A stretch of 64,000 nucleotides of DNA from Gemmatimonadaceae bacterium (lineage in GTDB: Bacteria; Gemmatimonadota; Gemmatimonadetes; Gemmatimonadales; Gemmatimonadaceae): the NCBI GenBank assembly GCA_025358925.1, contig JANYHT010000050.1, positions 62,001 to 126,000 of the forward strand. The letters are read 5' to 3'. A program made the translations under genes and the position numbers. Positions 1 through 64,000 of this stretch are shown here, in pieces (the first letter of the stretch is position 1; the number at the start of each line of letters is the position of its first letter). The notes under the pieces were generated by a model. The model worked only from the letters and a program-made list of their open reading frames with translations, was not told where the DNA came from and made no database searches.

Positions 1-2
1 TT

Positions 3-182
3 CCGAGTACACTTAGCGCCGTCGTCCTGAAGTGCCTCGCGAAGCAGCCCGCTGATCGGTACGATCGCGGATTCGAACTTGCCGATGCCCTCGTTAGCTT
101 CTTGTCCGGCAGCGGCAGCGGCAACGCAGCAGATTTGCGCGCCGCGCGCGCCGCACGTGCGACGGGTCTCACACCGCTTTAG
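3..182 (+). CDS. C-terminal tail of a Ser/Thr protein kinase (partial)
   Basis: The window opens inside a reading frame that runs 59 codons to a TAG at 180-182. The segment VLKCLAKQPADRY followed by ELADAL matches the last helices of bacterial Hanks-type kinases (subdomain XI, the C-x-x-K-x-P-x-x-R-Y/F pattern). It then ends in a Gly/Ser linker and an Ala/Arg-rich tail. The catalytic core lies outside the window. No membrane helix or PASTA domain follows, so if the kinase is membrane-anchored the anchor must lie elsewhere. The next gene starts 11 bases later on the same strand. A PP2C phosphatase that could oppose such kinases lies near 18-19 kb. Confidence 0.75.
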   Translation, partial: PSTLSAVVLKCLAKQPADRYDRGFELADALVSFLSGSGSGNAADLRAARAARATGLTPL

Positions 183-193
183 CCTTCACATCT

Positions 194-1216
194 ATGAAAC
201 TCTCTGCCGAAATTCTGACGGTCCACACGACGCATCCGTTCATCATTGCGCGCGGCGGTCGCAGCGAATTTCACGTTGTGTGGGTGCGGTTGCAGGACAT
301 TGATGGCGCGGAAGGTTGGGGTGAAGCGGCGCCAAGTCGGTTTTACGGTGAGAGCGCCGAGAGTGTCATAACGGCTATCGAACGTTTCGCGCCGTTGCTC
401 GAGCACGCCGACGCATGGTCGATCGATGCGATCGAGCGTGAGTTGGAGAAGTCGTTGCGTTGGAACGCGGCCGCGCGATGTGCCGTGAGTTCCGCCCTGC
501 ACGACTTAATGGCCAAGCGACTCGGCATTCCACTTTACAAAGTGTGGGGACTCGATGCCAAGGCAGCGCCACTCTCCAGCTTTACAATCGGTATTGCACC
601 AGATGACGAAACACTGCGGTTGCGCGTGCGCGATGCGGCTGCATATCCCATTCTAAAAATCAAACTCGGGACAAAGCGCGACGCGGACATCGTCCGTATT
701 GTTCGTGAAGAGGCACCGAACGCCACGTTGCGTGTCGATGCCAATGCCGCATGGACGCCGAAGCACGCCCTCGCCATGTTGGAGCCGCTCACGCGTTATG
801 GCGTGGACATGCTTGAGCAACCGCTGGCACCGCATGATCTCGCCGGCTTGCGCTTCGTGCGCGAGCGCTCGCCAATCGATGTGATTGCCGACGAATCGTG
901 TCTGATCGCCGCAGATATTCCGAAACTTGAAGGTGTGGTTGACGGCGTCAATATCAAGCTCGCCAAGTGCGGATCGTTGCGCGAAGCGCTGCGCATGATT
1001 GCCGTTGCGCGTGCGCACGGGATGCGGGTCATGTGCGGTTGCATGATTGAAACGTCACTCGGCATTGCGGCAGCCGCGCATTTTTCTCCGCTCCTCGATG
1101 ACGCGGATCTCGACGGCGCGGCCTTGCTGTCCGACGATCCATTCATTGGACCGCACATCCCCAATGGACAAATCAGAATCGGCGAGGCACCCGGCCTCGG
1201 CGTGCGCAAGCGGTAA
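194..1216 (+). CDS. Dipeptide epimerase (L-Ala-D/L-Glu type, enolase superfamily)
   Basis: 340-residue muconate-lactonizing subgroup enolase-superfamily enzyme. Visible signatures are the Lys-x-Lys pair at 155-157 (KIKLG), metal ligands D182 (DAN), E208 (EQP) and D233 (ADES), the second catalytic lysine at K255 (NIKLAK) and a C-terminal CGCMIE segment typical of Ala-Glu epimerases. Such enzymes convert L-Ala-D-Glu released from muropeptides into L-Ala-L-Glu so it can be hydrolysed and reused. Chemistry is cytosolic and Mg-dependent. PriA follows after 11 bases. The presence of murQ, anmK and nagZ-like genes at 14-17.6 kb supports a peptidoglycan-recycling role. Exact dipeptide specificity cannot be read from sequence. 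Confidence 0.88.
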   Translation: MKLSAEILTVHTTHPFIIARGGRSEFHVVWVRLQDIDGAEGWGEAAPSRFYGESAESVITAIERFAPLLEHADAWSIDAIERELEKSLRWNAAARCAVSSALHDLMAKRLGIPLYKVWGLDAKAAPLSSFTIGIAPDDETLRLRVRDAAAYPILKIKLGTKRDADIVRIVREEAPNATLRVDANAAWTPKHALAMLEPLTRYGVDMLEQPLAPHDLAGLRFVRERSPIDVIADESCLIAADIPKLEGVVDGVNIKLAKCGSLREALRMIAVARAHGMRVMCGCMIETSLGIAAAAHFSPLLDDADLDGAALLSDDPFIGPHIPNGQIRIGEAPGLGVRKR

Positions 1217-1227
1217 TTGAGGAGCAC

Positions 1228-3495
1228 ATGGCCACCCGATGTGTAGAGGTGGCGATCGCGGTTCCGCTCTTTCGCACGTTTACATACGAAGTGCCGGACG
1301 GCATTGCGACGCCAATTGCACCAGGGTCTCGTGTGCTCGTGCCGTTTCGTAATCGCCGCGAGCTTGGCATTGTTGTCGGAGATGCTGAACCGCCGACTGA
1401 CGTTCCGCTTAAAGCGCTCTTCGGCGTCGCGGATGCTGTGCCGTCGTTGCCGCCCGCGCTCGTCGCTACCGCGCAATGGATTGCCAAGTGGTATGCAGCC
1501 CCCATTGGTATTACGCTGCGCGCGATGCTGCCAGCGGCGCTGACTGGTGCGCAATCGCAGCGCGCGCTGCACAAAACGCAGCGTATCGTACGCATCGAAC
1601 AAGAACTTCCCTCACTGCTGCAGCGCGAACAAACCTTCGCGCGCGCGAAACAACAGCGTGTCGTTTATGATCTGCTCGACGCACAGGGAGGCATGGCATC
1701 GTTCGACGCACTGCGCACGCAGGCGTCGTGTTCGGCTGGCGTAATTGCAGCGATGGTCAAGCGTGGCCTCGTGACAGTGCGCGATGAAGTTGCGCAGCGA
1801 GACCCGTTTGCGGATCGCCCAGGCGTTGTACCACCACCCCGCCCGAGTGATGCCCAACGTGTGGCCGTCGCTGCAATTCTGGCTGGCAATCCCGGACAAT
1901 CATTTTTGTTGCATGGTATTACTGGTAGCGGGAAAACACTTGTCTACATCGAGGTGCTGCGGGCGGTGTTGGCGCGGCAAAAAACGGCCATCGTTCTCGT
2001 ACCGGAAATTGCGCTCACATCGCAAACCGTTGATCGTTTTCGCGGTGCGTTTGGCAATGATGTTGCCGTCTTGCACTCGGCGTTGAGCGATGGTGAGCGC
2101 TATGACGCATGGTGCGCACTCCGGCGCGGCGAGCGGCGCATTGCTGTCGGCGCGCGGTCGGCGCTGTTTGCTCCACTAGAGCGCGTAGGCGTTGTGATTG
2201 TCGACGAGGAGCACGAGTCCAGCTACAAGCAATCGGAAACTCCGCGGTATCACGCGCGTGAGGCAGCGATCATGCGCGCGCGCGCAGAGGGGGCGGTCGT
2301 CGTGCTCGGTAGTGCAACGCCGAGCCTCGAAAGTTGGGAGCGCGCAGAACGGGGGCAGTCCATTCGGCTCACGCTTCCAGAGCGCGCAGCAGGGGCATCA
2401 TTACCAAGCATCCACGTTGTTGATCTGCGCACTGTCGTGCGTGATGCGGTGGCATCGCGCGGGCCCAATGCGCCATTTGATGAATCGATGGGCGTACTAA
2501 GCCCCGTCCTCGCGCGAGCGATTGAAACGCGCCTGCGTCGCGGTGAGCAAAGTTTGCTCTTGCTTAATCGCCGTGGCTATTCGGCCTTTATGCAGTGTCA
2601 AGCGTGCGGACACGTCGAGGTGTGTCCGCACTGCAGCATATCACTCACCTATCACCGAGTCCCCGAGGCATTGGTCTGTCACTATTGTCAGCATCAGGAG
2701 GCGGTGCCGACGCGATGCCCAGTGTGCAAAGTGGATGCCATGCGTCGTCGCGGCATTGGTACGCAACAGGTGGAGCGCATCGTTGCTGAACGTTTTCCTG
2801 AGGCGCGTATCGCGCGAATGGATGTCGATACGACCAGCGGCAAATGGGCGCATACCGCCATTCTTGATCGCGTCGGCAGCGGCGATGTCGACATCTTGCT
2901 CGGCACGCAGATGATCGCGAAGGGTCTCGATTTTCCGAACGTCACGCTCGTTGGTGTGATCGACGCGGACACAGGCCTCAATTTGCCAGACTTTCGCGCG
3001 GCTGAGCGAACATTTCAGTTGCTGAGTCAAGTGGCAGGTCGCGCGGGACGAGGACCGAAAGGTGGCGAAGTGTTGATTCAAACGCGGATGCCGGACACCG
3101 CCGCGATACGGCACGCGGTGGCGCATGATTTTCTGAGTTACGTGCGCGACGAGCTCACGGCACGTCGATCACCCGCATATCCACCATTCGTGTCCATCGC
3201 GAACGTAATTGTGAGCGGAACTGATCAGGCAGCAACAGCGGCAGCGGCGATCGCGGCAGCCGAATGGGTGCGGCAATTGGCGCTACGCGCGAACGTGCGC
3301 GACATCGAGCTTGTCGGCCCCGCCCCATGCCCAATTGACCGTATCAAAGATCGGTGGCGTTGGCATTTCTTGTTGAAGTCATCGCGCCCAGCAACAATGA
3401 CTCGCGTGGTGCGGTACGTCGCCGAGAAGTGTCCAATAGCGCGAATTGCAGGAATGCGCCTTGTGGTTGACCGTGATCCGGTGGCACTGCTGTAG
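1228..3495 (+). CDS. priA: Primosomal protein N' (replication restart helicase PriA)
   Basis: 755 residues, full length for PriA. The N-terminal DNA-binding domain is followed by a superfamily-2 helicase core with Walker A GITGSGKT (about residue 230) and the DEEH box in VDEEHESSYKQ. A zinc region of paired Cys-x-x-Cys motifs (CQACG, CPHC, CHYC, CPVC; about 457-500) and the GRAGRG motif VI follow. PriA rebuilds replisomes at collapsed forks by recognising fork structures and loading DnaB. The ATG follows an upstream GAGGAG ribosome-binding site. The gene sits between a dipeptide epimerase and an aminotransferase, so the operon has no obvious functional theme. Confidence 0.96.
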   Translation: MATRCVEVAIAVPLFRTFTYEVPDGIATPIAPGSRVLVPFRNRRELGIVVGDAEPPTDVPLKALFGVADAVPSLPPALVATAQWIAKWYAAPIGITLRAMLPAALTGAQSQRALHKTQRIVRIEQELPSLLQREQTFARAKQQRVVYDLLDAQGGMASFDALRTQASCSAGVIAAMVKRGLVTVRDEVAQRDPFADRPGVVPPPRPSDAQRVAVAAILAGNPGQSFLLHGITGSGKTLVYIEVLRAVLARQKTAIVLVPEIALTSQTVDRFRGAFGNDVAVLHSALSDGERYDAWCALRRGERRIAVGARSALFAPLERVGVVIVDEEHESSYKQSETPRYHAREAAIMRARAEGAVVVLGSATPSLESWERAERGQSIRLTLPERAAGASLPSIHVVDLRTVVRDAVASRGPNAPFDESMGVLSPVLARAIETRLRRGEQSLLLLNRRGYSAFMQCQACGHVEVCPHCSISLTYHRVPEALVCHYCQHQEAVPTRCPVCKVDAMRRRGIGTQQVERIVAERFPEARIARMDVDTTSGKWAHTAILDRVGSGDVDILLGTQMIAKGLDFPNVTLVGVIDADTGLNLPDFRAAERTFQLLSQVAGRAGRGPKGGEVLIQTRMPDTAAIRHAVAHDFLSYVRDELTARRSPAYPPFVSIANVIVSGTDQAATAAAAIAAAEWVRQLALRANVRDIELVGPAPCPIDRIKDRWRWHFLLKSSRPATMTRVVRYVAEKCPIARIAGMRLVVDRDPVALL

Positions 3496-3548
3496 CAAAC
3501 TTCGTCGATACACCACTAACTTTCACGACTCACATCAGACCGCATCGA

Positions 3549-4715
3549 ATGTCATCACGCAGTTTACAAGCCATTCCGCCGTACATTTTCTGGGAACTCG
3601 ACGCGCGTCGCACCGCGCATCGGGACCGCGGACGCACGCTCGTGGACCTGGGAATCGGCAGCCCCGACCAACCCATTCCACACGTTGTCATTGAGGCAAT
3701 GCAGCGTGCCATTGTGGATCGTAAACTTAGCGGCTATCCAGACTTTCACGGACATCCGACATTTGTCGGTGCGGCTGCGCAATACATGTACGAACGTTTC
3801 GGCGTGACGCTTGATCCGAAACGGGAACTCATGGCGCTCGCGGGCTCGAAGGAAGGTATCGCCGAGATGGTGTTGTCGCACTGCAATGCGGAAGACGTGG
3901 TCCTCGTGCCGGAGATTTACTATCCCGTGTATGAACGCGCGACGCGACTCGCTGGTGCAACGCCCGTTTTCGTTTCGATGTTTGCCGACGGTACGTTGAA
4001 CTTGGCGAGCATTGCGGTTTCGGATTTAGCATGCGCGCGAATGCTCATCATCAATTACCCGTGCAATCCAACAACGGCAACGGTTACCACACGCGAGCTC
4101 GCGAGACTCGTCGCGTTTGCGGAGCAGCATGCGCTGGTGCTCGTGAGCGATCTTGCGTATAGCGAATTGTCGTACGATGGATTTCGTGTGCCAAGCATTT
4201 TTGAGGTACCAGGCGCGATGAACGTGGCGGTGGAGCTGCACACATGTTCGAAGAGCTTTAACATGGCCGGACTCCGTGTGGCATTCATTGCCGGCAATGC
4301 AGAGGCGCTTGCAACGCTTGACGCATATCGCGCGAACATCGGCTATGGCGTCTCTACGCTGGCGCAAGTAGCGGGAGCGGCGGCATTTGCGAATCACAAG
4401 AGCATCGTGCCGCCAGTTGTCGCTGAATACAAGGTGCGACGCGATGCGTTCGTGGCGTCGCTTCACCGCGGGGGTTGGCATGTTACGGCACCGCAGGCCA
4501 CCATGTATTTGTGGCTCGACGTGCCTGATGGCTTCGACGACTGGAGCTGGGTAGAGGCGTTGATGGATGGTCCTGGTGTTGTTGTGACGCCCGGACTCGC
4601 GTTTGGACCTGCCGGAACCGGACACTTTCGAGTGTCTTTAGTGCAGCCGGCCGACGTGCTCGCGCGCGCCGCAGAAGCCATTACACAACTTGCCACTGTC
4701 GGTGCGGCGAACTAG
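3549..4715 (+). CDS. PLP-dependent aminotransferase, LL-diaminopimelate aminotransferase-like
   Basis: 388-residue fold-type I class I/II aminotransferase. It shows DLGIGSPDQPIP near the N-terminus, the YPCNPT motif that contacts the PLP phosphate, DLAYSEL for the cofactor-binding Asp/Tyr, and the Schiff-base lysine in CSKSFNMAGLR (about residue 236). The SKSFNMAG and GYPDFHG stretches resemble the DapL/AlaT-like group, in which tetrahydrodipicolinate or branched substrates are transaminated with glutamate. Placement close to wall-recycling genes fits a diaminopimelate role, but neutral amino-acid aminotransferase activity is equally possible. Cytosolic; no signal peptide. Confidence 0.85.
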   Translation: MSSRSLQAIPPYIFWELDARRTAHRDRGRTLVDLGIGSPDQPIPHVVIEAMQRAIVDRKLSGYPDFHGHPTFVGAAAQYMYERFGVTLDPKRELMALAGSKEGIAEMVLSHCNAEDVVLVPEIYYPVYERATRLAGATPVFVSMFADGTLNLASIAVSDLACARMLIINYPCNPTTATVTTRELARLVAFAEQHALVLVSDLAYSELSYDGFRVPSIFEVPGAMNVAVELHTCSKSFNMAGLRVAFIAGNAEALATLDAYRANIGYGVSTLAQVAGAAAFANHKSIVPPVVAEYKVRRDAFVASLHRGGWHVTAPQATMYLWLDVPDGFDDWSWVEALMDGPGVVVTPGLAFGPAGTGHFRVSLVQPADVLARAAEAITQLATVGAAN

Positions 4716-4766
4716 CTCGCGTGGTGCCGCCGAAATGTTCGCCAACACCCTTTACCTAGGTTCTTG

Positions 4767-5360
4767 ATGACCGCACCCGTCGTATCTGACGAGATCACTG
4801 CTGTTGACGATGTTGTCAGACAATCGGACCGCGCGGATGCTCCGGTCTCCGTCGTGACCGAACGATTTCTGCGGGCCATCATCGCAACGGTGCCACTCGA
4901 TCACATCGAGGAGATCCATCTCTTCTCACCGCTACGGTCTGGAAATTCAGAGACCGGAATCGCCGTGATAGCGGCGCGCGAGGAATTGGTGTCGGCAGTA
5001 CCAGTGTTGGAGCTTGGATTGGAGGGAGACGCCGAGGCAAACCTAGAAGTTAGCGTCGAGCAAGGAGCGGTCGACACGGGTCCGTACGCGGACGATGCGG
5101 TCGCGCTCCTCCCGTCTCCACTCCCGATTCCCTCTTCCCTTAGACACACCATCTCCACCGCGCGCTACCGTCTCGCCATCAAAGGCCCTGATCGTGGTAA
5201 GTGGGAGACCGATGTAGTCGCGGAAGCGGAAGCGCCGCTCGTCACCGTCGAAATGGTGGTGCGTGGCGTCCAACGTCGCGCGGGCGAAGATTCCGCCATC
5301 ACGCGTTTCAGTGCTGCGCAAGTCGCCCACGCCCTTCGCATCGATTTGCCTGCGGTATGA
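4767..5360 (+). CDS. Hypothetical protein, translationally coupled to fur
   Basis: 197 residues if read from ATG 4767; a TTG directly upstream at 4764 is a less likely start. No membrane segment or signal peptide is seen, and I recognise no family. Composition is acidic in the N-terminal half, with an ITRFSAAQVAHAL helix near the C-terminus and a VVAEAEAPLVTVEMVV strand region. Its stop overlaps the fur start as ATGA at 5357-5360, so the two products are probably made together. A regulator-partner or chaperone role would be speculation. Confidence 0.7.
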   Translation: MTAPVVSDEITAVDDVVRQSDRADAPVSVVTERFLRAIIATVPLDHIEEIHLFSPLRSGNSETGIAVIAAREELVSAVPVLELGLEGDAEANLEVSVEQGAVDTGPYADDAVALLPSPLPIPSSLRHTISTARYRLAIKGPDRGKWETDVVAEAEAPLVTVEMVVRGVQRRAGEDSAITRFSAAQVAHALRIDLPAV

Positions 5361-5842
5361 TTGACGGCCTCTTCGCGCAGGACACCGCACACGACGACGG
5401 ACGCGAAGCGTTTCGCACGTATCTGCGCGATCACAATTTGCCGGTCACCGCGCAACGGCTCGCCATTGCGGATGTGATCCTCGGTACCGATCGCCACCTG
5501 TCGGTGGAAGATGTTGCGAAACAATTACGTTCGCACGGTGCAGCAGCGGGCACGGCCACCGTGTATCGCACGATTGAAGTGCTCGTGCGCAGTGGTCTCG
5601 TTGTCGAGCGTGATTTCGGCGAAGGCTTCAAACGATATGAAGCGTCACGCGGCGTTCCGCACCACGAACATTTGTTGTGTACGAATTGCGGTAAGGTTAC
5701 AGAATTTCGCGACGAGCGGCTTGAGCGCATGACTACGTTATTGGCGGAAACACACGGGTACTCGCGACAACGCCATCGCCTCGTTATTCACGGTCTGTGC
5801 AGTGATTGCCAACGAGGCGCCGCGCGTAGCGGCGTTCGCTAA
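5357..5842 (+). CDS. Fur-family metal- or peroxide-responsive repressor
   Basis: 161 residues. A winged helix (about 25-90, with TAQRLAIADVIL and TATVYRTIEVLVRSGL) is followed by the dimerisation/metal domain. HHEH (102-105), CTNC (108-111) and CSDC (148-151) supply the histidine cluster and the two structural-zinc Cys-x-x-Cys pairs. The start at 5357 overlaps the stop of the upstream gene (ATGA); the longer open frame to 5201 only shadows that gene. Fur, PerR and Zur cannot be separated on motifs alone. The nearby secreted ferritin-like proteins (6.6-8.2 kb) would be reasonable targets, but no operator was identified. Confidence 0.9.
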   Translation: MIDGLFAQDTAHDDGREAFRTYLRDHNLPVTAQRLAIADVILGTDRHLSVEDVAKQLRSHGAAAGTATVYRTIEVLVRSGLVVERDFGEGFKRYEASRGVPHHEHLLCTNCGKVTEFRDERLERMTTLLAETHGYSRQRHRLVIHGLCSDCQRGAARSGVR

Positions 5843-5872
5843 CCAACAACCGCGACTCAACCACCAATTAAT

Positions 5873-6598
5873 ATGGCGCCGCAATCACTTTCCGTGCTGG
5901 TCGCGTTTTCCGCCGGGCTGCTCAGTTTCCTGAGCCCGTGTGTGTTGCCGCTCGTACCAAGCTACATCACGTTCATCACCGGCCTCGGCCTCGAAGACAT
6001 TTCTCGCGCGCGACGCACGACGCTGGTGCATGCACTGCTTTTCGTCCTCGGATTTTCGTTCATTTTTGTCGCTCTTGGCGCCGGCGCCACGGCGTTTGGT
6101 CAACTCCTGCTCGCGTATCGCACTTGGATTGCGCGCGCAGGCGGCGTACTCATGATCTTGCTCGGGCTGTGGATGCTCGGCGTGTTGCAGATTGGCGCAT
6201 TGCAACAAGAGCGACGCGTTCATCTCAACGATAAGCCGATTGGCTATCTGGGTACTGTGTTGGTTGGTATCGCCTTCGGCGCGGGTTGGACACCGTGTCT
6301 CGGACCGACCTTGGGCGCGATATTGTTGCTCGCTGCCAATCAGACGGAGATAGCGAAGGGTATCACGTTGCTCGCGGTGTACTCCGCAGGGCTGGCCGTA
6401 CCATTTCTGCTCAGCGCGTTACTCCTCGAACGCTTCCTCACGTTCTTTCAAAAATTTCGCAGCAAGTTGGGCTTGGTCAATCGCATTGCCGGTTCGTTAC
6501 TCATTGTAGTTGGTGTCCTCATGTTCACGGGCTGGTTTGAACGACTTGCCGCTATCCTGCAGCCCTACACGCCAGAATTTCTTTTTGAGCGCATGTAG
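5873..6598 (+). CDS. ccdA: Cytochrome c biogenesis / thiol-disulfide transporter CcdA
   Basis: 241-residue integral membrane protein with six predicted helices, the usual CcdA layout. Each half carries one redox cysteine next to prolines: SFLSPCVLPLVPSY near residue 22 and GWTPCLGPTLG near residue 143. The family moves electrons from cytosolic thioredoxin across the inner membrane to periplasmic thiol-disulfide proteins, needed for haem attachment to c-type cytochromes. It begins 30 bases after fur on the same strand and ends tail-to-tail with the ferritin-like pair. Confidence 0.94.
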   Translation: MAPQSLSVLVAFSAGLLSFLSPCVLPLVPSYITFITGLGLEDISRARRTTLVHALLFVLGFSFIFVALGAGATAFGQLLLAYRTWIARAGGVLMILLGLWMLGVLQIGALQQERRVHLNDKPIGYLGTVLVGIAFGAGWTPCLGPTLGAILLLAANQTEIAKGITLLAVYSAGLAVPFLLSALLLERFLTFFQKFRSKLGLVNRIAGSLLIVVGVLMFTGWFERLAAILQPYTPEFLFERM

Positions 6599-6625
6599 GG
6601 CCACAGTACAACATGCTACATCGGG

Positions 6626-7456
6626 CTACGCGAGGAACGGCGTGACAATGGCCGTCACCTGCGCCTTCGTGAGCGGTTCGTCGAACGCCTCGGTCGCTGC
6701 GGCCGTGCCACCGTTGTTCGCCGCATCCGGCAGCGTTGTGATGGTAACGCCACCTTGCACGAGATTGTCTTCGCCGTCGTAAATGCCCTGCGTAAATGCG
6801 GGAAGATCTTCGCGGCTATTACCGCTGATCCAACCTTTCTTGCCGCGAAGGCGACGAATCTCCGACGCGTGACGCGCTTCGACGCTATGAATGCTGAGGG
6901 CTGCATTCAGTGCAGCCTTGTCGTTGATGAGTCGCGGCGCTTGCCCCTTGTATGCGCGCACCCCGGTGTCCTCAAAAGCCATAGCGAGCGCCTTAAACGT
7001 TTCGTACTGCCCAGCCGAGAAGTTGAATCCTGCGACATTACCCTTAGCGGTAAAATCAAAATTCGGTTTCGCACCTGGCGTCGCACCTTTCCCGGTAATC
7101 AGCGACTGCAGCGCCGCAACGTGCTGGTTTTCGTGTGCAGTGATCGTTGTGAAAATTGTTCGATCTGCCGCATCGATCAATCCCGACGCCGCGATCCCAC
7201 GCGAGTAAAACTCGGCTTCGAGATACTCGAGCAACAACGCGAATTGCAGGACGTCAAGTACATCCGATGGCGCTTGACCGTATACGTCCTTTGCCAGTGC
7301 GCCTAGTGCGATGGGAATAGATCCCAAAGCCAGCAACGCAGCCGTCGTGCTGCTCATGCCGGCGCCGTGCGCGATCTCAGTGCCTCGCGCGTCGAGAGCG
7401 GTAAGGATTTCCGGATCGATCGATTCGATCAACGGGAGCTGCTCTGTCGTTGTCAT
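6626..7456 (-). CDS. Ferritin-like domain protein (second of a tandem pair)
   Basis: 276 residues from ATG 7456; a longer frame overlaps the upstream gene and is rejected. A helical ferritin-like domain (Ferritin_2 type) carries repeated acidic/His motifs: LLLEYLEAEFY, HENQH, AMAFEDTG and SVEARHASEIRR. A hydrophobic stretch near residues 38-58 may act as a membrane or export segment, but no lipobox is present. It starts 7 bases after its paralogue, indicating co-transcription. This family is common in environmental bacteria with unproven function. Iron binding or oxidative-stress protection is inferred from the helix motifs only. Confidence 0.82.
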   Translation of the reverse strand: MTTTEQLPLIESIDPEILTALDARGTEIAHGAGMSSTTAALLALGSIPIALGALAKDVYGQAPSDVLDVLQFALLLEYLEAEFYSRGIAASGLIDAADRTIFTTITAHENQHVAALQSLITGKGATPGAKPNFDFTAKGNVAGFNFSAGQYETFKALAMAFEDTGVRAYKGQAPRLINDKAALNAALSIHSVEARHASEIRRLRGKKGWISGNSREDLPAFTQGIYDGEDNLVQGGVTITTLPDAANNGGTAAATEAFDEPLTKAQVTAIVTPFLA

Positions 7457-7463
7457 GGTCAGT

Positions 7464-8219
7464 TCACCCGTTTCCGTTGGGGCCTTGAATGAATGTCGCG
7501 GGCGCGTTGGCAAAGCCGAGCTTGTCGACGACATAACCTTGCGCGGATGCAGCGACTAACGCGGGCTTAAACACGTTGTCGAACGTATTCGGCGCGAAGT
7601 CACCCGACTTCGGATTGAGCAAATCACGAATGGCCGACGCGTGCCGCGCCTCGACCGACACGATCTTGCCTGCAAGTGTGAGATAATCCGTCGACGAGAT
7701 GTACTGCGCCGCACCGTTGTATGCCGCGACGCCCAAATCTTCAAACGTCTTAGCGGTATTGAGCACAGAAAGGCGATCGGTGAACGTCACACCCGGATAC
7801 GTCGGCGTCGCCGAAAAGCCGTTGGATGCACCGACCGCGGCCTTCAGAAATTCGCGATGCAGTACTTCATGGTACTTGATGTCCTGCAGCACCGTTTTCT
7901 CGACGGCTGTCAGATTCGAACTGCCGAAATTCGCTACGACTTTCGTATAAAAGTCCGCCTCAAGCTGTTCAAGCAAATAGGCAAACTGCAACACCGCGAT
8001 GTCGCCCTTCGCGAAATCGATCGTGAGCGCGCTACCGGAACCCGGCGTGACTGGTGTGATCGGATTCGTAACGCTGTTGTCTTTACTGCACGCAGCGATG
8101 ACGGTCGGCAAAAATACAACGGCGCCACCCATCGCCATGATCTTGAGCACATCGCGCCTCGTGCGCGCAGCGCCGAGCAGTCCCGGATCCGCAATGATGA
8201 GCTTTGGTTTGTCGGACAT
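7464..8219 (-). CDS. Ferritin-like lipoprotein with Tat-type leader (first of a tandem pair)
   Basis: 251 residues. The N-terminus has a twin-arginine motif (TRRDVLKIM), a hydrophobic core and a VIAAC lipobox, so it should be exported folded and lipid-anchored. The mature part repeats the ferritin-like signature: YLLEQLEADFY, KYHEVLHREFL, TFEDLGVAAY and SVEARHASAIRDL. It is the head of a two-gene leftward operon. Tat export suits a protein that loads its metal before export (inference). The 173 bases upstream hold its promoter region. Confidence 0.85.
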   Translation of the reverse strand: MSDKPKLIIADPGLLGAARTRRDVLKIMAMGGAVVFLPTVIAACSKDNSVTNPITPVTPGSGSALTIDFAKGDIAVLQFAYLLEQLEADFYTKVVANFGSSNLTAVEKTVLQDIKYHEVLHREFLKAAVGASNGFSATPTYPGVTFTDRLSVLNTAKTFEDLGVAAYNGAAQYISSTDYLTLAGKIVSVEARHASAIRDLLNPKSGDFAPNTFDNVFKPALVAASAQGYVVDKLGFANAPATFIQGPNGNG

Positions 8220-8392
8220 GTCTATCCCCGTTATTCGTTAACAGTCGCACGCTCGCTGCGCGCACACGCCGCGTTCATTGCGGTGGTCGTCCGCTACGAG
8301 TGCAATACAGGTGCCGGATTTCAGCACATCAAACAATTCTGAGCAAATACCTCACAAAATCACGTTCCTGGATAATGACGAGCCACGTACTA

Positions 8393-10324
8393 CTACGTAG
8401 GACTCATCGACTCGCTCGCATCACCAGATTCGATAGCCTCCAACAACTGCTGACGCTGTAACAGCCGCGCGTATCGCCCGCCACGCAATACGAGATCGTC
8501 GTGCTGTCCCTGCTCAATAATCCGACCATCCTCGAGTACAATGATGTGATCTGCGTCGCGTACCGTGCTGATGCGATGCGAGGCGATCACGGCCGTACGT
8601 CCGTGCAATGCATCGCGCAGACCGGCCAGAATCGCGGCTTCGGTGTGCGTATCCACGGCGGACAGCGCATCGTCGAGCAGGACAATTCGTGGGTGGCGCG
8701 CCAACGCGCGCGCTATGGCCGAGCGTTGTTTTTGTCCGCCGGACAAGTTGATACCGCGCTCACCTAGTCGAGTGGCGTATCCAGCAGGGAGTCGAGCAAC
8801 GGTGTCACTCAGTTGCGCGATACCTGTGGCCTCGATCACTTCCGGTGGCGTTTCCCATTCACCGGCATGATGCTCTGCCGTGATGCCAATCGCTGCGCGC
8901 GTGTCGTCAAGTCCATAGCCGATGTTCGCGCCGATCGTCTCACTAAAGAGCAGCGACTCTTGCGGCACATGACCGAGCTCTGCGCGCAATACAGAGAGTG
9001 GAAGCGTCGAAATCGGCACGCCGTCCAATAGAATTTCTCCTTCTTGCGGATCGAAGAATCGCGGAATGAGATCGATGAGCGCGCTCTTGCCTGACCCAGT
9101 GGCTCCAACGATGGCGAGTGTGCCGCCGGCGCGGATGGAGAACGAAACATCGCGCAACACCCACCGCGGTTCGCTCACGCTGTTCTCGTATTGTGCAAGC
9201 TGCGCGGCGCCATCTTCGCTGGTGAGGTGCGCCGCCGGATAGCGAAAGGACACGTGCCGAAATTCAAGCGCGCGTCCGCCAGCGGCCACTGGGAGTATGG
9301 CGTGTCCATCGTCATGCACCGACACTGGTGTTGCATCCAGCAAAACGATCACACGCGCCATGGACGCCGATGCGCGTTGAAAGAGATTTGTCGTCCAGCC
9401 AAGCGCGATCATCGGCCACGTCAGCATCGCGAGATAGATGCCGAAGGCGACGTAGCCGCCAACCGAAATGCGATTGTGGATGAGCAATTGTCCACCAACG
9501 CCAATCGTAATCGCACCACCTAAGCCTGCCAGTAGCGCAAATCCCGGATTCATGATCCCGTTCAACTTCGCGAGACGCATGTTCGCATCGAGGTACGCAT
9601 CACCGAGGGTATCAAAGCGGGCAGACTCGGACGCTTCTTGTTGGTACGCGCGGACCACGCGCACGCCGGTAAGATTCTCCTGCGCGCGCGTCGAGAGCTG
9701 ACTGAATTGTGATTGCACTGCTTCAAAGCGCGCGTGCACCAACCGACCCAATCGCAGCATCAGCAACGGCAATCCCACCATTGGCAATAATGCAAATCCC
9801 GTCAGCATCGGGCTGATGCGCAACATCATGATCATGGCAAACAAACCACCAGCAACGGTGTTGACCAGATACATGATCGCGGGTCCGGCGGCCATGCGCA
9901 CGGCGCTGAGGTCGTTGGTTAACCGTGCCATGAGATCGCCTGTGCGCCAGCGCACATACCAACTGGGGTCGAGTTCCACCAGTCGCGCAAACAGGTCGTG
10001 GCGCAGATCTGTCTCGATCCGTCGACTGACGCCATTGAGGAATTGACGCATGACGAAGCGTAGCACGCCACTTGCACTAGCCGTGAGCAGCATCACGCCG
10101 CCAATGGTGAGGAGCGTTTTGACGTCCGCTCCGGATCGCATACTGTCGATGCCGCGCTTCAACAACGATGGAATGACACTCGCCAGCGCCGCAGCGAGCA
10201 CGACGGCTAGCAATCCCACGGCAACTTGCAGACGGTACGGGTGGTAGTACGGAACGAGACGCTGCAGCGGGCGGCGTGGGGGCGATACAGGCCCGGCCGC
10301 AGGACCTTGTGACACTGGCATCAT
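8393..10324 (-). CDS. ABC exporter, fused permease-ATPase (MsbA/multidrug type)
   Basis: 643 residues. The N-terminal half is a six-helix exporter transmembrane domain (about 30-330). The C-terminal ATPase has Walker A GATGSGKS (about residue 405), a Q-loop region (GHVPQESLLFSET), the signature LSGGQKQR, Walker B IVLLDDALSAVD and the switch histidine in ASHRIS. A homodimer could flip lipids or export drugs or peptides. No partner half-transporter is adjacent. It is divergent from the lipoprotein at 10412, with 87 bases between them. Substrate cannot be deduced. Confidence 0.92.
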   Translation of the reverse strand: MMPVSQGPAAGPVSPPRRPLQRLVPYYHPYRLQVAVGLLAVVLAAALASVIPSLLKRGIDSMRSGADVKTLLTIGGVMLLTASASGVLRFVMRQFLNGVSRRIETDLRHDLFARLVELDPSWYVRWRTGDLMARLTNDLSAVRMAAGPAIMYLVNTVAGGLFAMIMMLRISPMLTGFALLPMVGLPLLMLRLGRLVHARFEAVQSQFSQLSTRAQENLTGVRVVRAYQQEASESARFDTLGDAYLDANMRLAKLNGIMNPGFALLAGLGGAITIGVGGQLLIHNRISVGGYVAFGIYLAMLTWPMIALGWTTNLFQRASASMARVIVLLDATPVSVHDDGHAILPVAAGGRALEFRHVSFRYPAAHLTSEDGAAQLAQYENSVSEPRWVLRDVSFSIRAGGTLAIVGATGSGKSALIDLIPRFFDPQEGEILLDGVPISTLPLSVLRAELGHVPQESLLFSETIGANIGYGLDDTRAAIGITAEHHAGEWETPPEVIEATGIAQLSDTVARLPAGYATRLGERGINLSGGQKQRSAIARALARHPRIVLLDDALSAVDTHTEAAILAGLRDALHGRTAVIASHRISTVRDADHIIVLEDGRIIEQGQHDDLVLRGGRYARLLQRQQLLEAIESGDASESMSPT

Positions 10325-10359
10325 TTGTACGGAGCTGTTGTACGTTCGATCAGCGTTCG

Positions 10360-10387
10360 CGAGGTGCCGCTCAAAAGCGGCACCTCG
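10360..10387 (+). promoter_or_regulatory. Perfect 12-bp hairpin in the leader of the 10412 lipoprotein gene
   Basis: CGAGGTGCCGCT (10360-10371) and AGCGGCACCTCG (10376-10387) are exact inverted complements around a 4-base CAAA loop, followed by TTTCCCCTCTC. An AGGAG ribosome-binding site lies 11 bases further on (10399-10403). It lies between two divergent genes, so it is not a conventional gene-end terminator. It may be an attenuator or stabilising leader structure, or a terminator of a short leader RNA. Confidence 0.65.
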
Positions 10388-10411
10388 TTTCCCCTCTCAG
10401 GAGATGCAACT

Positions 10412-11284
10412 ATGCAGGAATATACCCGTCGTCAAAATGCAACGCTCGCGATGTACAGTGTCGCGGTGCTCGCGCTCACAAGCCTTGCTGCCTGCGGTGA
10501 GAAGAAGCCAGACAGCGCGGTTGTTGTTGCTGACAGTGCGCTGGGCCGCGATCTCGCAATGGCCGCGCGCGATTCTGTGGTGCAGCCCAAGTTGCAAGAT
10601 GTGCCAGCACCCGCACCCGCGCCGGCCCCGGTCCCTGTGGCGCCAATCAAGCGTCCAACGCCAAAGCCAACACCCAAACCCGCGCCCAAGCCAGCGCCGG
10701 TCGTGACGCCAAGTCCGGCGCCGACGCCCGCGCCCGTCGCGGCGGTTTCGGGAACAGTTGCTGCCGGAACGACGATGAGCTTCGCGTCAAATTCAAAAGT
10801 GTGCAGCAACACAACGCAAGTTGGTGAAAAGTTTACTGCAGATTTGAATGCGCCAGTTTCCGCAACCAACGGCGTCGACATTCCGGCCGGTGCGACCGGC
10901 ACTTTCGAAGTCACCGAGAAAAAAACGGCCGCGAACTCCGGTGACAACACTTCTTTAACGGTAAAGCTCGTGTCGATCACGTTCGCTGGACGCACGTATC
11001 CAGTGGATGCGACCGTACAAACGGCGGCCACCGAAAAAGTGCGTAGCGCGTCCAAGACCACGGACGCGAAAAAAGTTGCCGGCGGTGCCATCATCGGTGG
11101 CATCATTGGACAAATCATCGGCAAGGACACAAAGGGCACCGTCATCGGTGCAGCCGCCGGTGCAGCCGCCGGAACGGTCGCCGCCGCAAAGACGGCCGAC
11201 TACGACACGTGTTTGCAGAGCGGAGCCTCGGTTACCGTGCGCTTGGATTCACCGGCAACAGTGCGCCCAGCTCTAAAGAACTAG
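10412..11284 (+). CDS. Lipoprotein with Pro-Ala linker and glycine-zipper tail
   Basis: 290 residues from ATG 10412, placed 8 bases after AGGAG; an in-frame extension to 10325 would cross the leader hairpin. A hydrophobic leader ends in a LAAC lipobox. A long Pro/Ala/Lys-rich linker follows (about 60-110, PAPAPAP and KPTPKP repeats), resembling periplasm-spanning linkers. A beta-rich domain with PAGATGTFEVTEK comes next, then a glycine zipper (about 222-265: GGAIIGGIIGQIIGK and GAAAGAAAGT). Glycine-zipper lipoproteins sit in the envelope and can insert into membranes. Function is unknown; an envelope structural or stress role is the cautious reading. Confidence 0.8.
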   Translation: MQEYTRRQNATLAMYSVAVLALTSLAACGEKKPDSAVVVADSALGRDLAMAARDSVVQPKLQDVPAPAPAPAPVPVAPIKRPTPKPTPKPAPKPAPVVTPSPAPTPAPVAAVSGTVAAGTTMSFASNSKVCSNTTQVGEKFTADLNAPVSATNGVDIPAGATGTFEVTEKKTAANSGDNTSLTVKLVSITFAGRTYPVDATVQTAATEKVRSASKTTDAKKVAGGAIIGGIIGQIIGKDTKGTVIGAAAGAAAGTVAAAKTADYDTCLQSGASVTVRLDSPATVRPALKN

Positions 11285-11302
11285 GCTATCACGAGGCGAA
11301 GA

Positions 11303-13135
11303 TCAGTACCCAACCGCGCCACCACTCCGGCGCGGTTCGGGTACACCTTCCCAACCCCCATGCACGCGCATAATCGCATTCACGTTCACGAGTGCCCGCT
11401 GTTCTTTTAAGCCGTACCCCATGCCTTTCAATTCAGCGATCACGGCTGCCGTGAGTCCGCCGGTCTCAAATGTGAGCGAATCCGGCAGCGCTTGATGATG
11501 TACACGTGGTGCACGCATCGCATCTGCTAACGACATCCGGTTTTCGATCACGTTGAGTATCACTTGACTCGTACCGGTGATAATTGTCGGCCCACCGGCT
11601 GCACCGACCACCAACAGCACGCGACCATTCCGATCAAGCACGATCGTTGGCGACATCGCACTCAACATCCGCTTGCCTGGCTGAATGGCATTCTGTTCGC
11701 CCTGCACCAAGCCGTACATATTCGGTTTACCAAGCTGCGCGGCAAAGTCATCCATCTCATCGTTGAGCATGAAGCCAGCGCCGCGTACCCAAACGCCCGA
11801 TCCCCACGAATTATTGAGGGTCGTCGTGGTGGCCACCGCGTTGCCGACTTTGTCGACCACGGAATAGTGCGTGGTGTGCGTGGGTTCGCGTGCCGCCTGC
11901 GCCATCTTCGGTTCGAGCTGCTTTGTTGACGTCGCTCGCGTATCGTCAATCGTATTGCGCAATAACTTCGCATACGCTTTGCTGGTTAATTGTGCAAGCG
12001 GCACCTTCACAAAGTCTGGATCGCCAAGCTTCGCGTTCCGATCAACGAACGCGCGCTGATATGCACTCCCCACCAGATGAAACCACTTCGCCGTACCATA
12101 CGCCGGTAGCGTTGGATATTGCTCGAGAATGTTCATTGCCTCAGCGTTCGTCACACCACCAGACGATGACGGCGGCATGGACACTAATGCGAAGCCGCGA
12201 TACGTGGTGTTAATGGGCGTGCGCAGCGCGGGCACATAGCGTTTGAGATCGTCGCGCGTGATGATGCCACCGCCGCGCTTCTGTTCCGCCACCAACGAAT
12301 CGGCAATCCACCCCTCATAAAACGCACTCGCGCCGCGTTCGGCGATGGCCTGCAACGTACGGGCGAGATCTTTCTGGACGAGTCGTTCACCAGTCTTGAG
12401 CGCCACACCATTTGGAAAATACGCGGCCGTCGGACTGAACTTGAGTACACGGGTGCGCGCCCGTGACATCGACCCCGCAAGCGCACTATCGATGACGAAC
12501 CCATCGCGCGCCAATCGAATAGCTGGCTGAATTACCTGCGCGAGCGACATCGTACCGTACTTCGCGAGCGCAGCGGACAACCCAGCCACTGCGCCCGGCA
12601 CACCCGACGACAAATGTCCGTCAATACTTCGGTCGGTGAGATTGCCCTCCGCATCGAGATACATGTTCCGCGTTGCTGCCAATGGCGCGATTTCGCGATA
12701 GTCCACGGCAACGCTTCGCCCGTCAGCCATGCGAATCACCATGTAGCCGCCGCCGCCAATGTTGCCGGCCTCGGGCCACGCGACAGCAAGTGCAAAACCA
12801 AGTGCGACGGCGGCATCGACGGCATTACCGCCCGCACGCATAATTTCGGCGGCGGCTGCACTTGCGTCCAGACTATTACTTACCGCCATTGCCTGCGGAG
12901 CAAACGTGGCCTTCGCTCCAGCTGGCAGGTGCCACCCCGTTGGAAAGGTCGCCGCAACGCGTGCAGGAATGGCAGGATCTCCAACACCGGCGCTCACCGC
13001 GCTCTGACTCGTCGCGTTTCCACCCACACTCCCCGCGCTCCGCGAACACGCCGCAAGCCATGAGGAAGACAAGGAGACGAACATCGCAGACTGAATCCCG
13101 CGACGCACAGTAGTGCGTGTCATTGACCACAGCAT
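11303..13135 (-). CDS. ggt: Gamma-glutamyltransferase
   Basis: 610-residue Ntn-hydrolase precursor. A lipobox-like WLAAC follows a short leader; an alternative ATG lies at 13123. Near the start of the enzyme are AMAVSNSLDASAAAAEIMR and AGGNAVDAAVALGFAL. The autoprocessing site and catalytic threonine sit in EPTHTTHYSVVD (about residue 418), where cleavage would give large and small subunits. GAAGGPTIITGTSQVI is the small-subunit core. The enzyme would cleave glutathione or other gamma-glutamyl compounds in the periplasm. A second GGT, fused to a propeller, is encoded at 36.6-39.5 kb. Confidence 0.93.
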   Translation of the reverse strand: MLWSMTRTTVRRGIQSAMFVSLSSSWLAACSRSAGSVGGNATSQSAVSAGVGDPAIPARVAATFPTGWHLPAGAKATFAPQAMAVSNSLDASAAAAEIMRAGGNAVDAAVALGFALAVAWPEAGNIGGGGYMVIRMADGRSVAVDYREIAPLAATRNMYLDAEGNLTDRSIDGHLSSGVPGAVAGLSAALAKYGTMSLAQVIQPAIRLARDGFVIDSALAGSMSRARTRVLKFSPTAAYFPNGVALKTGERLVQKDLARTLQAIAERGASAFYEGWIADSLVAEQKRGGGIITRDDLKRYVPALRTPINTTYRGFALVSMPPSSSGGVTNAEAMNILEQYPTLPAYGTAKWFHLVGSAYQRAFVDRNAKLGDPDFVKVPLAQLTSKAYAKLLRNTIDDTRATSTKQLEPKMAQAAREPTHTTHYSVVDKVGNAVATTTTLNNSWGSGVWVRGAGFMLNDEMDDFAAQLGKPNMYGLVQGEQNAIQPGKRMLSAMSPTIVLDRNGRVLLVVGAAGGPTIITGTSQVILNVIENRMSLADAMRAPRVHHQALPDSLTFETGGLTAAVIAELKGMGYGLKEQRALVNVNAIMRVHGGWEGVPEPRRSGGAVGY

Positions 13136-13166
13136 GGGCGATACAGGTAGAAGGGAGAACGCCTAC

Positions 13167-13928
13167 TTAGTTACCGAAACCGATGCGCACGCTGGCGCGC
13201 GTGGTGCGCATCTTAAAACTGCGCCCGACACCATCAGGCAAGTTGGTCTTTGCGTGCAATCCAATCCCGAAATCTTGCACTAACGCAAGCACCAAGTGCC
13301 GAGACAACGCATAACCAAATCCAGCGCCGATTGTGCCGGTGAGATCCAACGTGCCAGTTGGCTTACCAATGGCAACGGTCGGCGCATTGCGCACGTGCAT
13401 GTTGCGCAAACTGGTGACGCCAGCACTCGCGTCAAACAGTGTATGAAAACCAGCGCCGCCGCCCGAACGAAATTGTCCCATCAACGACCACAATTCGCTC
13501 TGTGCTGCGCACGATAACGCGCACGCTCCGGGTAACGGCGTGGTTGGCGTGCGCGGTGTCGCCGTTGCCGTTGTCGTAAACGGAACGAGTGTCAGGTCGA
13601 CTGTGCCGTAGGACACAGCCACGCCAAGGCTGGTCGCTTCGTCACTCGCCTTTTCCAATGTGACGCGATATTGCCACATTGGATCGGTACTGAAGCTCCA
13701 TCGGCTTTGTGTCGCACCGTCATTGATGTCGGTAATGCCCACGGAACCCGCGCCGCCCGACAACCACCACCCGCTTCCTCTCGACGACGCGCCACTGCCG
13801 CGGATTTGCGCGGCAAGCGGCATCGCGGTAAGTCCGAAGAGGACGCACAGCGACAGCATAGGTAGGCGTGCTTTGCTCAAAGAGCGACGACACGTGCCAA
13901 GTGTCGATCTAGCTTGCGGTTCGCACAT
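13167..13928 (-). CDS. Predicted outer-membrane beta-barrel protein
   Basis: 253 residues with a signal peptide ending in PLAAQ. The mature part is Gly/Ser/Thr-rich with alternating hydrophobic residues, GTLDLTGTIGAGFGYAL and a C-terminal SVRIGFGN strand, as in small barrels. Two cysteines close together (CALSCAAQ, about 133-137) sit in a probable loop. No enzyme motif is seen. It lies 31 bases upstream of the gamma-glutamyltransferase on the same strand and is divergent from murQ. Small family barrels of unknown cargo are frequent in this type of genome. Confidence 0.65.
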   Translation of the reverse strand: MCEPQARSTLGTCRRSLSKARLPMLSLCVLFGLTAMPLAAQIRGSGASSRGSGWWLSGGAGSVGITDINDGATQSRWSFSTDPMWQYRVTLEKASDEATSLGVAVSYGTVDLTLVPFTTTATATPRTPTTPLPGACALSCAAQSELWSLMGQFRSGGGAGFHTLFDASAGVTSLRNMHVRNAPTVAIGKPTGTLDLTGTIGAGFGYALSRHLVLALVQDFGIGLHAKTNLPDGVGRSFKMRTTRASVRIGFGN

Positions 13929-14005
13929 TGCGATCTCTAACTTAGCTCCGTGCTTGCGCGGGTGCTACGTCACCTGCTGCGACCTGCTTCCCCCTTACAT
14001 GACTC

Positions 14006-14935
14006 GTGGCCGCTTCGACGCTTGATCCTCGCGTCACCGAACGTCGCAATCCTCGCACTGTCGATATCGACCTCGCGTCCCCAGAAGCGATTGTCGATTT
14101 GCTCAATGCGGAGGATCGTGCTGTTGCGGATGCCGTCGCAACACAACGCCTCGCCATTGCGCAAACGATTTCACATATCGAAAGCGCGTTTCGCTCAGGA
14201 CATCGCCTGTTGTATGTGGGAGCTGGCACGTCCGGACGACTCGGTGTGCTCGATGCCAGCGAGTGTCCGCCCACGTTCGGTACTGATCCACAGATGGTGG
14301 TCGGCATCATCGCCGGTGGTGATCGCGCCTTGCGCACTCCAATCGAAGGCGCTGAAGATGACGCCGTCGAGGCGGGTCGAATCATCGACCGACATCACGT
14401 AACTGCGGGTGATGTGGTTGTTGGCATCGCGGCGTCGGGCAGCACACCCTTCGTTCGCGGCGCATTGCTTCGCGCACGCGAACTCGGCGCGACGACGGCG
14501 CTCATCGCGTGTAGCGAGCCACCGGCCAACATGCGATCGACGGCGGACGTGCTCATCCTGCCCATTGTTGGTCCAGAAGCGTTGACGGGATCAACGCGAC
14601 TCAAGGCGGGCACCGCAACAAAAATGGTGTGCAACATGCTCACCACCGGCGCGATGATTCGCATTGGGAAAAGTTACGGCAATCTCATGGTCGACATGCG
14701 AGCGACGAATGACAAACTGACTGACCGTGCCGAACGCATGGTGATGTTGGTAAGCAATGTCTCGCGTGCGGACGCACGCGACGGATTGGCGCGCGCCGGC
14801 GGTCGAGTAAAAGTGGCAATCGTGATGGCCGCGTTGCACATCGATGCGACGACAGCGCAACAACAGCTCGACGATGTTGGCGGCGTGATTCGGAAACTGC
14901 TGCGAGTCGCACCACCGAAGGTGGTCGACGGATGA
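14006..14935 (+). CDS. murQ: N-acetylmuramic acid 6-phosphate etherase
   Basis: 309 residues from a GTG start. The SIS fold shows the phosphosugar loop GAGTSGRLG (about 72-80) and the ECPPTFGT motif with the catalytic Glu near residue 86. SGSTPFVRGAL and a C-terminal helical cap (AALHIDATTAQQQLDDVGG) complete the MurQ family. It cleaves the D-lactyl ether of MurNAc-6-phosphate to GlcNAc-6-phosphate in the cytosol. Its stop overlaps the anmK start (ATGA), giving direct coupling with the kinase that makes its substrate. An ATG at 13999 is out of frame. Confidence 0.96.
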   Translation: MAASTLDPRVTERRNPRTVDIDLASPEAIVDLLNAEDRAVADAVATQRLAIAQTISHIESAFRSGHRLLYVGAGTSGRLGVLDASECPPTFGTDPQMVVGIIAGGDRALRTPIEGAEDDAVEAGRIIDRHHVTAGDVVVGIAASGSTPFVRGALLRARELGATTALIACSEPPANMRSTADVLILPIVGPEALTGSTRLKAGTATKMVCNMLTTGAMIRIGKSYGNLMVDMRATNDKLTDRAERMVMLVSNVSRADARDGLARAGGRVKVAIVMAALHIDATTAQQQLDDVGGVIRKLLRVAPPKVVDG

Positions 14936-16122
14936 CGATTTCGGAAAGTGCACCGAAGGAACTGGTGCTCGTCGGACTTATGTCAGGCACGTCGCTGGAT
15001 GGCATCTCCGCCGCAGTGGCGCATTTTCGCGACAACGCAGACGGCATTCCACAGGCGACGCTGCTCGCATTCACGCAACGACCATACAGCGCGGCCGAGC
15101 GAGGGCGCCTTGAAGCGGCGTGTCGTGAGGGGAGCGCTCGTGAATACTGCCGATTGAATGTCGATCTCGCGGATTGGTTAGCGGCGGCTGCAATACACGC
15201 GATTCACGATGCGGGCCTCACTTCACATGACATCGCTGCCGTCGCATCGCACGGACAAACGTTGTGGCACGAACCGGGGCATAGTACGTGGCAAATCGGT
15301 GACGCGGCCCGCATAGCCGAACGCACGCAATGTGCCGTCGTCTCGGATTTTCGGTCGCGCGATGTTGCGGCGGGCGGGCAAGGCGCCCCACTCGTTCCGA
15401 TGGCCGATGCCATGCTCTTTTCGCATGCGCACGAGTGGCGTGCACTACAAAACTTAGGAGGCATTGGCAACGTCACGATCGTGCCACCGTCGTCGAGCAT
15501 CGCCAACGGTGGGCTCAGCGCCGTCCGCGCGTTTGACACGGGCCCCGGCTGCGTGGTGATTGATACTGTGACGCGTGCGTTACATCCACAATTGTCGTAC
15601 GATGCCGACGGCGCGTTGGCACGCGCGGGCACTGTGATTGAAACGGTGGTGCGCGACGCGCTCGCGCACCCGTATTTTGCACAACATCCACCGAAAAGTA
15701 CGGGTCGCGAACTGTACACGCGCGAGTTCGCCGCCGCGTTTATGCGCGCGTGTCTTGAACATGGCGCTTCAGATACCGACGTGGTCGCGACGACCACGGC
15801 CTTCACGGCACGAAGCATCGTCGATCAATATGAGCGATTCATTACCGAACCAATCCGCGATGTGCTGCTATCAGGTGGCGGATCAAAAAACCTGACGCTG
15901 GTCCGATTTATTACCGACGCGATTGATGCACGTGCGGCAACCCGCCACACGAACACCATTGCCGTCAAGCGATTTGAGGATGTCTTCTTCGACGGTGAAG
16001 CCAAAGAAGCGGTGGCCTTCGCACTCCTCGGCTATCTGCATCTTTCGGGACGCAGCGGCAATCTCCCCAGCGCAACCGGTGCGCGTGGCCCGCGCATACT
16101 CGGCGCGCTTACGCCCGCATGA
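14932..16122 (+). CDS. anmK: Anhydro-N-acetylmuramic acid kinase
   Basis: 396 residues of the ASKHA-fold AnmK family. The N-terminal MSGTSLDGISAAV phosphate loop, SHGQTLWHEP, the NLGGIGNVTIV motif, FDTGPGCVVID and the late SGGGSKNLTLV all match. It opens and phosphorylates 1,6-anhydro-MurNAc to MurNAc-6-phosphate using ATP and water, feeding MurQ. The start overlaps murQ by 4 bases, and the GH3 enzyme follows after 27 bases. This gives the order of a complete intracellular muropeptide sugar pathway. Confidence 0.96.
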   Translation: MTISESAPKELVLVGLMSGTSLDGISAAVAHFRDNADGIPQATLLAFTQRPYSAAERGRLEAACREGSAREYCRLNVDLADWLAAAAIHAIHDAGLTSHDIAAVASHGQTLWHEPGHSTWQIGDAARIAERTQCAVVSDFRSRDVAAGGQGAPLVPMADAMLFSHAHEWRALQNLGGIGNVTIVPPSSSIANGGLSAVRAFDTGPGCVVIDTVTRALHPQLSYDADGALARAGTVIETVVRDALAHPYFAQHPPKSTGRELYTREFAAAFMRACLEHGASDTDVVATTTAFTARSIVDQYERFITEPIRDVLLSGGGSKNLTLVRFITDAIDARAATRHTNTIAVKRFEDVFFDGEAKEAVAFALLGYLHLSGRSGNLPSATGARGPRILGALTPA

Positions 16123-16149
16123 GGGTTTCAATATGAACTTCGAGCGCAG

Positions 16150-17646
16150 ATGAGCGAACAATCGCGACGTGACCTCGCGCAATTACTGATTCCGGTGATC
16201 ACGTGGCAACCCATTGGTGGCTTTGCGAGTGTCCGTCCGCTCATTGAGCATGCGCTTGCGCTTGGTGTTGGCGGATTCCAGATCGTTGGTGGTGAACAAG
16301 ACACGGTCAGAGCGTTGGCGAAAGAACTACAACTCAAATCGCGACATCCGTTGCTCATTGCCGCCGAACTTGAGCGTGGTGCCGGACAGCAGTTTGCCAA
16401 TGCAACCGGACTGCCGCCGCTCGCTGCGATCGCAGCAACTGGCGATCTTGAATCGCTTAAGCGCGCCGCACGCCTCACAGCACGTGAGGCGCGCACGATG
16501 GGCGTGAATTGGAATCTCGCACCGGTGTGCGATCTGGATTTACTCGCAGAAAATCCGGTGCTTGGTACGCAGACCATGGGCAATGATGCGCGTCGCGTTG
16601 GCTCGCTCGTGTCGGCGTGGATTGAAGCGTGTCAGGCCGAAGGCGTGCTCGCCTGTGCAAAGCGATTTCCAGGCACGGGTCGCGCTACGACCGACGCGCA
16701 CGTCGTCACACCAGTAATTGACGTGCCGGCGGATCAACTGAAAGATGTGGATCTCCAACCCTTTCGCTCCGCTATTAGTGGTGGAGTGGCGAGCATCATG
16801 ACGTCGCACGTGGCGTATCCATCGCTCGATTCAAGCCGGATGCCGGCGACGCTTTCGCGCGAGATGTTGCAGTGGCTCCTGCGACAGCAACTGAAGTACG
16901 ACAATTTGATTGTCTCCGATGCGTTGACGCTGGCTGCGGTGACGCACGATCGTGATGCTGATCTGCGCACGTCAGCGGAAGCTGCTGTGCTCGCGGCACG
17001 TGCGGGGTGTGATGTGCTGCTCGATCCTGGCCCCCTCGACGCGGCGCTCGATGCGCTCGAGCGCGCCCTTGATGATGGGACGTTGGATCCGGAACGTGTG
17101 CGACAGTCGGTGCGTCGTCGTCTGAAGTGGGCGCAGTGGGCGTCACCACCAAACGATTGGCGCCGACCCAGTGGTGCGGACACGGCGTGGGGCGCCCTCT
17201 TGGCGGATCGTGTGCTGCACGTGTTGCATGGCCCGTTGCCGATGCTCGGCGTCGTCACGGAAGTCGCGGCTGTTGATGATGATGAGCGCGTACCAGGTAC
17301 GCGTGCGGCACGGAATGCACTGGTGGATGCACTGCGACTTGGCGGACATGACGCGCGGGCGGTGGATGCGCCGTCAGTGGTGAGTGGTGGTCCGCTCGTG
17401 GTGGGTTTGTTCGCGGACTATTTGCCAGTCAAGGTGCGTATCACGCTACTGCCCGAGACGATTGCGCGCGTGCATGCGCTCATGGAGCAAGCGGCGGTGC
17501 TGCAACGCGGTATCGTGTTAGTCGGGTTGGGTGATCCGCGTTTTGTGGCGCAACTTGCGCTCGACGTGCCGACTATTGTTGCGTGGAGTGGTGATCGCGT
17601 CATGCAGCAAGCGGCGGCGCGCGCGTTGGCGAGAGCGCGCAAGTAG
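16150..17646 (+). CDS. Glycoside hydrolase family 3, beta-N-acetylhexosaminidase (NagZ-like)
   Basis: 498 residues. The GH3 N-terminal barrel has KRFPGTGRATTDAH (171-184), which provides the Asp-His dyad characteristic of NagZ-type N-acetylglucosaminidases. The catalytic aspartate is in LIVSDALTL (about residue 257). A roughly 150-residue C-terminal extension (from about 340) resembles the GH3 C-terminal domain that classical short NagZ proteins lack. It has no signal peptide, so a cytosolic role is expected: removing GlcNAc from GlcNAc-anhydroMurNAc to give the AnmK substrate. The usual KHFPGHG is KRFPGTG here, so both histidines of that block are replaced. Confidence 0.88.
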   Translation: MSEQSRRDLAQLLIPVITWQPIGGFASVRPLIEHALALGVGGFQIVGGEQDTVRALAKELQLKSRHPLLIAAELERGAGQQFANATGLPPLAAIAATGDLESLKRAARLTAREARTMGVNWNLAPVCDLDLLAENPVLGTQTMGNDARRVGSLVSAWIEACQAEGVLACAKRFPGTGRATTDAHVVTPVIDVPADQLKDVDLQPFRSAISGGVASIMTSHVAYPSLDSSRMPATLSREMLQWLLRQQLKYDNLIVSDALTLAAVTHDRDADLRTSAEAAVLAARAGCDVLLDPGPLDAALDALERALDDGTLDPERVRQSVRRRLKWAQWASPPNDWRRPSGADTAWGALLADRVLHVLHGPLPMLGVVTEVAAVDDDERVPGTRAARNALVDALRLGGHDARAVDAPSVVSGGPLVVGLFADYLPVKVRITLLPETIARVHALMEQAAVLQRGIVLVGLGDPRFVAQLALDVPTIVAWSGDRVMQQAAARALARARK

Positions 17647-17687
17647 GAACGGACACCAATAGCAGTTTCACGCGCGGGGAACAACGG

Positions 17688-17719
17688 GTTTCACGCGGAG
17701 GCGCGGAGAACGCGGAGAA
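17688..17719 (+). repeat. Dispersed repeat of the GTTTCACGCGGAGG family
   Basis: GTTTCACGCGGAGGCGCGG begins the copy, which continues with GAACGCGGAGAA. A shorter degenerate copy (AGTTTCACGCG) lies just upstream at 17664-17674. Related copies are at 24245-24280 and, inverted, at 24364-24422. All are intergenic and follow a gene end. Confidence 0.8.
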
Positions 17720-17751
17720 AAAACGGACGAAACCAAATTTAAAAAGACTCA

Positions 17752-17966
17752 TCCGGGAATTCCGGGAAATGCCGCACGAACGGGGACGGTGCGCTCTCGG
17801 GTAGCGTGTCGACGGGCAGACCGGCGTTGCACGATTTCTCTATTAACGATGCGATTTTCAGATGAACGCGATCCAGCCGCATCCCGAGCGGAACACATTC
17901 GCGCCGTTCGCGTCATTCGCGGTCAGCCGTTGCTGTTCGACCAACGCATCTCCCGAAATTCCCGGA
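17752..17966. repeat. Imperfect inverted repeat, 21-bp arms, enclosing 173 bp
   Basis: The left arm at 17752-17772 begins TCCGGGAATTCCGGGAAA. The right arm at 17946-17966, read on the minus strand, begins TCCGGGAATTTCGGGAGA. They agree at 19 of 21 positions. The arms themselves are near-palindromic (TTCCGGGAATTCCGGGAA). The enclosed bases hold the 20-base repeat at 17907-17926 but no ORF. A MITE-like or folded-RNA element is possible. Confidence 0.6.
17907..17926 (+). repeat. 20-bp dispersed repeat, copy 1
   Basis: TTCGCGTCATTCGCGGTCAG is identical to 48742-48761, and both copies are preceded by GGAAC and ATTCG-type bases. Both lie in non-coding DNA on the + strand about 31 kb apart. Confidence 0.75.
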
Positions 17967-17988
17967 AGAGCCAACTGAAAATGGATGT

Positions 17989-19167
17989 TTACCGCAACCG
18001 ACTTACCAGCCACACCACCGCGACCACGGCAAGCAACGCCAAGCACCACATCAACGGTTGCACCGAGCGTCGGCGTTTTTCCACCACATCATCCGGGGCG
18101 CCGAGCGCTGCGTCGTCTTCCGCCGCGTGAGCCCGCGAAAACTCCAGGTCGATTGCCGCCTTGGAGGGAATTGGCGTGCCGTAGCGCGGCGTGGGGTCGC
18201 TGCGAAATGGTGCTTGCGGAACGCGATCTGCCGTTGTGTCGGGGTTGACCGCTTCGCGCATTGGAAACGAGGCGTAGCCCACCACGTCAACATCCTTCGA
18301 TGCTTCAAGCGCATCGCCGTCGAAGCGCGCCGCAATGACCGTAATGTTATCCGGCCCGCCGCGCTCGTTGGCCTTATCAACCAAGCGCTGACAGAGCGCG
18401 CGCACGTCGCTTTCTTCACGGGCGTATTGCGCAATTTCACTCGTACGCACTAAGCCGGAGAGGCCGTCGCTGCACAGGATGAGCGTATCGCCGCGTCGTA
18501 CTTGCTGATGCGTGAGATCGACCGTGACGTGTGCTTCGGGACCCAGCGCTTGCAAAATGATATTGCGTCGATCACTAACGTCTGCCTCTTCTTGCGTGAG
18601 CTCACCCGCTTCGACCAATCGCTGCATCAACGATTGATCTTTGGTGAGCTGGCGCGCCTGCCCGTCGCGCACGAGGTAGGCGCGGCTGTCGCCCACCTGT
18701 GCCAGAAATAATCGATCACGAAACAGGCCGGCAATGGTGGCCGTGGTGCCCATGCCCCGATGCTCCGGGTTTTCTCGTGAGTACTGGTGAATGCGAGTGT
18801 TGGCTGCTTCGGTCGCATCACGCAGCGCTTCGGCAAAAACGTCGGCTGACGGGCCGGTTGCATCAATCCACGATTCCCGCAGCACATCCAGCACGACATC
18901 GCCTGCCATACTACTCGCGAGTTCACCTGACGCGGCGCCACCCATGCCGTCCGCCACGAGAAAGAGCAACCCGTGGGATGCTGGCGCTACGCTGTAGGGC
19001 ACCCCGTCAAACTCGACCGGCATACCCGTTTCAAGATTCGCAACGAGAAACGTGTCCTCGTTGTGCTCGCGCGTATGTCCAACATCGGATAGCGCGAATA
19101 CGCGGACCACGACCGTCGGGTCGTTGTCAGCAGGAAGATCGTTCGGTTGAGGCACAGAGGCGATCAC
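17989..19167 (-). CDS. PP2C-type Ser/Thr protein phosphatase with C-terminal membrane anchor
   Basis: 392 residues. The PPM core shows SDVGHTREHNEDTF, FLVADGMGG, GTTATIAGL, QVGDSRAYLVRDG, LILCSDGLSGLV and GGPDNITVIA, which together supply the metal-binding aspartates. A charged linker (about 270-365) leads to one C-terminal hydrophobic helix (about 372-388) ending in Arg, a tail anchor facing the cytosol. Such enzymes dephosphorylate substrates of Hanks-type kinases; a kinase tail is present at the start of the window. The gene is divergent from the amidase at 19368 with 200 bases between. Confidence 0.93.
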   Translation of the reverse strand: MIASVPQPNDLPADNDPTVVVRVFALSDVGHTREHNEDTFLVANLETGMPVEFDGVPYSVAPASHGLLFLVADGMGGAASGELASSMAGDVVLDVLRESWIDATGPSADVFAEALRDATEAANTRIHQYSRENPEHRGMGTTATIAGLFRDRLFLAQVGDSRAYLVRDGQARQLTKDQSLMQRLVEAGELTQEEADVSDRRNIILQALGPEAHVTVDLTHQQVRRGDTLILCSDGLSGLVRTSEIAQYAREESDVRALCQRLVDKANERGGPDNITVIAARFDGDALEASKDVDVVGYASFPMREAVNPDTTADRVPQAPFRSDPTPRYGTPIPSKAAIDLEFSRAHAAEDDAALGAPDDVVEKRRRSVQPLMWCLALLAVVAVVWLVSRLR

Positions 19168-19367
19168 AGCGTCATAGCGCAGGCCGGTGCGAACAAGGGA
19201 CGGTAGCGAAACCTTACGGACGGGGACGCCGAAGGTTTTACGAGGACCAACGTGGCCGACCCGACGGCACCACGCAACAGGACTTGAAGAGAAAGATGGC
19301 CCACGCCGTCGATGTGGGCCAGATGTTGCGCTGGACTCGCTTGATGATCATCGCGAGCTTGCTACCA

Positions 19368-21263
19368 ATGTCCAAGGCCTCTCACCGCATTGTTCTCGCG
19401 GCCGCCCTCAGCACCACACTCCTCAGCGGCTGCGCAGCCACCGCTGCGCTCCCGTCGCCCACGTCGACCAATGCGCGTGCTACGCCAACAATAACCCGTG
19501 GCGGTCCCGCGTTGTCGCCTCGTGTACCTGGGGGATTGCCACCGGTCCCTGTTGTCAATGGCGCGGCGCTTGATGTGCAAGTGCGCTATCCGTCGGACAA
19601 CCAACTTATCACCAGTCGCGATTCGAACTTTGTGTTGGGAAGCCTCGGATCAGGCGACGCGACACTGCTCGTCAACGGCGTACCTGTTCCCGTCGCGGCC
19701 AATGGTGCCTTTCTCGCTTGGTTGCCCAATCCTCCGACGCACGCCCCACAATACGATGTGGTTGTCATACGGGGCGTGGACACGGTGCGACGAACGATGC
19801 GCATCCGGTATGCGACACGAACGCTCATGCCCCTCGATGGAAAACTGCACGTCGACTCTGCATCCCTTGCACCCAGTGCGCGCAATATGGTGCGACCCGA
19901 TGAACTCCTGCGCGTCAGCATGCGCGCGCCGACCAATGCGTTGCTCTGGCTCGAAAGTGCCGACGGTACACGACGGCCGATGCTTCCCCTCGGTCGCCCG
20001 CTCGCATCCAGTGATGCGGGTGCTGTGTTTGCCACCGAGATTGCCGCGCGGCGCCTCGCGGGTGCCAAAGTGCTGGCCATTCGCGCAACCGACACGGTGC
20101 GACTCGCGCTGCCGATCCTTCAAATGACGGACCCGGAATCGCGTATAGTGGGCCTGCTGCGCAGCGCATCAACGATTGGCAGTGACACGGATCGTGTCGT
20201 CAATGCGCGTACCGTTCCCGATGGCACGTATAAGTGGTTGCTCATGCCCGGCACCGCCCTCGAAATCACCGGGAAGCAAGGCGCAGCAACCCGGGTGAAA
20301 CTCGATGATGCACTTGATGTCTGGGTGGCCAACGAAGACATCGTCACGATGCCCGTCGGTACCGCGTTGCCGCGTCGCGTCACCGGTGGACTGCGACTCA
20401 CTCCGTCATCAGAGTTCGTCGACATTTCCATTCCGCTTGGCGAACGTCCAGCGTTTCTCGTTGAGCCTGACGGAGCATCGCTGGTATTGACGTTGTACGG
20501 CGTGCAAGCCAACCCGGAAATCTCGCCCATTTTAGGCAACGATACGTTGGTGCGACGCATCAGTTGGGATCAAGTCAGTAGTGAACGCGTGCGCGTCACG
20601 TTCACGCTGTCGCGACCCGTGTACGGTTGGCTCGCGGTGTGGGATGAGTCACGACGCGCGCTGGTGGTACGGGTGCGGCGGCCACCGGTGATTGATGCGA
20701 CGCGACCCTTGCGAGGCCTCACGATTGCGGTTGATCCCGGACACCCGCCTGCTGGCGCCACGGGACCGACGGGGCTCTATGAAGGCGACGCAGTCTTGCC
20801 GGTTGGTGCGCTCGTGGCGCAACTGCTTCGCGCGCGTGGCGCGAACGCGGTGATGACGCGCACCACCCTCGCGCCAGTTGGGTTAACCGAACGTGCCGTC
20901 GCCGCGCGTCGCATGAATGCCAACGCGTTCGTCTCCATTCATCTCAATGCGCTACCTGACGGCGTCAATCCATTCACAGCGAACGGCACAAGCACATTGT
21001 TTTATCATCAGCACAGTGAGCCACTCGCTCGGCCTGTACAACGCGAATTAGTGGCGCGCTTTGGACTGCGTGACTTGGGTGTGCACTATCAAAATTTGGC
21101 GATTGCGCGACCAACATGGTATCCGTCCGTGCTCACCGAAGGCCTCTTTGTCATGTTGCCCGAGCAAGAGGCGGCCATGCGCGATCCTGCGTTTCAGTTG
21201 CGATATGCGGAAGCCATTGTTGCCGGGCTCGAGACGTATTTCCGTGATCTGGGGCAGCATTGA
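19368..21263 (+). CDS. N-acetylmuramoyl-L-alanine amidase, lipoprotein (Amidase_3)
   Basis: 631 residues from ATG 19368, chosen because a classical lipoprotein leader begins there and ends LLSGC; the frame is open far upstream but overlaps the phosphatase gene. A beta-rich N-terminal half (about 40-430) includes an SH3-like segment. The Amidase_3 domain occupies about 445-630, with zinc-site residues in VDPGHPPAG, GLYEGDAV, VSIHLNA and the catalytic Glu in LTEGLFVM. It would cut the MurNAc-L-Ala bond in periplasmic peptidoglycan, releasing material for the recycling enzymes at 14-17.6 kb. An 8-bp inverted repeat (19297-19304/19314-19321) lies in its leader. Confidence 0.9.
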   Translation: MSKASHRIVLAAALSTTLLSGCAATAALPSPTSTNARATPTITRGGPALSPRVPGGLPPVPVVNGAALDVQVRYPSDNQLITSRDSNFVLGSLGSGDATLLVNGVPVPVAANGAFLAWLPNPPTHAPQYDVVVIRGVDTVRRTMRIRYATRTLMPLDGKLHVDSASLAPSARNMVRPDELLRVSMRAPTNALLWLESADGTRRPMLPLGRPLASSDAGAVFATEIAARRLAGAKVLAIRATDTVRLALPILQMTDPESRIVGLLRSASTIGSDTDRVVNARTVPDGTYKWLLMPGTALEITGKQGAATRVKLDDALDVWVANEDIVTMPVGTALPRRVTGGLRLTPSSEFVDISIPLGERPAFLVEPDGASLVLTLYGVQANPEISPILGNDTLVRRISWDQVSSERVRVTFTLSRPVYGWLAVWDESRRALVVRVRRPPVIDATRPLRGLTIAVDPGHPPAGATGPTGLYEGDAVLPVGALVAQLLRARGANAVMTRTTLAPVGLTERAVAARRMNANAFVSIHLNALPDGVNPFTANGTSTLFYHQHSEPLARPVQRELVARFGLRDLGVHYQNLAIARPTWYPSVLTEGLFVMLPEQEAAMRDPAFQLRYAEAIVAGLETYFRDLGQH

Positions 21264-24238
21264 CGCGCACACGTGCCTCTCAGCTTTTGAACGTGCTGTG
21301 TATGCTGATGTCGCTCGCGACGCGAGTGCACGCGCAAGTCGACCCTCGTGGATCAGTACGCACCCTACCCACCGCACATTTTCGCGTGCACTTCCACGTT
21401 GAGCACGAAGCGGCGGCGCGTATGGTCGCGACATACGCGGAACAGGCATGGACGGCGCTGTCGCGTGAGTTGGTGTCGCCCGCCTTCCCCGTGGATTTAT
21501 TGATTGCGGATAATGTGGACGACAGCAATGGATATGCGCAGGTGTTTCCGTCAAATCGCGTGGTGATCTACGCGGTGCCTCCGGTGAGCCTCGCGGAGTT
21601 ACGCTTTCACAGTGAATGGTTGCGTCTTGTTGTGACGCATGAGCTGTCGCACATTTTTCATCTTGATCGAGCGGCCGGGCTGTGGCGCGCTGGGCGTTGG
21701 ATATTTGGGCGGAACCCCACGCTCTTTCCGAATGCATTCACGCCAAGTTGGGTGAAAGAAGGATTGGCTATTCACTATGAGTCGCAGATCACGGGCAGTG
21801 GCCGCGACGTAAGTACCGAATCGCGGACCGTTGCGCGTGCCGCTGCACGCGCGGGTGAAATTCCGGCTGTATCACGATGGAGTTTGTCGACGTCGCGCTT
21901 CCCGCGTGGACAGACGGCGTATGCGTATGGTGCGCTGATGATGGAATCCGCATCTCGTGCGGGACGTGACTCCGGCATGCGACGGTTTGTCGACGCCACG
22001 GCCACGTTTCCCATTCCGTATCTGCTGGATCGCGCCTCACGCATTGGATTTGGCACGCCATTTTCGCACATGTTTGACACGATGCGTGACTCGTTGCACA
22101 CCCTTGTGAGCGCGATGGATACCAGCGGTGATGCCGCGTGGCGTACGATCGCGGCCGACGGATGGTATGCGGCGGCACCACGCTGGCGCACCAACGATTC
22201 GCTCGTGTGGTCGGCGAGTACGGGTCGAAATATCGCCGGCCTCTACACGGCAGACATTCGTGTGCCAGGCGTCGTGTCGCGCCTCGCACGACGGAATGCC
22301 CTGGACGCGAATGTGCCAACGCACGGTGACAGCACGATATTCGCGCAAATGGAGTTGCAGAATCCGTATGTGATCCGCACGGACCTCTATGCAGGACAAG
22401 GATCGCACGAGCGTCGCATCACCAACGGTGCTCGGCTGACACAGCCGGATGTGCGTCGCGACGGCAGCATTATCGCGGTGCAATTGGCAACCGCGTCATC
22501 GCGCATTGTGCGTGTGACGCGTGCCGGTGTTGTTACGCCACTCACGCACACGAATACATGGGCTGAACCGCGCTGGTCGCCAGACGGCTCGCGCATTGCG
22601 GCGATCGAGCTGTTGCCCACTGGGGAAGAGCGCGTGGTGGTGCTGGATACCAGCGGCGCATTGCAGCAAGTCGTCACCGGCGCGCTAGCGGTGTTTGCTT
22701 CACCATCGTTCACGCCGGATGGCGCGCGTTTGGTGTGGAGCAGTGATCGTAGCGGTCGCATGCAGTTAGAAACCGCGCGCGTGTTACCCGTAGGTGCGTT
22801 GTCGGACACCAGCGGATGGCGTGATGAACGCGAGTCGGTGCGCGTGGCCAGTCGAGTGACAACGGCCGTGTATGAGCCGAGCGTGTCGCCGGACGGACGG
22901 ATGGTTGTCGCATTGTTCTATCGTGTGGACGGCTCGCACGTCGCCGTGACGTCGCTCGATACGTTGGGGCCGATGGCGCGGAACACGTGGTATCCCGATG
23001 CGCAGCGTCGCGTACTGTCGACGACGTCGTTCGCGACGCCAAGTGCAACGCCGACCGTTGGTGCCACGCACCGCTACACGGCATTTCGCCAACTGTTACC
23101 GCGCTACTGGACGCCGGTGATCGGGCAAGGTCGAGACGGTGCGGCGACGTATGGTGCGTCGTCGAGCAGTAGCGACATTTTGCAGCGACACACGTGGCGC
23201 GCTGACCTTGAGGTCAATCCGCACACACGTGAGGTGGATGCGTCCACGTCCTATCGCTACACCGGCCTCGGTATTCCCGTCGTCGATTTGGATTGGTCGC
23301 AGGCGTGGGACGGCACCTTCGTTGTGCAAGACGCCAAAGGTGTGGTCATTGGTGGTGTTGCACGTCGTCGTCGTTTTGCGACGGTCTCCGCGTCGTTCCC
23401 GCTGCAGCGCGTGCGACGTGCGCTCTCGATGAACATCGGGGCGCAGTATGAAACGCGTGATTTTACGTCAGATGTCGACGCTGCGCTTGGCGCGCAAAAT
23501 TCATTGCTGCGACGCGGCACGCGCTACCCCACGGTGTTTGCGGGCACATCTTTCTCCACGCTCGCACGCGGTGCGAAATCCATCTCAATTGAGCAGGGCG
23601 TCAACGTCGGCGTCAGCACATCGTATCGCTGGCGTGAGGATGCACCGTCGCTCGGGTCATGGCGCGGTTTACTCACGGGACGTGGCTATCTGCCGCTCGA
23701 TCTCCCAGGCTACAGCCGACACGTCATTCGCACGTACGTCGCGCTCGCAGCCGCAGATACGAAGACGGCGACGGAGTTTAGTGTCGGTGGCGTCAGCGGT
23801 GTCTCGTCCGAACTATTTCCTGGTCTAACACTCGGCGATCCGTCGCGATTGTTTCCGGTGCGCGGCATTGCGCCCGGTTCGCAACGCGGTGTTCGAGCGA
23901 TCGGTGGTACGGTGGAGTATCGCGCGCCGCTGCTCATGTTTCGCGACGCGCCCGCGCCGTTCACGCTGTTTGCGGATCGTCTGTCACTGTCCGTGTTTAC
24001 TGATGCGGCGCGTGCGTGGTGTCCAAGTACGTTGGCCAAGACACTCACGCCGGTCTGTGAACGACCTGGTTTGCGTGATGGATGGATTGGGTCGGCGGGC
24101 GCGGAACTCACAATCGACTTGGCGTTGCAATACGATACGCCATATCGGCTCCGATTGGGGGCCGCAGCGCCGTACGTGAAGCCGATTGGTGTGTCGGGCC
24201 GCGGAGCGTTTTATGTCACGTTGGGTTCGTTTTTTTAA
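21260..24238 (+). CDS. Secreted zinc protease-like / beta-propeller / outer-membrane barrel protein
   Basis: 992 residues. A TTG start overlapping the amidase stop gives a normal signal peptide ending HAQ; the ATG at 21302 would make it too short. The N-terminal part carries a gluzincin-type site, VVTHELSHIFH (about residue 129) with a downstream Glu in WVKEGLAIHYES. The middle (about 290-570) has TolB-like propeller blades such as PRWSPDGSRIAAIE and PSFTPDGARLVWSSD. The C-terminal third (about 620-992) looks like a beta-barrel ending in a terminal aromatic (TLGSFF), as in Omp85/BamA-type surface antigens. Function is unproven; a surface-anchored peptidase or assembly factor is plausible. Coupling to an amidase suggests an envelope role. 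Confidence 0.82.
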   Translation: MTRTRASQLLNVLCMLMSLATRVHAQVDPRGSVRTLPTAHFRVHFHVEHEAAARMVATYAEQAWTALSRELVSPAFPVDLLIADNVDDSNGYAQVFPSNRVVIYAVPPVSLAELRFHSEWLRLVVTHELSHIFHLDRAAGLWRAGRWIFGRNPTLFPNAFTPSWVKEGLAIHYESQITGSGRDVSTESRTVARAAARAGEIPAVSRWSLSTSRFPRGQTAYAYGALMMESASRAGRDSGMRRFVDATATFPIPYLLDRASRIGFGTPFSHMFDTMRDSLHTLVSAMDTSGDAAWRTIAADGWYAAAPRWRTNDSLVWSASTGRNIAGLYTADIRVPGVVSRLARRNALDANVPTHGDSTIFAQMELQNPYVIRTDLYAGQGSHERRITNGARLTQPDVRRDGSIIAVQLATASSRIVRVTRAGVVTPLTHTNTWAEPRWSPDGSRIAAIELLPTGEERVVVLDTSGALQQVVTGALAVFASPSFTPDGARLVWSSDRSGRMQLETARVLPVGALSDTSGWRDERESVRVASRVTTAVYEPSVSPDGRMVVALFYRVDGSHVAVTSLDTLGPMARNTWYPDAQRRVLSTTSFATPSATPTVGATHRYTAFRQLLPRYWTPVIGQGRDGAATYGASSSSSDILQRHTWRADLEVNPHTREVDASTSYRYTGLGIPVVDLDWSQAWDGTFVVQDAKGVVIGGVARRRRFATVSASFPLQRVRRALSMNIGAQYETRDFTSDVDAALGAQNSLLRRGTRYPTVFAGTSFSTLARGAKSISIEQGVNVGVSTSYRWREDAPSLGSWRGLLTGRGYLPLDLPGYSRHVIRTYVALAAADTKTATEFSVGGVSGVSSELFPGLTLGDPSRLFPVRGIAPGSQRGVRAIGGTVEYRAPLLMFRDAPAPFTLFADRLSLSVFTDAARAWCPSTLAKTLTPVCERPGLRDGWIGSAGAELTIDLALQYDTPYRLRLGAAAPYVKPIGVSGRGAFYVTLGSFF

Positions 24239-24244
24239 CAGCAG

Positions 24245-24422
24245 GTTTCACGCGGAGGCACGGAGGACGCGGAGAACAGCATAGCATGCCGAGGCGTGGT
24301 TGTATGTTCTTCTTTCCTTTAATGGGTACGGCGCAGAGTCCGGTCTCATCGCGCGCCGCTGTTGCTGTTCTCCTGTTCTCCGCGCCTCCGTGCCTCCGTG
24401 CCTCCGTGCCTCCGTGTGAAAC
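24245..24422. repeat. Inverted pair of GTTTCACGCGGAGG-family repeats
   Basis: A + copy at 24245-24280 and an inverted copy at 24364-24422 face each other across about 83 bases. The inverted copy is expanded by four exact tandem 8-mers GCCTCCGT (24384-24415). The pair could fold into a long hairpin. It lies between the 992-residue protein and the carbonic anhydrase and contains no convincing gene. Confidence 0.8.
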
Positions 24423-24450
24423 AGCTGTTCTCTCCAGCCTCAAAGCACCA

Positions 24451-24957
24451 ATGCCCGGCCGTCCCTGGATCGCCCCGAGTGCCGTTGTTGTCGGCGACGT
24501 TTCGCTTGCTGACGACGTGTCTGTATGGCCTACCGCCGTCATTCGCGGAGACGTTGAACGCATCGTCATTGGTGCTCGAAGCAACGTCCAGGATGGGGCC
24601 GTCATACACGCGGATCCAGGCAAGCCAACCCTCATCGGCGACGATTGTGTGATCGGTCACCGCGCGATTGTGCACGGCAGCATCATTGAGGATGGGGTGC
24701 TGATCGGCATGGGCGCGATCCTGCTCAATGAGGTGCACGTCGGCGCCGGTTCGGTCATCGGTGCGGGCGCCGTTTGTACAGAAGGCATGCAGATCCCACC
24801 GGGATCACTCGTTGTTGGCGTACCCGGCAAAGTGATCCGCGCCGTCTCGGCAGAGGCACAAGCGGCGACTGTGCGCAACGCCGCCCGATACGTCGAACTG
24901 AAAGAGCGATATCGCGCCGGACAAATCCCCGCGTACCGGGGAAGCGTCGATTTGTAA
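24451..24957 (+). CDS. Gamma-carbonic anhydrase-family hexapeptide-repeat protein
   Basis: 168 residues from ATG 24451; the longer open frame would translate the repeat region and is rejected. Left-handed beta-helix hexapeptide repeats fill most of the protein (AVVVGDVSLADDVSVWPTAV onward). The three zinc-ligand histidines of gamma-carbonic anhydrases are at the expected spacing: one in VIHAD and two in VIGHRAIVHG. A C-terminal helix (VELKERYRAG) ends the trimeric fold. Members are often called YrdA or PaaY-like; real carbonic anhydrase activity varies and cannot be confirmed here. Confidence 0.9.
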   Translation: MPGRPWIAPSAVVVGDVSLADDVSVWPTAVIRGDVERIVIGARSNVQDGAVIHADPGKPTLIGDDCVIGHRAIVHGSIIEDGVLIGMGAILLNEVHVGAGSVIGAGAVCTEGMQIPPGSLVVGVPGKVIRAVSAEAQAATVRNAARYVELKERYRAGQIPAYRGSVDL

Positions 24958-25480
24958 CACCTGAGCAAGGTCGTGGATCACATACGGGCCGTCGCTGAAA
25001 TCTGTGTAAGCAAGCAAATGACACATTTGGATGTGTTTCTAAGCAAGCGGGATGGAAAATGACAAGCTCTACTATACTGTTCGTAGACGTTGTCCATGTC
25101 GGATTGCTGCGCGGATGGTGACGGATGCGAGGAACATTCTGTGTTCGCAAGTTTATGTGGGTGCAACGCTTACCTCACTGTCTCAACGAAAAACGCGGAA
25201 ACGTTGCTGGAGTCCGTACGTTGATAGGACTGTCACAAAGGTTGCGTCGTCAAGGGCGAAAAAAGCTCGGTGGATAACGCGACCGCTTTCACATTTCCGT
25301 GATCTGTCTTGTGTAAGTGCAGTATTAACAGAAGGTTACAGCTTCCCTTGCGCGGCATCACGAACCGAGTAACCTACGCGGCCCGCCGGTACGCCGATGA
25401 CGGTGCGATGCCGCACCTCCGCCGCCGACGTTTGTTGCTCGCCAAAGTCCGCCCCACGCCCTAAGTCGGAGTCAGATCGA
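24958..25480. other. Long upstream region of the ribonucleotide reductase gene
   Basis: These 523 bases hold no supported gene. Two identical 9-mers TAAGCAAGC (25007-25015, 25040-25048) flank a 6-bp hairpin (25021-25036). I looked for a cobalamin riboswitch, which often precedes class II reductases, and did not find a convincing B12 box. Promoter elements could not be assigned with confidence. Confidence 0.6.
25021..25036 (+). promoter_or_regulatory. Small hairpin between direct 9-mer repeats
   Basis: ACACAT (25021-25026), loop TTGG, ATGTGT (25031-25036), followed by TTCT. TAAGCAAGC occurs on both sides, 33 bases apart. It may be a terminator for the carbonic anhydrase gene or an operator for the reductase; evidence is only the symmetry. 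Confidence 0.4.
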
Positions 25481-28018
25481 ATGCCATTTTCCGCCACGCC
25501 CCCGGAAGGTCCAGTAACGTTGTCCGCTAACGCGCGGACCGTGCTCGAGAAGCGATATCTCGTCAAGGATCGAACGGGCAAGCCAGTAGAGCAGCCAGAG
25601 GACATGTTCTGGCGCGTGGCGACTGTGGTGGCGGAGGCAGACCGTCGATACGGCGCGAGTGATGGCGGCGTGCAGGCGTTGGCCGAGGAATTTTATTTCC
25701 TCATGACGCAACGTCGGTTTGAGCCAAACTCGCCCACGTTGATGAACGCGGGTCGTCCACTTGGTCAATTGTCGGCGTGCTTCGTTCTGCCGGTGGGTGA
25801 TGCGTTGTCCAACGGGCACGACGGCATCTATGACACGCTGCGCTCGATGGCGCTCATTCACCAAAGCGGCGGCGGAACGGGTTTTTCATTTTCTCGCGTG
25901 CGCGGCAAGGGCAGTATGGTACGGTCGACCACGGGCGTGGCGTCAGGGCCAGTGTCATTCATGAAGTTGTACGACGCGAGCACGGATGCGGTGAAGCAGG
26001 GCGGTACGCGACGTGGGGCCAACATGGGGATTTTGCGTGTCGATCATCCAGACGTGATGGACTTCATCGCGTGTAAAGAAGATCTCACGCAGATCACCAA
26101 CTTCAATATTTCCGTCGGCATCACCACGAAGTTTATGGATGCCGTGAAGGCGGATGGCAGCTACGACCTTATTGAGCCGTCCACGAAAGAAGTGGTGGGT
26201 CAAATGCGCGCGCGTGAGGTGTGGGACAAGATGATTCTGGGCGCGTGGCGTACGGGCGAGCCGGGTGTGTTTTTCATCGACGAAGCCAATCGCTACAACC
26301 CCGTCCCGCATATGGGTGACTACGAGGCCACCAACCCGTGCGGCGAACAACCATTACTCGCTTATGACGTGTGCAACTTGGGCTCGGTCAACTGCGGCTA
26401 TTACGTCACCAATGGCGTGATGGACTGGGACGCGTTCAAGCGCGACATCGCCATCAGTACGCACTTCCTCGACAACATCATCGACGTCAACAAATATCCG
26501 TTGCCGGAAATCGATGCGTTGTCCAAGCGCATTCGTCGCATTGGACTTGGTGTGATGGGTTTTGCCGACATGCTGGTGCGCATGGGCATTCCGTATGACA
26601 GCACGGAAGGCGTCGAGATGGGCCGTCGCGTGATGCAGTTTGTTGACGTCGAGAGCAAGAAGGAAAGTCAGCGTCTTGCGGGAGAGCGTGGTCCGTTCCC
26701 CGAGTGGGCGCAGTCTATCTGGGGCCCTGACGAAACGTGTGCGCGTGATGCGAACGGCGCGCGCATTCGACCATTACAGATGCTGCGCAATTGTAACGTC
26801 ACCACGGTGGCACCAACGGGCACGATTTCCATCATCGCCGGCTGTTCCAGCGGACTAGAGCCACTGTTTGCCGTTGCATTTATGCGCAATCAGGCTGGTG
26901 TGCGCATGCCCGATGTCAACGAAGATTTCATCGCCATCGCCAAGAAAGAAAACTGGTACAGCGATGAACTGATGGAGCGTATCGCCACGACGGGCTCGGT
27001 GAAGCACGCTGAGGTGCCGATCAAATGGCAGGCGGTGTTTAACACGGCCAACAACATTACGCCTGACTATCACATTCGCATGCAAGCGGCGTTTCAACAG
27101 CACTGCGACTCCGCCATCAGCAAAACCACCAACTTCGGATTCTCGGCCACTCAAGACGACGTGCGCGCGATTTACGAAATGGCGTACGAAACGAAGTGCA
27201 AAGGCGTGACGGTGTATCGCGATGGTTCACGCGACAACCAAGTGTTGAGCACGGGTGCCACCGAAGGGGCGGCAGCCAAGCGTGATGGTGCGCCAATCGA
27301 TGCGAAAGCCGAAGCGGCGAGGAAGCGTGAACTGGGCGAACTCCAAGGCACCATTGCTGAGTTGCAGAATGAGTTGGAGCGTACGCAGAAGCAGTTGTTT
27401 AGTGCGGAGTCGGAAAACGCATCGCGTCGTGTGAAACGTTCGCGTCCGGAAACGATGCGTGGCACCACCATTCGCAAAGACACGCCGCTGGGCACGATGT
27501 TCGTGAACATCACAGAAGACGAAAAAGGACAGCCGTTCGAACTGTTCTTAAATCTCGGAAAAGCTGGCGGCAGTGCGATGGCCGATGCGGAGGCGATCGG
27601 TCGCCTCGTGTCGCTCGCGCTCAGAAGTGGTATTCCGATGATGGAAATTCATCGGCAGCTGCGTGGCATTTCGTCAGACCGCGCCGTGGGTCTCGGTCCC
27701 AATAAAGTGTTGTCGATGCCCGATGCGGTGGGTCTCGCGCTGGAGCAGTGGTGGAGAGACAAGCAGGGTGTGCAGCAAGACCTGTTGGGTGGTGGCCAGC
27801 AGGCGCCGGTAAGTTCGCTCGTGCCGCCGCAATCGCTGGCCGGCATTGTGCCAACGTCGCGTCCGCCCGTTGGTGCAGAGCAGATGCAGCCGGACGTGTT
27901 TAGTGGCGGTCACGGTGGTGAGGTGTTCATGGGCACGTGTCCCGATTGCGGCAGCCAGTTGGAGTTTGCCGAAGGGTGCGTGAAGTGCCATGTGTGCGGC
28001 TTCAGCGAATGCGGGTGA
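25481..28018 (+). CDS. nrdJ: Adenosylcobalamin-dependent ribonucleoside-diphosphate reductase (class II)
   Basis: 845 residues from ATG 25481, just after SESDR-coding DNA in an upstream open extension. The core has PNSPTLMNAG and LSACFVLPVGD with the first active-site cysteine, GGGTGFSFSRVR, NPCGEQPLLAYDVCNLGSVN with the radical cysteine, and the late redox segment TKCKGVTVYRDGS. A C-terminal zinc/redox tail ends in CPDCGS, CVKCHVCGFSECG. It makes deoxyribonucleotides without oxygen demand using coenzyme B12. A helical, charged insert (about 610-660) precedes the TSCPD-like domain that begins at RGTTIRKDTPLGT. Confidence 0.95.
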   Translation: MPFSATPPEGPVTLSANARTVLEKRYLVKDRTGKPVEQPEDMFWRVATVVAEADRRYGASDGGVQALAEEFYFLMTQRRFEPNSPTLMNAGRPLGQLSACFVLPVGDALSNGHDGIYDTLRSMALIHQSGGGTGFSFSRVRGKGSMVRSTTGVASGPVSFMKLYDASTDAVKQGGTRRGANMGILRVDHPDVMDFIACKEDLTQITNFNISVGITTKFMDAVKADGSYDLIEPSTKEVVGQMRAREVWDKMILGAWRTGEPGVFFIDEANRYNPVPHMGDYEATNPCGEQPLLAYDVCNLGSVNCGYYVTNGVMDWDAFKRDIAISTHFLDNIIDVNKYPLPEIDALSKRIRRIGLGVMGFADMLVRMGIPYDSTEGVEMGRRVMQFVDVESKKESQRLAGERGPFPEWAQSIWGPDETCARDANGARIRPLQMLRNCNVTTVAPTGTISIIAGCSSGLEPLFAVAFMRNQAGVRMPDVNEDFIAIAKKENWYSDELMERIATTGSVKHAEVPIKWQAVFNTANNITPDYHIRMQAAFQQHCDSAISKTTNFGFSATQDDVRAIYEMAYETKCKGVTVYRDGSRDNQVLSTGATEGAAAKRDGAPIDAKAEAARKRELGELQGTIAELQNELERTQKQLFSAESENASRRVKRSRPETMRGTTIRKDTPLGTMFVNITEDEKGQPFELFLNLGKAGGSAMADAEAIGRLVSLALRSGIPMMEIHRQLRGISSDRAVGLGPNKVLSMPDAVGLALEQWWRDKQGVQQDLLGGGQQAPVSSLVPPQSLAGIVPTSRPPVGAEQMQPDVFSGGHGGEVFMGTCPDCGSQLEFAEGCVKCHVCGFSECG

Positions 28019-28038
28019 CCGACACATGGAAATGTCGG
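28019..28038 (+). terminator. Possible weak terminator after nrdJ
   Basis: CCGACA and TGTCGG form a 6-bp stem with an 8-base loop immediately after the stop codon. No continuous T tract follows, so Rho-independent function is doubtful. Confidence 0.35.
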
Positions 28039-28817
28039 AACGCAAAACCGTTTTCACACCTTTTAGAAGTGTATTCTCGATACGCTGTTTTTTACCTGAC
28101 GCTAGCCACGCATGAACACTGCATTGTTCTCGGTTGCCAATCTAGAGCGCTTCCCCGCCGTTAGCGGTGGTGGAGCGGCCGCGACCGTTGTCGAGTGGTT
28201 GTTCGGGGTGGTGTTGGCGGGGGCGTTCAGTGGGGTGCGGATGTGGATGTGAGATGGTTCGGTTGTGACGTAGCGGCGTGAAGTAGCAAGTCCTCGCGTC
28301 AGATTGCAGCGCGGCCGGTGAGTTCACCATCCGCGCTGCTGCACACGTAGCGTAATCTCAGGAATTCCATCTCGACGCGTTGAACATACCGAGGCCATGT
28401 TGCCGGATGTGCGTCTACTTCCTTCCCTCCCCTCGTCCGACGACGTTGTCGAAGTGCAAGCACACTCGCGATGAGCGACAGTGACGGCGCGCTTTGAGCG
28501 GCCGTGCGTGCGCTCCTGCCTTGAATACGAACACGATGATTCGGTAGTGCTGTGGAGTGCGCCAACCCGACGCAGCTCACCTGTGCATTCGGTTAAGCGA
28601 TTGCATTGAACAACCATCTGCTATGCATCCAGATGGCGTGATTGTTGCACGATTACCGAGTGCGTCCAGGTGGTCCCGGCGTGTCTCGGAGTGTGCCCTC
28701 GAGATGTCGTGGTGACGCTGTCGCGGGTTTATCTCAAACCACGGCAGCCCCTTACGCGCGAACAGGCCACCCGCGGATCTGCCGCGTGTGGCGTCAACGT
28801 TAACGGAGAACACGACA
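28019..28817. other. 799-base gene-poor stretch
   Basis: No ORF here has convincing coding features. A 46-codon frame at 28112-28252 (+) lacks a ribosome-binding site. A minus-strand frame at 28299-28580 ends in a protein-like segment (YVQRVEMEFLRLRYV), which could be a remnant of a decayed gene. Base composition becomes G-rich around 28195-28260. Nothing resembling tRNA, riboswitch or mobile-element ends was seen. Confidence 0.6.
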
Positions 28818-29030
28818 GTGGCAGAGCCCAAGATGCACCCCGCAACCGCACATCATCATGATGCGGCTGCCCAGCACCACGCCGCGGCGCATCATCATCT
28901 CGAAGCGGCACATCATCACGAAGAAGGACACGACGACAGCGCCAAGACGCACGCGGCTGCCGCGCATCGCCACAGCGAGCATGCGCACAAGCATACGATG
29001 GCGGCACATGGCTCGACAAACCACAAGTAG
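28818..29030 (+). CDS. Histidine-rich mini-protein with AHHH repeats
   Basis: 70 residues from GTG 28818, which sits 9 bases after a GGAG ribosome-binding site (28805-28808); an in-frame ATG further upstream lacks one. Twenty-one residues are His, arranged as AHHH or QHH blocks at 4-7 residue intervals, with Ala and Glu or Asp between, so a histidine face on an alpha-helix is likely. No signal peptide, cysteine or hydrophobic core is present. Similar small AHHH-rich proteins occur in soil bacteria without established function. Binding of Ni, Zn, Cu or Co, or metal buffering, is inference from composition. It is followed by a GC-rich hairpin and is apparently monocistronic. Confidence 0.75.
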   Translation: MAEPKMHPATAHHHDAAAQHHAAAHHHLEAAHHHEEGHDDSAKTHAAAAHRHSEHAHKHTMAAHGSTNHK

Positions 29031-29044
29031 ACATTGATCGTACC

Positions 29045-29077
29045 GACTGGCCGGCCCGCGCGTGCGCGTGGCCGGTC
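29045..29077 (+). terminator. GC-rich hairpin after the His-rich gene
   Basis: GACTGGCC (29045-29052) pairs with GGCCGGTC (29070-29077) with one G-T wobble, and the interior GCGCG/CGCGC bases extend the stem. It begins 14 bases after the stop codon. There is no U tract. Confidence 0.5.
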
Positions 29078-29247
29078 GCTCGTTCGACGCAGGGGTGAGT
29101 GCATCCCTCCGTTATTATCTAGCAGATCAACGATGCTATGGTCCGGCGCAAATACCAGCTCAAATTCATGCCGCGCGACACGTGATCGCTACGCTCGACT
29201 GTGTGTCAGTAGTGATTTCGTGTCTCCTGAGGCCTCGCACTCTTGAA

Positions 29248-29838
29248 CTAACCCGCATTCACGTAGGGCAGGATAAAGAACACGAGGCCGATGCCGCCGA
29301 GCACGAGGGAGGCCCCCCACACCAGCCGCACCTTTGTCAGGGCGGCGATGGCCCCGAGTGCGATGGCAACTTGAAAGAGCGCGACGGCATTGGCGAACGC
29401 GTGGTGGCGCGTAAGCAGTCGCGCCGCTTCGTCCGTCCTGTGGTCGCGCTCCTTCTCCAATTCGCGAGCCTTGGCCTGAATGTCGACTTGCTCAGCGTCG
29501 TAGCGAGTCGCCAAGGCCTCAACGTCCGCCGGCGATGACTTTCCGGCCGCTTGCCATGTCTGCGACACCGCGCGCGCGACCGCGCCTTTGATCCCCTTCG
29601 CTTGATACAGCGCCCACTGATCGGACGCCTGTCCCTGCAACGTGGCTGCATCGGTTTTGTTTGCGAGGGCCTCATTAACAGTGTCCCCCGCGCGCAGGGC
29701 TGCGACGGCGCCGAGCGCCGCGATCAACGCAGTAGACAGCGAAATGCGGCGCAGGAACGAAACGCCGCCTTTCTTCTCCATTTCATCGTCGATGGTCTCG
29801 CGCAGCTTATCGGTATCGATCTCTTGTGTTTCCGGCAT
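29248..29838 (-). CDS. DUF4337-family membrane protein
   Basis: 196 residues matching the DUF4337 layout. A charged N-terminus precedes a helix (about 30-49, STALIAALGAVAAL). A soluble, largely helical middle contains the conserved QWALYQAKGIKGA pattern and a charged coiled-coil-like stretch (KARELEKERDHRTDEAARLL). Two C-terminal hydrophobic helices follow (about 148-190). It is an inner-membrane protein of unknown function. It is flanked on both sides by non-coding DNA and appears to be transcribed alone. Confidence 0.85.
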   Translation of the reverse strand: MPETQEIDTDKLRETIDDEMEKKGGVSFLRRISLSTALIAALGAVAALRAGDTVNEALANKTDAATLQGQASDQWALYQAKGIKGAVARAVSQTWQAAGKSSPADVEALATRYDAEQVDIQAKARELEKERDHRTDEAARLLTRHHAFANAVALFQVAIALGAIAALTKVRLVWGASLVLGGIGLVFFILPYVNAG

Positions 29839-30417
29839 ATGAAGTCCCCGTTCGAAAATGAAACCGCGAGAGGATCGGCACGTTGAATGGCACTCGCACT
29901 ACCCGCGCGCGCGTCTGTGGTCTTCAACGTGGACGTTACGCGTCCTCTGCAGACGGCGTACGGTGTAATGCACGCCGTTAGCGTCCGACCGCGGCGTCCT
30001 GCGACACTTACGAACCTGATGAAGATCGTGGATGTTGAAGCTGCCGTCGTTCTGCATCCGGTTCTCCTTCAGGAACGCGAACGAATCGTTGTTGCAGAGG
30101 AACAACTGCGGCGCACTGAGTGCTTGGGCGGGATTCCGCATTGCGCCATCTTCTTCGCCACCCTGAGGCCGAAGTTGCGCCCTCTGCGCGCTTTCCGCTC
30201 GTCGCAATTGCCCTAGACGCGCGATTCACGATGAATCGATCACCGTCGGTGAGCCACAGGATGTACACCGGATGCTCCTCGACGGCTGGCGCTACGTTCA
30301 CCGTGATCGCTTACGCGCTGTGCGATCTGTAACGCAGTAGTCACCTGATTGCGCCGTTCTCGACGAGCGCGTTGACATTGATTGTGTCAGTGCACCCGCC
30401 GTTCCAGTATCAATTTA
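29839..30417. other. Intergenic stretch with a possible broken minus-strand gene
   Basis: No intact gene is supported in these 579 bases. Two overlapping minus-strand frames (see the pseudogene entry at 29899-30301) could be pieces of one protein. Plus-strand frames here are probably antisense shadows. Confidence 0.5.
29899..30301 (-). pseudogene. Possible frameshifted small gene
   Basis: Reading from GTG 30301, the first frame gives EEHPVYILWLTDGDRFIVNR and then ATSGKRAE. A frame one base away continues with SAQRAQLRPQGGEEDG and later LFLCNNDSFAFLKENR. Each half looks protein-like and the two would join near 30180-30205 after a single-base shift. I recognise no family. Alternatives are coincidence or two unrelated non-coding frames. 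Confidence 0.25.
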
Positions 30418-30840
30418 TCAGCGTTGCAATTGTTTCCGTTCGAGCCACGCATCCACGCTGTACGGTCCCGCGCCCCACGCCGCAAAGAGCAACCAGATAA
30501 ACGCGAATAGCATCAGCACTTCGCCGTGATTCACCCACCACAATAATTGTCCACCGGCACCGACGTGAATCCAGAAATACCCGACCGCGGATGCGCCTGA
30601 CGCGAGGAACGCGGTGAGGTGCGTGAAGAGTCCAACAACCAAGCAGACGCCGAGGACAACCTCCAGCACACCGGCCACGCCGTAGCGACTCATCAACTCT
30701 GCCGTGCCGCCGTTCGCGCCCACGCCGCCAAACCAACCGAAAGTTTTTTGCGTGCCATGCACAGAATAAGCGAGTCCGGCGGCGATGCGTAGTGCGGTTT
30801 GCGCAACGGGCCCGTAGCGAGCATTCAACGGCGACATCAT
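30418..30840 (-). CDS. DoxX-family membrane protein
   Basis: 140 residues with four hydrophobic helices. Recognisable DoxX features are ALRIAAGLAYSVHGTQKTFGWFGG near the N-terminus, MSRYGVAGVLEVVLGVCLVVGLF in the second helix region, and a terminal AAWGAGPYSVDAWLERK. DoxX proteins are inner-membrane proteins linked to redox or thiosulfate:quinone functions in some species, but most members lack a known reaction. ATG codons at 30840 and 30837 are both possible starts. It is downstream of a 172-base gap after the Omp85-like gene on the same strand. Confidence 0.9.
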   Translation of the reverse strand: MMSPLNARYGPVAQTALRIAAGLAYSVHGTQKTFGWFGGVGANGGTAELMSRYGVAGVLEVVLGVCLVVGLFTHLTAFLASGASAVGYFWIHVGAGGQLLWWVNHGEVLMLFAFIWLLFAAWGAGPYSVDAWLERKQLQR

Positions 30841-31012
30841 AGGTATTGTCCAGTAAAAGAAGACGTTCGAAGCGTATCAATAAAACGTATGCGCAGACCC
30901 GCAGTGGTGTGGTAAATGTTGTCATCATCATGTCGATCGATCAAGGCAGTCGTCGCGGACGCAGCAAGGCAACGCGCGTTGACACCAGTTGGAAATCGCA
31001 TTCGCATACCGA

Positions 31013-32641
31013 TTACGGATGCCGCCGCCGTCCGTCACGCAGTCGCGCGGCGTCGAACAGTGGCGCCGCCGTGATGCTCAATAACAATCGGCGTGGAATG
31101 CGCGTGTTCGATGCAACGGGGAATGACACGTCAACACGCGTGGACGACACGACGCCGTTTGCCGCGAGCACTCGCAATCGCGCACCCACCACGGCAACCG
31201 CCAGATGCCTCGGCGTTGTTGGTACGGGACTATCCCATCGTACGGAGCCGGCAGTAAACAACGCCGCATCAAGCACCGAGCCTCGCCCAAGCGGTCGCAC
31301 ATGAAACGAACGCTCCAGCGACGTCGCCACCGCGCGATTCGCAAAACGAAAAGCACGTGGCACAGCGGAATACGTCGGATCGGTATTGATGTTCGTCAAC
31401 GAAAGTAACCGACGATCCCGATCTACTTGCAACAGTTGCTCCATCTGCACTCGTCCGCCCCAGAAGCCACGCCACGCGTCACCATATACGCTCACCGAGG
31501 CGCGGCTGATGTGATCCTCCCGCACGTTGCCAAGAAAGCCAGACGTCCACGCGTCGGCCGTGATGAGACGCCCCCGTGTGGGCATCCACATGCGACCAAT
31601 CCACGCATCGTAACGCGCCGCATACGCATGCTGCGCGCGATCGTGCCCGGGCGCAACAAGCACATCACCTTCGAGTCCGATCGGCACGTCGACGAGTCCA
31701 CGTTTCGGAACAATCCAGCTTGCAGTATCGAACATGGCGGCGCGACGACTCAATCCCAACTCGATACCGGCGAAGGCCCGGGCTCGCGTTGTCGCTGCAG
31801 TATCGGTGCGACCCAACAAGGAGAAATCTGTGCTGTCGAATTCGACGCCAAGATATGGAACCAGAAACGCATGTGTGACATCGCCGACAATGCGGCCAAG
31901 CTGCGCGCTGCCAAACAGCGCACGTCGCGCTGGTACGCTGTCTCCCAAATGGCTGAATATCTGCCGATAGATCAGCAACTCCATGCGCCACGGATCAGCA
32001 AGCGAGAGTTCGCGATGTCGCAGCGATACACGTTGCAGTTGATTGCCGGCAATACCCGACACGCCCAGCGACGCTACGATATCGGTGCCAAAGAGCCACG
32101 GGTCAGTGAGGGCGAGCGAACCGCCGTGACCACGAACATTGCGATCATCGGTGATCGAGAGTGCGCGCCCAGTGCCGAAGAGATTGCGATCGTCGATGCC
32201 GCCTGACACGGTCGACGGTGGAACGATGCGCAGCACCGGCGTGAGTGTCCATGCGTCGCGCGTGTTGATGGTGACGTTAATCGAATCATTCCCGACACAC
32301 TGATCGATGGTCATCGACACGTCCGCGTACAACCGTTGACGGCGCAGTCGGCGCAACGCTTCGCCCATGAGCTCTGCATTCGCGCTGTCGTCCGCCTTAT
32401 ACCGCAGCTGGCGACGCACGACCGTGGCCGATGTGGTCGGTCGCAACATATGCAACCACATACCGACAACAGGCATCGGACCCGTGCCTTCGGATTTGAT
32501 CACAATCTGCCGGATGACCGTTCCCGCAACGCCCGTGGGTTCGGTACGCGTGGTGCGCGACGTACACGTTTGTGCGCGCGCAACTGCACTCCCGTAACAA
32601 CTCGCGCAAACGCCCACTAACCATGCCAAACGTGTGTTCAT
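31013..32641 (-). CDS. Omp85/BamA-like outer-membrane protein
   Basis: 542 residues with a signal peptide ending RAQ. A POTRA-like N-terminal region (about 38-125) contains GEALRRLRRQRLYADVSM, typical of the helix before the last POTRA strand. The following DDRNLFGTGRALSI motif often opens an Omp85 barrel, and the rest is rich in alternating beta-strand sequence. It lacks the five-POTRA length of BamA. Its ATG overlaps the stop of the upstream alpha/beta hydrolase gene (ATGA), so both belong to the HDOD-headed operon. A role in surface-protein or lipid transport is inferred from fold only. Confidence 0.8.
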   Translation of the reverse strand: MNTRLAWLVGVCASCYGSAVARAQTCTSRTTRTEPTGVAGTVIRQIVIKSEGTGPMPVVGMWLHMLRPTTSATVVRRQLRYKADDSANAELMGEALRRLRRQRLYADVSMTIDQCVGNDSINVTINTRDAWTLTPVLRIVPPSTVSGGIDDRNLFGTGRALSITDDRNVRGHGGSLALTDPWLFGTDIVASLGVSGIAGNQLQRVSLRHRELSLADPWRMELLIYRQIFSHLGDSVPARRALFGSAQLGRIVGDVTHAFLVPYLGVEFDSTDFSLLGRTDTAATTRARAFAGIELGLSRRAAMFDTASWIVPKRGLVDVPIGLEGDVLVAPGHDRAQHAYAARYDAWIGRMWMPTRGRLITADAWTSGFLGNVREDHISRASVSVYGDAWRGFWGGRVQMEQLLQVDRDRRLLSLTNINTDPTYSAVPRAFRFANRAVATSLERSFHVRPLGRGSVLDAALFTAGSVRWDSPVPTTPRHLAVAVVGARLRVLAANGVVSSTRVDVSFPVASNTRIPRRLLLSITAAPLFDAARLRDGRRRHP

Positions 32642-33438
32642 CGCGTTGTCGAATCCATCAAAAATCGCACGGCCTTCGAAATAATCGGTCCCGCAACGAT
32701 CATGCTTTTCAATCCATGCCCCGCCAACGGTACTTCGAATCGGCGCAAGCGCGCGCCACCGATGCGCACAAAGTCCGGATCATGATGCCGAAACGGATCA
32801 TTCGCTCCGCGCACCAAGGCGATGCGTACGTGCGGATCAAGCTGCGCCGTGAGTGCGAGCGTCGAAAAACTATCCGGCCCTGTTGCCTCAGACATCAGCA
32901 AATCCGCTGCCGTGATGAACAAATGACCCGAGCCGCTGATGTTGAGCTCCAACACACCAACGAGATGTGGTGGCGGCTGATACCGAGCAATCCAGAGCGC
33001 CACCTCGGCACCAAACGAATGCCCCCCGACAATCATCGGAAGCGAATCCGCCTGAAGTTCGTGCCGCGCGCGCGCCATCAGCTTTGCAATCTCGACGCCG
33101 AACGTGCTGTCGCGCTGTGGTTCGCGTTCCGGCAGCGTCGAGAGAAACTGCCGGACATCGAGACCAATCACACCATAGCCATCGTCGGCAAGTCGCCACG
33201 CGAGATCCTGGTGCGGCGCTCGAAAGGCCACGTCGTTGCCCACTAACAGGATCACTCCAACTGCGGGCGTTTTTGTTCGCGATGGATAGAAATACAACCA
33301 GGGCGTACGTAAGGTTGTATCCATCGGCACGAGTGCTGACGGATGTCCTGTCGAGCCGTGGTTGGCGTATTGCACTGTGCCCACGACCGCCGCGACCGCG
33401 CCGAGTCCGTATAGCAGGACACGCACCCAGCGTTTCAT
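32638..33438 (-). CDS. AcvB/VirJ-like alpha/beta-hydrolase
   Basis: 266 residues from ATG 33438, which begins MKRWVRVLLYG and avoids overlap with the preceding gene; ATG 33477 would overlap it by 26 bases. A single N-terminal hydrophobic segment (about 6-24) may anchor it or act as an uncleaved signal. The nucleophile elbow is GGHSFGAE, and a late AGHG supplies a candidate catalytic histidine. The FAPHQD-like and YGVIGLDVRQFL segments resemble the AcvB/VirJ family, periplasmic proteins in which lysyl-phosphatidylglycerol hydrolase activity is known for AcvB. That exact activity here is only suggested. Confidence 0.75.
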   Translation of the reverse strand: MKRWVRVLLYGLGAVAAVVGTVQYANHGSTGHPSALVPMDTTLRTPWLYFYPSRTKTPAVGVILLVGNDVAFRAPHQDLAWRLADDGYGVIGLDVRQFLSTLPEREPQRDSTFGVEIAKLMARARHELQADSLPMIVGGHSFGAEVALWIARYQPPPHLVGVLELNISGSGHLFITAADLLMSEATGPDSFSTLALTAQLDPHVRIALVRGANDPFRHHDPDFVRIGGARLRRFEVPLAGHGLKSMIVAGPIISKAVRFLMDSTTR

Positions 33439-33451
33439 CAAACGACGGTTA

Positions 33452-34345
33452 CTACTTTGCAAGTGACGCTGGCTCATCAATGTAATAGAGATGCGGCCAG
33501 AATTTTCCGGTGAGGGCGACCCGATGACGCGCCGCATCCCACGCAATGCCGTTCGCAACGCCGCCGCGCAGCTTCACGCGACGTTTGTCGTCTGCGCTGA
33601 GCAGTCCTGAGACGTCAAGCCAGCCTAACACGCGTCCGCTTATCGGATCGATACGCGCGATAAAATCGGTTTGATAAATGTTGGCCCACAGTTCGCCCCG
33701 GACCCATTCGAGCTCGTTTAACATAGGTACCGGCGTTCCAGCTTCCGACACGGCGATACGTCGCGTGACACGAAAGCCGTCGCGGTCGAGCACACGAATG
33801 GAATTGGAACCGTCGCTGAGGTAGAGCGATGTGCCGTCCGTTGTAAGTCCCCATCCTTCTCCGTCGTACCGAAGACTGTCGAGGAGTGCAAGCGTAGTCG
33901 CGTTGTACACGTAGCCGCGGCCCGTCTTCCACGTGACTTGATACAATTTCGCGTCGAGCAACGCGATCCCTTCACCAAAATCAGACGACGGCAGTGCTGT
34001 TTTTCGTTCTGCGACACCGGTCGTCGCAGTGACGATGCGGACGTCCGATTTTTCAAAGAGTCCGGTACTTTCGAACATGCGCGCGTTATCGATAACCAAT
34101 CCCTGCGTGTAGGCCAACGTATCGTGCGGAAACGTTCGCACAGCCTTGACGAGAACGCGCGGCGTCGTCGCGTCGAACGGAACAGCCGGTGGCGCTTCAT
34201 CCGCATTGGTTGGCGAGGGAAGTGTGCGCATCCCGCGTGGCAGTGCTGGTGGTTGCTTCGACTCGTTGTCGCTCGCTGTATCACCACACGCCATCAGTGC
34301 GAGACACGCGAGGACGATGGCCGCGCGCGCTCGCCTCATCGCCAT
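33452..34345 (-). CDS. Glutaminyl-peptide cyclotransferase (plant/bacterial type)
   Basis: 297 residues. A lipobox (LALMACGD) ends the leader, so the protein is probably a lipoprotein. The mature region shows the five-bladed propeller signatures of the plant-type glutamine cyclotransferase family: YTQGLVIDNARMFESTGLF, GEGIALLDAKLYQVTWK, GEGWGLTTDGTSLYLSDGS, LNELEWVRGELWANIY and GGVANGIAWDAARHRVALTGK. These enzymes convert N-terminal Gln to pyroglutamate on exported polypeptides, blocking aminopeptidases. The ATG lies inside the last codons of the small upstream ORF, showing translational coupling. Confidence 0.9.
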   Translation of the reverse strand: MAMRRARAAIVLACLALMACGDTASDNESKQPPALPRGMRTLPSPTNADEAPPAVPFDATTPRVLVKAVRTFPHDTLAYTQGLVIDNARMFESTGLFEKSDVRIVTATTGVAERKTALPSSDFGEGIALLDAKLYQVTWKTGRGYVYNATTLALLDSLRYDGEGWGLTTDGTSLYLSDGSNSIRVLDRDGFRVTRRIAVSEAGTPVPMLNELEWVRGELWANIYQTDFIARIDPISGRVLGWLDVSGLLSADDKRRVKLRGGVANGIAWDAARHRVALTGKFWPHLYYIDEPASLAK

Positions 34346-34536
34346 GTCTCGACCGGTTGCTCGGAGACCATTACATGCGTCATACGCAACGCCAGCCGCG
34401 AACCCTTCGAGACGTCAACAGACGATTCGATGAATCTTTGCTCATGCGCCTTATCTCGGTCGCGGTTGAATCCTGGCGTCAGCACCAGCGCGCCTCTTGG
34501 CGCACCACACACGCGAAACGTTTGGCAAAGGGGCAT
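34336..34536 (-). CDS. Small hypothetical ORF coupled to the cyclotransferase gene
   Basis: 66 residues from ATG 34536, ending TGA within the start region of the glutaminyl cyclotransferase (overlap at 34336-34345). Codon use looks coding and the open frame extends a further 27 codons upstream to a TAG at 34618-34620 without another usual start codon. That extension, YIDRSQLNDDAG, also looks protein-like, so the true start may be elsewhere or the 5' end lost. Composition is basic with one Cys pair (C4, C10). No family is recognised. Confidence 0.4.
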   Translation of the reverse strand: MPLCQTFRVCGAPRGALVLTPGFNRDRDKAHEQRFIESSVDVSKGSRLALRMTHVMVSEQPVETWR

Positions 34537-34632
34537 ACGGAGTGTCCCGGCATCGTCGTTGAGTTGCGACCGATCAATGTAACGCTCCGTGAGCTTACCT
34601 GATGCGCGCGGAACGCGCTAACAAAGAATCCG

Positions 34633-36178
34633 CTAAGGGTTCCGACGCGCAGCGATTGCATCGACAACCAGCGACGTCATCGTCTCGGCAAAGCGACGGG
34701 CGTCAAGGTCGAGCATTGGCTGGGAACACACGCGATCACCATACAGACAACCCACAACATCGCCATCCACGGCAATGGGAAACACCCCGAACTGCGCGAC
34801 GCCGAACGACGCAGCCCAACGAACCTCAACGTCGGTCATCTCCCGGTCGAGGGGCAAGTATAGCGTTTGATGGCCCAGTACCGCAGAAGCGACGGGACCG
34901 CCATCCGTAGCAAGCGGAAAGTCGAGGCGCGTGATCAGCGATTCCACGTCGAGTCCAAAACCGGAGCGTGCGAACAATCGCGTCCGGTCGGCGTTGACGA
35001 CGCACGCGATCACACGATCGAACGGCGCACCGCGGAAGGCCCCTTCGAGCGCGAGCAAGAGCACGGGACCAAGTTCGCGTTCGAACTGGGGGTTAATCCG
35101 ACCCTCCAGTTCTTGCTGCAGGCGCTCGCGCAATTGCTGTGTACCAAGCACCGCGGGCGTCGCCGCTTCTACCGCACGCCACTCACCCGACTCTAGCGGT
35201 GCGACGCCCATCGCACAACGTGCTGCATTCGAAAGCTGTCGCATACGCAATGCCCCGATGGCGACGCGCGCGTTCACAAACAATTCTCGCGTTTCGCTGA
35301 GCGCCGCGTCGACAATGTCACGCACTTGTTCGCGTGTAAGCTTCAGGCGGACGCGATACCGCGCCATCAGTTCATCGACGCCTCTTTGCGCGTCGCGCTC
35401 ATCGAGATCACGACGATAGATGACATTCGTGAGCTCATGACCAAACGAGGTAACCGCACTCTCGTCGGCGTGCATTGCTGCAGCCTGCGCACGCATGCCA
35501 ATCAACACAGATTCCGGCATATCCCAAAATCGCGCAACCAGCTCGCCCAATTCTTCGTAGCGAAATCCGAGCACGTTAAACGCCGCCGCATGATCACTCT
35601 TTCGCTCTTCAAACATCATCGTGTGAATGCGCGCATAATCATGCGGAAAATGACAAGCGATTAATACTTCGCCAAGATTGCGGAACATACCGCAGAGATG
35701 CGCTTCTTCAGGAACACCAAGGCCAAGTCGTAGCGCAATCTCTCGCGCGTGATTCGCCGTGATTCGCCGTGAGAAGCGACAGCAACATCAACTCCTTAAG
35801 GCCAGGCGATTGTCGCTGATAGTTCTCAAACGGCAACAAGCTGCTAGCCAGTTGCCGCACGGTCTTGGCGCCGAGCAGCAGCATAGCGTGTGTCGCGCTC
35901 TGAATCGGACGCGTGCTGCGGCGATAGTGCACGCTGTTTGCCGTGCGAATCACGCTGAGCGTCAGGCTATACTCGCGCAACACCACATTCGCCAAGCGCT
36001 GCAGCGATTGGCCGTCGTCATCCAGCGCCGTGATCGTATCAATGATCTGGCGCGAGAGCGCCGGAAAGTTGCTCCCCTCGCGAATTCGCGCGAGATAGTG
36101 CTGCGCCGGCGCGAGAAAGTCGGCGGCTCCGTCAACGAGTTCACGCGCATCCGGACGGACGGTAGTTCTGATCAGCAT
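34633..36178 (-). pseudogene. HDOD-domain protein gene interrupted by a 10-bp tandem duplication
   Basis: Two minus-strand pieces form one protein. The 5' piece (36178 to 35708) holds the front of an HDOD domain: ANVVLREYSLTLSVIRTAN, ATHAMLLLGAKTVRQLA and LLSLLTANH. The 3' piece resumes in another frame: GMFRNLGEVLIACHFPHDY, then a coiled region and a GAF-like C-terminal domain (about 320-500). Between them GATTCGCCGT is present twice in tandem (35751-35770). Removing one copy restores 1,536 bases (511 residues) and reads TANHAREIALRLGLGVPEE across the junction. HDOD-GAF proteins usually act in signalling. Mutation, phase variation or an assembly error are all possible. The 3' piece could still be translated from ATG 35688. 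Confidence 0.88.
35748..35770. repeat. Tandem 10-bp duplication (2.3 copies)
   Basis: CGT followed by GATTCGCCGT twice gives a 23-base stretch of 10-bp periodicity. The copies are identical. The unit is not a multiple of three, so it shifts the HDOD reading frame. Confidence 0.95.
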
Positions 36179-36281
36179 TCACGGTCGATAAAAGGTCTCC
36201 GTAGCAGTATCGGCAGCCATATGGTGTCACTCAACTCGTCAATGTCACTACATTTCACTCGTACCGATCTCAGGAGATCAC

Positions 36282-36449
36282 ATGACCATGAAAAAGAAGA
36301 ACAACAGCGCCATTCCGGACTTTTCGCGAAAACGACCGGTGGCGGGCGACAAGCCGATTGTGGCAGGCGACAAGACGCACACGCCAAATCCTCGGCAACC
36401 ACAGAAGCCGCCGGCCAAAGCTAAGAATGGCGGGCGCCGCGGTACGTGA
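36282..36449 (+). CDS. Small basic Pro/Lys-rich protein
   Basis: 55 residues from ATG 36282, 5 bases after AGGAG (36272-36276); ATG 36288 is an alternative at 11 bases. The product is strongly basic (MKKKNN start, GGRRGT end). It holds an imperfect internal repeat, RPVAGDK then PIVAGDK, and a proline-rich tail (PRQPQKPPAK). No hydrophobic core is seen, so it is probably disordered; nucleic-acid or ribosome binding would be conceivable. It is divergent from the HDOD gene and followed at once by a strong hairpin. Ribosome-binding site, hairpin and clean frame together support a real gene. Confidence 0.65.
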   Translation: MTMKKKNNSAIPDFSRKRPVAGDKPIVAGDKTHTPNPRQPQKPPAKAKNGGRRGT

Positions 36450-36455
36450 ATCTCG

Positions 36456-36486
36456 CGCGCCTTCACGTAACACTCGTGAAGGCGCG
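36456..36486 (+). terminator. Strong 12-bp hairpin after the small basic-protein gene
   Basis: CGCGCCTTCACG (36456-36467) and CGTGAAGGCGCG (36475-36486) are perfect complements around a 7-base loop, beginning 6 bases after the stop codon. The downstream bases (TGGTGAATACC) lack a T run, so it may stabilise the RNA 3' end as well as terminate. Confidence 0.65.
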
Positions 36487-36602
36487 TGGTGAATACCCAA
36501 TGGCCGTTTCGCCGAGGAGGGCGCGTTTGGTAGCGACGACAAAGGCCGCGAACTCGTGCTCGATGTTGCCGCGCGCAAGTACAGCGCTTGTACTACCGTG
36601 GT

Positions 36603-39455
36603 TCACGGCTTCACCGCACCGGCAGCGCCGGCCCGCCGTGGATCAGCGCCTGCGGTGACAGACTTACCGTCAATCGAGATCGCGGCTCCATAGCCTTCGC
36701 GCAGTTCACCGCGCATGGATACGAAGCTGATGTCGTAGCCGAGCATGCGAAGTTTTGCGATGACGGACGGCGCAAAACCATCTTCCAGTTGGATGTTATA
36801 CGGTGTCGGCGCAGTAGGTGCAGCAGCAGCACCGCCACTGCCAGCGGGAAGAAACCGCGGCAACTCCAACGCTAGTTGTGGATCGAGACCAAAGTCGAGC
36901 GCGCCGATGAGCGTTTCGTACACTGCCGCCGTGATCCACGCGTTGCCAGCGGCTCCAACCGCGAACACTGGCCGTTTTCCCTTAAATGCTATAGTTGGCG
37001 CTAGGGTGCTGCCGTGCCGAGCAAACGGCAATCGCGATCCGTACTGCGTGGGATCCGTGCCATAAGACGTCAGCTTGTCGTTGCTGAGAAAACCGAGTCC
37101 TGGCGTAACATAAAAGTTGCCACCCCACGTACCGAGCGTTTGGGTGACGGCGACGGCGTTTCCTTCGTTATCGGCGACAGTGAATGCAGTTGTACCGGCC
37201 GCGTGGCACACGGTCATTTCGAGCGCGTGCTCCGGTCCGCACGGCGATTCGGCGCGCAGCGTGGCCACAGCATCGCTACGCTCACTCGGTGCCTTTACGG
37301 CGTCGACTGGCTTGATGTTCTTCAAGCACGACAACGTGTCACCGCGCACATCGATTGGGCGCAATGCTTTCTCGGCGTTGAAGCAACCCCAACGCACATG
37401 TGCGGTATCGCGATTTACAATGGGCGCGATGTCAACCGGCCACAATGCGGGGTCGGCGATGCGATTGCGCGAGGACGGCACAAGAAACCACGCGCTGAGC
37501 ATCGCGTGGAGTGTGTTTGCGTCGTCCGTATAATTTGTCGGCTTTGGAAATTGCTCCAGCAAATTGAGACGAGCCACCAATTCGGCCCCACCACTTACGG
37601 GCGGCGCGCTCGAGTAGATGGTGTAGCCGCGATACGTGCCAGACACGGGTTCTCGCTCTGGCGCAAAGTATCGCGCAAGGTCGGACAGCTTCATCGCGTT
37701 GCCCTTCGCGTGCATGTCGTCCACCCACTTTTTCGCCACGTCACCTTTGTAAAAACCGTCTGCGCCATTTTTGGCGATCTGTTCAAGCACCCATGCGAGA
37801 TCGGGATTTCGGAGCGTGTCTCCGGCAACGAGCGGCTGGCCGTCACGAAAGAACAACGCGCGACTGCCTTCGTATTTGGCAAAGTGCTCGCGCTCCGTCG
37901 CCAGCGTGGTCGCAAGTCCTTCACTCACGGCATAACCATTGCGCGCGGCGCGAATTGCGGGCTGTAGCAGCGCACTCCAGGGTACTTTCTTGCTGCCGTA
38001 CTTGAGCCACGCCGCATGCATCCCGCCAACCGTACCCGGTACATTCACCAACACCGGCCCATCCGACGGATACCGACCGTTCTGCAGCAATGAGGTGTTG
38101 GACAGTGGTGCGTCTTCTGGAACGCGGCTCATAAACTCGATGAGTGTCGGCTTGCTCATCGATGCCATGGTGATCACCATCTCTCCGTATCCGCCAACAC
38201 CACTCGCGTCCGGCTCTACAACGCCGAGCGCAAAACTCACGGCGACGGCGGCGTCGACCACGTTGCCGCCGGCGCGCAATATCTCTAAGCCCGCTTCCGT
38301 CGACACCGGATGGGCGCTCGATACGGCAGCACGTCCGGTCGCTGCCACGCGCAGTGGCGGACGATCTTTGAGCATCGCGTAAATATGCGCTTGCAATGCG
38401 TCCTCAGTGGTAGCGGCCATCGCTGCCGGACGATGCTTGCGCTTCACCGCGTCCCATAACGCGAGTCGCGGCGCAGCATCAGAGCTCGAAAAATACAGTT
38501 TCGCCGAACGTTCCCACACGCGATCAAACGCCTCTGCGTTGTGCGCCGTACGATCAAGCAACACCGACACTTTGTACTCGGATGTCGTGCCATCCGGCGC
38601 AACGGGCGCATTCACGAAATACAGCGCGTCTGTACTCAGTGCACGATCGACGGCCGACCGATCGAGCCCGCGATCCGGATCACCATTGTACGCGACGGCC
38701 ACGTCATCCGACTCGGCGATCGCAAGCACGCGTCCGTCCGGCGACCACGCTACGTCGCCATGTCGCGACGACGCGAAATTGGTCCAACGGCCGTTCGGCG
38801 GCACTACAAACACACCGGAGCGCGACGAATACGCGAGTCGATCGCCTGATGGGGACCACGCGATGCGTTCTGCATTTCCATCGCTATTGGCGGTGTTTTC
38901 TGCAGCTGATGCGACGGTGCGCACATAAATGCGACGACCTGTTTCTGTGGCCGAGATAAACGCGATGCGCGCGCCATCAGGCGAGAACTTCGGTGCGCTT
39001 TCCATCTGCTCGCGCGTGGTTAGTCGATGCTCGTGACCACTGGCATCCCGCATCCAGATACGCTGCGCTTGGCCCGCGCCGCGCACGAAGGCGATGCCGC
39101 CATCCGGTGCAACGCTCGGGGATGTTTCTGGTTGTGCGGTCCCGAAAATTCGTTCCGGTGTACCTGCGGTGCCATCAACTGCGATGGTCACGCGCCATAA
39201 GTCGTAATTACCGCTACGATCCGAGGCGAATACGATCGCCGATCCATCGCGCGTCCACACGGGATCTCGGTCCCAGGGTAATCCGCTGGTCACGCGCTGC
39301 ACGGACAAATCGCCGCTGCGCTGTACAAAAATGTCGCCACCAACCGCAAACGCTAATCGGCCATCGGGCGCGTACGACGGACCGCGCGCACCATGCAAGA
39401 GCGCCGAATCAGGTGCGATCTGCAACAGGAGCGCGGCTACTAACGCGATGTGCAC
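36603..39455 (-). CDS. TolB-like propeller fused to gamma-glutamyltransferase
   Basis: 950 residues from GTG 39455, 10 bases after the PPIase stop and preceded by AAGGA. A short signal segment (VHIALVAALLLQIAP) comes first. Propeller blades with the TolB/WD40-like pattern (PSYAPDGRLAFAV, PVWTRDGSAIVFASDRSG, PKFSPDGARIAFIS, IAWSPSGDRLAYSS) occupy about 20-300. The GGT part starts near 365 (AAVSSAHPVSTEAGLEILR, AGGNVVDAAVAVSFALG). Its presumed nucleophile threonine is in AGTTAFTVADNEGNAVA (about 755), with VGAAGNAWITAAV later. Compared with the stand-alone GGT at 11.3 kb, the processing-site context is different. The fused propeller may bind or position the peptide substrate (inference). Confidence 0.85.
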   Translation of the reverse strand: MHIALVAALLLQIAPDSALLHGARGPSYAPDGRLAFAVGGDIFVQRSGDLSVQRVTSGLPWDRDPVWTRDGSAIVFASDRSGNYDLWRVTIAVDGTAGTPERIFGTAQPETSPSVAPDGGIAFVRGAGQAQRIWMRDASGHEHRLTTREQMESAPKFSPDGARIAFISATETGRRIYVRTVASAAENTANSDGNAERIAWSPSGDRLAYSSRSGVFVVPPNGRWTNFASSRHGDVAWSPDGRVLAIAESDDVAVAYNGDPDRGLDRSAVDRALSTDALYFVNAPVAPDGTTSEYKVSVLLDRTAHNAEAFDRVWERSAKLYFSSSDAAPRLALWDAVKRKHRPAAMAATTEDALQAHIYAMLKDRPPLRVAATGRAAVSSAHPVSTEAGLEILRAGGNVVDAAVAVSFALGVVEPDASGVGGYGEMVITMASMSKPTLIEFMSRVPEDAPLSNTSLLQNGRYPSDGPVLVNVPGTVGGMHAAWLKYGSKKVPWSALLQPAIRAARNGYAVSEGLATTLATEREHFAKYEGSRALFFRDGQPLVAGDTLRNPDLAWVLEQIAKNGADGFYKGDVAKKWVDDMHAKGNAMKLSDLARYFAPEREPVSGTYRGYTIYSSAPPVSGGAELVARLNLLEQFPKPTNYTDDANTLHAMLSAWFLVPSSRNRIADPALWPVDIAPIVNRDTAHVRWGCFNAEKALRPIDVRGDTLSCLKNIKPVDAVKAPSERSDAVATLRAESPCGPEHALEMTVCHAAGTTAFTVADNEGNAVAVTQTLGTWGGNFYVTPGLGFLSNDKLTSYGTDPTQYGSRLPFARHGSTLAPTIAFKGKRPVFAVGAAGNAWITAAVYETLIGALDFGLDPQLALELPRFLPAGSGGAAAAPTAPTPYNIQLEDGFAPSVIAKLRMLGYDISFVSMRGELREGYGAAISIDGKSVTAGADPRRAGAAGAVKP

Positions 39456-39465
39456 TGTGCAATCC

Positions 39466-41328
39466 TTATTTAACGGTGGTGGGCTTTCGCACGATGCGAA
39501 TTGATTCGATAACGTCGCCTTCTTGTATTCGATCGACAACATCCATACCATCGGTTACACGCGCAAACACCGTGTATTCGTGATCGAGACGGAAATTGTC
39601 AACGAGATTGATGAAGAGTTGCCCGTCTCCGGTGTCGCGTCCGCGTGTTGAGATTCCAAGCGTACCGCGCACATGCGACAGGAGACCGACTTCGTCACGT
39701 AGGAAGGTGGGCGTGATACCGTCATATTCGTCGGCGCCTGGGCTACCCCCTTGAATGACGAAGTTCGCCACAATACGATGAAATGTGAGTCCCTTGAACG
39801 TCCCACGTTCACTTAATTGCGCGAACGTCGCGACTGTCACCGGCGCATCGTCGGTGAGCAGCTCCAACGTGATTGTGCCCAAATCCTTCATGCGAATAGT
39901 TGCTGTTGCGCCGCGTAGTGCCGAGACGTCGGCATCGGACTGGAGCGGCGCGGGTACGTAGCGCGTCGTTGTCGGCTGCGCGGCGTTGCCCGACTTCTGC
40001 GAAATGATCTTTGCGGCGAGTGCGGCGACCACTGGATCGACGTCAGCGAGCAGTGGGTGTAACGCGGCTACCATGCTTTTGTCATCGACCTCACCAAGCC
40101 GATTGAGCGCCGCAACGCGCGGCTCGCGTACGGTGGCGCGGCCAGTGCGCGTGAAGCGTTGCAGCGAGGCAAGCAGCGGCGATTGAGCATTCGCCAGTGC
40201 AGCGGTACCCTGCAAATGTTCCGCGGCTGCAAATGCGAGACCCGCGTGCGTGCTCATCAGGCCGCGCAGCGCATCGGCGGAAGTCGTCATAGCCGCAATC
40301 GCCACATTCGGTTCACGATCCTTCGCCAACAACGAGAGCGTTTCGCTGTCCTTCAACAGCTTGGCGGCTGTCGCGGCCCATGCGCGCTCCTGCCAGATCT
40401 TCGAGGTTGCCGCTTCGCGCACGTGCGGTTTCGCCGCGTCTGGCGCAACGTTGGCTAACGAAACAAGCGCATGCGCGCGAACGCGCCACGATGCCCCACG
40501 AAGCACCATCGATTCGATCACGCGGGCGTCGCAATTTCGTTGGCCTAACGCATCCGCAACGGCTAGCGTGACCATCTCGCTGGGGTCGTCGACGCTGTTC
40601 ATGAGCCGACCGCAGGTGGCAGCGAGGTGCATGACTTCGTAACGCACGATTGGCGACGCATCGTCGATAAATTGTCGTGTGCCAAGCACTGCCAGGCGGC
40701 GCACCTGCGGACTCGCGTCGCGCAGTGCGATCGCGAAGGTCGTTGAATCGTGATCCCCAGCTGTGTTGAGCGCGAGCAGCCCTAGTTCACGCAATGACTC
40801 GCTCTCGTTATCGCGAATCGCGCGACGTATCGCGATGAGTGTGATTAACGCTGGTTTAGCGGTGCGCGCGTTACGACGAATCAGTGACTCCAACCCTCTC
40901 GCGGCACCAACGCGTGCGTCAACACTCGCGTCGGACAATCCACCCAGCAGGACCGGCTCCGCGTCCGAGAACACACTGCGCGCCGATCGCCCAAGGGATT
41001 CGTAGATCATCGCGCGCACACGACCGCTTTTTTCGGCGGGAAGTAGCGACGCGAACGGGTATGTTGCTCCCATCTGCGCCAGCGCATTTACGGCTTCACG
41101 CCGCACGTCGACATCGGCGGCGATCGTGAGTGGCTCAACGTCGCGCTGCAACGCAGGACGTTCGAGTCGGCCAATCGCACGCACGGCCAATCGCTGGATT
41201 TTCGTGTTCGAACTTTTGAGTGCGGCGACTAACTCCAGCGCGTTGTCCGTACGCACATGTTCCAGCTCGAGAATTCGCCGCTCCGACGGATCTTGCGTGA
41301 GCAACGGCAGCAACAGAAGCCAGATCAT
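39466..41328 (-). CDS. HEAT-repeat protein with C-terminal cyclophilin-type PPIase
   Basis: 620 residues. A short hydrophobic leader (MIWLLLLPLLTQ) suggests export. Alpha-helical HEAT/PBS-like repeats fill about 25-460 (for example QRLAVRAIGRLERPALQRD and DVRREAVNALAQMGA). A cyclophilin domain follows (about 475-620): FHRIVANFVIQGGSP, DEVGLLSHVRGTLGIST, GDGQLFINLVDNFRLDHEYTVF and GMDVVDRI. It would isomerise prolyl bonds of envelope proteins, with the HEAT array as a binding scaffold. The WRIP-type Trp of drug-sensitive cyclophilins is replaced by the bacterial LDHEY motif. It heads a two-gene operon with the propeller-GGT fusion. Confidence 0.92.
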   Translation of the reverse strand: MIWLLLLPLLTQDPSERRILELEHVRTDNALELVAALKSSNTKIQRLAVRAIGRLERPALQRDVEPLTIAADVDVRREAVNALAQMGATYPFASLLPAEKSGRVRAMIYESLGRSARSVFSDAEPVLLGGLSDASVDARVGAARGLESLIRRNARTAKPALITLIAIRRAIRDNESESLRELGLLALNTAGDHDSTTFAIALRDASPQVRRLAVLGTRQFIDDASPIVRYEVMHLAATCGRLMNSVDDPSEMVTLAVADALGQRNCDARVIESMVLRGASWRVRAHALVSLANVAPDAAKPHVREAATSKIWQERAWAATAAKLLKDSETLSLLAKDREPNVAIAAMTTSADALRGLMSTHAGLAFAAAEHLQGTAALANAQSPLLASLQRFTRTGRATVREPRVAALNRLGEVDDKSMVAALHPLLADVDPVVAALAAKIISQKSGNAAQPTTTRYVPAPLQSDADVSALRGATATIRMKDLGTITLELLTDDAPVTVATFAQLSERGTFKGLTFHRIVANFVIQGGSPGADEYDGITPTFLRDEVGLLSHVRGTLGISTRGRDTGDGQLFINLVDNFRLDHEYTVFARVTDGMDVVDRIQEGDVIESIRIVRKPTTVK

Positions 41329-41549
41329 AGGAGAGTCGGGCGCGAGGGAGATACTGGATCGGCTCGATCACGTGCGCGGCACGGTCGAAAGTCAGATGGA
41401 AGAATGGGGAGGCGCCAAGTGACGCGCCAGCATTGTTGGCCTGGCCCGCTCGCCAACCGTTCCGACATCTCCTGCAGCGATCTGTCCACCAACGGCGTTC
41501 TCTCACTGTCGCCGTTGCGGCACCAACCGTCATCTATCACGGAGTTCGC

Positions 41550-43355
41550 ATGTATGTAGTTCGCGCCATTGCGTCATCGCTGCTGCTGGTGGCGATGGCT
41601 GCACCCAATGTGACGTACGGGCAACCGGCCAAGGTAAACGCATTTGGAAATCCCGCGCACATCACCCCAGCGCCGACCACGGCTGCGATCACCGCGCGCG
41701 ATTTACAGATTCGACTGTATCAGTTTGCGGACGACTCGATGCAGGGCCGCCAAGTCGGCCGATTTGGTAACATGAAGGGTACGGACATGATTGCCGCCGA
41801 GGTGAAACGATTGGGTCTCGTGCCCGCAGGTGACAACGGCACGTATTTTCAGGTCCTGCCATATCACGTGCGCAAGTTTACGAATCATTCGCGGCTCACC
41901 GTTGATGGCAATCCGCTCGCGTGGAATACGGAATGGACCGCCGTGCCGGGTGCGCGTGCACCGCGCGCCATCGCCAACGTTGACGTGGTATACGGCGGAG
42001 TCGCCGGTGATAGCAGCACGCTCATTCCTGCAGCGCAGGGAGCCGGAAAGTTTGTCGTGCTGGGCGCGTCTATGCGTGCGCCGCAAGCGAGTGGTCGCGG
42101 TGGTCCCGGTGGTTTTGGCGCACCCCAGTCGTCGCCGTTTCCTGATGCCGTCGCGATCGCGACGGTGGATCTTGATGCGCTGACGCCGACACAGCGCGTC
42201 GCGCTGAATGAGCCAACTGTCGCGTCGTCCGGTGGTGGTGCGCGTGGTGGTCGTGGCGGCGCGGCTGCGAGCGCACCGGTGGATTCGATGACGTTGCTTA
42301 AAGCGCAGCTCGCTGCCATGACACCGCAGGCGGCGATTCGTCTCACGCGAGAGGGCGCTGCGCAGCTGTTCAAGGGCCGTATGATCGAGGCATTGAGCCC
42401 GGGTGCGAAGGGCGCGATGGTCACGGCATCACTGGACTATGTGGAGTTGCCCACTGACTGGGCACGGAACGTCGTTGCGATTATTCCGGGTAGTGACCCT
42501 AAGCTTAAACATCAGTATGTCGCGATCGGCGCACACAACGACCACGTCGGGATGAATGCGCCGGTCGACAAAGATTCCATTCGCGCCTATAACATCGCGA
42601 AAAATCGGTATTTACTTGCGGCGGATATGAAGCAGTTGGCAGCGTCCGGCAAGATGACTGCAGATGGTTACAGAGTGAACATGGACAGTATTCGAAAAAT
42701 ATATCCGAAGCCGCGATTGGATTCGATCAATAACGGGGCGGACGATGATGGGTCGGGTTCGATGGGTGTGCTCGAAATTGCGGAAGCCATAGCGGCTATG
42801 CCAGTGAAGCCCAAGCGCTCGACGCTGTTTGTGTGGCACACGGGTGAGGAGGGCGGATTGGTCGGGTCGGCATTCTTTGTTGCAAATCCGACGGTGTCGT
42901 TGGATTCTGTGGTGGCACAGATCAACATCGATATGATTGGTCGTGGCCGTGCGGAAGATCTGCCGGGTGGTGGACCAGACTACATGGGCGTAGTTGGATC
43001 GTACTTCGATTCGAAGGACCTCGGCGAGACCGTGCAAGCGGTGAATAAGAAACTCGCGAAGCCACTGTCGTTGGACTACAAGTTTGACGATCCGATCGCG
43101 TGGGACGGCTACAATAATATTTATGGTCGAAGCGATCATTTCAACTATGCCAAGTCCGGTGTGCCGATCGCGTTTTTCTTTACCGGCCTGCACGGTGACT
43201 ATCACCAGCGCAGCGACGAACCCGAGTTCATCGACTATCCGCATTATGCGAAGATCGCGAACTACATTCGCGATCTGGTGGTGGAAGTCGGCAATGGCCC
43301 GCGCCCTCGTTTAAACGGTACGAAGCCCGCGAAACCACGCGTCATCACGCCGTAG
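41550..43355 (+). CDS. Secreted M28-family zinc peptidase
   Basis: 601 residues from ATG 41550, 5 bases after GGAG. The signal peptide ends VTYGQ. A PA-like insert and a Gly-rich low-complexity loop (about 180-245, including GGGARGGRGGAAAS) precede the catalytic domain. Zinc and catalytic residues are in GAHNDHVG (about 328), GADDDGSGSMGVLE (about 396), HTGEEGGLVGS (about 430), NIDMIGRG and the terminal His-containing TGLHGDYHQRSDEPE. M28 enzymes are aminopeptidases or carboxypeptidases. Divergent from the HEAT-cyclophilin gene across 221 bases. Confidence 0.92.
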   Translation: MYVVRAIASSLLLVAMAAPNVTYGQPAKVNAFGNPAHITPAPTTAAITARDLQIRLYQFADDSMQGRQVGRFGNMKGTDMIAAEVKRLGLVPAGDNGTYFQVLPYHVRKFTNHSRLTVDGNPLAWNTEWTAVPGARAPRAIANVDVVYGGVAGDSSTLIPAAQGAGKFVVLGASMRAPQASGRGGPGGFGAPQSSPFPDAVAIATVDLDALTPTQRVALNEPTVASSGGGARGGRGGAAASAPVDSMTLLKAQLAAMTPQAAIRLTREGAAQLFKGRMIEALSPGAKGAMVTASLDYVELPTDWARNVVAIIPGSDPKLKHQYVAIGAHNDHVGMNAPVDKDSIRAYNIAKNRYLLAADMKQLAASGKMTADGYRVNMDSIRKIYPKPRLDSINNGADDDGSGSMGVLEIAEAIAAMPVKPKRSTLFVWHTGEEGGLVGSAFFVANPTVSLDSVVAQINIDMIGRGRAEDLPGGGPDYMGVVGSYFDSKDLGETVQAVNKKLAKPLSLDYKFDDPIAWDGYNNIYGRSDHFNYAKSGVPIAFFFTGLHGDYHQRSDEPEFIDYPHYAKIANYIRDLVVEVGNGPRPRLNGTKPAKPRVITP

Positions 43356-43385
43356 TCCGCTGTTGTGTTGGTGCTGGTGTTGCTT

Positions 43386-43418
43386 CAGCGCGCCTGCTTA
43401 TAGCGAAGCGGCGCGCTG
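43386..43418. terminator. Bidirectional terminator between M28 peptidase and PagL-like genes
   Basis: CAGCGCGCC and GGCGCGCTG form a perfect 9-bp stem, extended inside by GCTT/GAAGC with a small bulge and an ATAGC-type loop. TTGTTTGT follows on the + strand. The position between convergent genes supports termination from both sides. Confidence 0.75.
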
Positions 43419-43428
43419 TTGTTTGTCC

Positions 43429-44043
43429 CTATTGCCTGTTCCCTATTCGCGTATAAAACACGTGCGAGTTTATTCCCGGATTTGCGTGTTCCAAACTCGC
43501 GTTCGACAAATGATGCATCGTGTATCCAAAGGCGAGTCGCGTATTGCGCGACGTCTCCCATTGCCGCGATACGCCTGGTGACACGGTAAAAGTGGCGTGG
43601 GTTGCGTTGCTGTACGGGACAACCTTACTGAACCACGCGGCGCCCGAGGTCACGTGGCACAGAGTAGACAGTCGCGGCCGCAGCGGAATCTCTGCTTGCG
43701 CACTCAGCGGCGCGACGCCGAAGCCATAACTGGCGCGGCACGATTTACACGCATCAGCGGCAACGCCTCGATCACCCAGTTCAACGCGCGCACGCTGGAA
43801 CGCAAACAGATCGTGCGTGCACTGCACGCCGATCAGGCGCAGCGAACCGTGAATATTTTCGTTCGCCTTGACCGTATGCGTGCCGACAGAGCCGCCGACC
43901 CAGATATCAAAACCATCAACGCCCGGCAAGCGTTGGAACGACGACGCGGACTGTGCGTGCAGCGGGACGGTACCGCACCGAGTAATCAGCGCGCCCAAAC
44001 CTGCGCGTGCCGACCAACGATTAACCGCGGGTCGCGTGAGGAT
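43429..44043 (-). CDS. Lipid A 3-O-deacylase (PagL)-like outer-membrane enzyme
   Basis: About 204 residues. GYTMHHLSNASL followed by NPGIN matches the PagL active-site block, in which the His and Ser of H-x-S-N are catalytic, and the preceding sequence reads as eight-strand barrel. A leader ending PLHAQ implies export. The start is unclear: the frame is open to a TTG at 44100, but the best ribosome-binding site (AGGAAGGAG, minus strand near 44060-44052) points to an ATC codon at 44043, used here as the boundary. Removal of the 3-acyl chain would modify lipid A. Terminal TCCCTAT repeats overlap its stop region. Confidence 0.72.
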   Translation of the reverse strand: MLTRPAVNRWSARAGLGALITRCGTVPLHAQSASSFQRLPGVDGFDIWVGGSVGTHTVKANENIHGSLRLIGVQCTHDLFAFQRARVELGDRGVAADACKSCRASYGFGVAPLSAQAEIPLRPRLSTLCHVTSGAAWFSKVVPYSNATHATFTVSPGVSRQWETSRNTRLAFGYTMHHLSNASLEHANPGINSHVFYTRIGNRQ

Positions 44044-44242
44044 GTGCGCTTCTCCTTCCTGTGAGTCCTTGTCGGCGTGCCGAGCGACAATAGATAGCAA
44101 GGGAGTGCAGGTAGGGAATGGGGCCGCGAGAATCGCTGATGGACGACTCGCGCGACGGAACGTCAGGCGTCACATTTGTGTAGAGCTTGCGAGTAGACTG
44201 CGGCGCGGACCGACGCATACTCTTTCTCAGTCAGGAATCGCA

Positions 44243-44704
44243 ATGACGGACGCCTCTCTAGCCGCACAATCGCAGCCCACGAGTGAAACCGTAACGGCGG
44301 ATACGGTTGTCGCCGACGCCAACGATCTGGAGCGGCTGGAACGCGCGCGACGCGACCTGCTGCGTGTCCATCGTGCGCTCCTTGAAACTGAGCGTTTGCG
44401 CTTCGAGAAAGTGCACGGGCGCGTGGCAAACAATAGTGCGTTTCTGCAGCTGGTCATCGCCGATCCATGGTTTGATTGGCTCCGTCCCATGGCGCAAATG
44501 GTGCTCATGATTGACGAACGGACCAGCGATAAGAAATCACTGCTCGGCACAGTCGAAGCGAAAGCGTTGTTCGATCGTGCGTGCAGTATGTTACGCGCGG
44601 ATACGGACGGTGACGCATTCCAGCGTTTGTTCTATCAAGCCGTGCAATCATCGCCGGAGTTGGCGGTCCTCGCGCGTCAAGTGGCGCTGGGGCTTACCGC
44701 CTGA
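44243..44704 (+). CDS. Hypothetical cytosolic helical protein
   Basis: 153 residues from ATG 44243, preceded by CAGGAA. It has no leader or membrane segment. It is mainly helical, with a charged LERLERARRDLLRVHRALLETERLRFEKVHGR segment (about 30-60) split by ordinary helix breaks, then WFDWLRPMAQMVLMIDE and a Glu/Ala-rich C-terminus. An RRDLLRVHRALLE arrangement suggests helix bundle packing. No family name is claimed. An S41 peptidase gene follows 8 bases later, so co-transcription is likely. The longer upstream frame (from 43868) overlaps the opposite-strand PagL-like gene and is rejected. Confidence 0.7.
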   Translation: MTDASLAAQSQPTSETVTADTVVADANDLERLERARRDLLRVHRALLETERLRFEKVHGRVANNSAFLQLVIADPWFDWLRPMAQMVLMIDERTSDKKSLLGTVEAKALFDRACSMLRADTDGDAFQRLFYQAVQSSPELAVLARQVALGLTA

Positions 44705-44712
44705 GCGCTCGC

Positions 44713-45855
44713 GTGCATCGAGAGTGGTCGCGCGCGGCTTTGGCGCGGGCAACGTGCGCCAGCGTGGTGTGCGCGTTCGTCGCGTGCGTGCCTGTCACGA
44801 CACCAAATCGGGTGGTCGTTGTTGGCACGCGTGCGATCGCGTCGCCAAGTGCGTCGCGTATCTTCACACCGCAGTTCGACTATCTCTGGAATCAATACGA
44901 ACAGCTGTATCCGTCGTTTCCGTACAAAGCGGTCGACTGGCGTGCGCAACGCGCCCTTTATCGACCGCGCGCACAAAGCGCGCGATCACAAGATGAATTC
45001 ATCGCGGTCGTGCGCGAGATGCTCGCGCCGCTGCACGATTTGCATGCATTTTTGATTGATCCGCGCGGTGAAATTGTGCCAACCTATCAGCCGTCGGGCG
45101 TTGCCAACTTTGACCGATCGCGTTGGGAGCGCGCGTTGCGCGACGCGAGCTTCGTTAGCCGAAGCAACGGCATCGGCGAGGCAATGGTCGGCGGCTATCC
45201 GTATCTCTTTATTGCGTCTTGGAATGCTCCTCTCGATATCACAAGTCTCGATCTCGCACTCGCGCGCGCGCGCGATGCCTCCGGACTGATCATTGACGTT
45301 CGCACCAATGGCGGTGGCAACGACGCGACGGCACTCGCGCTCGTCGCGCGCTTCGCGACGCGCCCATTCGCCGCCTCGTATGTTCAACTGCGCAACGGCA
45401 CATCACCGTCCGATCTCGATCGACCATTGGCACGGACAGTCTCACCACGCGGTGCCTGGCAGTTTACACGCCCCGTCGTCATCATTGCCGGTCGCGCCGG
45501 TTTCAGTGCAACGGAAAGCTTTGTCGCGGCGATGCGCACGCTGCCCAACGTGACGGTGATCGGTGATACCACGGGTGGCGCGTCCGGAAATCCCATGACG
45601 TTTGCACTGGAAAACGGATGGCAGTTCAGCGTGCCGCGCTGGTTGGAATACGGACCTGATCGGAAGCCAATCGAAGGCAACGGGGTGCCGCCGCATCTGA
45701 TGCTCGCTTGGAACCCCGACACCTATGATAGCGAGCGCGACCCGCTGATCGACGCTGCCGTTGGCGTTCTTGGCGAGCGCACCGGCGTGTATCGTATGGC
45801 GCCGGCAAGCGATCGTAGGGATTTTCCGCGCAACTCGGCCACGCCGCGACGCTAG
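44713..45855 (+). CDS. S41-family peptidase, lipoprotein
   Basis: 380 residues from GTG 44713. A leader with a probable lipobox (AFVAC) precedes a helical N-terminal region (FDYLWNQYEQLYPSF) and the tail-specific protease core. Conserved elements are GLIIDVRTNGGGND, PVVIIAGRAGFSATESFVAAM with the nucleophile serine (about residue 263), and VIGDTTGGASGNP. No clear PDZ domain is visible between them. The catalytic lysine expected in CtpA-type enzymes is not obvious, as in several short S41 relatives. It would act on periplasmic proteins or peptides. Confidence 0.85.
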   Translation: MHREWSRAALARATCASVVCAFVACVPVTTPNRVVVVGTRAIASPSASRIFTPQFDYLWNQYEQLYPSFPYKAVDWRAQRALYRPRAQSARSQDEFIAVVREMLAPLHDLHAFLIDPRGEIVPTYQPSGVANFDRSRWERALRDASFVSRSNGIGEAMVGGYPYLFIASWNAPLDITSLDLALARARDASGLIIDVRTNGGGNDATALALVARFATRPFAASYVQLRNGTSPSDLDRPLARTVSPRGAWQFTRPVVIIAGRAGFSATESFVAAMRTLPNVTVIGDTTGGASGNPMTFALENGWQFSVPRWLEYGPDRKPIEGNGVPPHLMLAWNPDTYDSERDPLIDAAVGVLGERTGVYRMAPASDRRDFPRNSATPRR

Positions 45856-45900
45856 ATTGCGCATACGCTTTTTGTATTCCGCGCCGCTGTCGAGGAAGGA

Positions 45901-46725
45901 ATGAACGCTGCACGTCAAGTCCGCGCCGCCGTGGTAATGGGGATGATGCTTGTGCCACTCCTGTTGTCTGCGCAGAGCGCCCCACCGCCCAAACCGAAGC
46001 TACCCTCGTCGCTCAAGATCCCGACCACATTCGACAGTTTGTTTGCCGAGCGTGATGTGCGTGCCGAGAGTGCGTTGGGCTATTTGGGGTGCATGCAACG
46101 CACCGTCAACGCGTTGCGGGGTGGCGCACTAGGCGCGGTGCCACGCGAATGGTCCATCGCCTGCATGCTGCAGGGTGCCGAGTGGCGCGGTGTATTCGGT
46201 GAACTGACCGAGCATGCACCCGGCTTTGCGGTGCGCTTGCAGTATGCGTTGCGCGGCAATGGCGTGGTCGTGAAGGATCCGGTTGACACGGCACGTGCCG
46301 CCGGCCTTGCGCGAGCGTTGTTTCGCGGACTCTCCGCGCCGTTGCCTGGTGCCGGAAAGTATGAGTTTATTCCGCTCGCACTGCCACAAAAGACGTACAT
46401 CGAGGTGTGGTTCGTTCCCGTCCCGTCGAATCCGTCACGCGTGGTTGTAGGCGGCGACTCCGTGATTCAGATGTCCGTTGATGGGTCGCGTGAGCTTGGT
46501 CACACACGCTCGGCGCCGTCCATTCGCGAGCTCGCGTTGCCGACGGATGGTGCTGCGTACGTCCTCGAAAGTTCAGAAGATCGCATTCCGCTGCTCAGTG
46601 AGTTGGTCGCGTCGCGACTCGCATTGGATTTTGTGCCGCAAGTCGCGGTGCGTACTCGGCAGTATGAATCGCTGTTGACGCGCGCGCAGCTGTCATCTCA
46701 CCAGTGGAAACACACTCACCGTTAA
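45901..46725 (+). CDS. Secreted hypothetical protein
   Basis: 274 residues. A signal peptide ends LLLSAQ, followed by a Pro-rich stretch (APPPKPKLP). The mature domain has two cysteines (YLGCMQRT, SIACMLQ) that may pair, and a possible MPN/JAB-like arrangement is not supported. C-terminal residues (SSEDRIPLLSELVASRL) look helical. I recognise no family. Its stop overlaps the DUF1499 start (TAATG), placing it at the head of a four-gene run. Confidence 0.7.
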   Translation: MNAARQVRAAVVMGMMLVPLLLSAQSAPPPKPKLPSSLKIPTTFDSLFAERDVRAESALGYLGCMQRTVNALRGGALGAVPREWSIACMLQGAEWRGVFGELTEHAPGFAVRLQYALRGNGVVVKDPVDTARAAGLARALFRGLSAPLPGAGKYEFIPLALPQKTYIEVWFVPVPSNPSRVVVGGDSVIQMSVDGSRELGHTRSAPSIRELALPTDGAAYVLESSEDRIPLLSELVASRLALDFVPQVAVRTRQYESLLTRAQLSSHQWKHTHR

Positions 46726-47180
46726 TGCAGATACGACTTATGGCCTCGTTCATGGCGTCGTTCATGGCGCTCTATGTCCATCCATCGCGTCTGTCTGCCG
46801 ATGGGCAAACGTTGGCGCCGTGTCCACGTACGCCCAATTGCGTATCGACAGAGGCGTCGAGTGAATCGCAGCGCATGCCGACGGTTCCGTTCACGGATAG
46901 TCCAAACCTCGCCCAAGCGCGCGCGAGCGCCGCACTTTTGGCCGAACCTCGGAGTTCGGTGGTGTCGCAGCAGACCGGCTACGTCCACGGCGAATGCCGC
47001 AGTTTGTTGTTTCGTTTCGTCGATGATGTAGAAATTGTCGTCGATTCGTCCGCACACGTGTTTCGTTTTCGTTCCGCGTCACGCGTGGGGCGCAGTGACA
47101 TGGGGGTGAATCGCCGACGAATGACGCGCATTTCAGATCGCTTGCGCACCGCAAGCAGTCCCGCGACCGCGAGTCGATAG
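46725..47180 (+). CDS. DUF1499-family secreted protein
   Basis: 151 residues from ATG 46725 in a TAATG overlap with the previous gene; ATG 46704 is possible. A short leader with two tandem MASF units (about 6-13) may be a signal anchor. DUF1499 is recognisable by CPRTPNCVSTEA, the central segment ending GYVHGECRSLLFRFVDDVEI, and the terminal RFRSASRVGRSDMGVNRRR. Two cysteines are conserved in the opening motif. The function of DUF1499 is unknown. Confidence 0.85.
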   Translation: MQIRLMASFMASFMALYVHPSRLSADGQTLAPCPRTPNCVSTEASSESQRMPTVPFTDSPNLAQARASAALLAEPRSSVVSQQTGYVHGECRSLLFRFVDDVEIVVDSSAHVFRFRSASRVGRSDMGVNRRRMTRISDRLRTASSPATASR

Positions 47181-47184
47181 CGCA

Positions 47185-47679
47185 ATGTCGCTGCTGCTTC
47201 GCCGCGCGACACCCGCTGATGTGCCGCTCATTCGCGAGCTCATTGCGGGACTTGCCGCGTATGAGAAACTCTCGAACGCCTGCGTTGCGACGGAGGCACT
47301 CTTGCTTGAACATCTGTTTGGTACGCGACCGCATGCGGAGGTGGTCATTGCTGAATACAAGAACGAGTCGGCGGGATTTGCGCTTTTCTTTCACAATTTT
47401 TCGACGTTCCTTGCGCGACCTGGTATTTACCTCGAGGACCTCTTCGTCCGCCCAGCGTTTCGCGGACATGGTATTGGGAAAGCGCTACTGCAGCATTTGG
47501 CGTCACTCGCGATCGAGCGTGGGTGTGGTCGACTGGAGTGGTCGGTCTTGGACTGGAATGTGGACGCCATCGGCTTCTACGAGCGACTCGGCGCGCGCGC
47601 GCACGATGATTGGACCGTCTACAGGGTTACCGGTGATGCACTCACGACACTTGCTAACGGATCGGACGGAGCAAACTGA
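47185..47679 (+). CDS. GNAT acetyltransferase, diamine/thialysine N-acetyltransferase-like
   Basis: 164 residues. The GNAT fold has an N-terminal IRELIAGLAAYEKL helix, GFALFFHNFSTFLARPGIYL, and the acetyl-CoA loop RPAFRGHGIGKALL. GCGRLEWSVLDWN and IGFYERLGA follow, with a C-terminal DDWTVYR. This set is typical of the spermidine/diamine acetyltransferase-like branch. It would acetylate a small polyamine or lysine analogue in the cytosol. It starts 4 bases after the DUF1499 stop and overlaps the next gene by one base (TGATG). Confidence 0.9.
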   Translation: MSLLLRRATPADVPLIRELIAGLAAYEKLSNACVATEALLLEHLFGTRPHAEVVIAEYKNESAGFALFFHNFSTFLARPGIYLEDLFVRPAFRGHGIGKALLQHLASLAIERGCGRLEWSVLDWNVDAIGFYERLGARAHDDWTVYRVTGDALTTLANGSDGAN

Positions 47680-48530
47680 TGTTAACCACACGACGAGAAG
47701 TGTTACGCTTGCTGGCCGCCGGTGTCGCCAACGGAACGTTGCTACCACGCGTCGCAATGGCTGCGCGCGCGACTGCGAGGAGCGCGCGTATCGAACGGGT
47801 TGGCTTGCAGCTCAGCACCGTTCGCAAAGCGTTGGTGAAAGATCTGGAAGGCACGATCGCGGCCGTTGCAGCGGTCGGTATTCACGAGTTGGAGTTTGCT
47901 GGTTACTACAACAAGCCGCCCGTGTGGTGGCGCGGCCTGCTCAAGCGACATGGTCTCACCGCACCGTCGACGCACATCGCATTACCGGCGAAAGATGACG
48001 ATTGGATGCCGCTGCTGGCACAAGCGAAAGCAATGGAACACAACTGGGTAATCGTGCCGGTTGTCGGCCAAGAATTTCGGAGCAGTGCCGACGGTTGGAA
48101 ACGGCTCGCGGACCGTCTGAACGCGGGCGGAATGTTGGCACGTCAGGCTGGACTAAACTTCGGCTACCACAATCACGACTTCGAATTTGCGCCGATCGGC
48201 AAGACAACAGGGTACGAGATTCTCACTACGAATACCGATAAAGCGCACGTCGATCTTGAACTTGATTTGTATTGGGCCGTAAAAGCAGGGCAAGATCCTT
48301 TAGCGATGATCAAGCGCTGGTCGGGGCGGTACACGTGCTTTCACATGAAAGACGCTGGACCGCCGCCGGAACGCGCAATGCTCGATGTTGGCGCAGGCAC
48401 GATTGATTTTCCAGAGATTCTCGCAGCCGGGCGGGCGCAGGGACTCAAGCATTGGTTCATCGAACATGATGAACCGAAGGATGCGCTCCTCTCGGTGCAG
48501 GCGAGTGCTGCGGCGATGCTCAACTATTAA
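47679..48530 (+). CDS. Tat-exported xylose-isomerase-like TIM-barrel protein
   Basis: 283 residues. The leader contains TRREVLRLLAAG, a twin-arginine type signal, and cleavage is expected after AMAA or similar. The barrel matches the sugar phosphate isomerase/epimerase group: GIHELEFAGYY, APSTHIALP, GLNFGYHNHDFEF, HVDLELDLYWAVKAG, RYTCFHMKDAG and HWFIEHDEPKDA, with metal-binding Glu, Asp and His in the last four. Tat export is usual for cofactor-loaded envelope enzymes. In related clusters such proteins accompany GMC dehydrogenases and DUF1080 hydrolases, which are also encoded nearby. A factor-independent terminator follows. Confidence 0.88.
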   Translation: MLTTRREVLRLLAAGVANGTLLPRVAMAARATARSARIERVGLQLSTVRKALVKDLEGTIAAVAAVGIHELEFAGYYNKPPVWWRGLLKRHGLTAPSTHIALPAKDDDWMPLLAQAKAMEHNWVIVPVVGQEFRSSADGWKRLADRLNAGGMLARQAGLNFGYHNHDFEFAPIGKTTGYEILTTNTDKAHVDLELDLYWAVKAGQDPLAMIKRWSGRYTCFHMKDAGPPPERAMLDVGAGTIDFPEILAAGRAQGLKHWFIEHDEPKDALLSVQASAAAMLNY

Positions 48531-48533
48531 CCT

Positions 48534-48556
48534 AGGCGACTAGATCGCCTTTTTTT
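48534..48556 (+). terminator. Rho-independent terminator after the sugar isomerase-like gene
   Basis: AGGCGA (48534-48539) and TCGCCT (48545-48550) pair across a 5-base loop, followed by a seven-T run ending at 48556. It lies 4 bases after the stop codon and separates the 45.9-48.5 kb operon from the GMC operon. Confidence 0.9.
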
Positions 48557-48741
48557 GTCATCAACAAAGATCGCACCCGTCGAGTAGCAACAACGATCGT
48601 TATCACACGGAGCAGATGCACGTGATTCGCGTCTCGCGCGGTACCCTGTCGACGCCCTCTGCCGAATGAATCATCCTTTTGTAAATAACAAAACCGCATC
48701 TTGTCGAATAGAAACGACGTTCGTCGCGGCGCGGAACGGAT

Positions 48742-48761
48742 TCGCGTCATTCGCGGTCAGC
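48742..48761 (+). repeat. 20-bp dispersed repeat, copy 2
   Basis: Identical to 17907-17926 (TTCGCGTCATTCGCGGTCAG) and again preceded by a GGAAC motif (48735-48739). Confidence 0.75.
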
Positions 48762-48868
48762 TTTTAGCCACTGCAACGGTTCCTCCCGATCCCTTGCCAA
48801 CGCCCGTGCCGTCCCCATGTTCGACGTGATCCTTTCGTCTGTTTTATGACGCCCTATCCCGCCGCCGA

Positions 48869-50575
48869 ATGCAAGCGCCCGCCACTGCTCAACCTCGCCG
48901 CCCCACCTACGATGTATGCATTGTCGGCTCCGGCGCCGGCGGTGCGATGGCCGCATACGAACTCACGCGCCGAGGCGCTCATGTCATCATGCTCGAGGCG
49001 GGACCGTGGTGGGATAATACCAAGGACTCATCGATGCTCAAGATGCCGTACGACACGGCACGACGCGGCGCATCAACAAAAGAGCGACAGTTTGGCGAAC
49101 ACGATGCGTGTCTTGGCGGCTGGGATATTCCGGGCGAACCGTACACGGTAGCCGATGGCTCACAGTTTCGTTGGTGGCGTGGTCGCATGTTGGGCGGTCG
49201 CACCAATCATTGGGGACGCATCTCGCTGCGGTTTGGCCCGCAGGATTTTAAAGGCAAGTCACACGACGGATTGGGTGAAGACTGGCCCATCAGCTACGAT
49301 GATCTTGCGCCGTATTATGATCGCGTCGATGACCTCATTGGTATTTTCGGCAGTCACGAGAATTTGCCGAATCATCCCGATGGGCATTTCATGCCAGCGC
49401 CCGAACCGCGCTGTTATGAAAAATTGGTGCTGAAGGCGTCGAAGAAACAGAACGTCACGTGCATTCCCGCACGCCTTTCCATCATCACCAAACCGCTCGG
49501 CAACCGCGCGCCGTGTCACTACTGCGGACAGTGCAATCGCGGCTGTATGTCCAACTCGAATTTTTCGGCACCCAACGTGTTGCTGTTTCCGGCAATGGCC
49601 TCCGGTAAGCTGAAGATCATCAGCAATGCGATGGCGCGCGAAGTGACGACCAACGCGCAAGGGGTAGCGACGGGCGTGAGTTACATCGACAAGCACACTG
49701 GGCACGACGAGCACGTGAATGCCAAGGTGGTGGTGTTGGCGGCATCGAGCTGTGAGTCGAGCCGCATCATGCTGAACTCGAAGTCCTCATCGCATCCGAA
49801 CGGCATTGGCAATACCAACGGTATCGTCGGCAAGTATCTCACCGATACGACCGGCACCGATGTGGCGGGTTATGTGCCGGCACTTGAATCGATGCCGCGT
49901 CACAATTGCGATGGGGTAGGAGGCGGACACGTGTACATGCCATGGTGGATCGACAACAAGAGGGTCGATTTTCCACGCGGCTATCACATCGAAGTGTGGG
50001 GCGGGTTTGGTATGCCGAGTTATGGCTTTATGGGCGGCATTCAGAACTATCCGGACGGCGGCGGTTACGGCGCGTCATTGAAAGAGAGCTATCGCAAGTA
50101 TTGGGGCACGACCATTGGTTTTAGCGGGCGCGGTGAGATGGTGCCGAACGAAAAGAGCTTTTGCGAAATCGATCCGGAAAAGAAAGATCAGTTTGGCATT
50201 CCGGTATTGCGTTTCAATTTCGCGTGGTCCGACTACGAGTACAACCAAGTGAAGCACATGCAGGAAACATTTCGTGCGCTCATCGCGGAGATGGGCGGAA
50301 AAGTATTTTCACCGACGCCCACGAAAGAACGTGGCTATGGCATCGCGACGGGCGGGCAAATCATTCACGAGTTAGGAACGGTGCGCATGGGGACGTCTGC
50401 ACAAAACGGCGCACTCAACGCGAACTGTCAGGCGTTCGACTGCAAAAATCTATTCGTGACCGACGGCGGCCCCTTTGTGTCGCAAGCGGACAAGAACCCA
50501 ACGTGGACCATTCTTGCGCTGTCGATGCGAGCCGCTGGATTCATCACCGCACAGCGCAAGGCCGGAGCCCTCTGA
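48869..50575 (+). CDS. GMC oxidoreductase, iron-sulfur-type sugar dehydrogenase large subunit
   Basis: 568 residues. The FAD-binding fold begins with GSGAGGAMAAYEL (20-32), has EAGPWWDN, RMLGGRTNHWGR, and ends with IIHELGTVRMG and ADKNPTWTILAL, where the conserved His and Asn form the GMC active site. A CHYCGQCNRGC block (Cys 216, 219, 222 and 226) is typical of bacterial FAD sugar dehydrogenases that hold a [3Fe-4S] cluster. No leader is visible, so it would be exported with the Tat-bearing subunit encoded next. Substrate is probably a sugar or glycoside, perhaps oxidised at C3; sequence alone does not prove it. Confidence 0.9.
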   Translation: MQAPATAQPRRPTYDVCIVGSGAGGAMAAYELTRRGAHVIMLEAGPWWDNTKDSSMLKMPYDTARRGASTKERQFGEHDACLGGWDIPGEPYTVADGSQFRWWRGRMLGGRTNHWGRISLRFGPQDFKGKSHDGLGEDWPISYDDLAPYYDRVDDLIGIFGSHENLPNHPDGHFMPAPEPRCYEKLVLKASKKQNVTCIPARLSIITKPLGNRAPCHYCGQCNRGCMSNSNFSAPNVLLFPAMASGKLKIISNAMAREVTTNAQGVATGVSYIDKHTGHDEHVNAKVVVLAASSCESSRIMLNSKSSSHPNGIGNTNGIVGKYLTDTTGTDVAGYVPALESMPRHNCDGVGGGHVYMPWWIDNKRVDFPRGYHIEVWGGFGMPSYGFMGGIQNYPDGGGYGASLKESYRKYWGTTIGFSGRGEMVPNEKSFCEIDPEKKDQFGIPVLRFNFAWSDYEYNQVKHMQETFRALIAEMGGKVFSPTPTKERGYGIATGGQIIHELGTVRMGTSAQNGALNANCQAFDCKNLFVTDGGPFVSQADKNPTWTILALSMRAAGFITAQRKAGAL

Positions 50576-51168
50576 TGGAACGTCGTGATATGATGAAGAT
50601 GCTCGCCACTATGCCACTCGGCGCATGGGCGCTGACGCCGAGCGATGTGGTTGATGCGGCGGAGCACACGCATAGAGTTTTGAGCGCGCAGACGGCGCAA
50701 CCGAAGTCGGTATTTGTGCCGAAGTTTTTTTCGGCGTTGGAATGGCATGCGGTTCGAGTACTTGCAGATATCGTGATTCCGCGTGACGCGAAATCGGGTA
50801 GCGCGACCGACGCTGGTGTCCCGGAGTTTATGGACTATGTGATGATTGAGTTTCCCAACAACCAGACGCGCATTCGCGAAGGTTTGGGATGGCTCAATGC
50901 GGAGGCGCGCACGCGGTTTGGTGTGCCGTTTGCCGACGCGAAGGCGCTGCAACGATTACAGATTGTTGATGACATCGCGTGGCCCGCGAAGACAAAGCCG
51001 CAGTTTGTACAAGGCGCGCGCTTTTTCAGCGCGTTCCGTGATCTTACGGCGAGTGCGTTTTTCACGAGTCGTATTGGCGTGAAAGATATCGGCTATTTGG
51101 GCAATATTCCGCAGTCGGCGTGGCATGGATGTTCGCCCGCGGCGGAGAAGCAGTTGGGAGTGTCGTAG
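50575..51168 (+). CDS. Gluconate 2-dehydrogenase subunit 3-family small subunit, Tat-type
   Basis: 197 residues from ATG 50575, in a TGATG overlap with the GMC gene; the longer frame to 50161 lies inside that gene. ERRDMMKMLA gives a twin-arginine start with a short hydrophobic core. The family pattern appears as LADIVIPRDAKSGSATDAGVPEFMDY, GLGWLNAEARTRFG and late GVKDIGYLGNIPQSAW. Such subunits chaperone and carry the FAD subunit through the Tat channel. Its stop overlaps the amidohydrolase start (TAGTG). Confidence 0.9.
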   Translation: MERRDMMKMLATMPLGAWALTPSDVVDAAEHTHRVLSAQTAQPKSVFVPKFFSALEWHAVRVLADIVIPRDAKSGSATDAGVPEFMDYVMIEFPNNQTRIREGLGWLNAEARTRFGVPFADAKALQRLQIVDDIAWPAKTKPQFVQGARFFSAFRDLTASAFFTSRIGVKDIGYLGNIPQSAWHGCSPAAEKQLGVS

Positions 51169-52601
51169 TGACAATCGCGCGTGTAGCACTCGGTGTGCTG
51201 ATCGCGACCAACGTACTCGGTTCGCGCGCCGACATAGCCGCGCAACGTGCACCGATCGCGCCAGCCGTTCGCTCGTTTGTGCGCGTCGATACGAATGTGC
51301 TCGCACTGACAAACGTACGCGTGATCGATGGCACGGGTGCCGCGCCAATTGAAGGGCAGACACTGATTGTCCGCGACGGAAGAATCACCGCGATGGGCAA
51401 CAAGATTGCGATTCCGGCTGGAGCGCAGGTGATGGACCTGAGCGGGAAGAGTGTGATGCCGGGCATGGTCATGGTGCATGAGCACCTGTTTTATCCCACC
51501 GGTCCCGGTGTCTACGCCAATCTCGCGGAGAGTTTTTCGCGGCTCTATCTCGCCGGTGGCGTCACGTCGATGCGTACCGGCGGCAACATGAACGGCTTCG
51601 GCGATATAGCGATCGCAGCTGCAATTGCGCGTGGCGAGAAGGCGGGTCCGTGGATTGATGCGACGGCACCCTACCTTGACGGGCCTGGGCTCAACTTCGG
51701 GCAAGTGCGCGTGCTGAAAGATTCAGCTGACGCGCGGCATCAGGTGGAGTACTGGGCAAACGAAGGAGCGAGTTCGTTTAAGGCGTACATGAATATCACG
51801 CGTGATGAATTGCGAGCGGCAACCACTGCGGCCCACAAGCTTGGACTGAAGGTGACGGGACATCTGTGTTCCGTCACGTATCGCGAAGCCATTGCCGCCG
51901 GGATCGATAATCTCGAGCATGGTTTTTTTGCGATGAATGATTTCGTACCCAATAAGCAGCTCGATAAATGTTCGGCACGCGGTGGCGCCGCACAAACCAC
52001 GGTGGCGGCGCTTGATCCGAATTCGTCTCAGGTGCAGGCGATCTTTCAGGAGTTGATTGCGAGGAAGGTCACCGTGACTTCGACGCTCACGATCTTTGAG
52101 ACATTCACACCGGGTCGACCGATTGGCGCTGGACTTGATATGCTGTTACCGCAATTGCGCGAACAGTATGAGCAACGGTACGCCGCGACGTCAAAGCAGA
52201 CGCAGTCGGTTTACACGAAGCTATTCCCGGTTGGTATGGCGATGGAACGCGCATTCGTTCGCGCAGGTGGGACGCTCATCGTTGGCACCGATCCCACCGG
52301 CGGCGGTGGTCTCGTGCCTGGCTATTCCAATCAACGAGCGTTGGAATTATTGGTTGATGCGGGTTTCACACCGCTGGAAGCCATTCGTATCGGCACATTG
52401 AATGGTGCGACGTACTTGGGCCGCAACGCACTCGTGGGTTCAATCGCAGTGGGTAAACAAGCGGACTTTCTGGTGATTGATGGAAACCCTGCGGCGCAAA
52501 TCAGCGACATTCGCAAGGTACACACGGTGTTCAAACAGGGTGTAGGATACGATCCGATGGCCATCAAAGAATCAGTGAAGGGTAAGGCGGGGCTATACTG
52601 A
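51168..52601 (+). CDS. Secreted amidohydrolase
   Basis: 477 residues from GTG 51168 (TAGTG overlap). An N-terminal hydrophobic segment (ARVALGVLIATNVLG) with AQ residues suggests export. The metal-dependent hydrolase fold shows LTNVRVIDGTGAAPIEG, the HxH motif in MVMVHEHLF (about 102), VTSMRTGG, a possible carboxylated lysine in SSFKAYMN, TGHLCSV, IDNLEHGFF, and the catalytic aspartate in VGTDPTGGGG. C-terminal NPAAQISDIRKVHTVFKQG completes it. Substrate could be a cyclic amide, hydantoin or dipeptide such as a prolidase-type substrate. Confidence 0.88.
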   Translation: MTIARVALGVLIATNVLGSRADIAAQRAPIAPAVRSFVRVDTNVLALTNVRVIDGTGAAPIEGQTLIVRDGRITAMGNKIAIPAGAQVMDLSGKSVMPGMVMVHEHLFYPTGPGVYANLAESFSRLYLAGGVTSMRTGGNMNGFGDIAIAAAIARGEKAGPWIDATAPYLDGPGLNFGQVRVLKDSADARHQVEYWANEGASSFKAYMNITRDELRAATTAAHKLGLKVTGHLCSVTYREAIAAGIDNLEHGFFAMNDFVPNKQLDKCSARGGAAQTTVAALDPNSSQVQAIFQELIARKVTVTSTLTIFETFTPGRPIGAGLDMLLPQLREQYEQRYAATSKQTQSVYTKLFPVGMAMERAFVRAGGTLIVGTDPTGGGGLVPGYSNQRALELLVDAGFTPLEAIRIGTLNGATYLGRNALVGSIAVGKQADFLVIDGNPAAQISDIRKVHTVFKQGVGYDPMAIKESVKGKAGLY

Positions 52602-53996
52602 ATGCGTCGTCAAACCGCATTCGCCGTTCTTTCGCTCTGCCTCGCGCCGAACGTGTCGCCTGCGCAACGCAAGCCTGTTGAATCGCTCGCTCGCGCGGTG
52701 CTCACCGAACTCGTAGCGATGAACACCACGGTGTCGGAAGGTGCAACGACGCCCGCAGCAGAAAAACTTGCGGCACGATTTCGTGCGGCAGGGTTTCCTA
52801 CCGCTGATGTCCTTGTGATCGGACCAACGCCCAAGCACAAAAACTTGGTAGTGACGTGGCGTGGAAAGACGCGCGGTAAGCCCATCGTGTTCAACGCGCA
52901 TCTCGACGTGGTTGAAGCTCCGAAGCTTGAGTGGAGTACGAATCCGTTTCAGCTTACCGAGAAAGACGGTTGGTTGTACGGTCGCGGCGTGCTTGATGAC
53001 AAAGGCCCAGCATCGGCGATGATCGCGGCATTCTTAAGTGCGAAGAAAAGCGGACTTACTCCGCAGCGCGACCTCGTACTTGCGCTGACGAGCGGCGAAG
53101 AGAGCGATGTCGACAACGGCGTCCTGTGGTTACTCAAGAACCGACGCGCACTGGTGGACGGTGAGTACGTGCTCAATCTCGATGCCGGCGGTGGCGACGT
53201 AGACCATGGCGTGGTACGCGCCTTCGCTGTGCAGGCGGCAGAGAAAGTGTACATGGATGTCACGCTCACGGCGCGCGGACCCGGCGGCCACAGCTCGCTA
53301 CCGCATGACGAGTCACCGATCGACCATTTAGCGCGTGCGTTGGACCGGCTCGGACGATTCCGCTTTCCAGTGAAACTCAACAATGTGGTCCGCGCGTATC
53401 TCGAACGGCGAGCGCCACTCACGCCTGGTGTTGAGGGCGCCGCGATGTTGGCGCTGGCGCACGATCCGAATGATTTGACGGCACAGACTACACTTTTGAA
53501 AACCCCGCAGATGAACGCACAACTGCGCACGACATGTGTGGCGACCATGCTGCGCGGGGGCAGCGCGCCAAACGCGATGCCACAAGAAGTAGTCGCGACG
53601 GTGAATTGTCGAATTCTGCCCGGTGAACCCGTTGATGCCGTGCTTGATCTGTTGCGAACTGCAGTGAACGACACGAGCGTGAAGGTAGCCGTGCTGCAAG
53701 CGGCCACGCCAAGTGCGCCGTCGATACCGCCGGCAGCGATGGTCTCGATGCTCGAGCGCGTCGTGGGTTCGATCTATCCGCACACGCCAGTTATTCCTTT
53801 CATGGAAAACGGCGCCACCGATGGTCTCTGGTTTCGGAACGCTGGAATTCCTGTATACGGTGTTGCAGGATTTTTTGTCGAGTCCGTGGTGCACGAACGC
53901 ATGCACGGTCGCGACGAGCGTATTCCCGTCAACGCCTACAGTGACATGGTGCGGTACAGCGTACAACTTCTCACTGAGGCAGCGTCGCAACGATGA
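52602..53996 (+). CDS. M20-family metallopeptidase (ArgE/DapE/CPG2-like)
   Basis: 464 residues starting directly after the amidohydrolase stop. An N-terminal leader ends VSPAQ, indicating export. The M20 metal sites are NAHLDVV, GRGVLDDKG, TSGEESD with the catalytic Glu, LDAGGGD and a late HERMHGRDERI histidine. A bacterial dimerisation insert runs about 200-320 (PGGHSSLPHDESPIDHLAR). It would hydrolyse peptides or acylated amino acids in the periplasm. Confidence 0.92.
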   Translation: MRRQTAFAVLSLCLAPNVSPAQRKPVESLARAVLTELVAMNTTVSEGATTPAAEKLAARFRAAGFPTADVLVIGPTPKHKNLVVTWRGKTRGKPIVFNAHLDVVEAPKLEWSTNPFQLTEKDGWLYGRGVLDDKGPASAMIAAFLSAKKSGLTPQRDLVLALTSGEESDVDNGVLWLLKNRRALVDGEYVLNLDAGGGDVDHGVVRAFAVQAAEKVYMDVTLTARGPGGHSSLPHDESPIDHLARALDRLGRFRFPVKLNNVVRAYLERRAPLTPGVEGAAMLALAHDPNDLTAQTTLLKTPQMNAQLRTTCVATMLRGGSAPNAMPQEVVATVNCRILPGEPVDAVLDLLRTAVNDTSVKVAVLQAATPSAPSIPPAAMVSMLERVVGSIYPHTPVIPFMENGATDGLWFRNAGIPVYGVAGFFVESVVHERMHGRDERIPVNAYSDMVRYSVQLLTEAASQR

Positions 53997-55564
53997 TTAT
54001 TCGGAGCCCGTATCCTGACGTGGTCATTCCCGACACGTCGCTCGTGCCATTTGTGTTACAGCGCGCGAAGGAACTCCATAACAAAACCGCCATCGTCTGT
54101 GGTGCAACGGGTCGTTCGTACACGTATGGCGCGCTCGCGGATGCAATTTACCGAGTGGCGGCAGGGCTGTATGCGCGAGGTATTCGTAAAGGCGATGTTG
54201 TTGGAATTGTCAGTCCAAATGTTCCAGAATTTCCGATCGCGTTTTATGCAGCGGCGCTCATCGGTGCCATTCCAAGCACGGTCAATCCGATTGCCACCGC
54301 CGAAGAGATCGGTGCGCAATTCCATGATTCTGAAGCGATCTGCGTTTTTACTTTGCCCGCGTTGCTTGAGAAATGTCAGGTCGCCGCGCGCCTCGCACCG
54401 ACCATTCGCGAGATCATCGTATTTGGCGAGGCAGAGGGCGCAGTGCCGATGTCGACACTGATGCAACACGGCAATGAACCGCCGCATGTCGACATAGATT
54501 CGGCGAACGATGTTGCCGCGCTGCCGTACTCGAGCGGTACGTCCGGCATTCCGAAAGGTGTGATGCTGACGCATCGCAATTTGGTCGCAAATTTGGTGCA
54601 GCCTGGTGGGCAGTTGCCACTCACGGAAACGGACACGGTGATCGGTGTACTGCCATTCTTTCACATCTACGGCATGGTAGTGATCATGAGCTCGGCGCTC
54701 ATGACCGGCGCGACCATTGTCTCGCTGCCTCGCTTTGAGCTCGAACAATTTCTGCAAGTGATGCAGGACTATCGTGTCACTCTCGCATTCGTTGTGCCGC
54801 CCATCGTCATCGCGCTGGCAAAACATCCATCGGTTGCGAACTACAACTTGAGTGCGCTCCGCATGGTGAGCAGCGGCGCTGCCCCGTTAGGCGAACAAAT
54901 CGCACAGGCGTGCGCAGACCGCCTCAAAATTGTCGTGCGCCAAGGGTACGGGCTCACAGAAACAAGCCCAGTAACACACTTTCATCCGTGGAACACCGCG
55001 GTGTCTCGCCACGGTTCCGTGGGACCAATGATCGCGAACACGGAATGCCGTATCGTCGACTCAGATACTGGTCTGGATGTGCCGGTCGGCGAACGCGGTG
55101 AGTTATGGATTCGCGGTCCGCAGTTGATGAAAGGGTATTTCAACAAACCTGAGGCAACTGCTGTGTGCATGGCACCAGACGGTTGGTTTAAGACTGGAGA
55201 TATCGCCATTGTCGACGAAAACGGATGGTTTGCCATCGTAGACCGCGTGAAGGAGCTCATCAAATACAAAGGCCTACAGGTCGCCCCCGCAGAACTGGAA
55301 GCGGTGTTGCTCTCCCATCCAAGCATCGCCGACGCCGCCGTGATTCCCGTGCCTGATGACGAGGCTGGTGAGATTCCGAAAGCGTACATTGTGCTGCGCG
55401 CACCACTCACGGCAACGGACGTCATGGCGTATGTGGCGGAGCGTGTCTCGCCGTACAAGAAAGTGCGCGCGGTTGCATTCATCGACGTCATTCCCAAGTC
55501 GCCTTCAGGAAAAATCCTCCGACGGTTTTTGGTGGACAAGGAACGTCAGGCGCGCGCGCAGTGA
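53993..55564 (+). CDS. Acyl-CoA ligase, 4-coumarate-CoA ligase-like (AMP-binding)
   Basis: 523 residues, ATGA overlap with the M20 gene. The ANL-superfamily core motifs are PYSSGTSGIPKGVMLTHRN (P-loop, about 180), RQGYGLTETSP, GERGELWIRGPQLMKGY, WFKTGDIA, and the C-terminal catalytic lysine in SPSGKILRR (about 504). The enzyme adenylates a carboxylate and forms its CoA thioester. Aromatic acids or medium-length acyl chains are both possible; its operon partners do not settle this. Confidence 0.92.
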   Translation: MIIRSPYPDVVIPDTSLVPFVLQRAKELHNKTAIVCGATGRSYTYGALADAIYRVAAGLYARGIRKGDVVGIVSPNVPEFPIAFYAAALIGAIPSTVNPIATAEEIGAQFHDSEAICVFTLPALLEKCQVAARLAPTIREIIVFGEAEGAVPMSTLMQHGNEPPHVDIDSANDVAALPYSSGTSGIPKGVMLTHRNLVANLVQPGGQLPLTETDTVIGVLPFFHIYGMVVIMSSALMTGATIVSLPRFELEQFLQVMQDYRVTLAFVVPPIVIALAKHPSVANYNLSALRMVSSGAAPLGEQIAQACADRLKIVVRQGYGLTETSPVTHFHPWNTAVSRHGSVGPMIANTECRIVDSDTGLDVPVGERGELWIRGPQLMKGYFNKPEATAVCMAPDGWFKTGDIAIVDENGWFAIVDRVKELIKYKGLQVAPAELEAVLLSHPSIADAAVIPVPDDEAGEIPKAYIVLRAPLTATDVMAYVAERVSPYKKVRAVAFIDVIPKSPSGKILRRFLVDKERQARAQ

Positions 55565-55754
55565 CCGACCGCACGCGCTGGAGTGAAGCCCTCGTGTTGT
55601 CGCACATCGTGCGCATGGGCGGAACCAACGCCGAGTTGATTGCGGGCGTACGTAAAGGTTGATACAAGGTTGATGATCGCGCGCGATCTCGACGTGTACC
55701 AGCACCACTTCAAACGCTACGTTTCGGATGTGATCACTTTCTTTGGAGACCGTC
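55560..55754 (+). pseudogene. Possible remnant of a broken small gene
   Basis: A frame from GTG 55560 encodes ALVLSHIVRMGGTNAELIA and stops at once. A frame two bases away then gives RLMIARDLDVYQHHFKRYV. An imperfect 11-base repeat of AAGGTTGAT lies at the junction. Both parts look protein-like, but no family is recognised, and removing the repeat does not clear all stops. It may be a decayed gene between the ligase and DUF4159. Confidence 0.25.
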
Positions 55755-56540
55755 ATGACGCGTCGGTTATTCAGTGTGTTGTTGGCGCTGTCACTCGTGT
55801 TTGGTTCGACCACATTGCCGGCGCAGCGTCGCTTTCGCGGGCCGACGCCTGACCTCGACGTCAAACTCACGCCGTATGATGGCCGATTCGTCTTTGCGCG
55901 ACTCAAATTCACGACGGCACCCGGTGGTTTTTACTACATGGGGCTCCCCGCGTGGGCACACGGTTTTCCAAAAGCGGAAAACAACCTTGGGCGCATTCTG
56001 AAAGATGTGAGTACGATGCGCCTGCATATTGATGCAAGTAACTTGCTCGCGCTCGACGATCCGGAACTCTTCAAATTCCCCGTCGCCTATATGGCCGAGC
56101 CGGACTATTGGAGCATGAACGACAAGGAGGCCGCGTCATTGCGCGCGTATGTACTCAAAGGTGGGTTTATCATCTTCGATGATTTTCGCGATGATTTTCG
56201 CAATCAAAGCGTCGGTTGGGCAAACTTCCTGACCCAAATGCGTCGCATCATCCCGGACGCGCGCTTTATCGACCTCGACCCTTCATATCCAATTTTCCAT
56301 TCGTTCTTCGAAATCACGTCGTTCAACATTATCCCACAGGCGTACGATCGCGGTCGCCCTATCCTTCGCGGCCTTTTTGAGAACAACGATCCTAAAAAGC
56401 GAATGCTGGCGATGATCAATTTTGACACCGACGTCTCCGACTATTGGGAGTTTTCCGGCACCGGTTTCCGCCCCATTGCCGAAGGCAACGAAGCCTACAA
56501 ACTCGGCGTGAATTACATCATGTATGCGCTCACGCATTAG
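55755..56540 (+). CDS. DUF4159-family secreted protein
   Basis: 261 residues from ATG 55755, after a GGAG ribosome-binding site (55745-55748). A signal peptide ends LPAQ. The DUF4159 signature is present as FVFARLKFT, LHIDASNLLALDDPELFKFPVAYM, LRAYVLKGGFIIFDDFR, a SYPIFHSFFEI block, and a terminal GTGFRPIAEGNEAYKLGVNY. DUF4159 proteins sit beside membrane-associated AAA/DUF58/vWA modules in many bacteria, but those partners are not in this window. Function is unknown. Confidence 0.88.
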   Translation: MTRRLFSVLLALSLVFGSTTLPAQRRFRGPTPDLDVKLTPYDGRFVFARLKFTTAPGGFYYMGLPAWAHGFPKAENNLGRILKDVSTMRLHIDASNLLALDDPELFKFPVAYMAEPDYWSMNDKEAASLRAYVLKGGFIIFDDFRDDFRNQSVGWANFLTQMRRIIPDARFIDLDPSYPIFHSFFEITSFNIIPQAYDRGRPILRGLFENNDPKKRMLAMINFDTDVSDYWEFSGTGFRPIAEGNEAYKLGVNYIMYALTH

Positions 56541-56545
56541 CCGCA

Positions 56546-56566
56546 TCCCTACTCCCTACTCCCTAT
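56546..56566 (+). repeat. Three 7-bp TCCCTAC/T tandem repeats before a start codon
   Basis: TCCCTAC, TCCCTAC, TCCCTAT occupy the space directly before the Gfo/Idh/MocA ATG (56568), leaving no normal ribosome-binding site there. Related units TCCCTATTGCCTGTTCCC occur at 43426-43443 at the end of the PagL-like gene. Confidence 0.75.
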
Positions 56567-56567
56567 C

Positions 56568-57797
56568 ATGCGTCTCGGCGTCGGCTTTATTGGTTCCGGA
56601 TTTAATGCGCGCTTCCACATGCTCGGTTGGAAAGGCGTGCGCGATGCCGATATTCTCGGCGTATGGAGTCCGAACGCGACAAACGCCGCGTCAGCGGCAC
56701 GGTATGCGCGCGAGCTCGATGTTGGTGCGGCGAAGGCATATAAGAGCATCACCGAGATGGTGGCCGATCCGGCTATCGACGCAATCTGGATTAACGGACC
56801 AAATCAAGCGCGCATTGAGAACGTCGAAGAAATTGTGCATGCGATTACTTCGGGCAAAGGCACGCTGAAAGGGATCGCCTGCGAGAAACCCTTGGGCCGC
56901 AACGTTGCGGAAGCGAAGCACCTACTGAAGCTGGCAGAGAAGGCCGGAATTTTGCACGGCTATCTTGAGAATCAGGCGTTCGCTCCGCAAATCACGACGG
57001 GCCACAATCTGCTGTGGAAACGCGGCGCCGCGACAACAGGACGACCGTATCTTGCACGCGCAGCAGAAGAACACAGCGGACCACACATGCCGTGGTTCTG
57101 GAATGGCGCGCTGCAAGGCGGCGGCGTGCTGAATGACATGATGTGTCATTCGGCGCTTGTTGTGCGCCAGTTGCTGACACCACCTGGCGACTCGCTCTCC
57201 ACGCTCGTGCCGAAGCGAGTCACCGGTCACATTGCCTCGCTCAAATACACGCGAAAGGAATACGCCGCGCAGCTCAAGAAACGCATGGGTGTTGACTATC
57301 TTAAAACCCCATCGGAGGACTTTGCGAGTGTCACAATCGAGTTCGAAACACCGGATGGGCGTATAGCAATTGGCGAAGCCACCACCAGCTGGAGTTTTGT
57401 CGGACCCGGTTTGCGCCTGAGCGTCGAACTTTTAGGTCCCGAGTATTCGATGAAATGGAACTCTCTTGAATCCGGGCTCGATCTATTTTTTTCGCGCGAA
57501 GTAAAAGGACGCGCGGGCGAAGATCTGGTCGAGAAACAAAACGCGGAAGTTGGACAAATGCCTGTCGTCGCAAGTGAAGCCGTCGCGTACGGCTACGAGG
57601 CCGAAGACCGGCACTTTGTACGCGCATTTCTGGGTAAGGAACCGCCAATCCTCACTTGGCACGACGGACTCGATGTCGTGCGACTACTCATGGCTGCGTA
57701 CATGAGCGCGGAGCAGGGCAAAACCGTGCAGTTTCCGCCAAGAGGCGTAGATACGTTTGTTCCAGCCGTCGCCCAAGGAACATGGAAGCCGCGCTGA
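56568..57797 (+). CDS. Gfo/Idh/MocA-family oxidoreductase
   Basis: 409 residues. The Rossmann fold opens with GVGFIGSGFNARFH, and the characteristic CEKPLG segment follows (about 106), with WINGPNQARIEN before it. A substrate-binding domain continues with GALQGGGVLNDMMCHSALVVRQ, whose His and Asp are the usual catalytic positions. The length fits sugar dehydrogenases or 3-keto-glycoside reductases acting with NAD(P). No leader is present. It lies between DUF4159 and a convergent operon (GH20, CutC, MFS, DUF1080). A role in redox of keto-sugars is inferred from these neighbours. Confidence 0.9.
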   Translation: MRLGVGFIGSGFNARFHMLGWKGVRDADILGVWSPNATNAASAARYARELDVGAAKAYKSITEMVADPAIDAIWINGPNQARIENVEEIVHAITSGKGTLKGIACEKPLGRNVAEAKHLLKLAEKAGILHGYLENQAFAPQITTGHNLLWKRGAATTGRPYLARAAEEHSGPHMPWFWNGALQGGGVLNDMMCHSALVVRQLLTPPGDSLSTLVPKRVTGHIASLKYTRKEYAAQLKKRMGVDYLKTPSEDFASVTIEFETPDGRIAIGEATTSWSFVGPGLRLSVELLGPEYSMKWNSLESGLDLFFSREVKGRAGEDLVEKQNAEVGQMPVVASEAVAYGYEAEDRHFVRAFLGKEPPILTWHDGLDVVRLLMAAYMSAEQGKTVQFPPRGVDTFVPAVAQGTWKPR

Positions 57798-57818
57798 CAA
57801 ACGCGCGACGTCGAACGA

Positions 57819-59519
57819 TTACTGCAGCACTGTGGGTTTGAATTTACGATAGTTGATATCCATCGCCTGCAAGCGACGCTCGTGCGTGACCATGCGCGAA
57901 AGAAAGTCGGGATAATTACGACGACTCTTCGCACTCCACAGCGCCTCGGCGAGTGCACTCAGTCGCGGGAACAACATGTACTCAACGTCCTTCGGCGTCT
58001 GAATGTATTCTGTCCACACCTGTGCTTGCGCGCCAAGGATGTGTTTCGCTTCCGCTGCGCTTAACTCGGCCGGTACTGCTTCGAACGAATAGACCGTATC
58101 CATCGGTAAAAATCCGCCGATCGCGAGTGGTTCGATTTTCTTGTTGAGCGATTGGTAGTGATCGAAGTACGTGTGACTGCCTGGCGCCATCACGACGTCG
58201 TGCCCGGCCTTTGCCGCCGCGACACCACCGGCCATGCCACGCCACGACATCACCGTCGCATTTTCGGCGAGTCCACCCTCGAGGATCTCATCCCATCCAA
58301 CAAGTCGTCGTCCATGTTGCGTCAGGAAAACATCCATCTGTCGGATGAACCAACTTTGCAATTCATGTTCGTCCTTGAGACCGAGGTCTTTTATTCGTTG
58401 CTGAATTTTCGGGCTGTTCTTCCACTGTGTTTTCACCGCTTCGTCGCCACCGATGTGAATGTACGGCCCAGGAAAGAGCGCCAATACCTCCGTGAGGACA
58501 TCCTGCATGAACGCGATTGTGCTGTCATCGGGATTGAGGATGAACTCACTCACGCCCCACAGTTGCAACACACCAGGATTCGTGTCGGGCCTGCTTGAGA
58601 GCTGTGGATACGCGGAAACCGCAGCTTGCGAGTGGCCAGGCATTTCGATCTCCGGCACGACCGTGATAAAACGATCTGCGGCATAGGCCACAATTTCGCG
58701 CACGTCATCCTGCGTGTAAAAACCGCAATGCGGCTTGCCATCGTACACCCGCTTCGTCGGATCTCCCACGACTGACCCGACCAACGTCTGCTCGCGACAC
58801 GAGCCCACGACCGTCAATCGCGGATACTTCTTAATCTCGAGACGCCAACCTTGGTCTTCTGTAAGATGCCAGTGAAAGCGATTCAGTTTATGTTGCGCAA
58901 GCATGTCGATGTATTTTCTGACAAACTCTTTCGGCATGAAATGACGTGCAGCGTCGAGATGCGCACCGCGCCATTCAAACCGCGGCATATCTTCGATGTG
59001 AACGGCGGCGGCCTGCCAGCGCACGTTTGAGATCGGCGCAACGCGGTATATCGCGGCCGGCAAAAGCTGCTTGAACGTTTCGAGCGCGTAGAAAGCACCA
59101 GCCGCCGTGGCCGCGCGTACCACTACGCCGGTGGACGAGACGTCCAGCCAATAGCCCTCTGCACCCAGCGCGGCACTGCGTGCGACGCGAACGAGTCGAA
59201 TGCCCGATGTCACGTCGGCCACAGATGCCGCGCTACGCACACGCAGATCCATGCCAGTGGGATCCGCAATATCGCGCGCAAACCGGTGCGCCACCGTGAG
59301 AAATGCAGGATCCGAATGAACAACCGTTGACGCGCTCAGCTCAAATGATCCCGCGCGCGGCGTCAAGACCACTGGCCGCGGGATAACCGCATACTTCGTC
59401 GAGTCAATCGCCGCGTGTATCGCCCGCGCCGCGATGAGGGAAACCAGTGCGACGACAATGACGCGCCACGCAAGACGCGGCGTCCGACGATGCAACGCGT
59501 GGCGGACGCCCGTCGTCAC
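57819..59519 (-). CDS. Glycoside hydrolase family 20 beta-N-acetylhexosaminidase
   Basis: 566 residues; ATG overlaps the cutC stop (ATGA). A cleavable signal is visible (RVIVVALVSLIAARAIHA). A GH20b N-terminal domain runs about 45-165, then the catalytic barrel: HLDAARHFMPKEFVRKYIDM, LNRFHWHLTEDQGWRLEIKKYP, PEIEMPGHSQAAV, and YIHIGGDEAVKTQW with the catalytic Asp-Glu pair (about 355). It also has WDEILEGGL. The enzyme would release GlcNAc from chitin- or wall-derived oligosaccharides in the periplasm. It is last in a four-gene leftward operon and may feed its amino sugar to the symporter. Confidence 0.93.
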   Translation of the reverse strand: MTTGVRHALHRRTPRLAWRVIVVALVSLIAARAIHAAIDSTKYAVIPRPVVLTPRAGSFELSASTVVHSDPAFLTVAHRFARDIADPTGMDLRVRSAASVADVTSGIRLVRVARSAALGAEGYWLDVSSTGVVVRAATAAGAFYALETFKQLLPAAIYRVAPISNVRWQAAAVHIEDMPRFEWRGAHLDAARHFMPKEFVRKYIDMLAQHKLNRFHWHLTEDQGWRLEIKKYPRLTVVGSCREQTLVGSVVGDPTKRVYDGKPHCGFYTQDDVREIVAYAADRFITVVPEIEMPGHSQAAVSAYPQLSSRPDTNPGVLQLWGVSEFILNPDDSTIAFMQDVLTEVLALFPGPYIHIGGDEAVKTQWKNSPKIQQRIKDLGLKDEHELQSWFIRQMDVFLTQHGRRLVGWDEILEGGLAENATVMSWRGMAGGVAAAKAGHDVVMAPGSHTYFDHYQSLNKKIEPLAIGGFLPMDTVYSFEAVPAELSAAEAKHILGAQAQVWTEYIQTPKDVEYMLFPRLSALAEALWSAKSRRNYPDFLSRMVTHERRLQAMDINYRKFKPTVLQ

Positions 59520-60187
59520 GCGTCGGCGAGCGCGAGGAGAACATCGCGCACAATCGTCGGGTCAGACGCGCGCGCATGCACTTCGCGTACGCCCGATTTT
59601 GCCACGACATCGCGCACATTGTGCCCACGTACTCCGCCGCCGGCAAGCACCGTCAACTTGTCGCCCGCTTGCTGTTGCAACGCCTGCAGTCGCGGCGCTC
59701 CATCGAGCGCGGTTGGCGCTTGCCCCGCCGTCAGCACATAGTCCACTCCCAATTGCAACAGCGACGCCATCGCGTGCGTGGCGTTCGGCGTGCGATCAAA
59801 CGCACGATGAAACGCGATCTTGAGCGGACGCGCGATGGCGATCACTTCCGCCATTCGCTGCACGTCAATGGTGTCATCGCTATGCAAAATCCCAACCACG
59901 ATGCCATCGGCACCAAGCGCGCGAGCAGCGACGACATCATTGCACATGATGTCGAGATCTTCCGACGTATACACGAAGGTGTTCGTATTCGGTCGAATCA
60001 TGACGTGCATCGGCACAGACAACGCATCTCGGCAACGCGCAATCAACCCGAGCGACGGCGTGGAGCCACCATCACCTAATCCACAGAGTTCAACACGTCC
60101 GGCGCCGAGCGCTTGCACTATGCGAGCGGACGCGATGGAGTCACAACAGGCTTCGACCAGCGGCTGGCTGCGCATGGTTGACGTCAT
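59516..60187 (-). CDS. cutC: CutC-family protein
   Basis: 223 residues from ATG 60187 overlapping the MFS stop (TGATG). The TIM-barrel CutC family shows VEACCDSIASARIVQALGAGRVELC, GGSTPSLGLIARC, MIRPNTNTFVYTSEDLDIM and AFHRAFDRT. The GGGVRGHNV segment is the terminal phosphate-binding-like loop. CutC was linked to copper homeostasis in Escherichia coli, but that role is disputed; an enzymatic role on small phosphate or sugar-like compounds is possible. The operon setting is glycoside catabolism rather than copper export. Confidence 0.92.
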   Translation of the reverse strand: MTSTMRSQPLVEACCDSIASARIVQALGAGRVELCGLGDGGSTPSLGLIARCRDALSVPMHVMIRPNTNTFVYTSEDLDIMCNDVVAARALGADGIVVGILHSDDTIDVQRMAEVIAIARPLKIAFHRAFDRTPNATHAMASLLQLGVDYVLTAGQAPTALDGAPRLQALQQQAGDKLTVLAGGGVRGHNVRDVVAKSGVREVHARASDPTIVRDVLLALADA

Positions 60188-61413
60188 CAATGGGCTGCGG
60201 CGGTTGCGACCCCGGAAGCACGGGCCGCTGGGCGAAACAGGAAGAGAAAAACAACGAAGACTCCGAGCGCGCCAAGTGCCGGTATTTGCCAAATTTTCAA
60301 CCAGTCGTGCGTGGTCACGTGCGCTGCATCAGTACTTGCAAATCGACTCACCACAGAACCAGAAACCGATGCTCCCACAAGATACCCGAAGCCGTTGGTC
60401 ACGAGATTCAAAAATCCTTGCGCGGCCGCACGAATGTTCGGACCCGCACGCTCGTCGGTGTAAATCTGTCCCGCAACGAAGAAGAAGTCGTAGCACACGC
60501 CGTGCAGCAAAATGCCCGCGTACAGAAGCCACATTCCACTGCCTGCATCGCCGCGACTAAAGGCGAAATAGCGAACCGCCCATGCGAACATGCCGACCAG
60601 CATGATGATCTTGATGCCGAAACGACGAAGCACGAACGGGAGCAACAGCATAAAGCCCACTTCCGACATCTGTCCAAAGGTCTGGATAAAGGCGGGATCA
60701 GGCGCCCTGATCTCGTTCAGGAACGGGTTTGCAAACGAGTAGTAAAATTGCAAGGGAATGCACAGCAGGAATGATCCCAAAACGAAAATTGAGAAATCCA
60801 TGTTGCGCAGCAACTGGAGGGCGTCGAGGCCGAGGGCGTCACGCGCGCTAAACGGCGCACCAGCCCCTTTCGGCGGCGTCTGGGGGAGCGCCAACGCATA
60901 GAGGCCGAGCAGCAACGACGCCCCAGCCGAGAGTTGCATGGGCAGCGCGAGCTTATCGGCGTGCAGCACTTTTCCGACCAAAATGCCGGCGGCAATCCAA
61001 CCGATGGTGCCCATGACTCGAATGATGGGGAAATCCCGAGCCGGGTCTTTCACATGCTGAAACGAAATCGAATTCGTCAGGGAGAGCGTCGGCATGTAGC
61101 AAAACGCATACGCAAGTAGCAGCGGATAGAAGCCAACCCACGTTGTCTGCAGCGACAGCGCCCACATCAAGCCGGCGCCGAGCACGTGCAAAATCGACAG
61201 CAACTTCTGACTCGCGAAGAATCGATCCGCGATAATGCCCATAAAGAATGGGGAGACGATAGCGGCAATCGCCGTCGCACCGTACGCACTTCCAATTTGC
61301 GTATCATTGAACCCGCGCGTTTGTCCGAGATACGTAGCCATCGTGACAAACCATGAACCCCACACGAAGTATTGCAAAAACATCATCGCCGAAAGCTTGA
61401 CCTTGGCGCTCAT
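60187..61413 (-). CDS. MFS transporter, nucleoside:H+ symporter type
   Basis: 408 residues with twelve hydrophobic helices. The opening [20 protein letters not shown] and [33 protein letters not shown] match the Nuc_H_symport family (NupG/XapB). [31 protein letters not shown] is also diagnostic. The start follows the DUF1080 stop without any gap. Members in polysaccharide-degrading clusters transport sugars or keto-sugars as well as nucleosides, so the substrate remains open. Confidence 0.92.
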
Positions 61414-62178
61414 TTACAACAACTCCCGAATCCGGATGCTTCGAAACGCGACCAGGTCACCGTGATTTTGGAGGCCAATACATCCGCGTTTGGCGAGTCC
61501 ATAGTTCCTCCATTGTTTGAACTTGCTGGCCTGAACGCGTTGCAACCAATCGGGTGACCATAGCTCGTATTCGACGGTTTTTACGCCATTGAGCCAGTGC
61601 TCGACGTGCGCGCCATTGACGACGAGCCGAATGGCATTCCACTCGCCGACCTTCTTCACGGCGCCGAGCGGCGCCGGATACAGGGCAAACGCGGAGCCAG
61701 CGGCGGTGACGCGCAATTTGCCATCGGGATGGCCATCGTCGTCGAGCACCTGCATTTCTGGACCACTTTCGTAGGTCACCGTGGCGGCCGGATCGATGCG
61801 ATACAGAATACCGCTGTTCCCCTTTGCAGCAATGCGCCATTCGAGGGTGAGCTCGAAGTTGCCAAACACCTTATCCGTCACCAAGTCGTCGCCATCGCCA
61901 ACACGAGTAATCGCGCCGTCAACCGCTTGCCAACCCGCTGGAATCACGCCCGGCGTGGAAAACCCGTGCCAGCCAACAATGGTCCGCCCATCGAAGAGTG
62001 ATTGCCAGCTGCCATCAGGGGTCGTTGCACGTGCCGACTGCGTGCCCGCTGCGGCCGCCTGGATGGCTTGCTGATCGCTGCCGCCACGTCGCGCCGTAGC
62101 AGGCGTGCAGGAGCTGTTGGACGCGATGAGAAGAAGAGCCGTGGCCCAACGTACGGCCGTCTGACGGAATACGGGCAT
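61414..62178 (-). CDS. DUF1080 / 3-keto-disaccharide hydrolase-family lipoprotein
   Basis: 254 residues. A lipobox-like SSC in LLIASNSSCTPA ends the leader. The jelly-roll fold of PF06439 shows WQSLFDGRTIVGWHGF, FGNFELTLEWRIAAKGNSGILYR, YESGPEMQVLDDDGHPDG, WNAIRLVVNGAHVEHWLNGVKTVEYEL, and the final GLQNHGDLVAFRSIRIREL. The family includes hydrolases of 3-keto-glycosides. It is the first gene of the leftward operon with the MFS, CutC and GH20 genes. Confidence 0.92.
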   Translation of the reverse strand: MPVFRQTAVRWATALLLIASNSSCTPATARRGGSDQQAIQAAAAGTQSARATTPDGSWQSLFDGRTIVGWHGFSTPGVIPAGWQAVDGAITRVGDGDDLVTDKVFGNFELTLEWRIAAKGNSGILYRIDPAATVTYESGPEMQVLDDDGHPDGKLRVTAAGSAFALYPAPLGAVKKVGEWNAIRLVVNGAHVEHWLNGVKTVEYELWSPDWLQRVQASKFKQWRNYGLAKRGCIGLQNHGDLVAFRSIRIRELL

Positions 62179-62275
62179 TGCATCGTTCCGGAAAGAATCG
62201 GGCGGAAGGCGGGGAGAGCGGGTATGCTACGCATCGGTTCAGCATCGCGAAAGACGCGTTACTTGACCATTTCGC

Positions 62276-63208
62276 GTGGCCAAAATCTTCACGCCTTCTC
62301 CAGTCGACGACATCATGGATCACTCCCCCGGCTTTCTCGCGCACGTGCTGGCGCGCACACCGCGTGTCACGGAAGTCTCGGTGACCGAGACGCAACGCGC
62401 CCTTGGCAGCAATCCCAACGCCCAGCTCTTGGATGTTCGTGAAGACCGCGAATGGGATGCGGCGCATGCAGTCGGCGCGACACACGTAGCGCGCGGAGTG
62501 ATCGAGCGCGATATCGAAAAGTTGGTGCCAGCAAAAGACACGCCGCTTTATTTGTATTGTGGCGGTGGTTTTCGATCTGCGCTCGCCGCCGATTCGTTGC
62601 AACAGATGGGCTATTCGAACGTGTATTCGGTCGACGGCGGTTGGCGCTCGTGGCAAGAGGCTGGTGCGCCGATGGAAGGTCCGGCGGCACCAGCGGACGC
62701 ACTGCGCTTCCCCATCGGGAAACACGTACGACAGGACACGTATACGGCCGATGAACGTGCGGCCTTCATTGCGCGCGTTGCCGCGCAGCCGGCGGCGTTG
62801 GCCGCTGCCTTGAGTGGCATGACGGAGGCGCAGCACGAGCAGCCGTATCGGCCGGGCGGGTGGACCGTGCGCCAGGTTGTGCATCATGTCGCCGATAGCC
62901 ACATGCACATGTACATTCGCATTAAGCTCGCGCTGTCCGCGACGGAGCCGACAATCAATGCGTATGATCAAGATGCGTGGGTGCACATGGCCGACGTGAG
63001 CACGGTGTCCCCGATGGTCTCGCTGTCGTTGCTTGCCACCGTGCACGAACGTTTGGTGGCGGCACTGCGGTCGTTAACGCCCGCGGATTTTGCGCGAGGG
63101 CTGATACATCCGGACAATGGACGCATGACGGTGGAGCAGGTGGTCGCGATGTACGCGTGGCACGGCGATCATCATATCGCACACATCCGAAATGTGAAGA
63201 CAGCCTGA
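62276..63208 (+). CDS. Rhodanese fused to a YfiT/DinB-like metal-binding domain
   Basis: 310 residues from GTG 62276; ATG 62315 is an alternative. Residues about 30-130 form a rhodanese domain, with LLDVREDREWDAAH and the active-site cysteine C95 in LYLYCGGGFRS. Residues about 145-310 form a YfiT/DinB four-helix domain, with WTVRQVVHHVADSHMHMY and WHGDHHIAHI giving candidate metal-ligand histidines (H203/H204, H296, H299/H300, H303). DinB-superfamily members include thiol-dependent transferases such as bacillithiol enzymes. The fusion hints that persulfide or thiol transfer is coupled to that chemistry. It converges on the next gene with 2 bases between stops. Confidence 0.85.
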   Translation: MAKIFTPSPVDDIMDHSPGFLAHVLARTPRVTEVSVTETQRALGSNPNAQLLDVREDREWDAAHAVGATHVARGVIERDIEKLVPAKDTPLYLYCGGGFRSALAADSLQQMGYSNVYSVDGGWRSWQEAGAPMEGPAAPADALRFPIGKHVRQDTYTADERAAFIARVAAQPAALAAALSGMTEAQHEQPYRPGGWTVRQVVHHVADSHMHMYIRIKLALSATEPTINAYDQDAWVHMADVSTVSPMVSLSLLATVHERLVAALRSLTPADFARGLIHPDNGRMTVEQVVAMYAWHGDHHIAHIRNVKTA

Positions 63209-63210
63209 CG

Positions 63211-64000
63211 CTATGGAAGACCTTCGATGATGCGCGCCATCTCGCCCACAATCGCGATCTGCGCCGTGCCAGGTATTCCGAAAATGCAATACAGAATACG
63301 GGTCGACGGCGCATTCATCGAACGCCAAGCACTACCGTCGAAACGCAGCACGGTTCCACTGTCACCCGCCGCATAAATCTCGGTGGGCCCACGCCCCCAC
63401 AACGCACGGAGCGTACGCGTCGTGGGCACCGCTTGTCGCTGCCACGTCACGCCATCAAAGCGCAGCATCGTACCGCTATCGCCGGCGATAAAAATGTCGT
63501 TCGCGGCCGTGCCCCAGATCGCGCGAAAGCGCGGCTTCGTTGGCACGCTCACTGGCGACCATCGCCCGCCATCAAAGCGCAACACGGTGCCGGAATCACC
63601 GACGGCGTAGACGTTGGATGCATCGCTACCCCACACCGCGCGCAAAAATTGTTGTGTCCCGCTCGACTGCGGACTCCACGATGCGCCATTGGATCGCAAA
63701 ATTGTGCCGCGTTCACCAACAATCACCTGTTGACCAACGCCACCACTCCAAATCGCGCGCAACAACAACGTTGTCGGCGACGCCTCTTTGCGCCAACTAG
63801 TGCCGTCGTACCGCAGGATCGCTCCTGTGTCGCCCACCGCGACAATCTCGGTCGGTCCGCTACCGCTTATGCCGTATAAATCGTTTGTTCCCGGTACGCG
63901 CGCCGCACTCCATGCTGTGCCAACACGTTGAAAGACGGCACCACCGAGACCAACCGCAAACATCGGTCCGCCGGTCGCACCGCCACCCCACGTGGACAGC
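63211..64000 (-). CDS. 39-residue-repeat beta-propeller-like protein (5' end outside window)
   Basis: The frame runs to the window edge without a stop; ATG 63963 is inside the repeat array, so the start probably lies beyond 64000. At least six units of about 39 residues follow the pattern W-G-x5-I/V-Y-A-V/A-G-D-S-G-T-V/M-L-R-F-D-G-x2-W, for example DIFIAGDSGTMLRFDG and EIYAAGDSGTVLRFDG. The pattern fits bacterial propeller blades. The last blade is incomplete and ends IVGEMARIIEGLP. No enzymatic motif is visible. The whole protein is likely longer and exported. Confidence 0.8.
   Translation of the reverse strand, partial: LSTWGGGATGGPMFAVGLGGAVFQRVGTAWSAARVPGTNDLYGISGSGPTEIVAVGDTGAILRYDGTSWRKEASPTTLLLRAIWSGGVGQQVIVGERGTILRSNGASWSPQSSGTQQFLRAVWGSDASNVYAVGDSGTVLRFDGGRWSPVSVPTKPRFRAIWGTAANDIFIAGDSGTMLRFDGVTWQRQAVPTTRTLRALWGRGPTEIYAAGDSGTVLRFDGSAWRSMNAPSTRILYCIFGIPGTAQIAIVGEMARIIEGLP

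What the first reader, a model, noticed from the sequence alone, without database searches (positions are those of the whole stretch)
35708..35770. HDOD gene split by an exact 10-bp tandem duplication
GATTCGCCGT occurs twice in a row at 35751-35770. Deleting one copy restores a continuous 511-residue HDOD-GAF-like protein with sensible sequence across the join (TANHAREIALRLGLGVPEE). A clean in-frame repair from one event argues for a recent slip. It could be a reversible on/off switch of a signalling protein heading a five-gene envelope operon, or a fresh null mutation.
Basis: seen in the sequence. Interest (0 to 1): 0.72.

Follow-up and report, generated by a model that had tools for sequence, protein, structure and literature searches.

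The report
Signalling gene broken by 10-base duplication
A bacterial signalling gene carries an exact 10-base stutter that throws it out of frame; related species have the gene intact or have lost it in other ways, so this looks like an ordinary recent gene loss and not an on/off switch.

Summary
An exact period-10 tract (35748-35772, 2.5 copies) lies in a minus-strand gene. Removing one unit joins 156-aa and 351-aa fragments into a 511-aa HDOD-GAF protein. All 22 homologues aligned from the same genus have a single copy; nearly all read (S)LL(T)ANHAR at the join, as the one-copy window form does. So the two-gene layout is not ancestral: it is a frameshift.

The likeliest reading is a recent null mutation by replication slippage between two 5-bp repeats (TCACG) 10 bp apart. 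The sister species G018 (about 88.5% nt identity, same gene order) has lost the gene at the same site by a ~1.25-kb deletion plus stops. A third species, G006, has lost it by other deletions plus a stop, while its close relative G017 keeps a continuous frame. The window copy was still constrained after it split from G018: 0 private changes against 10 in G018. The gene is therefore dispensable and repeatedly lost. A switch is not excluded without reads, but nothing supports it: two copies only, no tract in relatives. The gene stands alone (287-bp and 424-bp gaps) and does not clearly head an operon. Interest is low.

The parts
34633..36178 (-). HDOD-GAF signalling gene, out of frame in this assembly (frameshifted pseudogene)
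   Evidence: One-unit-fewer reading gives 511 aa, HDOD 116.7 bits; 18 genus members have the gene in a continuous frame at 52-58% identity, two of them (G008, G019) cut by contig ends
35748..35772 (.). Exact period-10 tandem duplication, 2.5 copies (CGTGATTCGC CGTGATTCGC CGTGA); the lesion, +10 bp = +1 frame
   Evidence: absent from all aligned homologues
35708..36178 (-). Upstream fragment, 156 aa: true to the family to about residue 143, then 13 out-of-frame residues and a stop; holds HDOD profile positions 2-96 of 196
34633..35688 (-). Downstream fragment, 351 aa from an internal ATG (residue 161 of the merged protein): rest of HDOD (profile 127-193) and GAF-like C-terminus
   Evidence: structure model of orthologue L003 matches HDOD chains 3hc1 and SadB 9qzk and GAF chains such as 3ci6
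34869..36120 (.). Segment missing at the same syntenic site in sister species G018, where the gene survives only as a decayed remnant
   Evidence: blastn blocks 34650-34868 and 36121 onward lie about 35 bp apart in G018 C133 (12448/12483)

Best explanation
A recent loss-of-function frameshift. Replication slipped between two TCACG repeats 10 bp apart in a single-copy HDOD-GAF gene and duplicated 10 bp. Translation now leaves frame near residue 143, inside a core HDOD helix, and stops after 156 residues. The 351-aa downstream piece lacks most of HDOD and is at best made by re-initiation. The gene is dispensable in this genus and has been lost at least three separate ways. Shown: the duplication, the continuous one-copy gene in relatives, the other two losses, and the lack of private changes in the window copy. 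Inferred: slippage as the mechanism, that no functional protein is made, and that reversion plays no biological role.
For: One exact event explains the break. All 22 aligned homologues have one copy and a continuous frame across the join. HDOD and GGT (neighbour gene) trees place the window with the same two species, G007 and G009, fitting vertical inheritance. The one-copy form holds TCACG twice at 10-bp spacing, the usual microhomology for slippage. In sister G018 (88.5% nt, syntenic) the gene is a remnant whose codon positions diverge equally (16/71, 17/73, 19/72) against about 0.06/0.04/0.23 in neighbours, i.e. decay without constraint. Of 35 outgroup-conserved columns, G018 has 10 private changes and the window none, so the window copy was still selected after the split. 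G006 lost the gene independently while its syntenic relative G017 keeps it whole. No slippery heptamer or homopolymer of 4 or more in the frame overlap. A close experimental parallel: 26-116-bp tandem duplications in Xenorhabdus lrp were classed with plain mutations, none of which reverted to the functional sequence in the isolates tested (PMC6786866).
Against: No reads and no second strain of the species could be examined, so assembly error or a mixed population is not excluded. The duplicated region is deleted in G018, so a shared duplication cannot be excluded directly. The window branch for HDOD is long (0.56 against 0.33 for GGT), and 20 of 153 otherwise invariant positions are changed, so constraint may have loosened before the frameshift.
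Confidence: 0.83

Rival explanations
1. Assembly or binning artefact: the living cells carry one copy (or both alleles coexist in the sampled population) and the consensus took the wrong one.
For: The genome is a 72-contig assembly with 1.11% estimated contamination; the one-copy form is fully sensible and the gene shows no other lesion.
Against: A 25-bp tract is far shorter than a read, and sequencing errors rarely copy exactly 10 bp (general knowledge). It is the only such gene-splitting duplication in 324 kb. Loss of the same gene in two other species fits a real loss.
Confidence: 0.1
2. Reversible phase switch: slippage between one copy (on) and two copies (off) turns the HDOD-GAF protein on and off.
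For: Deletion of one unit restores the frame exactly. Tandem duplications controlling phase variation are described for pneumococcal capsule genes (Waite 2001, 2003, cited in PMC4022640).
Against: Only 2.5 copies, against the many-copy tracts usual in contingency loci (general knowledge); no tract at this site in any homologue. The gene is deleted or decayed in two other species, the nearest included, where a kept switch would be expected to persist. Three copies would also be out of frame.
Confidence: 0.05
3. Genuine split: two separately useful proteins, or one made by programmed frameshifting or re-initiation (ORF1 stop to ORF2 ATG is about 20 bp).
For: The ATG at 35688 lies just downstream of the ORF1 stop; both halves have open frames.
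Against: The cut falls inside HDOD (halves match profile 2-96 and 127-193) and, by alignment, within model helix 111-134 of the orthologue. No slippery sequence. No relative has this layout.
Confidence: 0.02

Closest known systems
Frameshift pseudogene from short tandem duplication by replication slippage (for example the 26-116-bp tandem duplications in Xenorhabdus nematophila lrp, PMC6786866)
   Same: Exact tandem duplication within a regulatory gene, loss of function, no sign of a dedicated switching mechanism
   Different: Here 10 bp, in a HDOD-GAF gene, seen in an assembly; reversion untested
Tandem-duplication phase variation of pneumococcal capsule genes (type 3 locus, cap8E, tts; Waite et al. 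2001, 2003, known here from the text and reference list of PMC4022640)
   Same: Tandem duplication inside a coding sequence; one copy restores the frame
   Different: There phase variation was reported; here no evidence of reversion, a 10-bp unit, and the gene is otherwise being lost in the genus
HDOD-domain proteins with solved structures: 3hc1 (Geobacter), 9qzk (SadB, Pseudomonas aeruginosa), 3m1t (Shewanella)
   Same: HDOD domain by sequence and by fold
   Different: The orthologues in this genus carry a C-terminal GAF-like domain, and the window copy is broken

Membership tests
Recent frameshift pseudogene | Continuous-frame orthologues exist in relatives and a single lesion explains the break | tested here: met
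   18 genus members with a continuous frame, one 10-bp event
Recent frameshift pseudogene | Little or no further decay outside the lesion | tested here: met
   No other stop or frameshift in 511 codons; 0 private changes in 35 conserved columns against 10 in G018
Recent frameshift pseudogene | Lesion present in the organism's DNA reads | not testable with these tools
   No reads available
Phase-variable repeat (contingency) locus | Multi-copy or conserved repeat tract in the gene among relatives | tested here: not met
   All aligned homologues have one copy
Phase-variable repeat (contingency) locus | Both alleles found, with reversion | not testable with these tools
   Needs reads or a culture
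HDOD family (PF08668) | Profile match above the curated cut-off over the whole domain | tested here: met
   116.7 bits against 22.9, positions 2-193 of 196, for the one-copy reading
GAF domain (PF01590) | Profile match above the curated cut-off | tested here: not met
   17.1 bits against 22.4; fold of the orthologue nevertheless matches solved GAF domains (3ci6, E 1.8e-4)
Programmed ribosomal frameshift gene | Slippery heptamer or homopolymer in the frame overlap | tested here: not met
   None in 35700-35795

The most novel reading that the evidence does not exclude
The duplication is one state of a slow, reversible slippage switch in a signalling gene whose loss is repeatedly favoured in the genus, so that cells can lose and regain HDOD-GAF signalling.
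Probability: 0.05. Interest if true: 0.5.

Novelty: new member of a known kind. Interest (0 to 1): 0.16.

Why it matters
It is a clean example of gene loss in progress: one signalling gene caught just after its first lesion in one species, gutted in the sister species and lost by other deletions in a third. That marks this HDOD-GAF gene as conditionally dispensable in the genus. It also warns that a perfect one-step repair is not by itself evidence of a switch.

Tried and rejected
Scan of genome contigs for a second strain or near relative: only one distant hit, 23% identity. Programmed frameshifting: no slippery site. Other frame-relevant tandem repeats in the window: the 8-bp array at 24384-24416 precedes the likely start of the next gene, and the 7-bp array at 56546-56565 is intergenic, so neither splits a gene. 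Operon and synteny test: HDOD orthologues in four other genomes have no window neighbours beside them, and a Pfam scan of their neighbours gave no clear common partner. Sigma-70 promoter scan of 34200-36700: none found; two terminator-like matches, fewer than shuffles give. A paper search for pseudogenes in Gemmatimonas found nothing relevant. A first alignment of relatives was discarded because minus-strand loci had not been turned; one search replaces it.

Full report
What is there. On the minus strand, 36178-34633, lie two ORFs of 156 aa (36178-35708) and 351 aa (35688-34633) in different frames. Between their frames sits an exact period-10 tract at 35748-35772: CGTGATTCGC CGTGATTCGC CGTGA, 2.5 copies with a 15-bp match run. 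Simulated sequence of the same third-order composition gave no tandem run that long in 40 trials. In 324 kb of the same contig it is the only tandem duplication whose removal joins a recognisable gene.

The repaired reading is right. With one unit fewer the frame is open for 511 aa. It scores 116.7 bits against Pfam HDOD over positions 2-193 of 196, while the separate halves score 50.8 and 30.1. The C-terminus is GAF-like: below the Pfam cut-off by sequence, but the AlphaFold2 model of orthologue L003 (mean pLDDT 79.6) matches solved HDOD chains (3hc1, 3m1t, SadB 9qzk) and solved GAF domains (3ci6, 3oov). By alignment the join falls within helix 111-134 of that model.

Relatives. In the 30 genomes of the genus, 18 hold the orthologue in a continuous frame at 52-58% identity; two of these (G008, G019) are cut by contig ends. 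Every one of 22 aligned homologues, paralogues included, has a single copy at the join, and nearly all read SLLTANHAR there, as the one-copy window form does. So the two-gene layout is not an ancestral split. HDOD and GGT trees both place the window next to G007 and G009, which fits vertical inheritance. From memory, the length of genome G020 (4,636,964 bp) is that of Gemmatimonas aurantiaca T-27; this is a lead, not a test.

The gene is being lost. The nearest species, G018 (neighbour protein 93% identical, about 88.5% nt identity over the shared region), has the same gene order, but its HDOD gene is a remnant: the window segment 34869-36120 is missing and stops interrupt what is left. That remnant differs from the window at 16/71, 17/73 and 19/72 sites for codon positions 1, 2 and 3; neighbouring genes show about 0.06, 0.04 and 0.23. 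It therefore evolves without constraint. Of 35 columns conserved in the outgroups, G018 has changed 16 and the window 6, all 6 shared; so 10 changes are private to G018 and none to the window. The window copy thus stayed under selection after the split, and its lesion is probably recent and separate. The numbers are small, and the duplicated stretch itself is gone in G018, so a shared duplication cannot be excluded directly. A third species, G006, has lost the gene by two internal deletions and a TAG stop, while G017, 93% identical around it, keeps it whole.

Mechanism. The one-copy form contains TCACG twice at 10-bp spacing, so slippage between these repeats would copy exactly this unit. L020 has the same pair and no duplication. 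No slippery heptamer or homopolymer of four or more lies in the frame overlap. The truncated product ends within HDOD, and the downstream ATG would give a protein lacking most of it.

Switch or null. Nothing beyond the clean repair speaks for a switch. Two copies of a 10-mer can revert, but no relative keeps a tract, two species have lost the gene by other routes, and three copies would also be out of frame. Precedents exist both ways: tandem duplications in pneumococcal capsule genes were reported as phase variation (Waite 2001, 2003, as cited in PMC4022640), whereas in Xenorhabdus the lrp mutations of phenotypic variants, among them 26-116-bp tandem duplications, were judged plain mutations: no tested isolate restored the functional sequence (PMC6786866). 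Without reads, an assembly error (about 10%) or a mixed population stays open.

Surroundings. The gene does not clearly head an operon: the next minus-strand gene (glutamine cyclotransferase, 33452-34345) starts 287 bp downstream, and the GGT-domain gene (36603-39551) ends 424 bp upstream; a small plus-strand ORF near 36283-36447 is divergent from it. Orthologues in four other genomes have different neighbours.

Verdict. It is an ordinary frameshift pseudogene, made mildly interesting by repeated loss of the same gene in the genus.

Noticed in passing
window 25397-28018 (+); L124 1500-3386 (-): The ribonucleotide reductase gene has no intein in the window, but the G013 copy carries one (Intein_splicing and LAGLIDADG_3 matches within the barrel domain). 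Several other genus members show the same interruption near residues 306-317.
   Followed up: partly
window 24384-24416: An 8-bp repeat GCCTCCGT in 4.1 copies lies just upstream of the likely start of a gene encoding a hexapeptide-repeat-like protein, with an inverted GGAGGCACGGAGG-type partner near 24254-24270.
   Followed up: partly
G000 genome-wide; related heptamers at window 56546-56565: TAGGGAT-type heptamer arrays are scattered through the genome (58 exact matches to TAGGGATTAGGGAT), many in what look like intergenic gaps, with up to 8.7 copies in the part of contig C62 sampled.
   Followed up: partly
window 36283-36447 (+): A small ORF beginning MTMKKKNNSAIPDFSRKRPVAGDK, divergent from the HDOD gene, is visibly better conserved in G018 than its flanks; function unknown.
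   Followed up: no
G006:C1:606949-607509: A second HDOD-like stretch with two in-frame TAG codons (256-aa frame), possibly another decaying HDOD gene in that genome.
   Followed up: no
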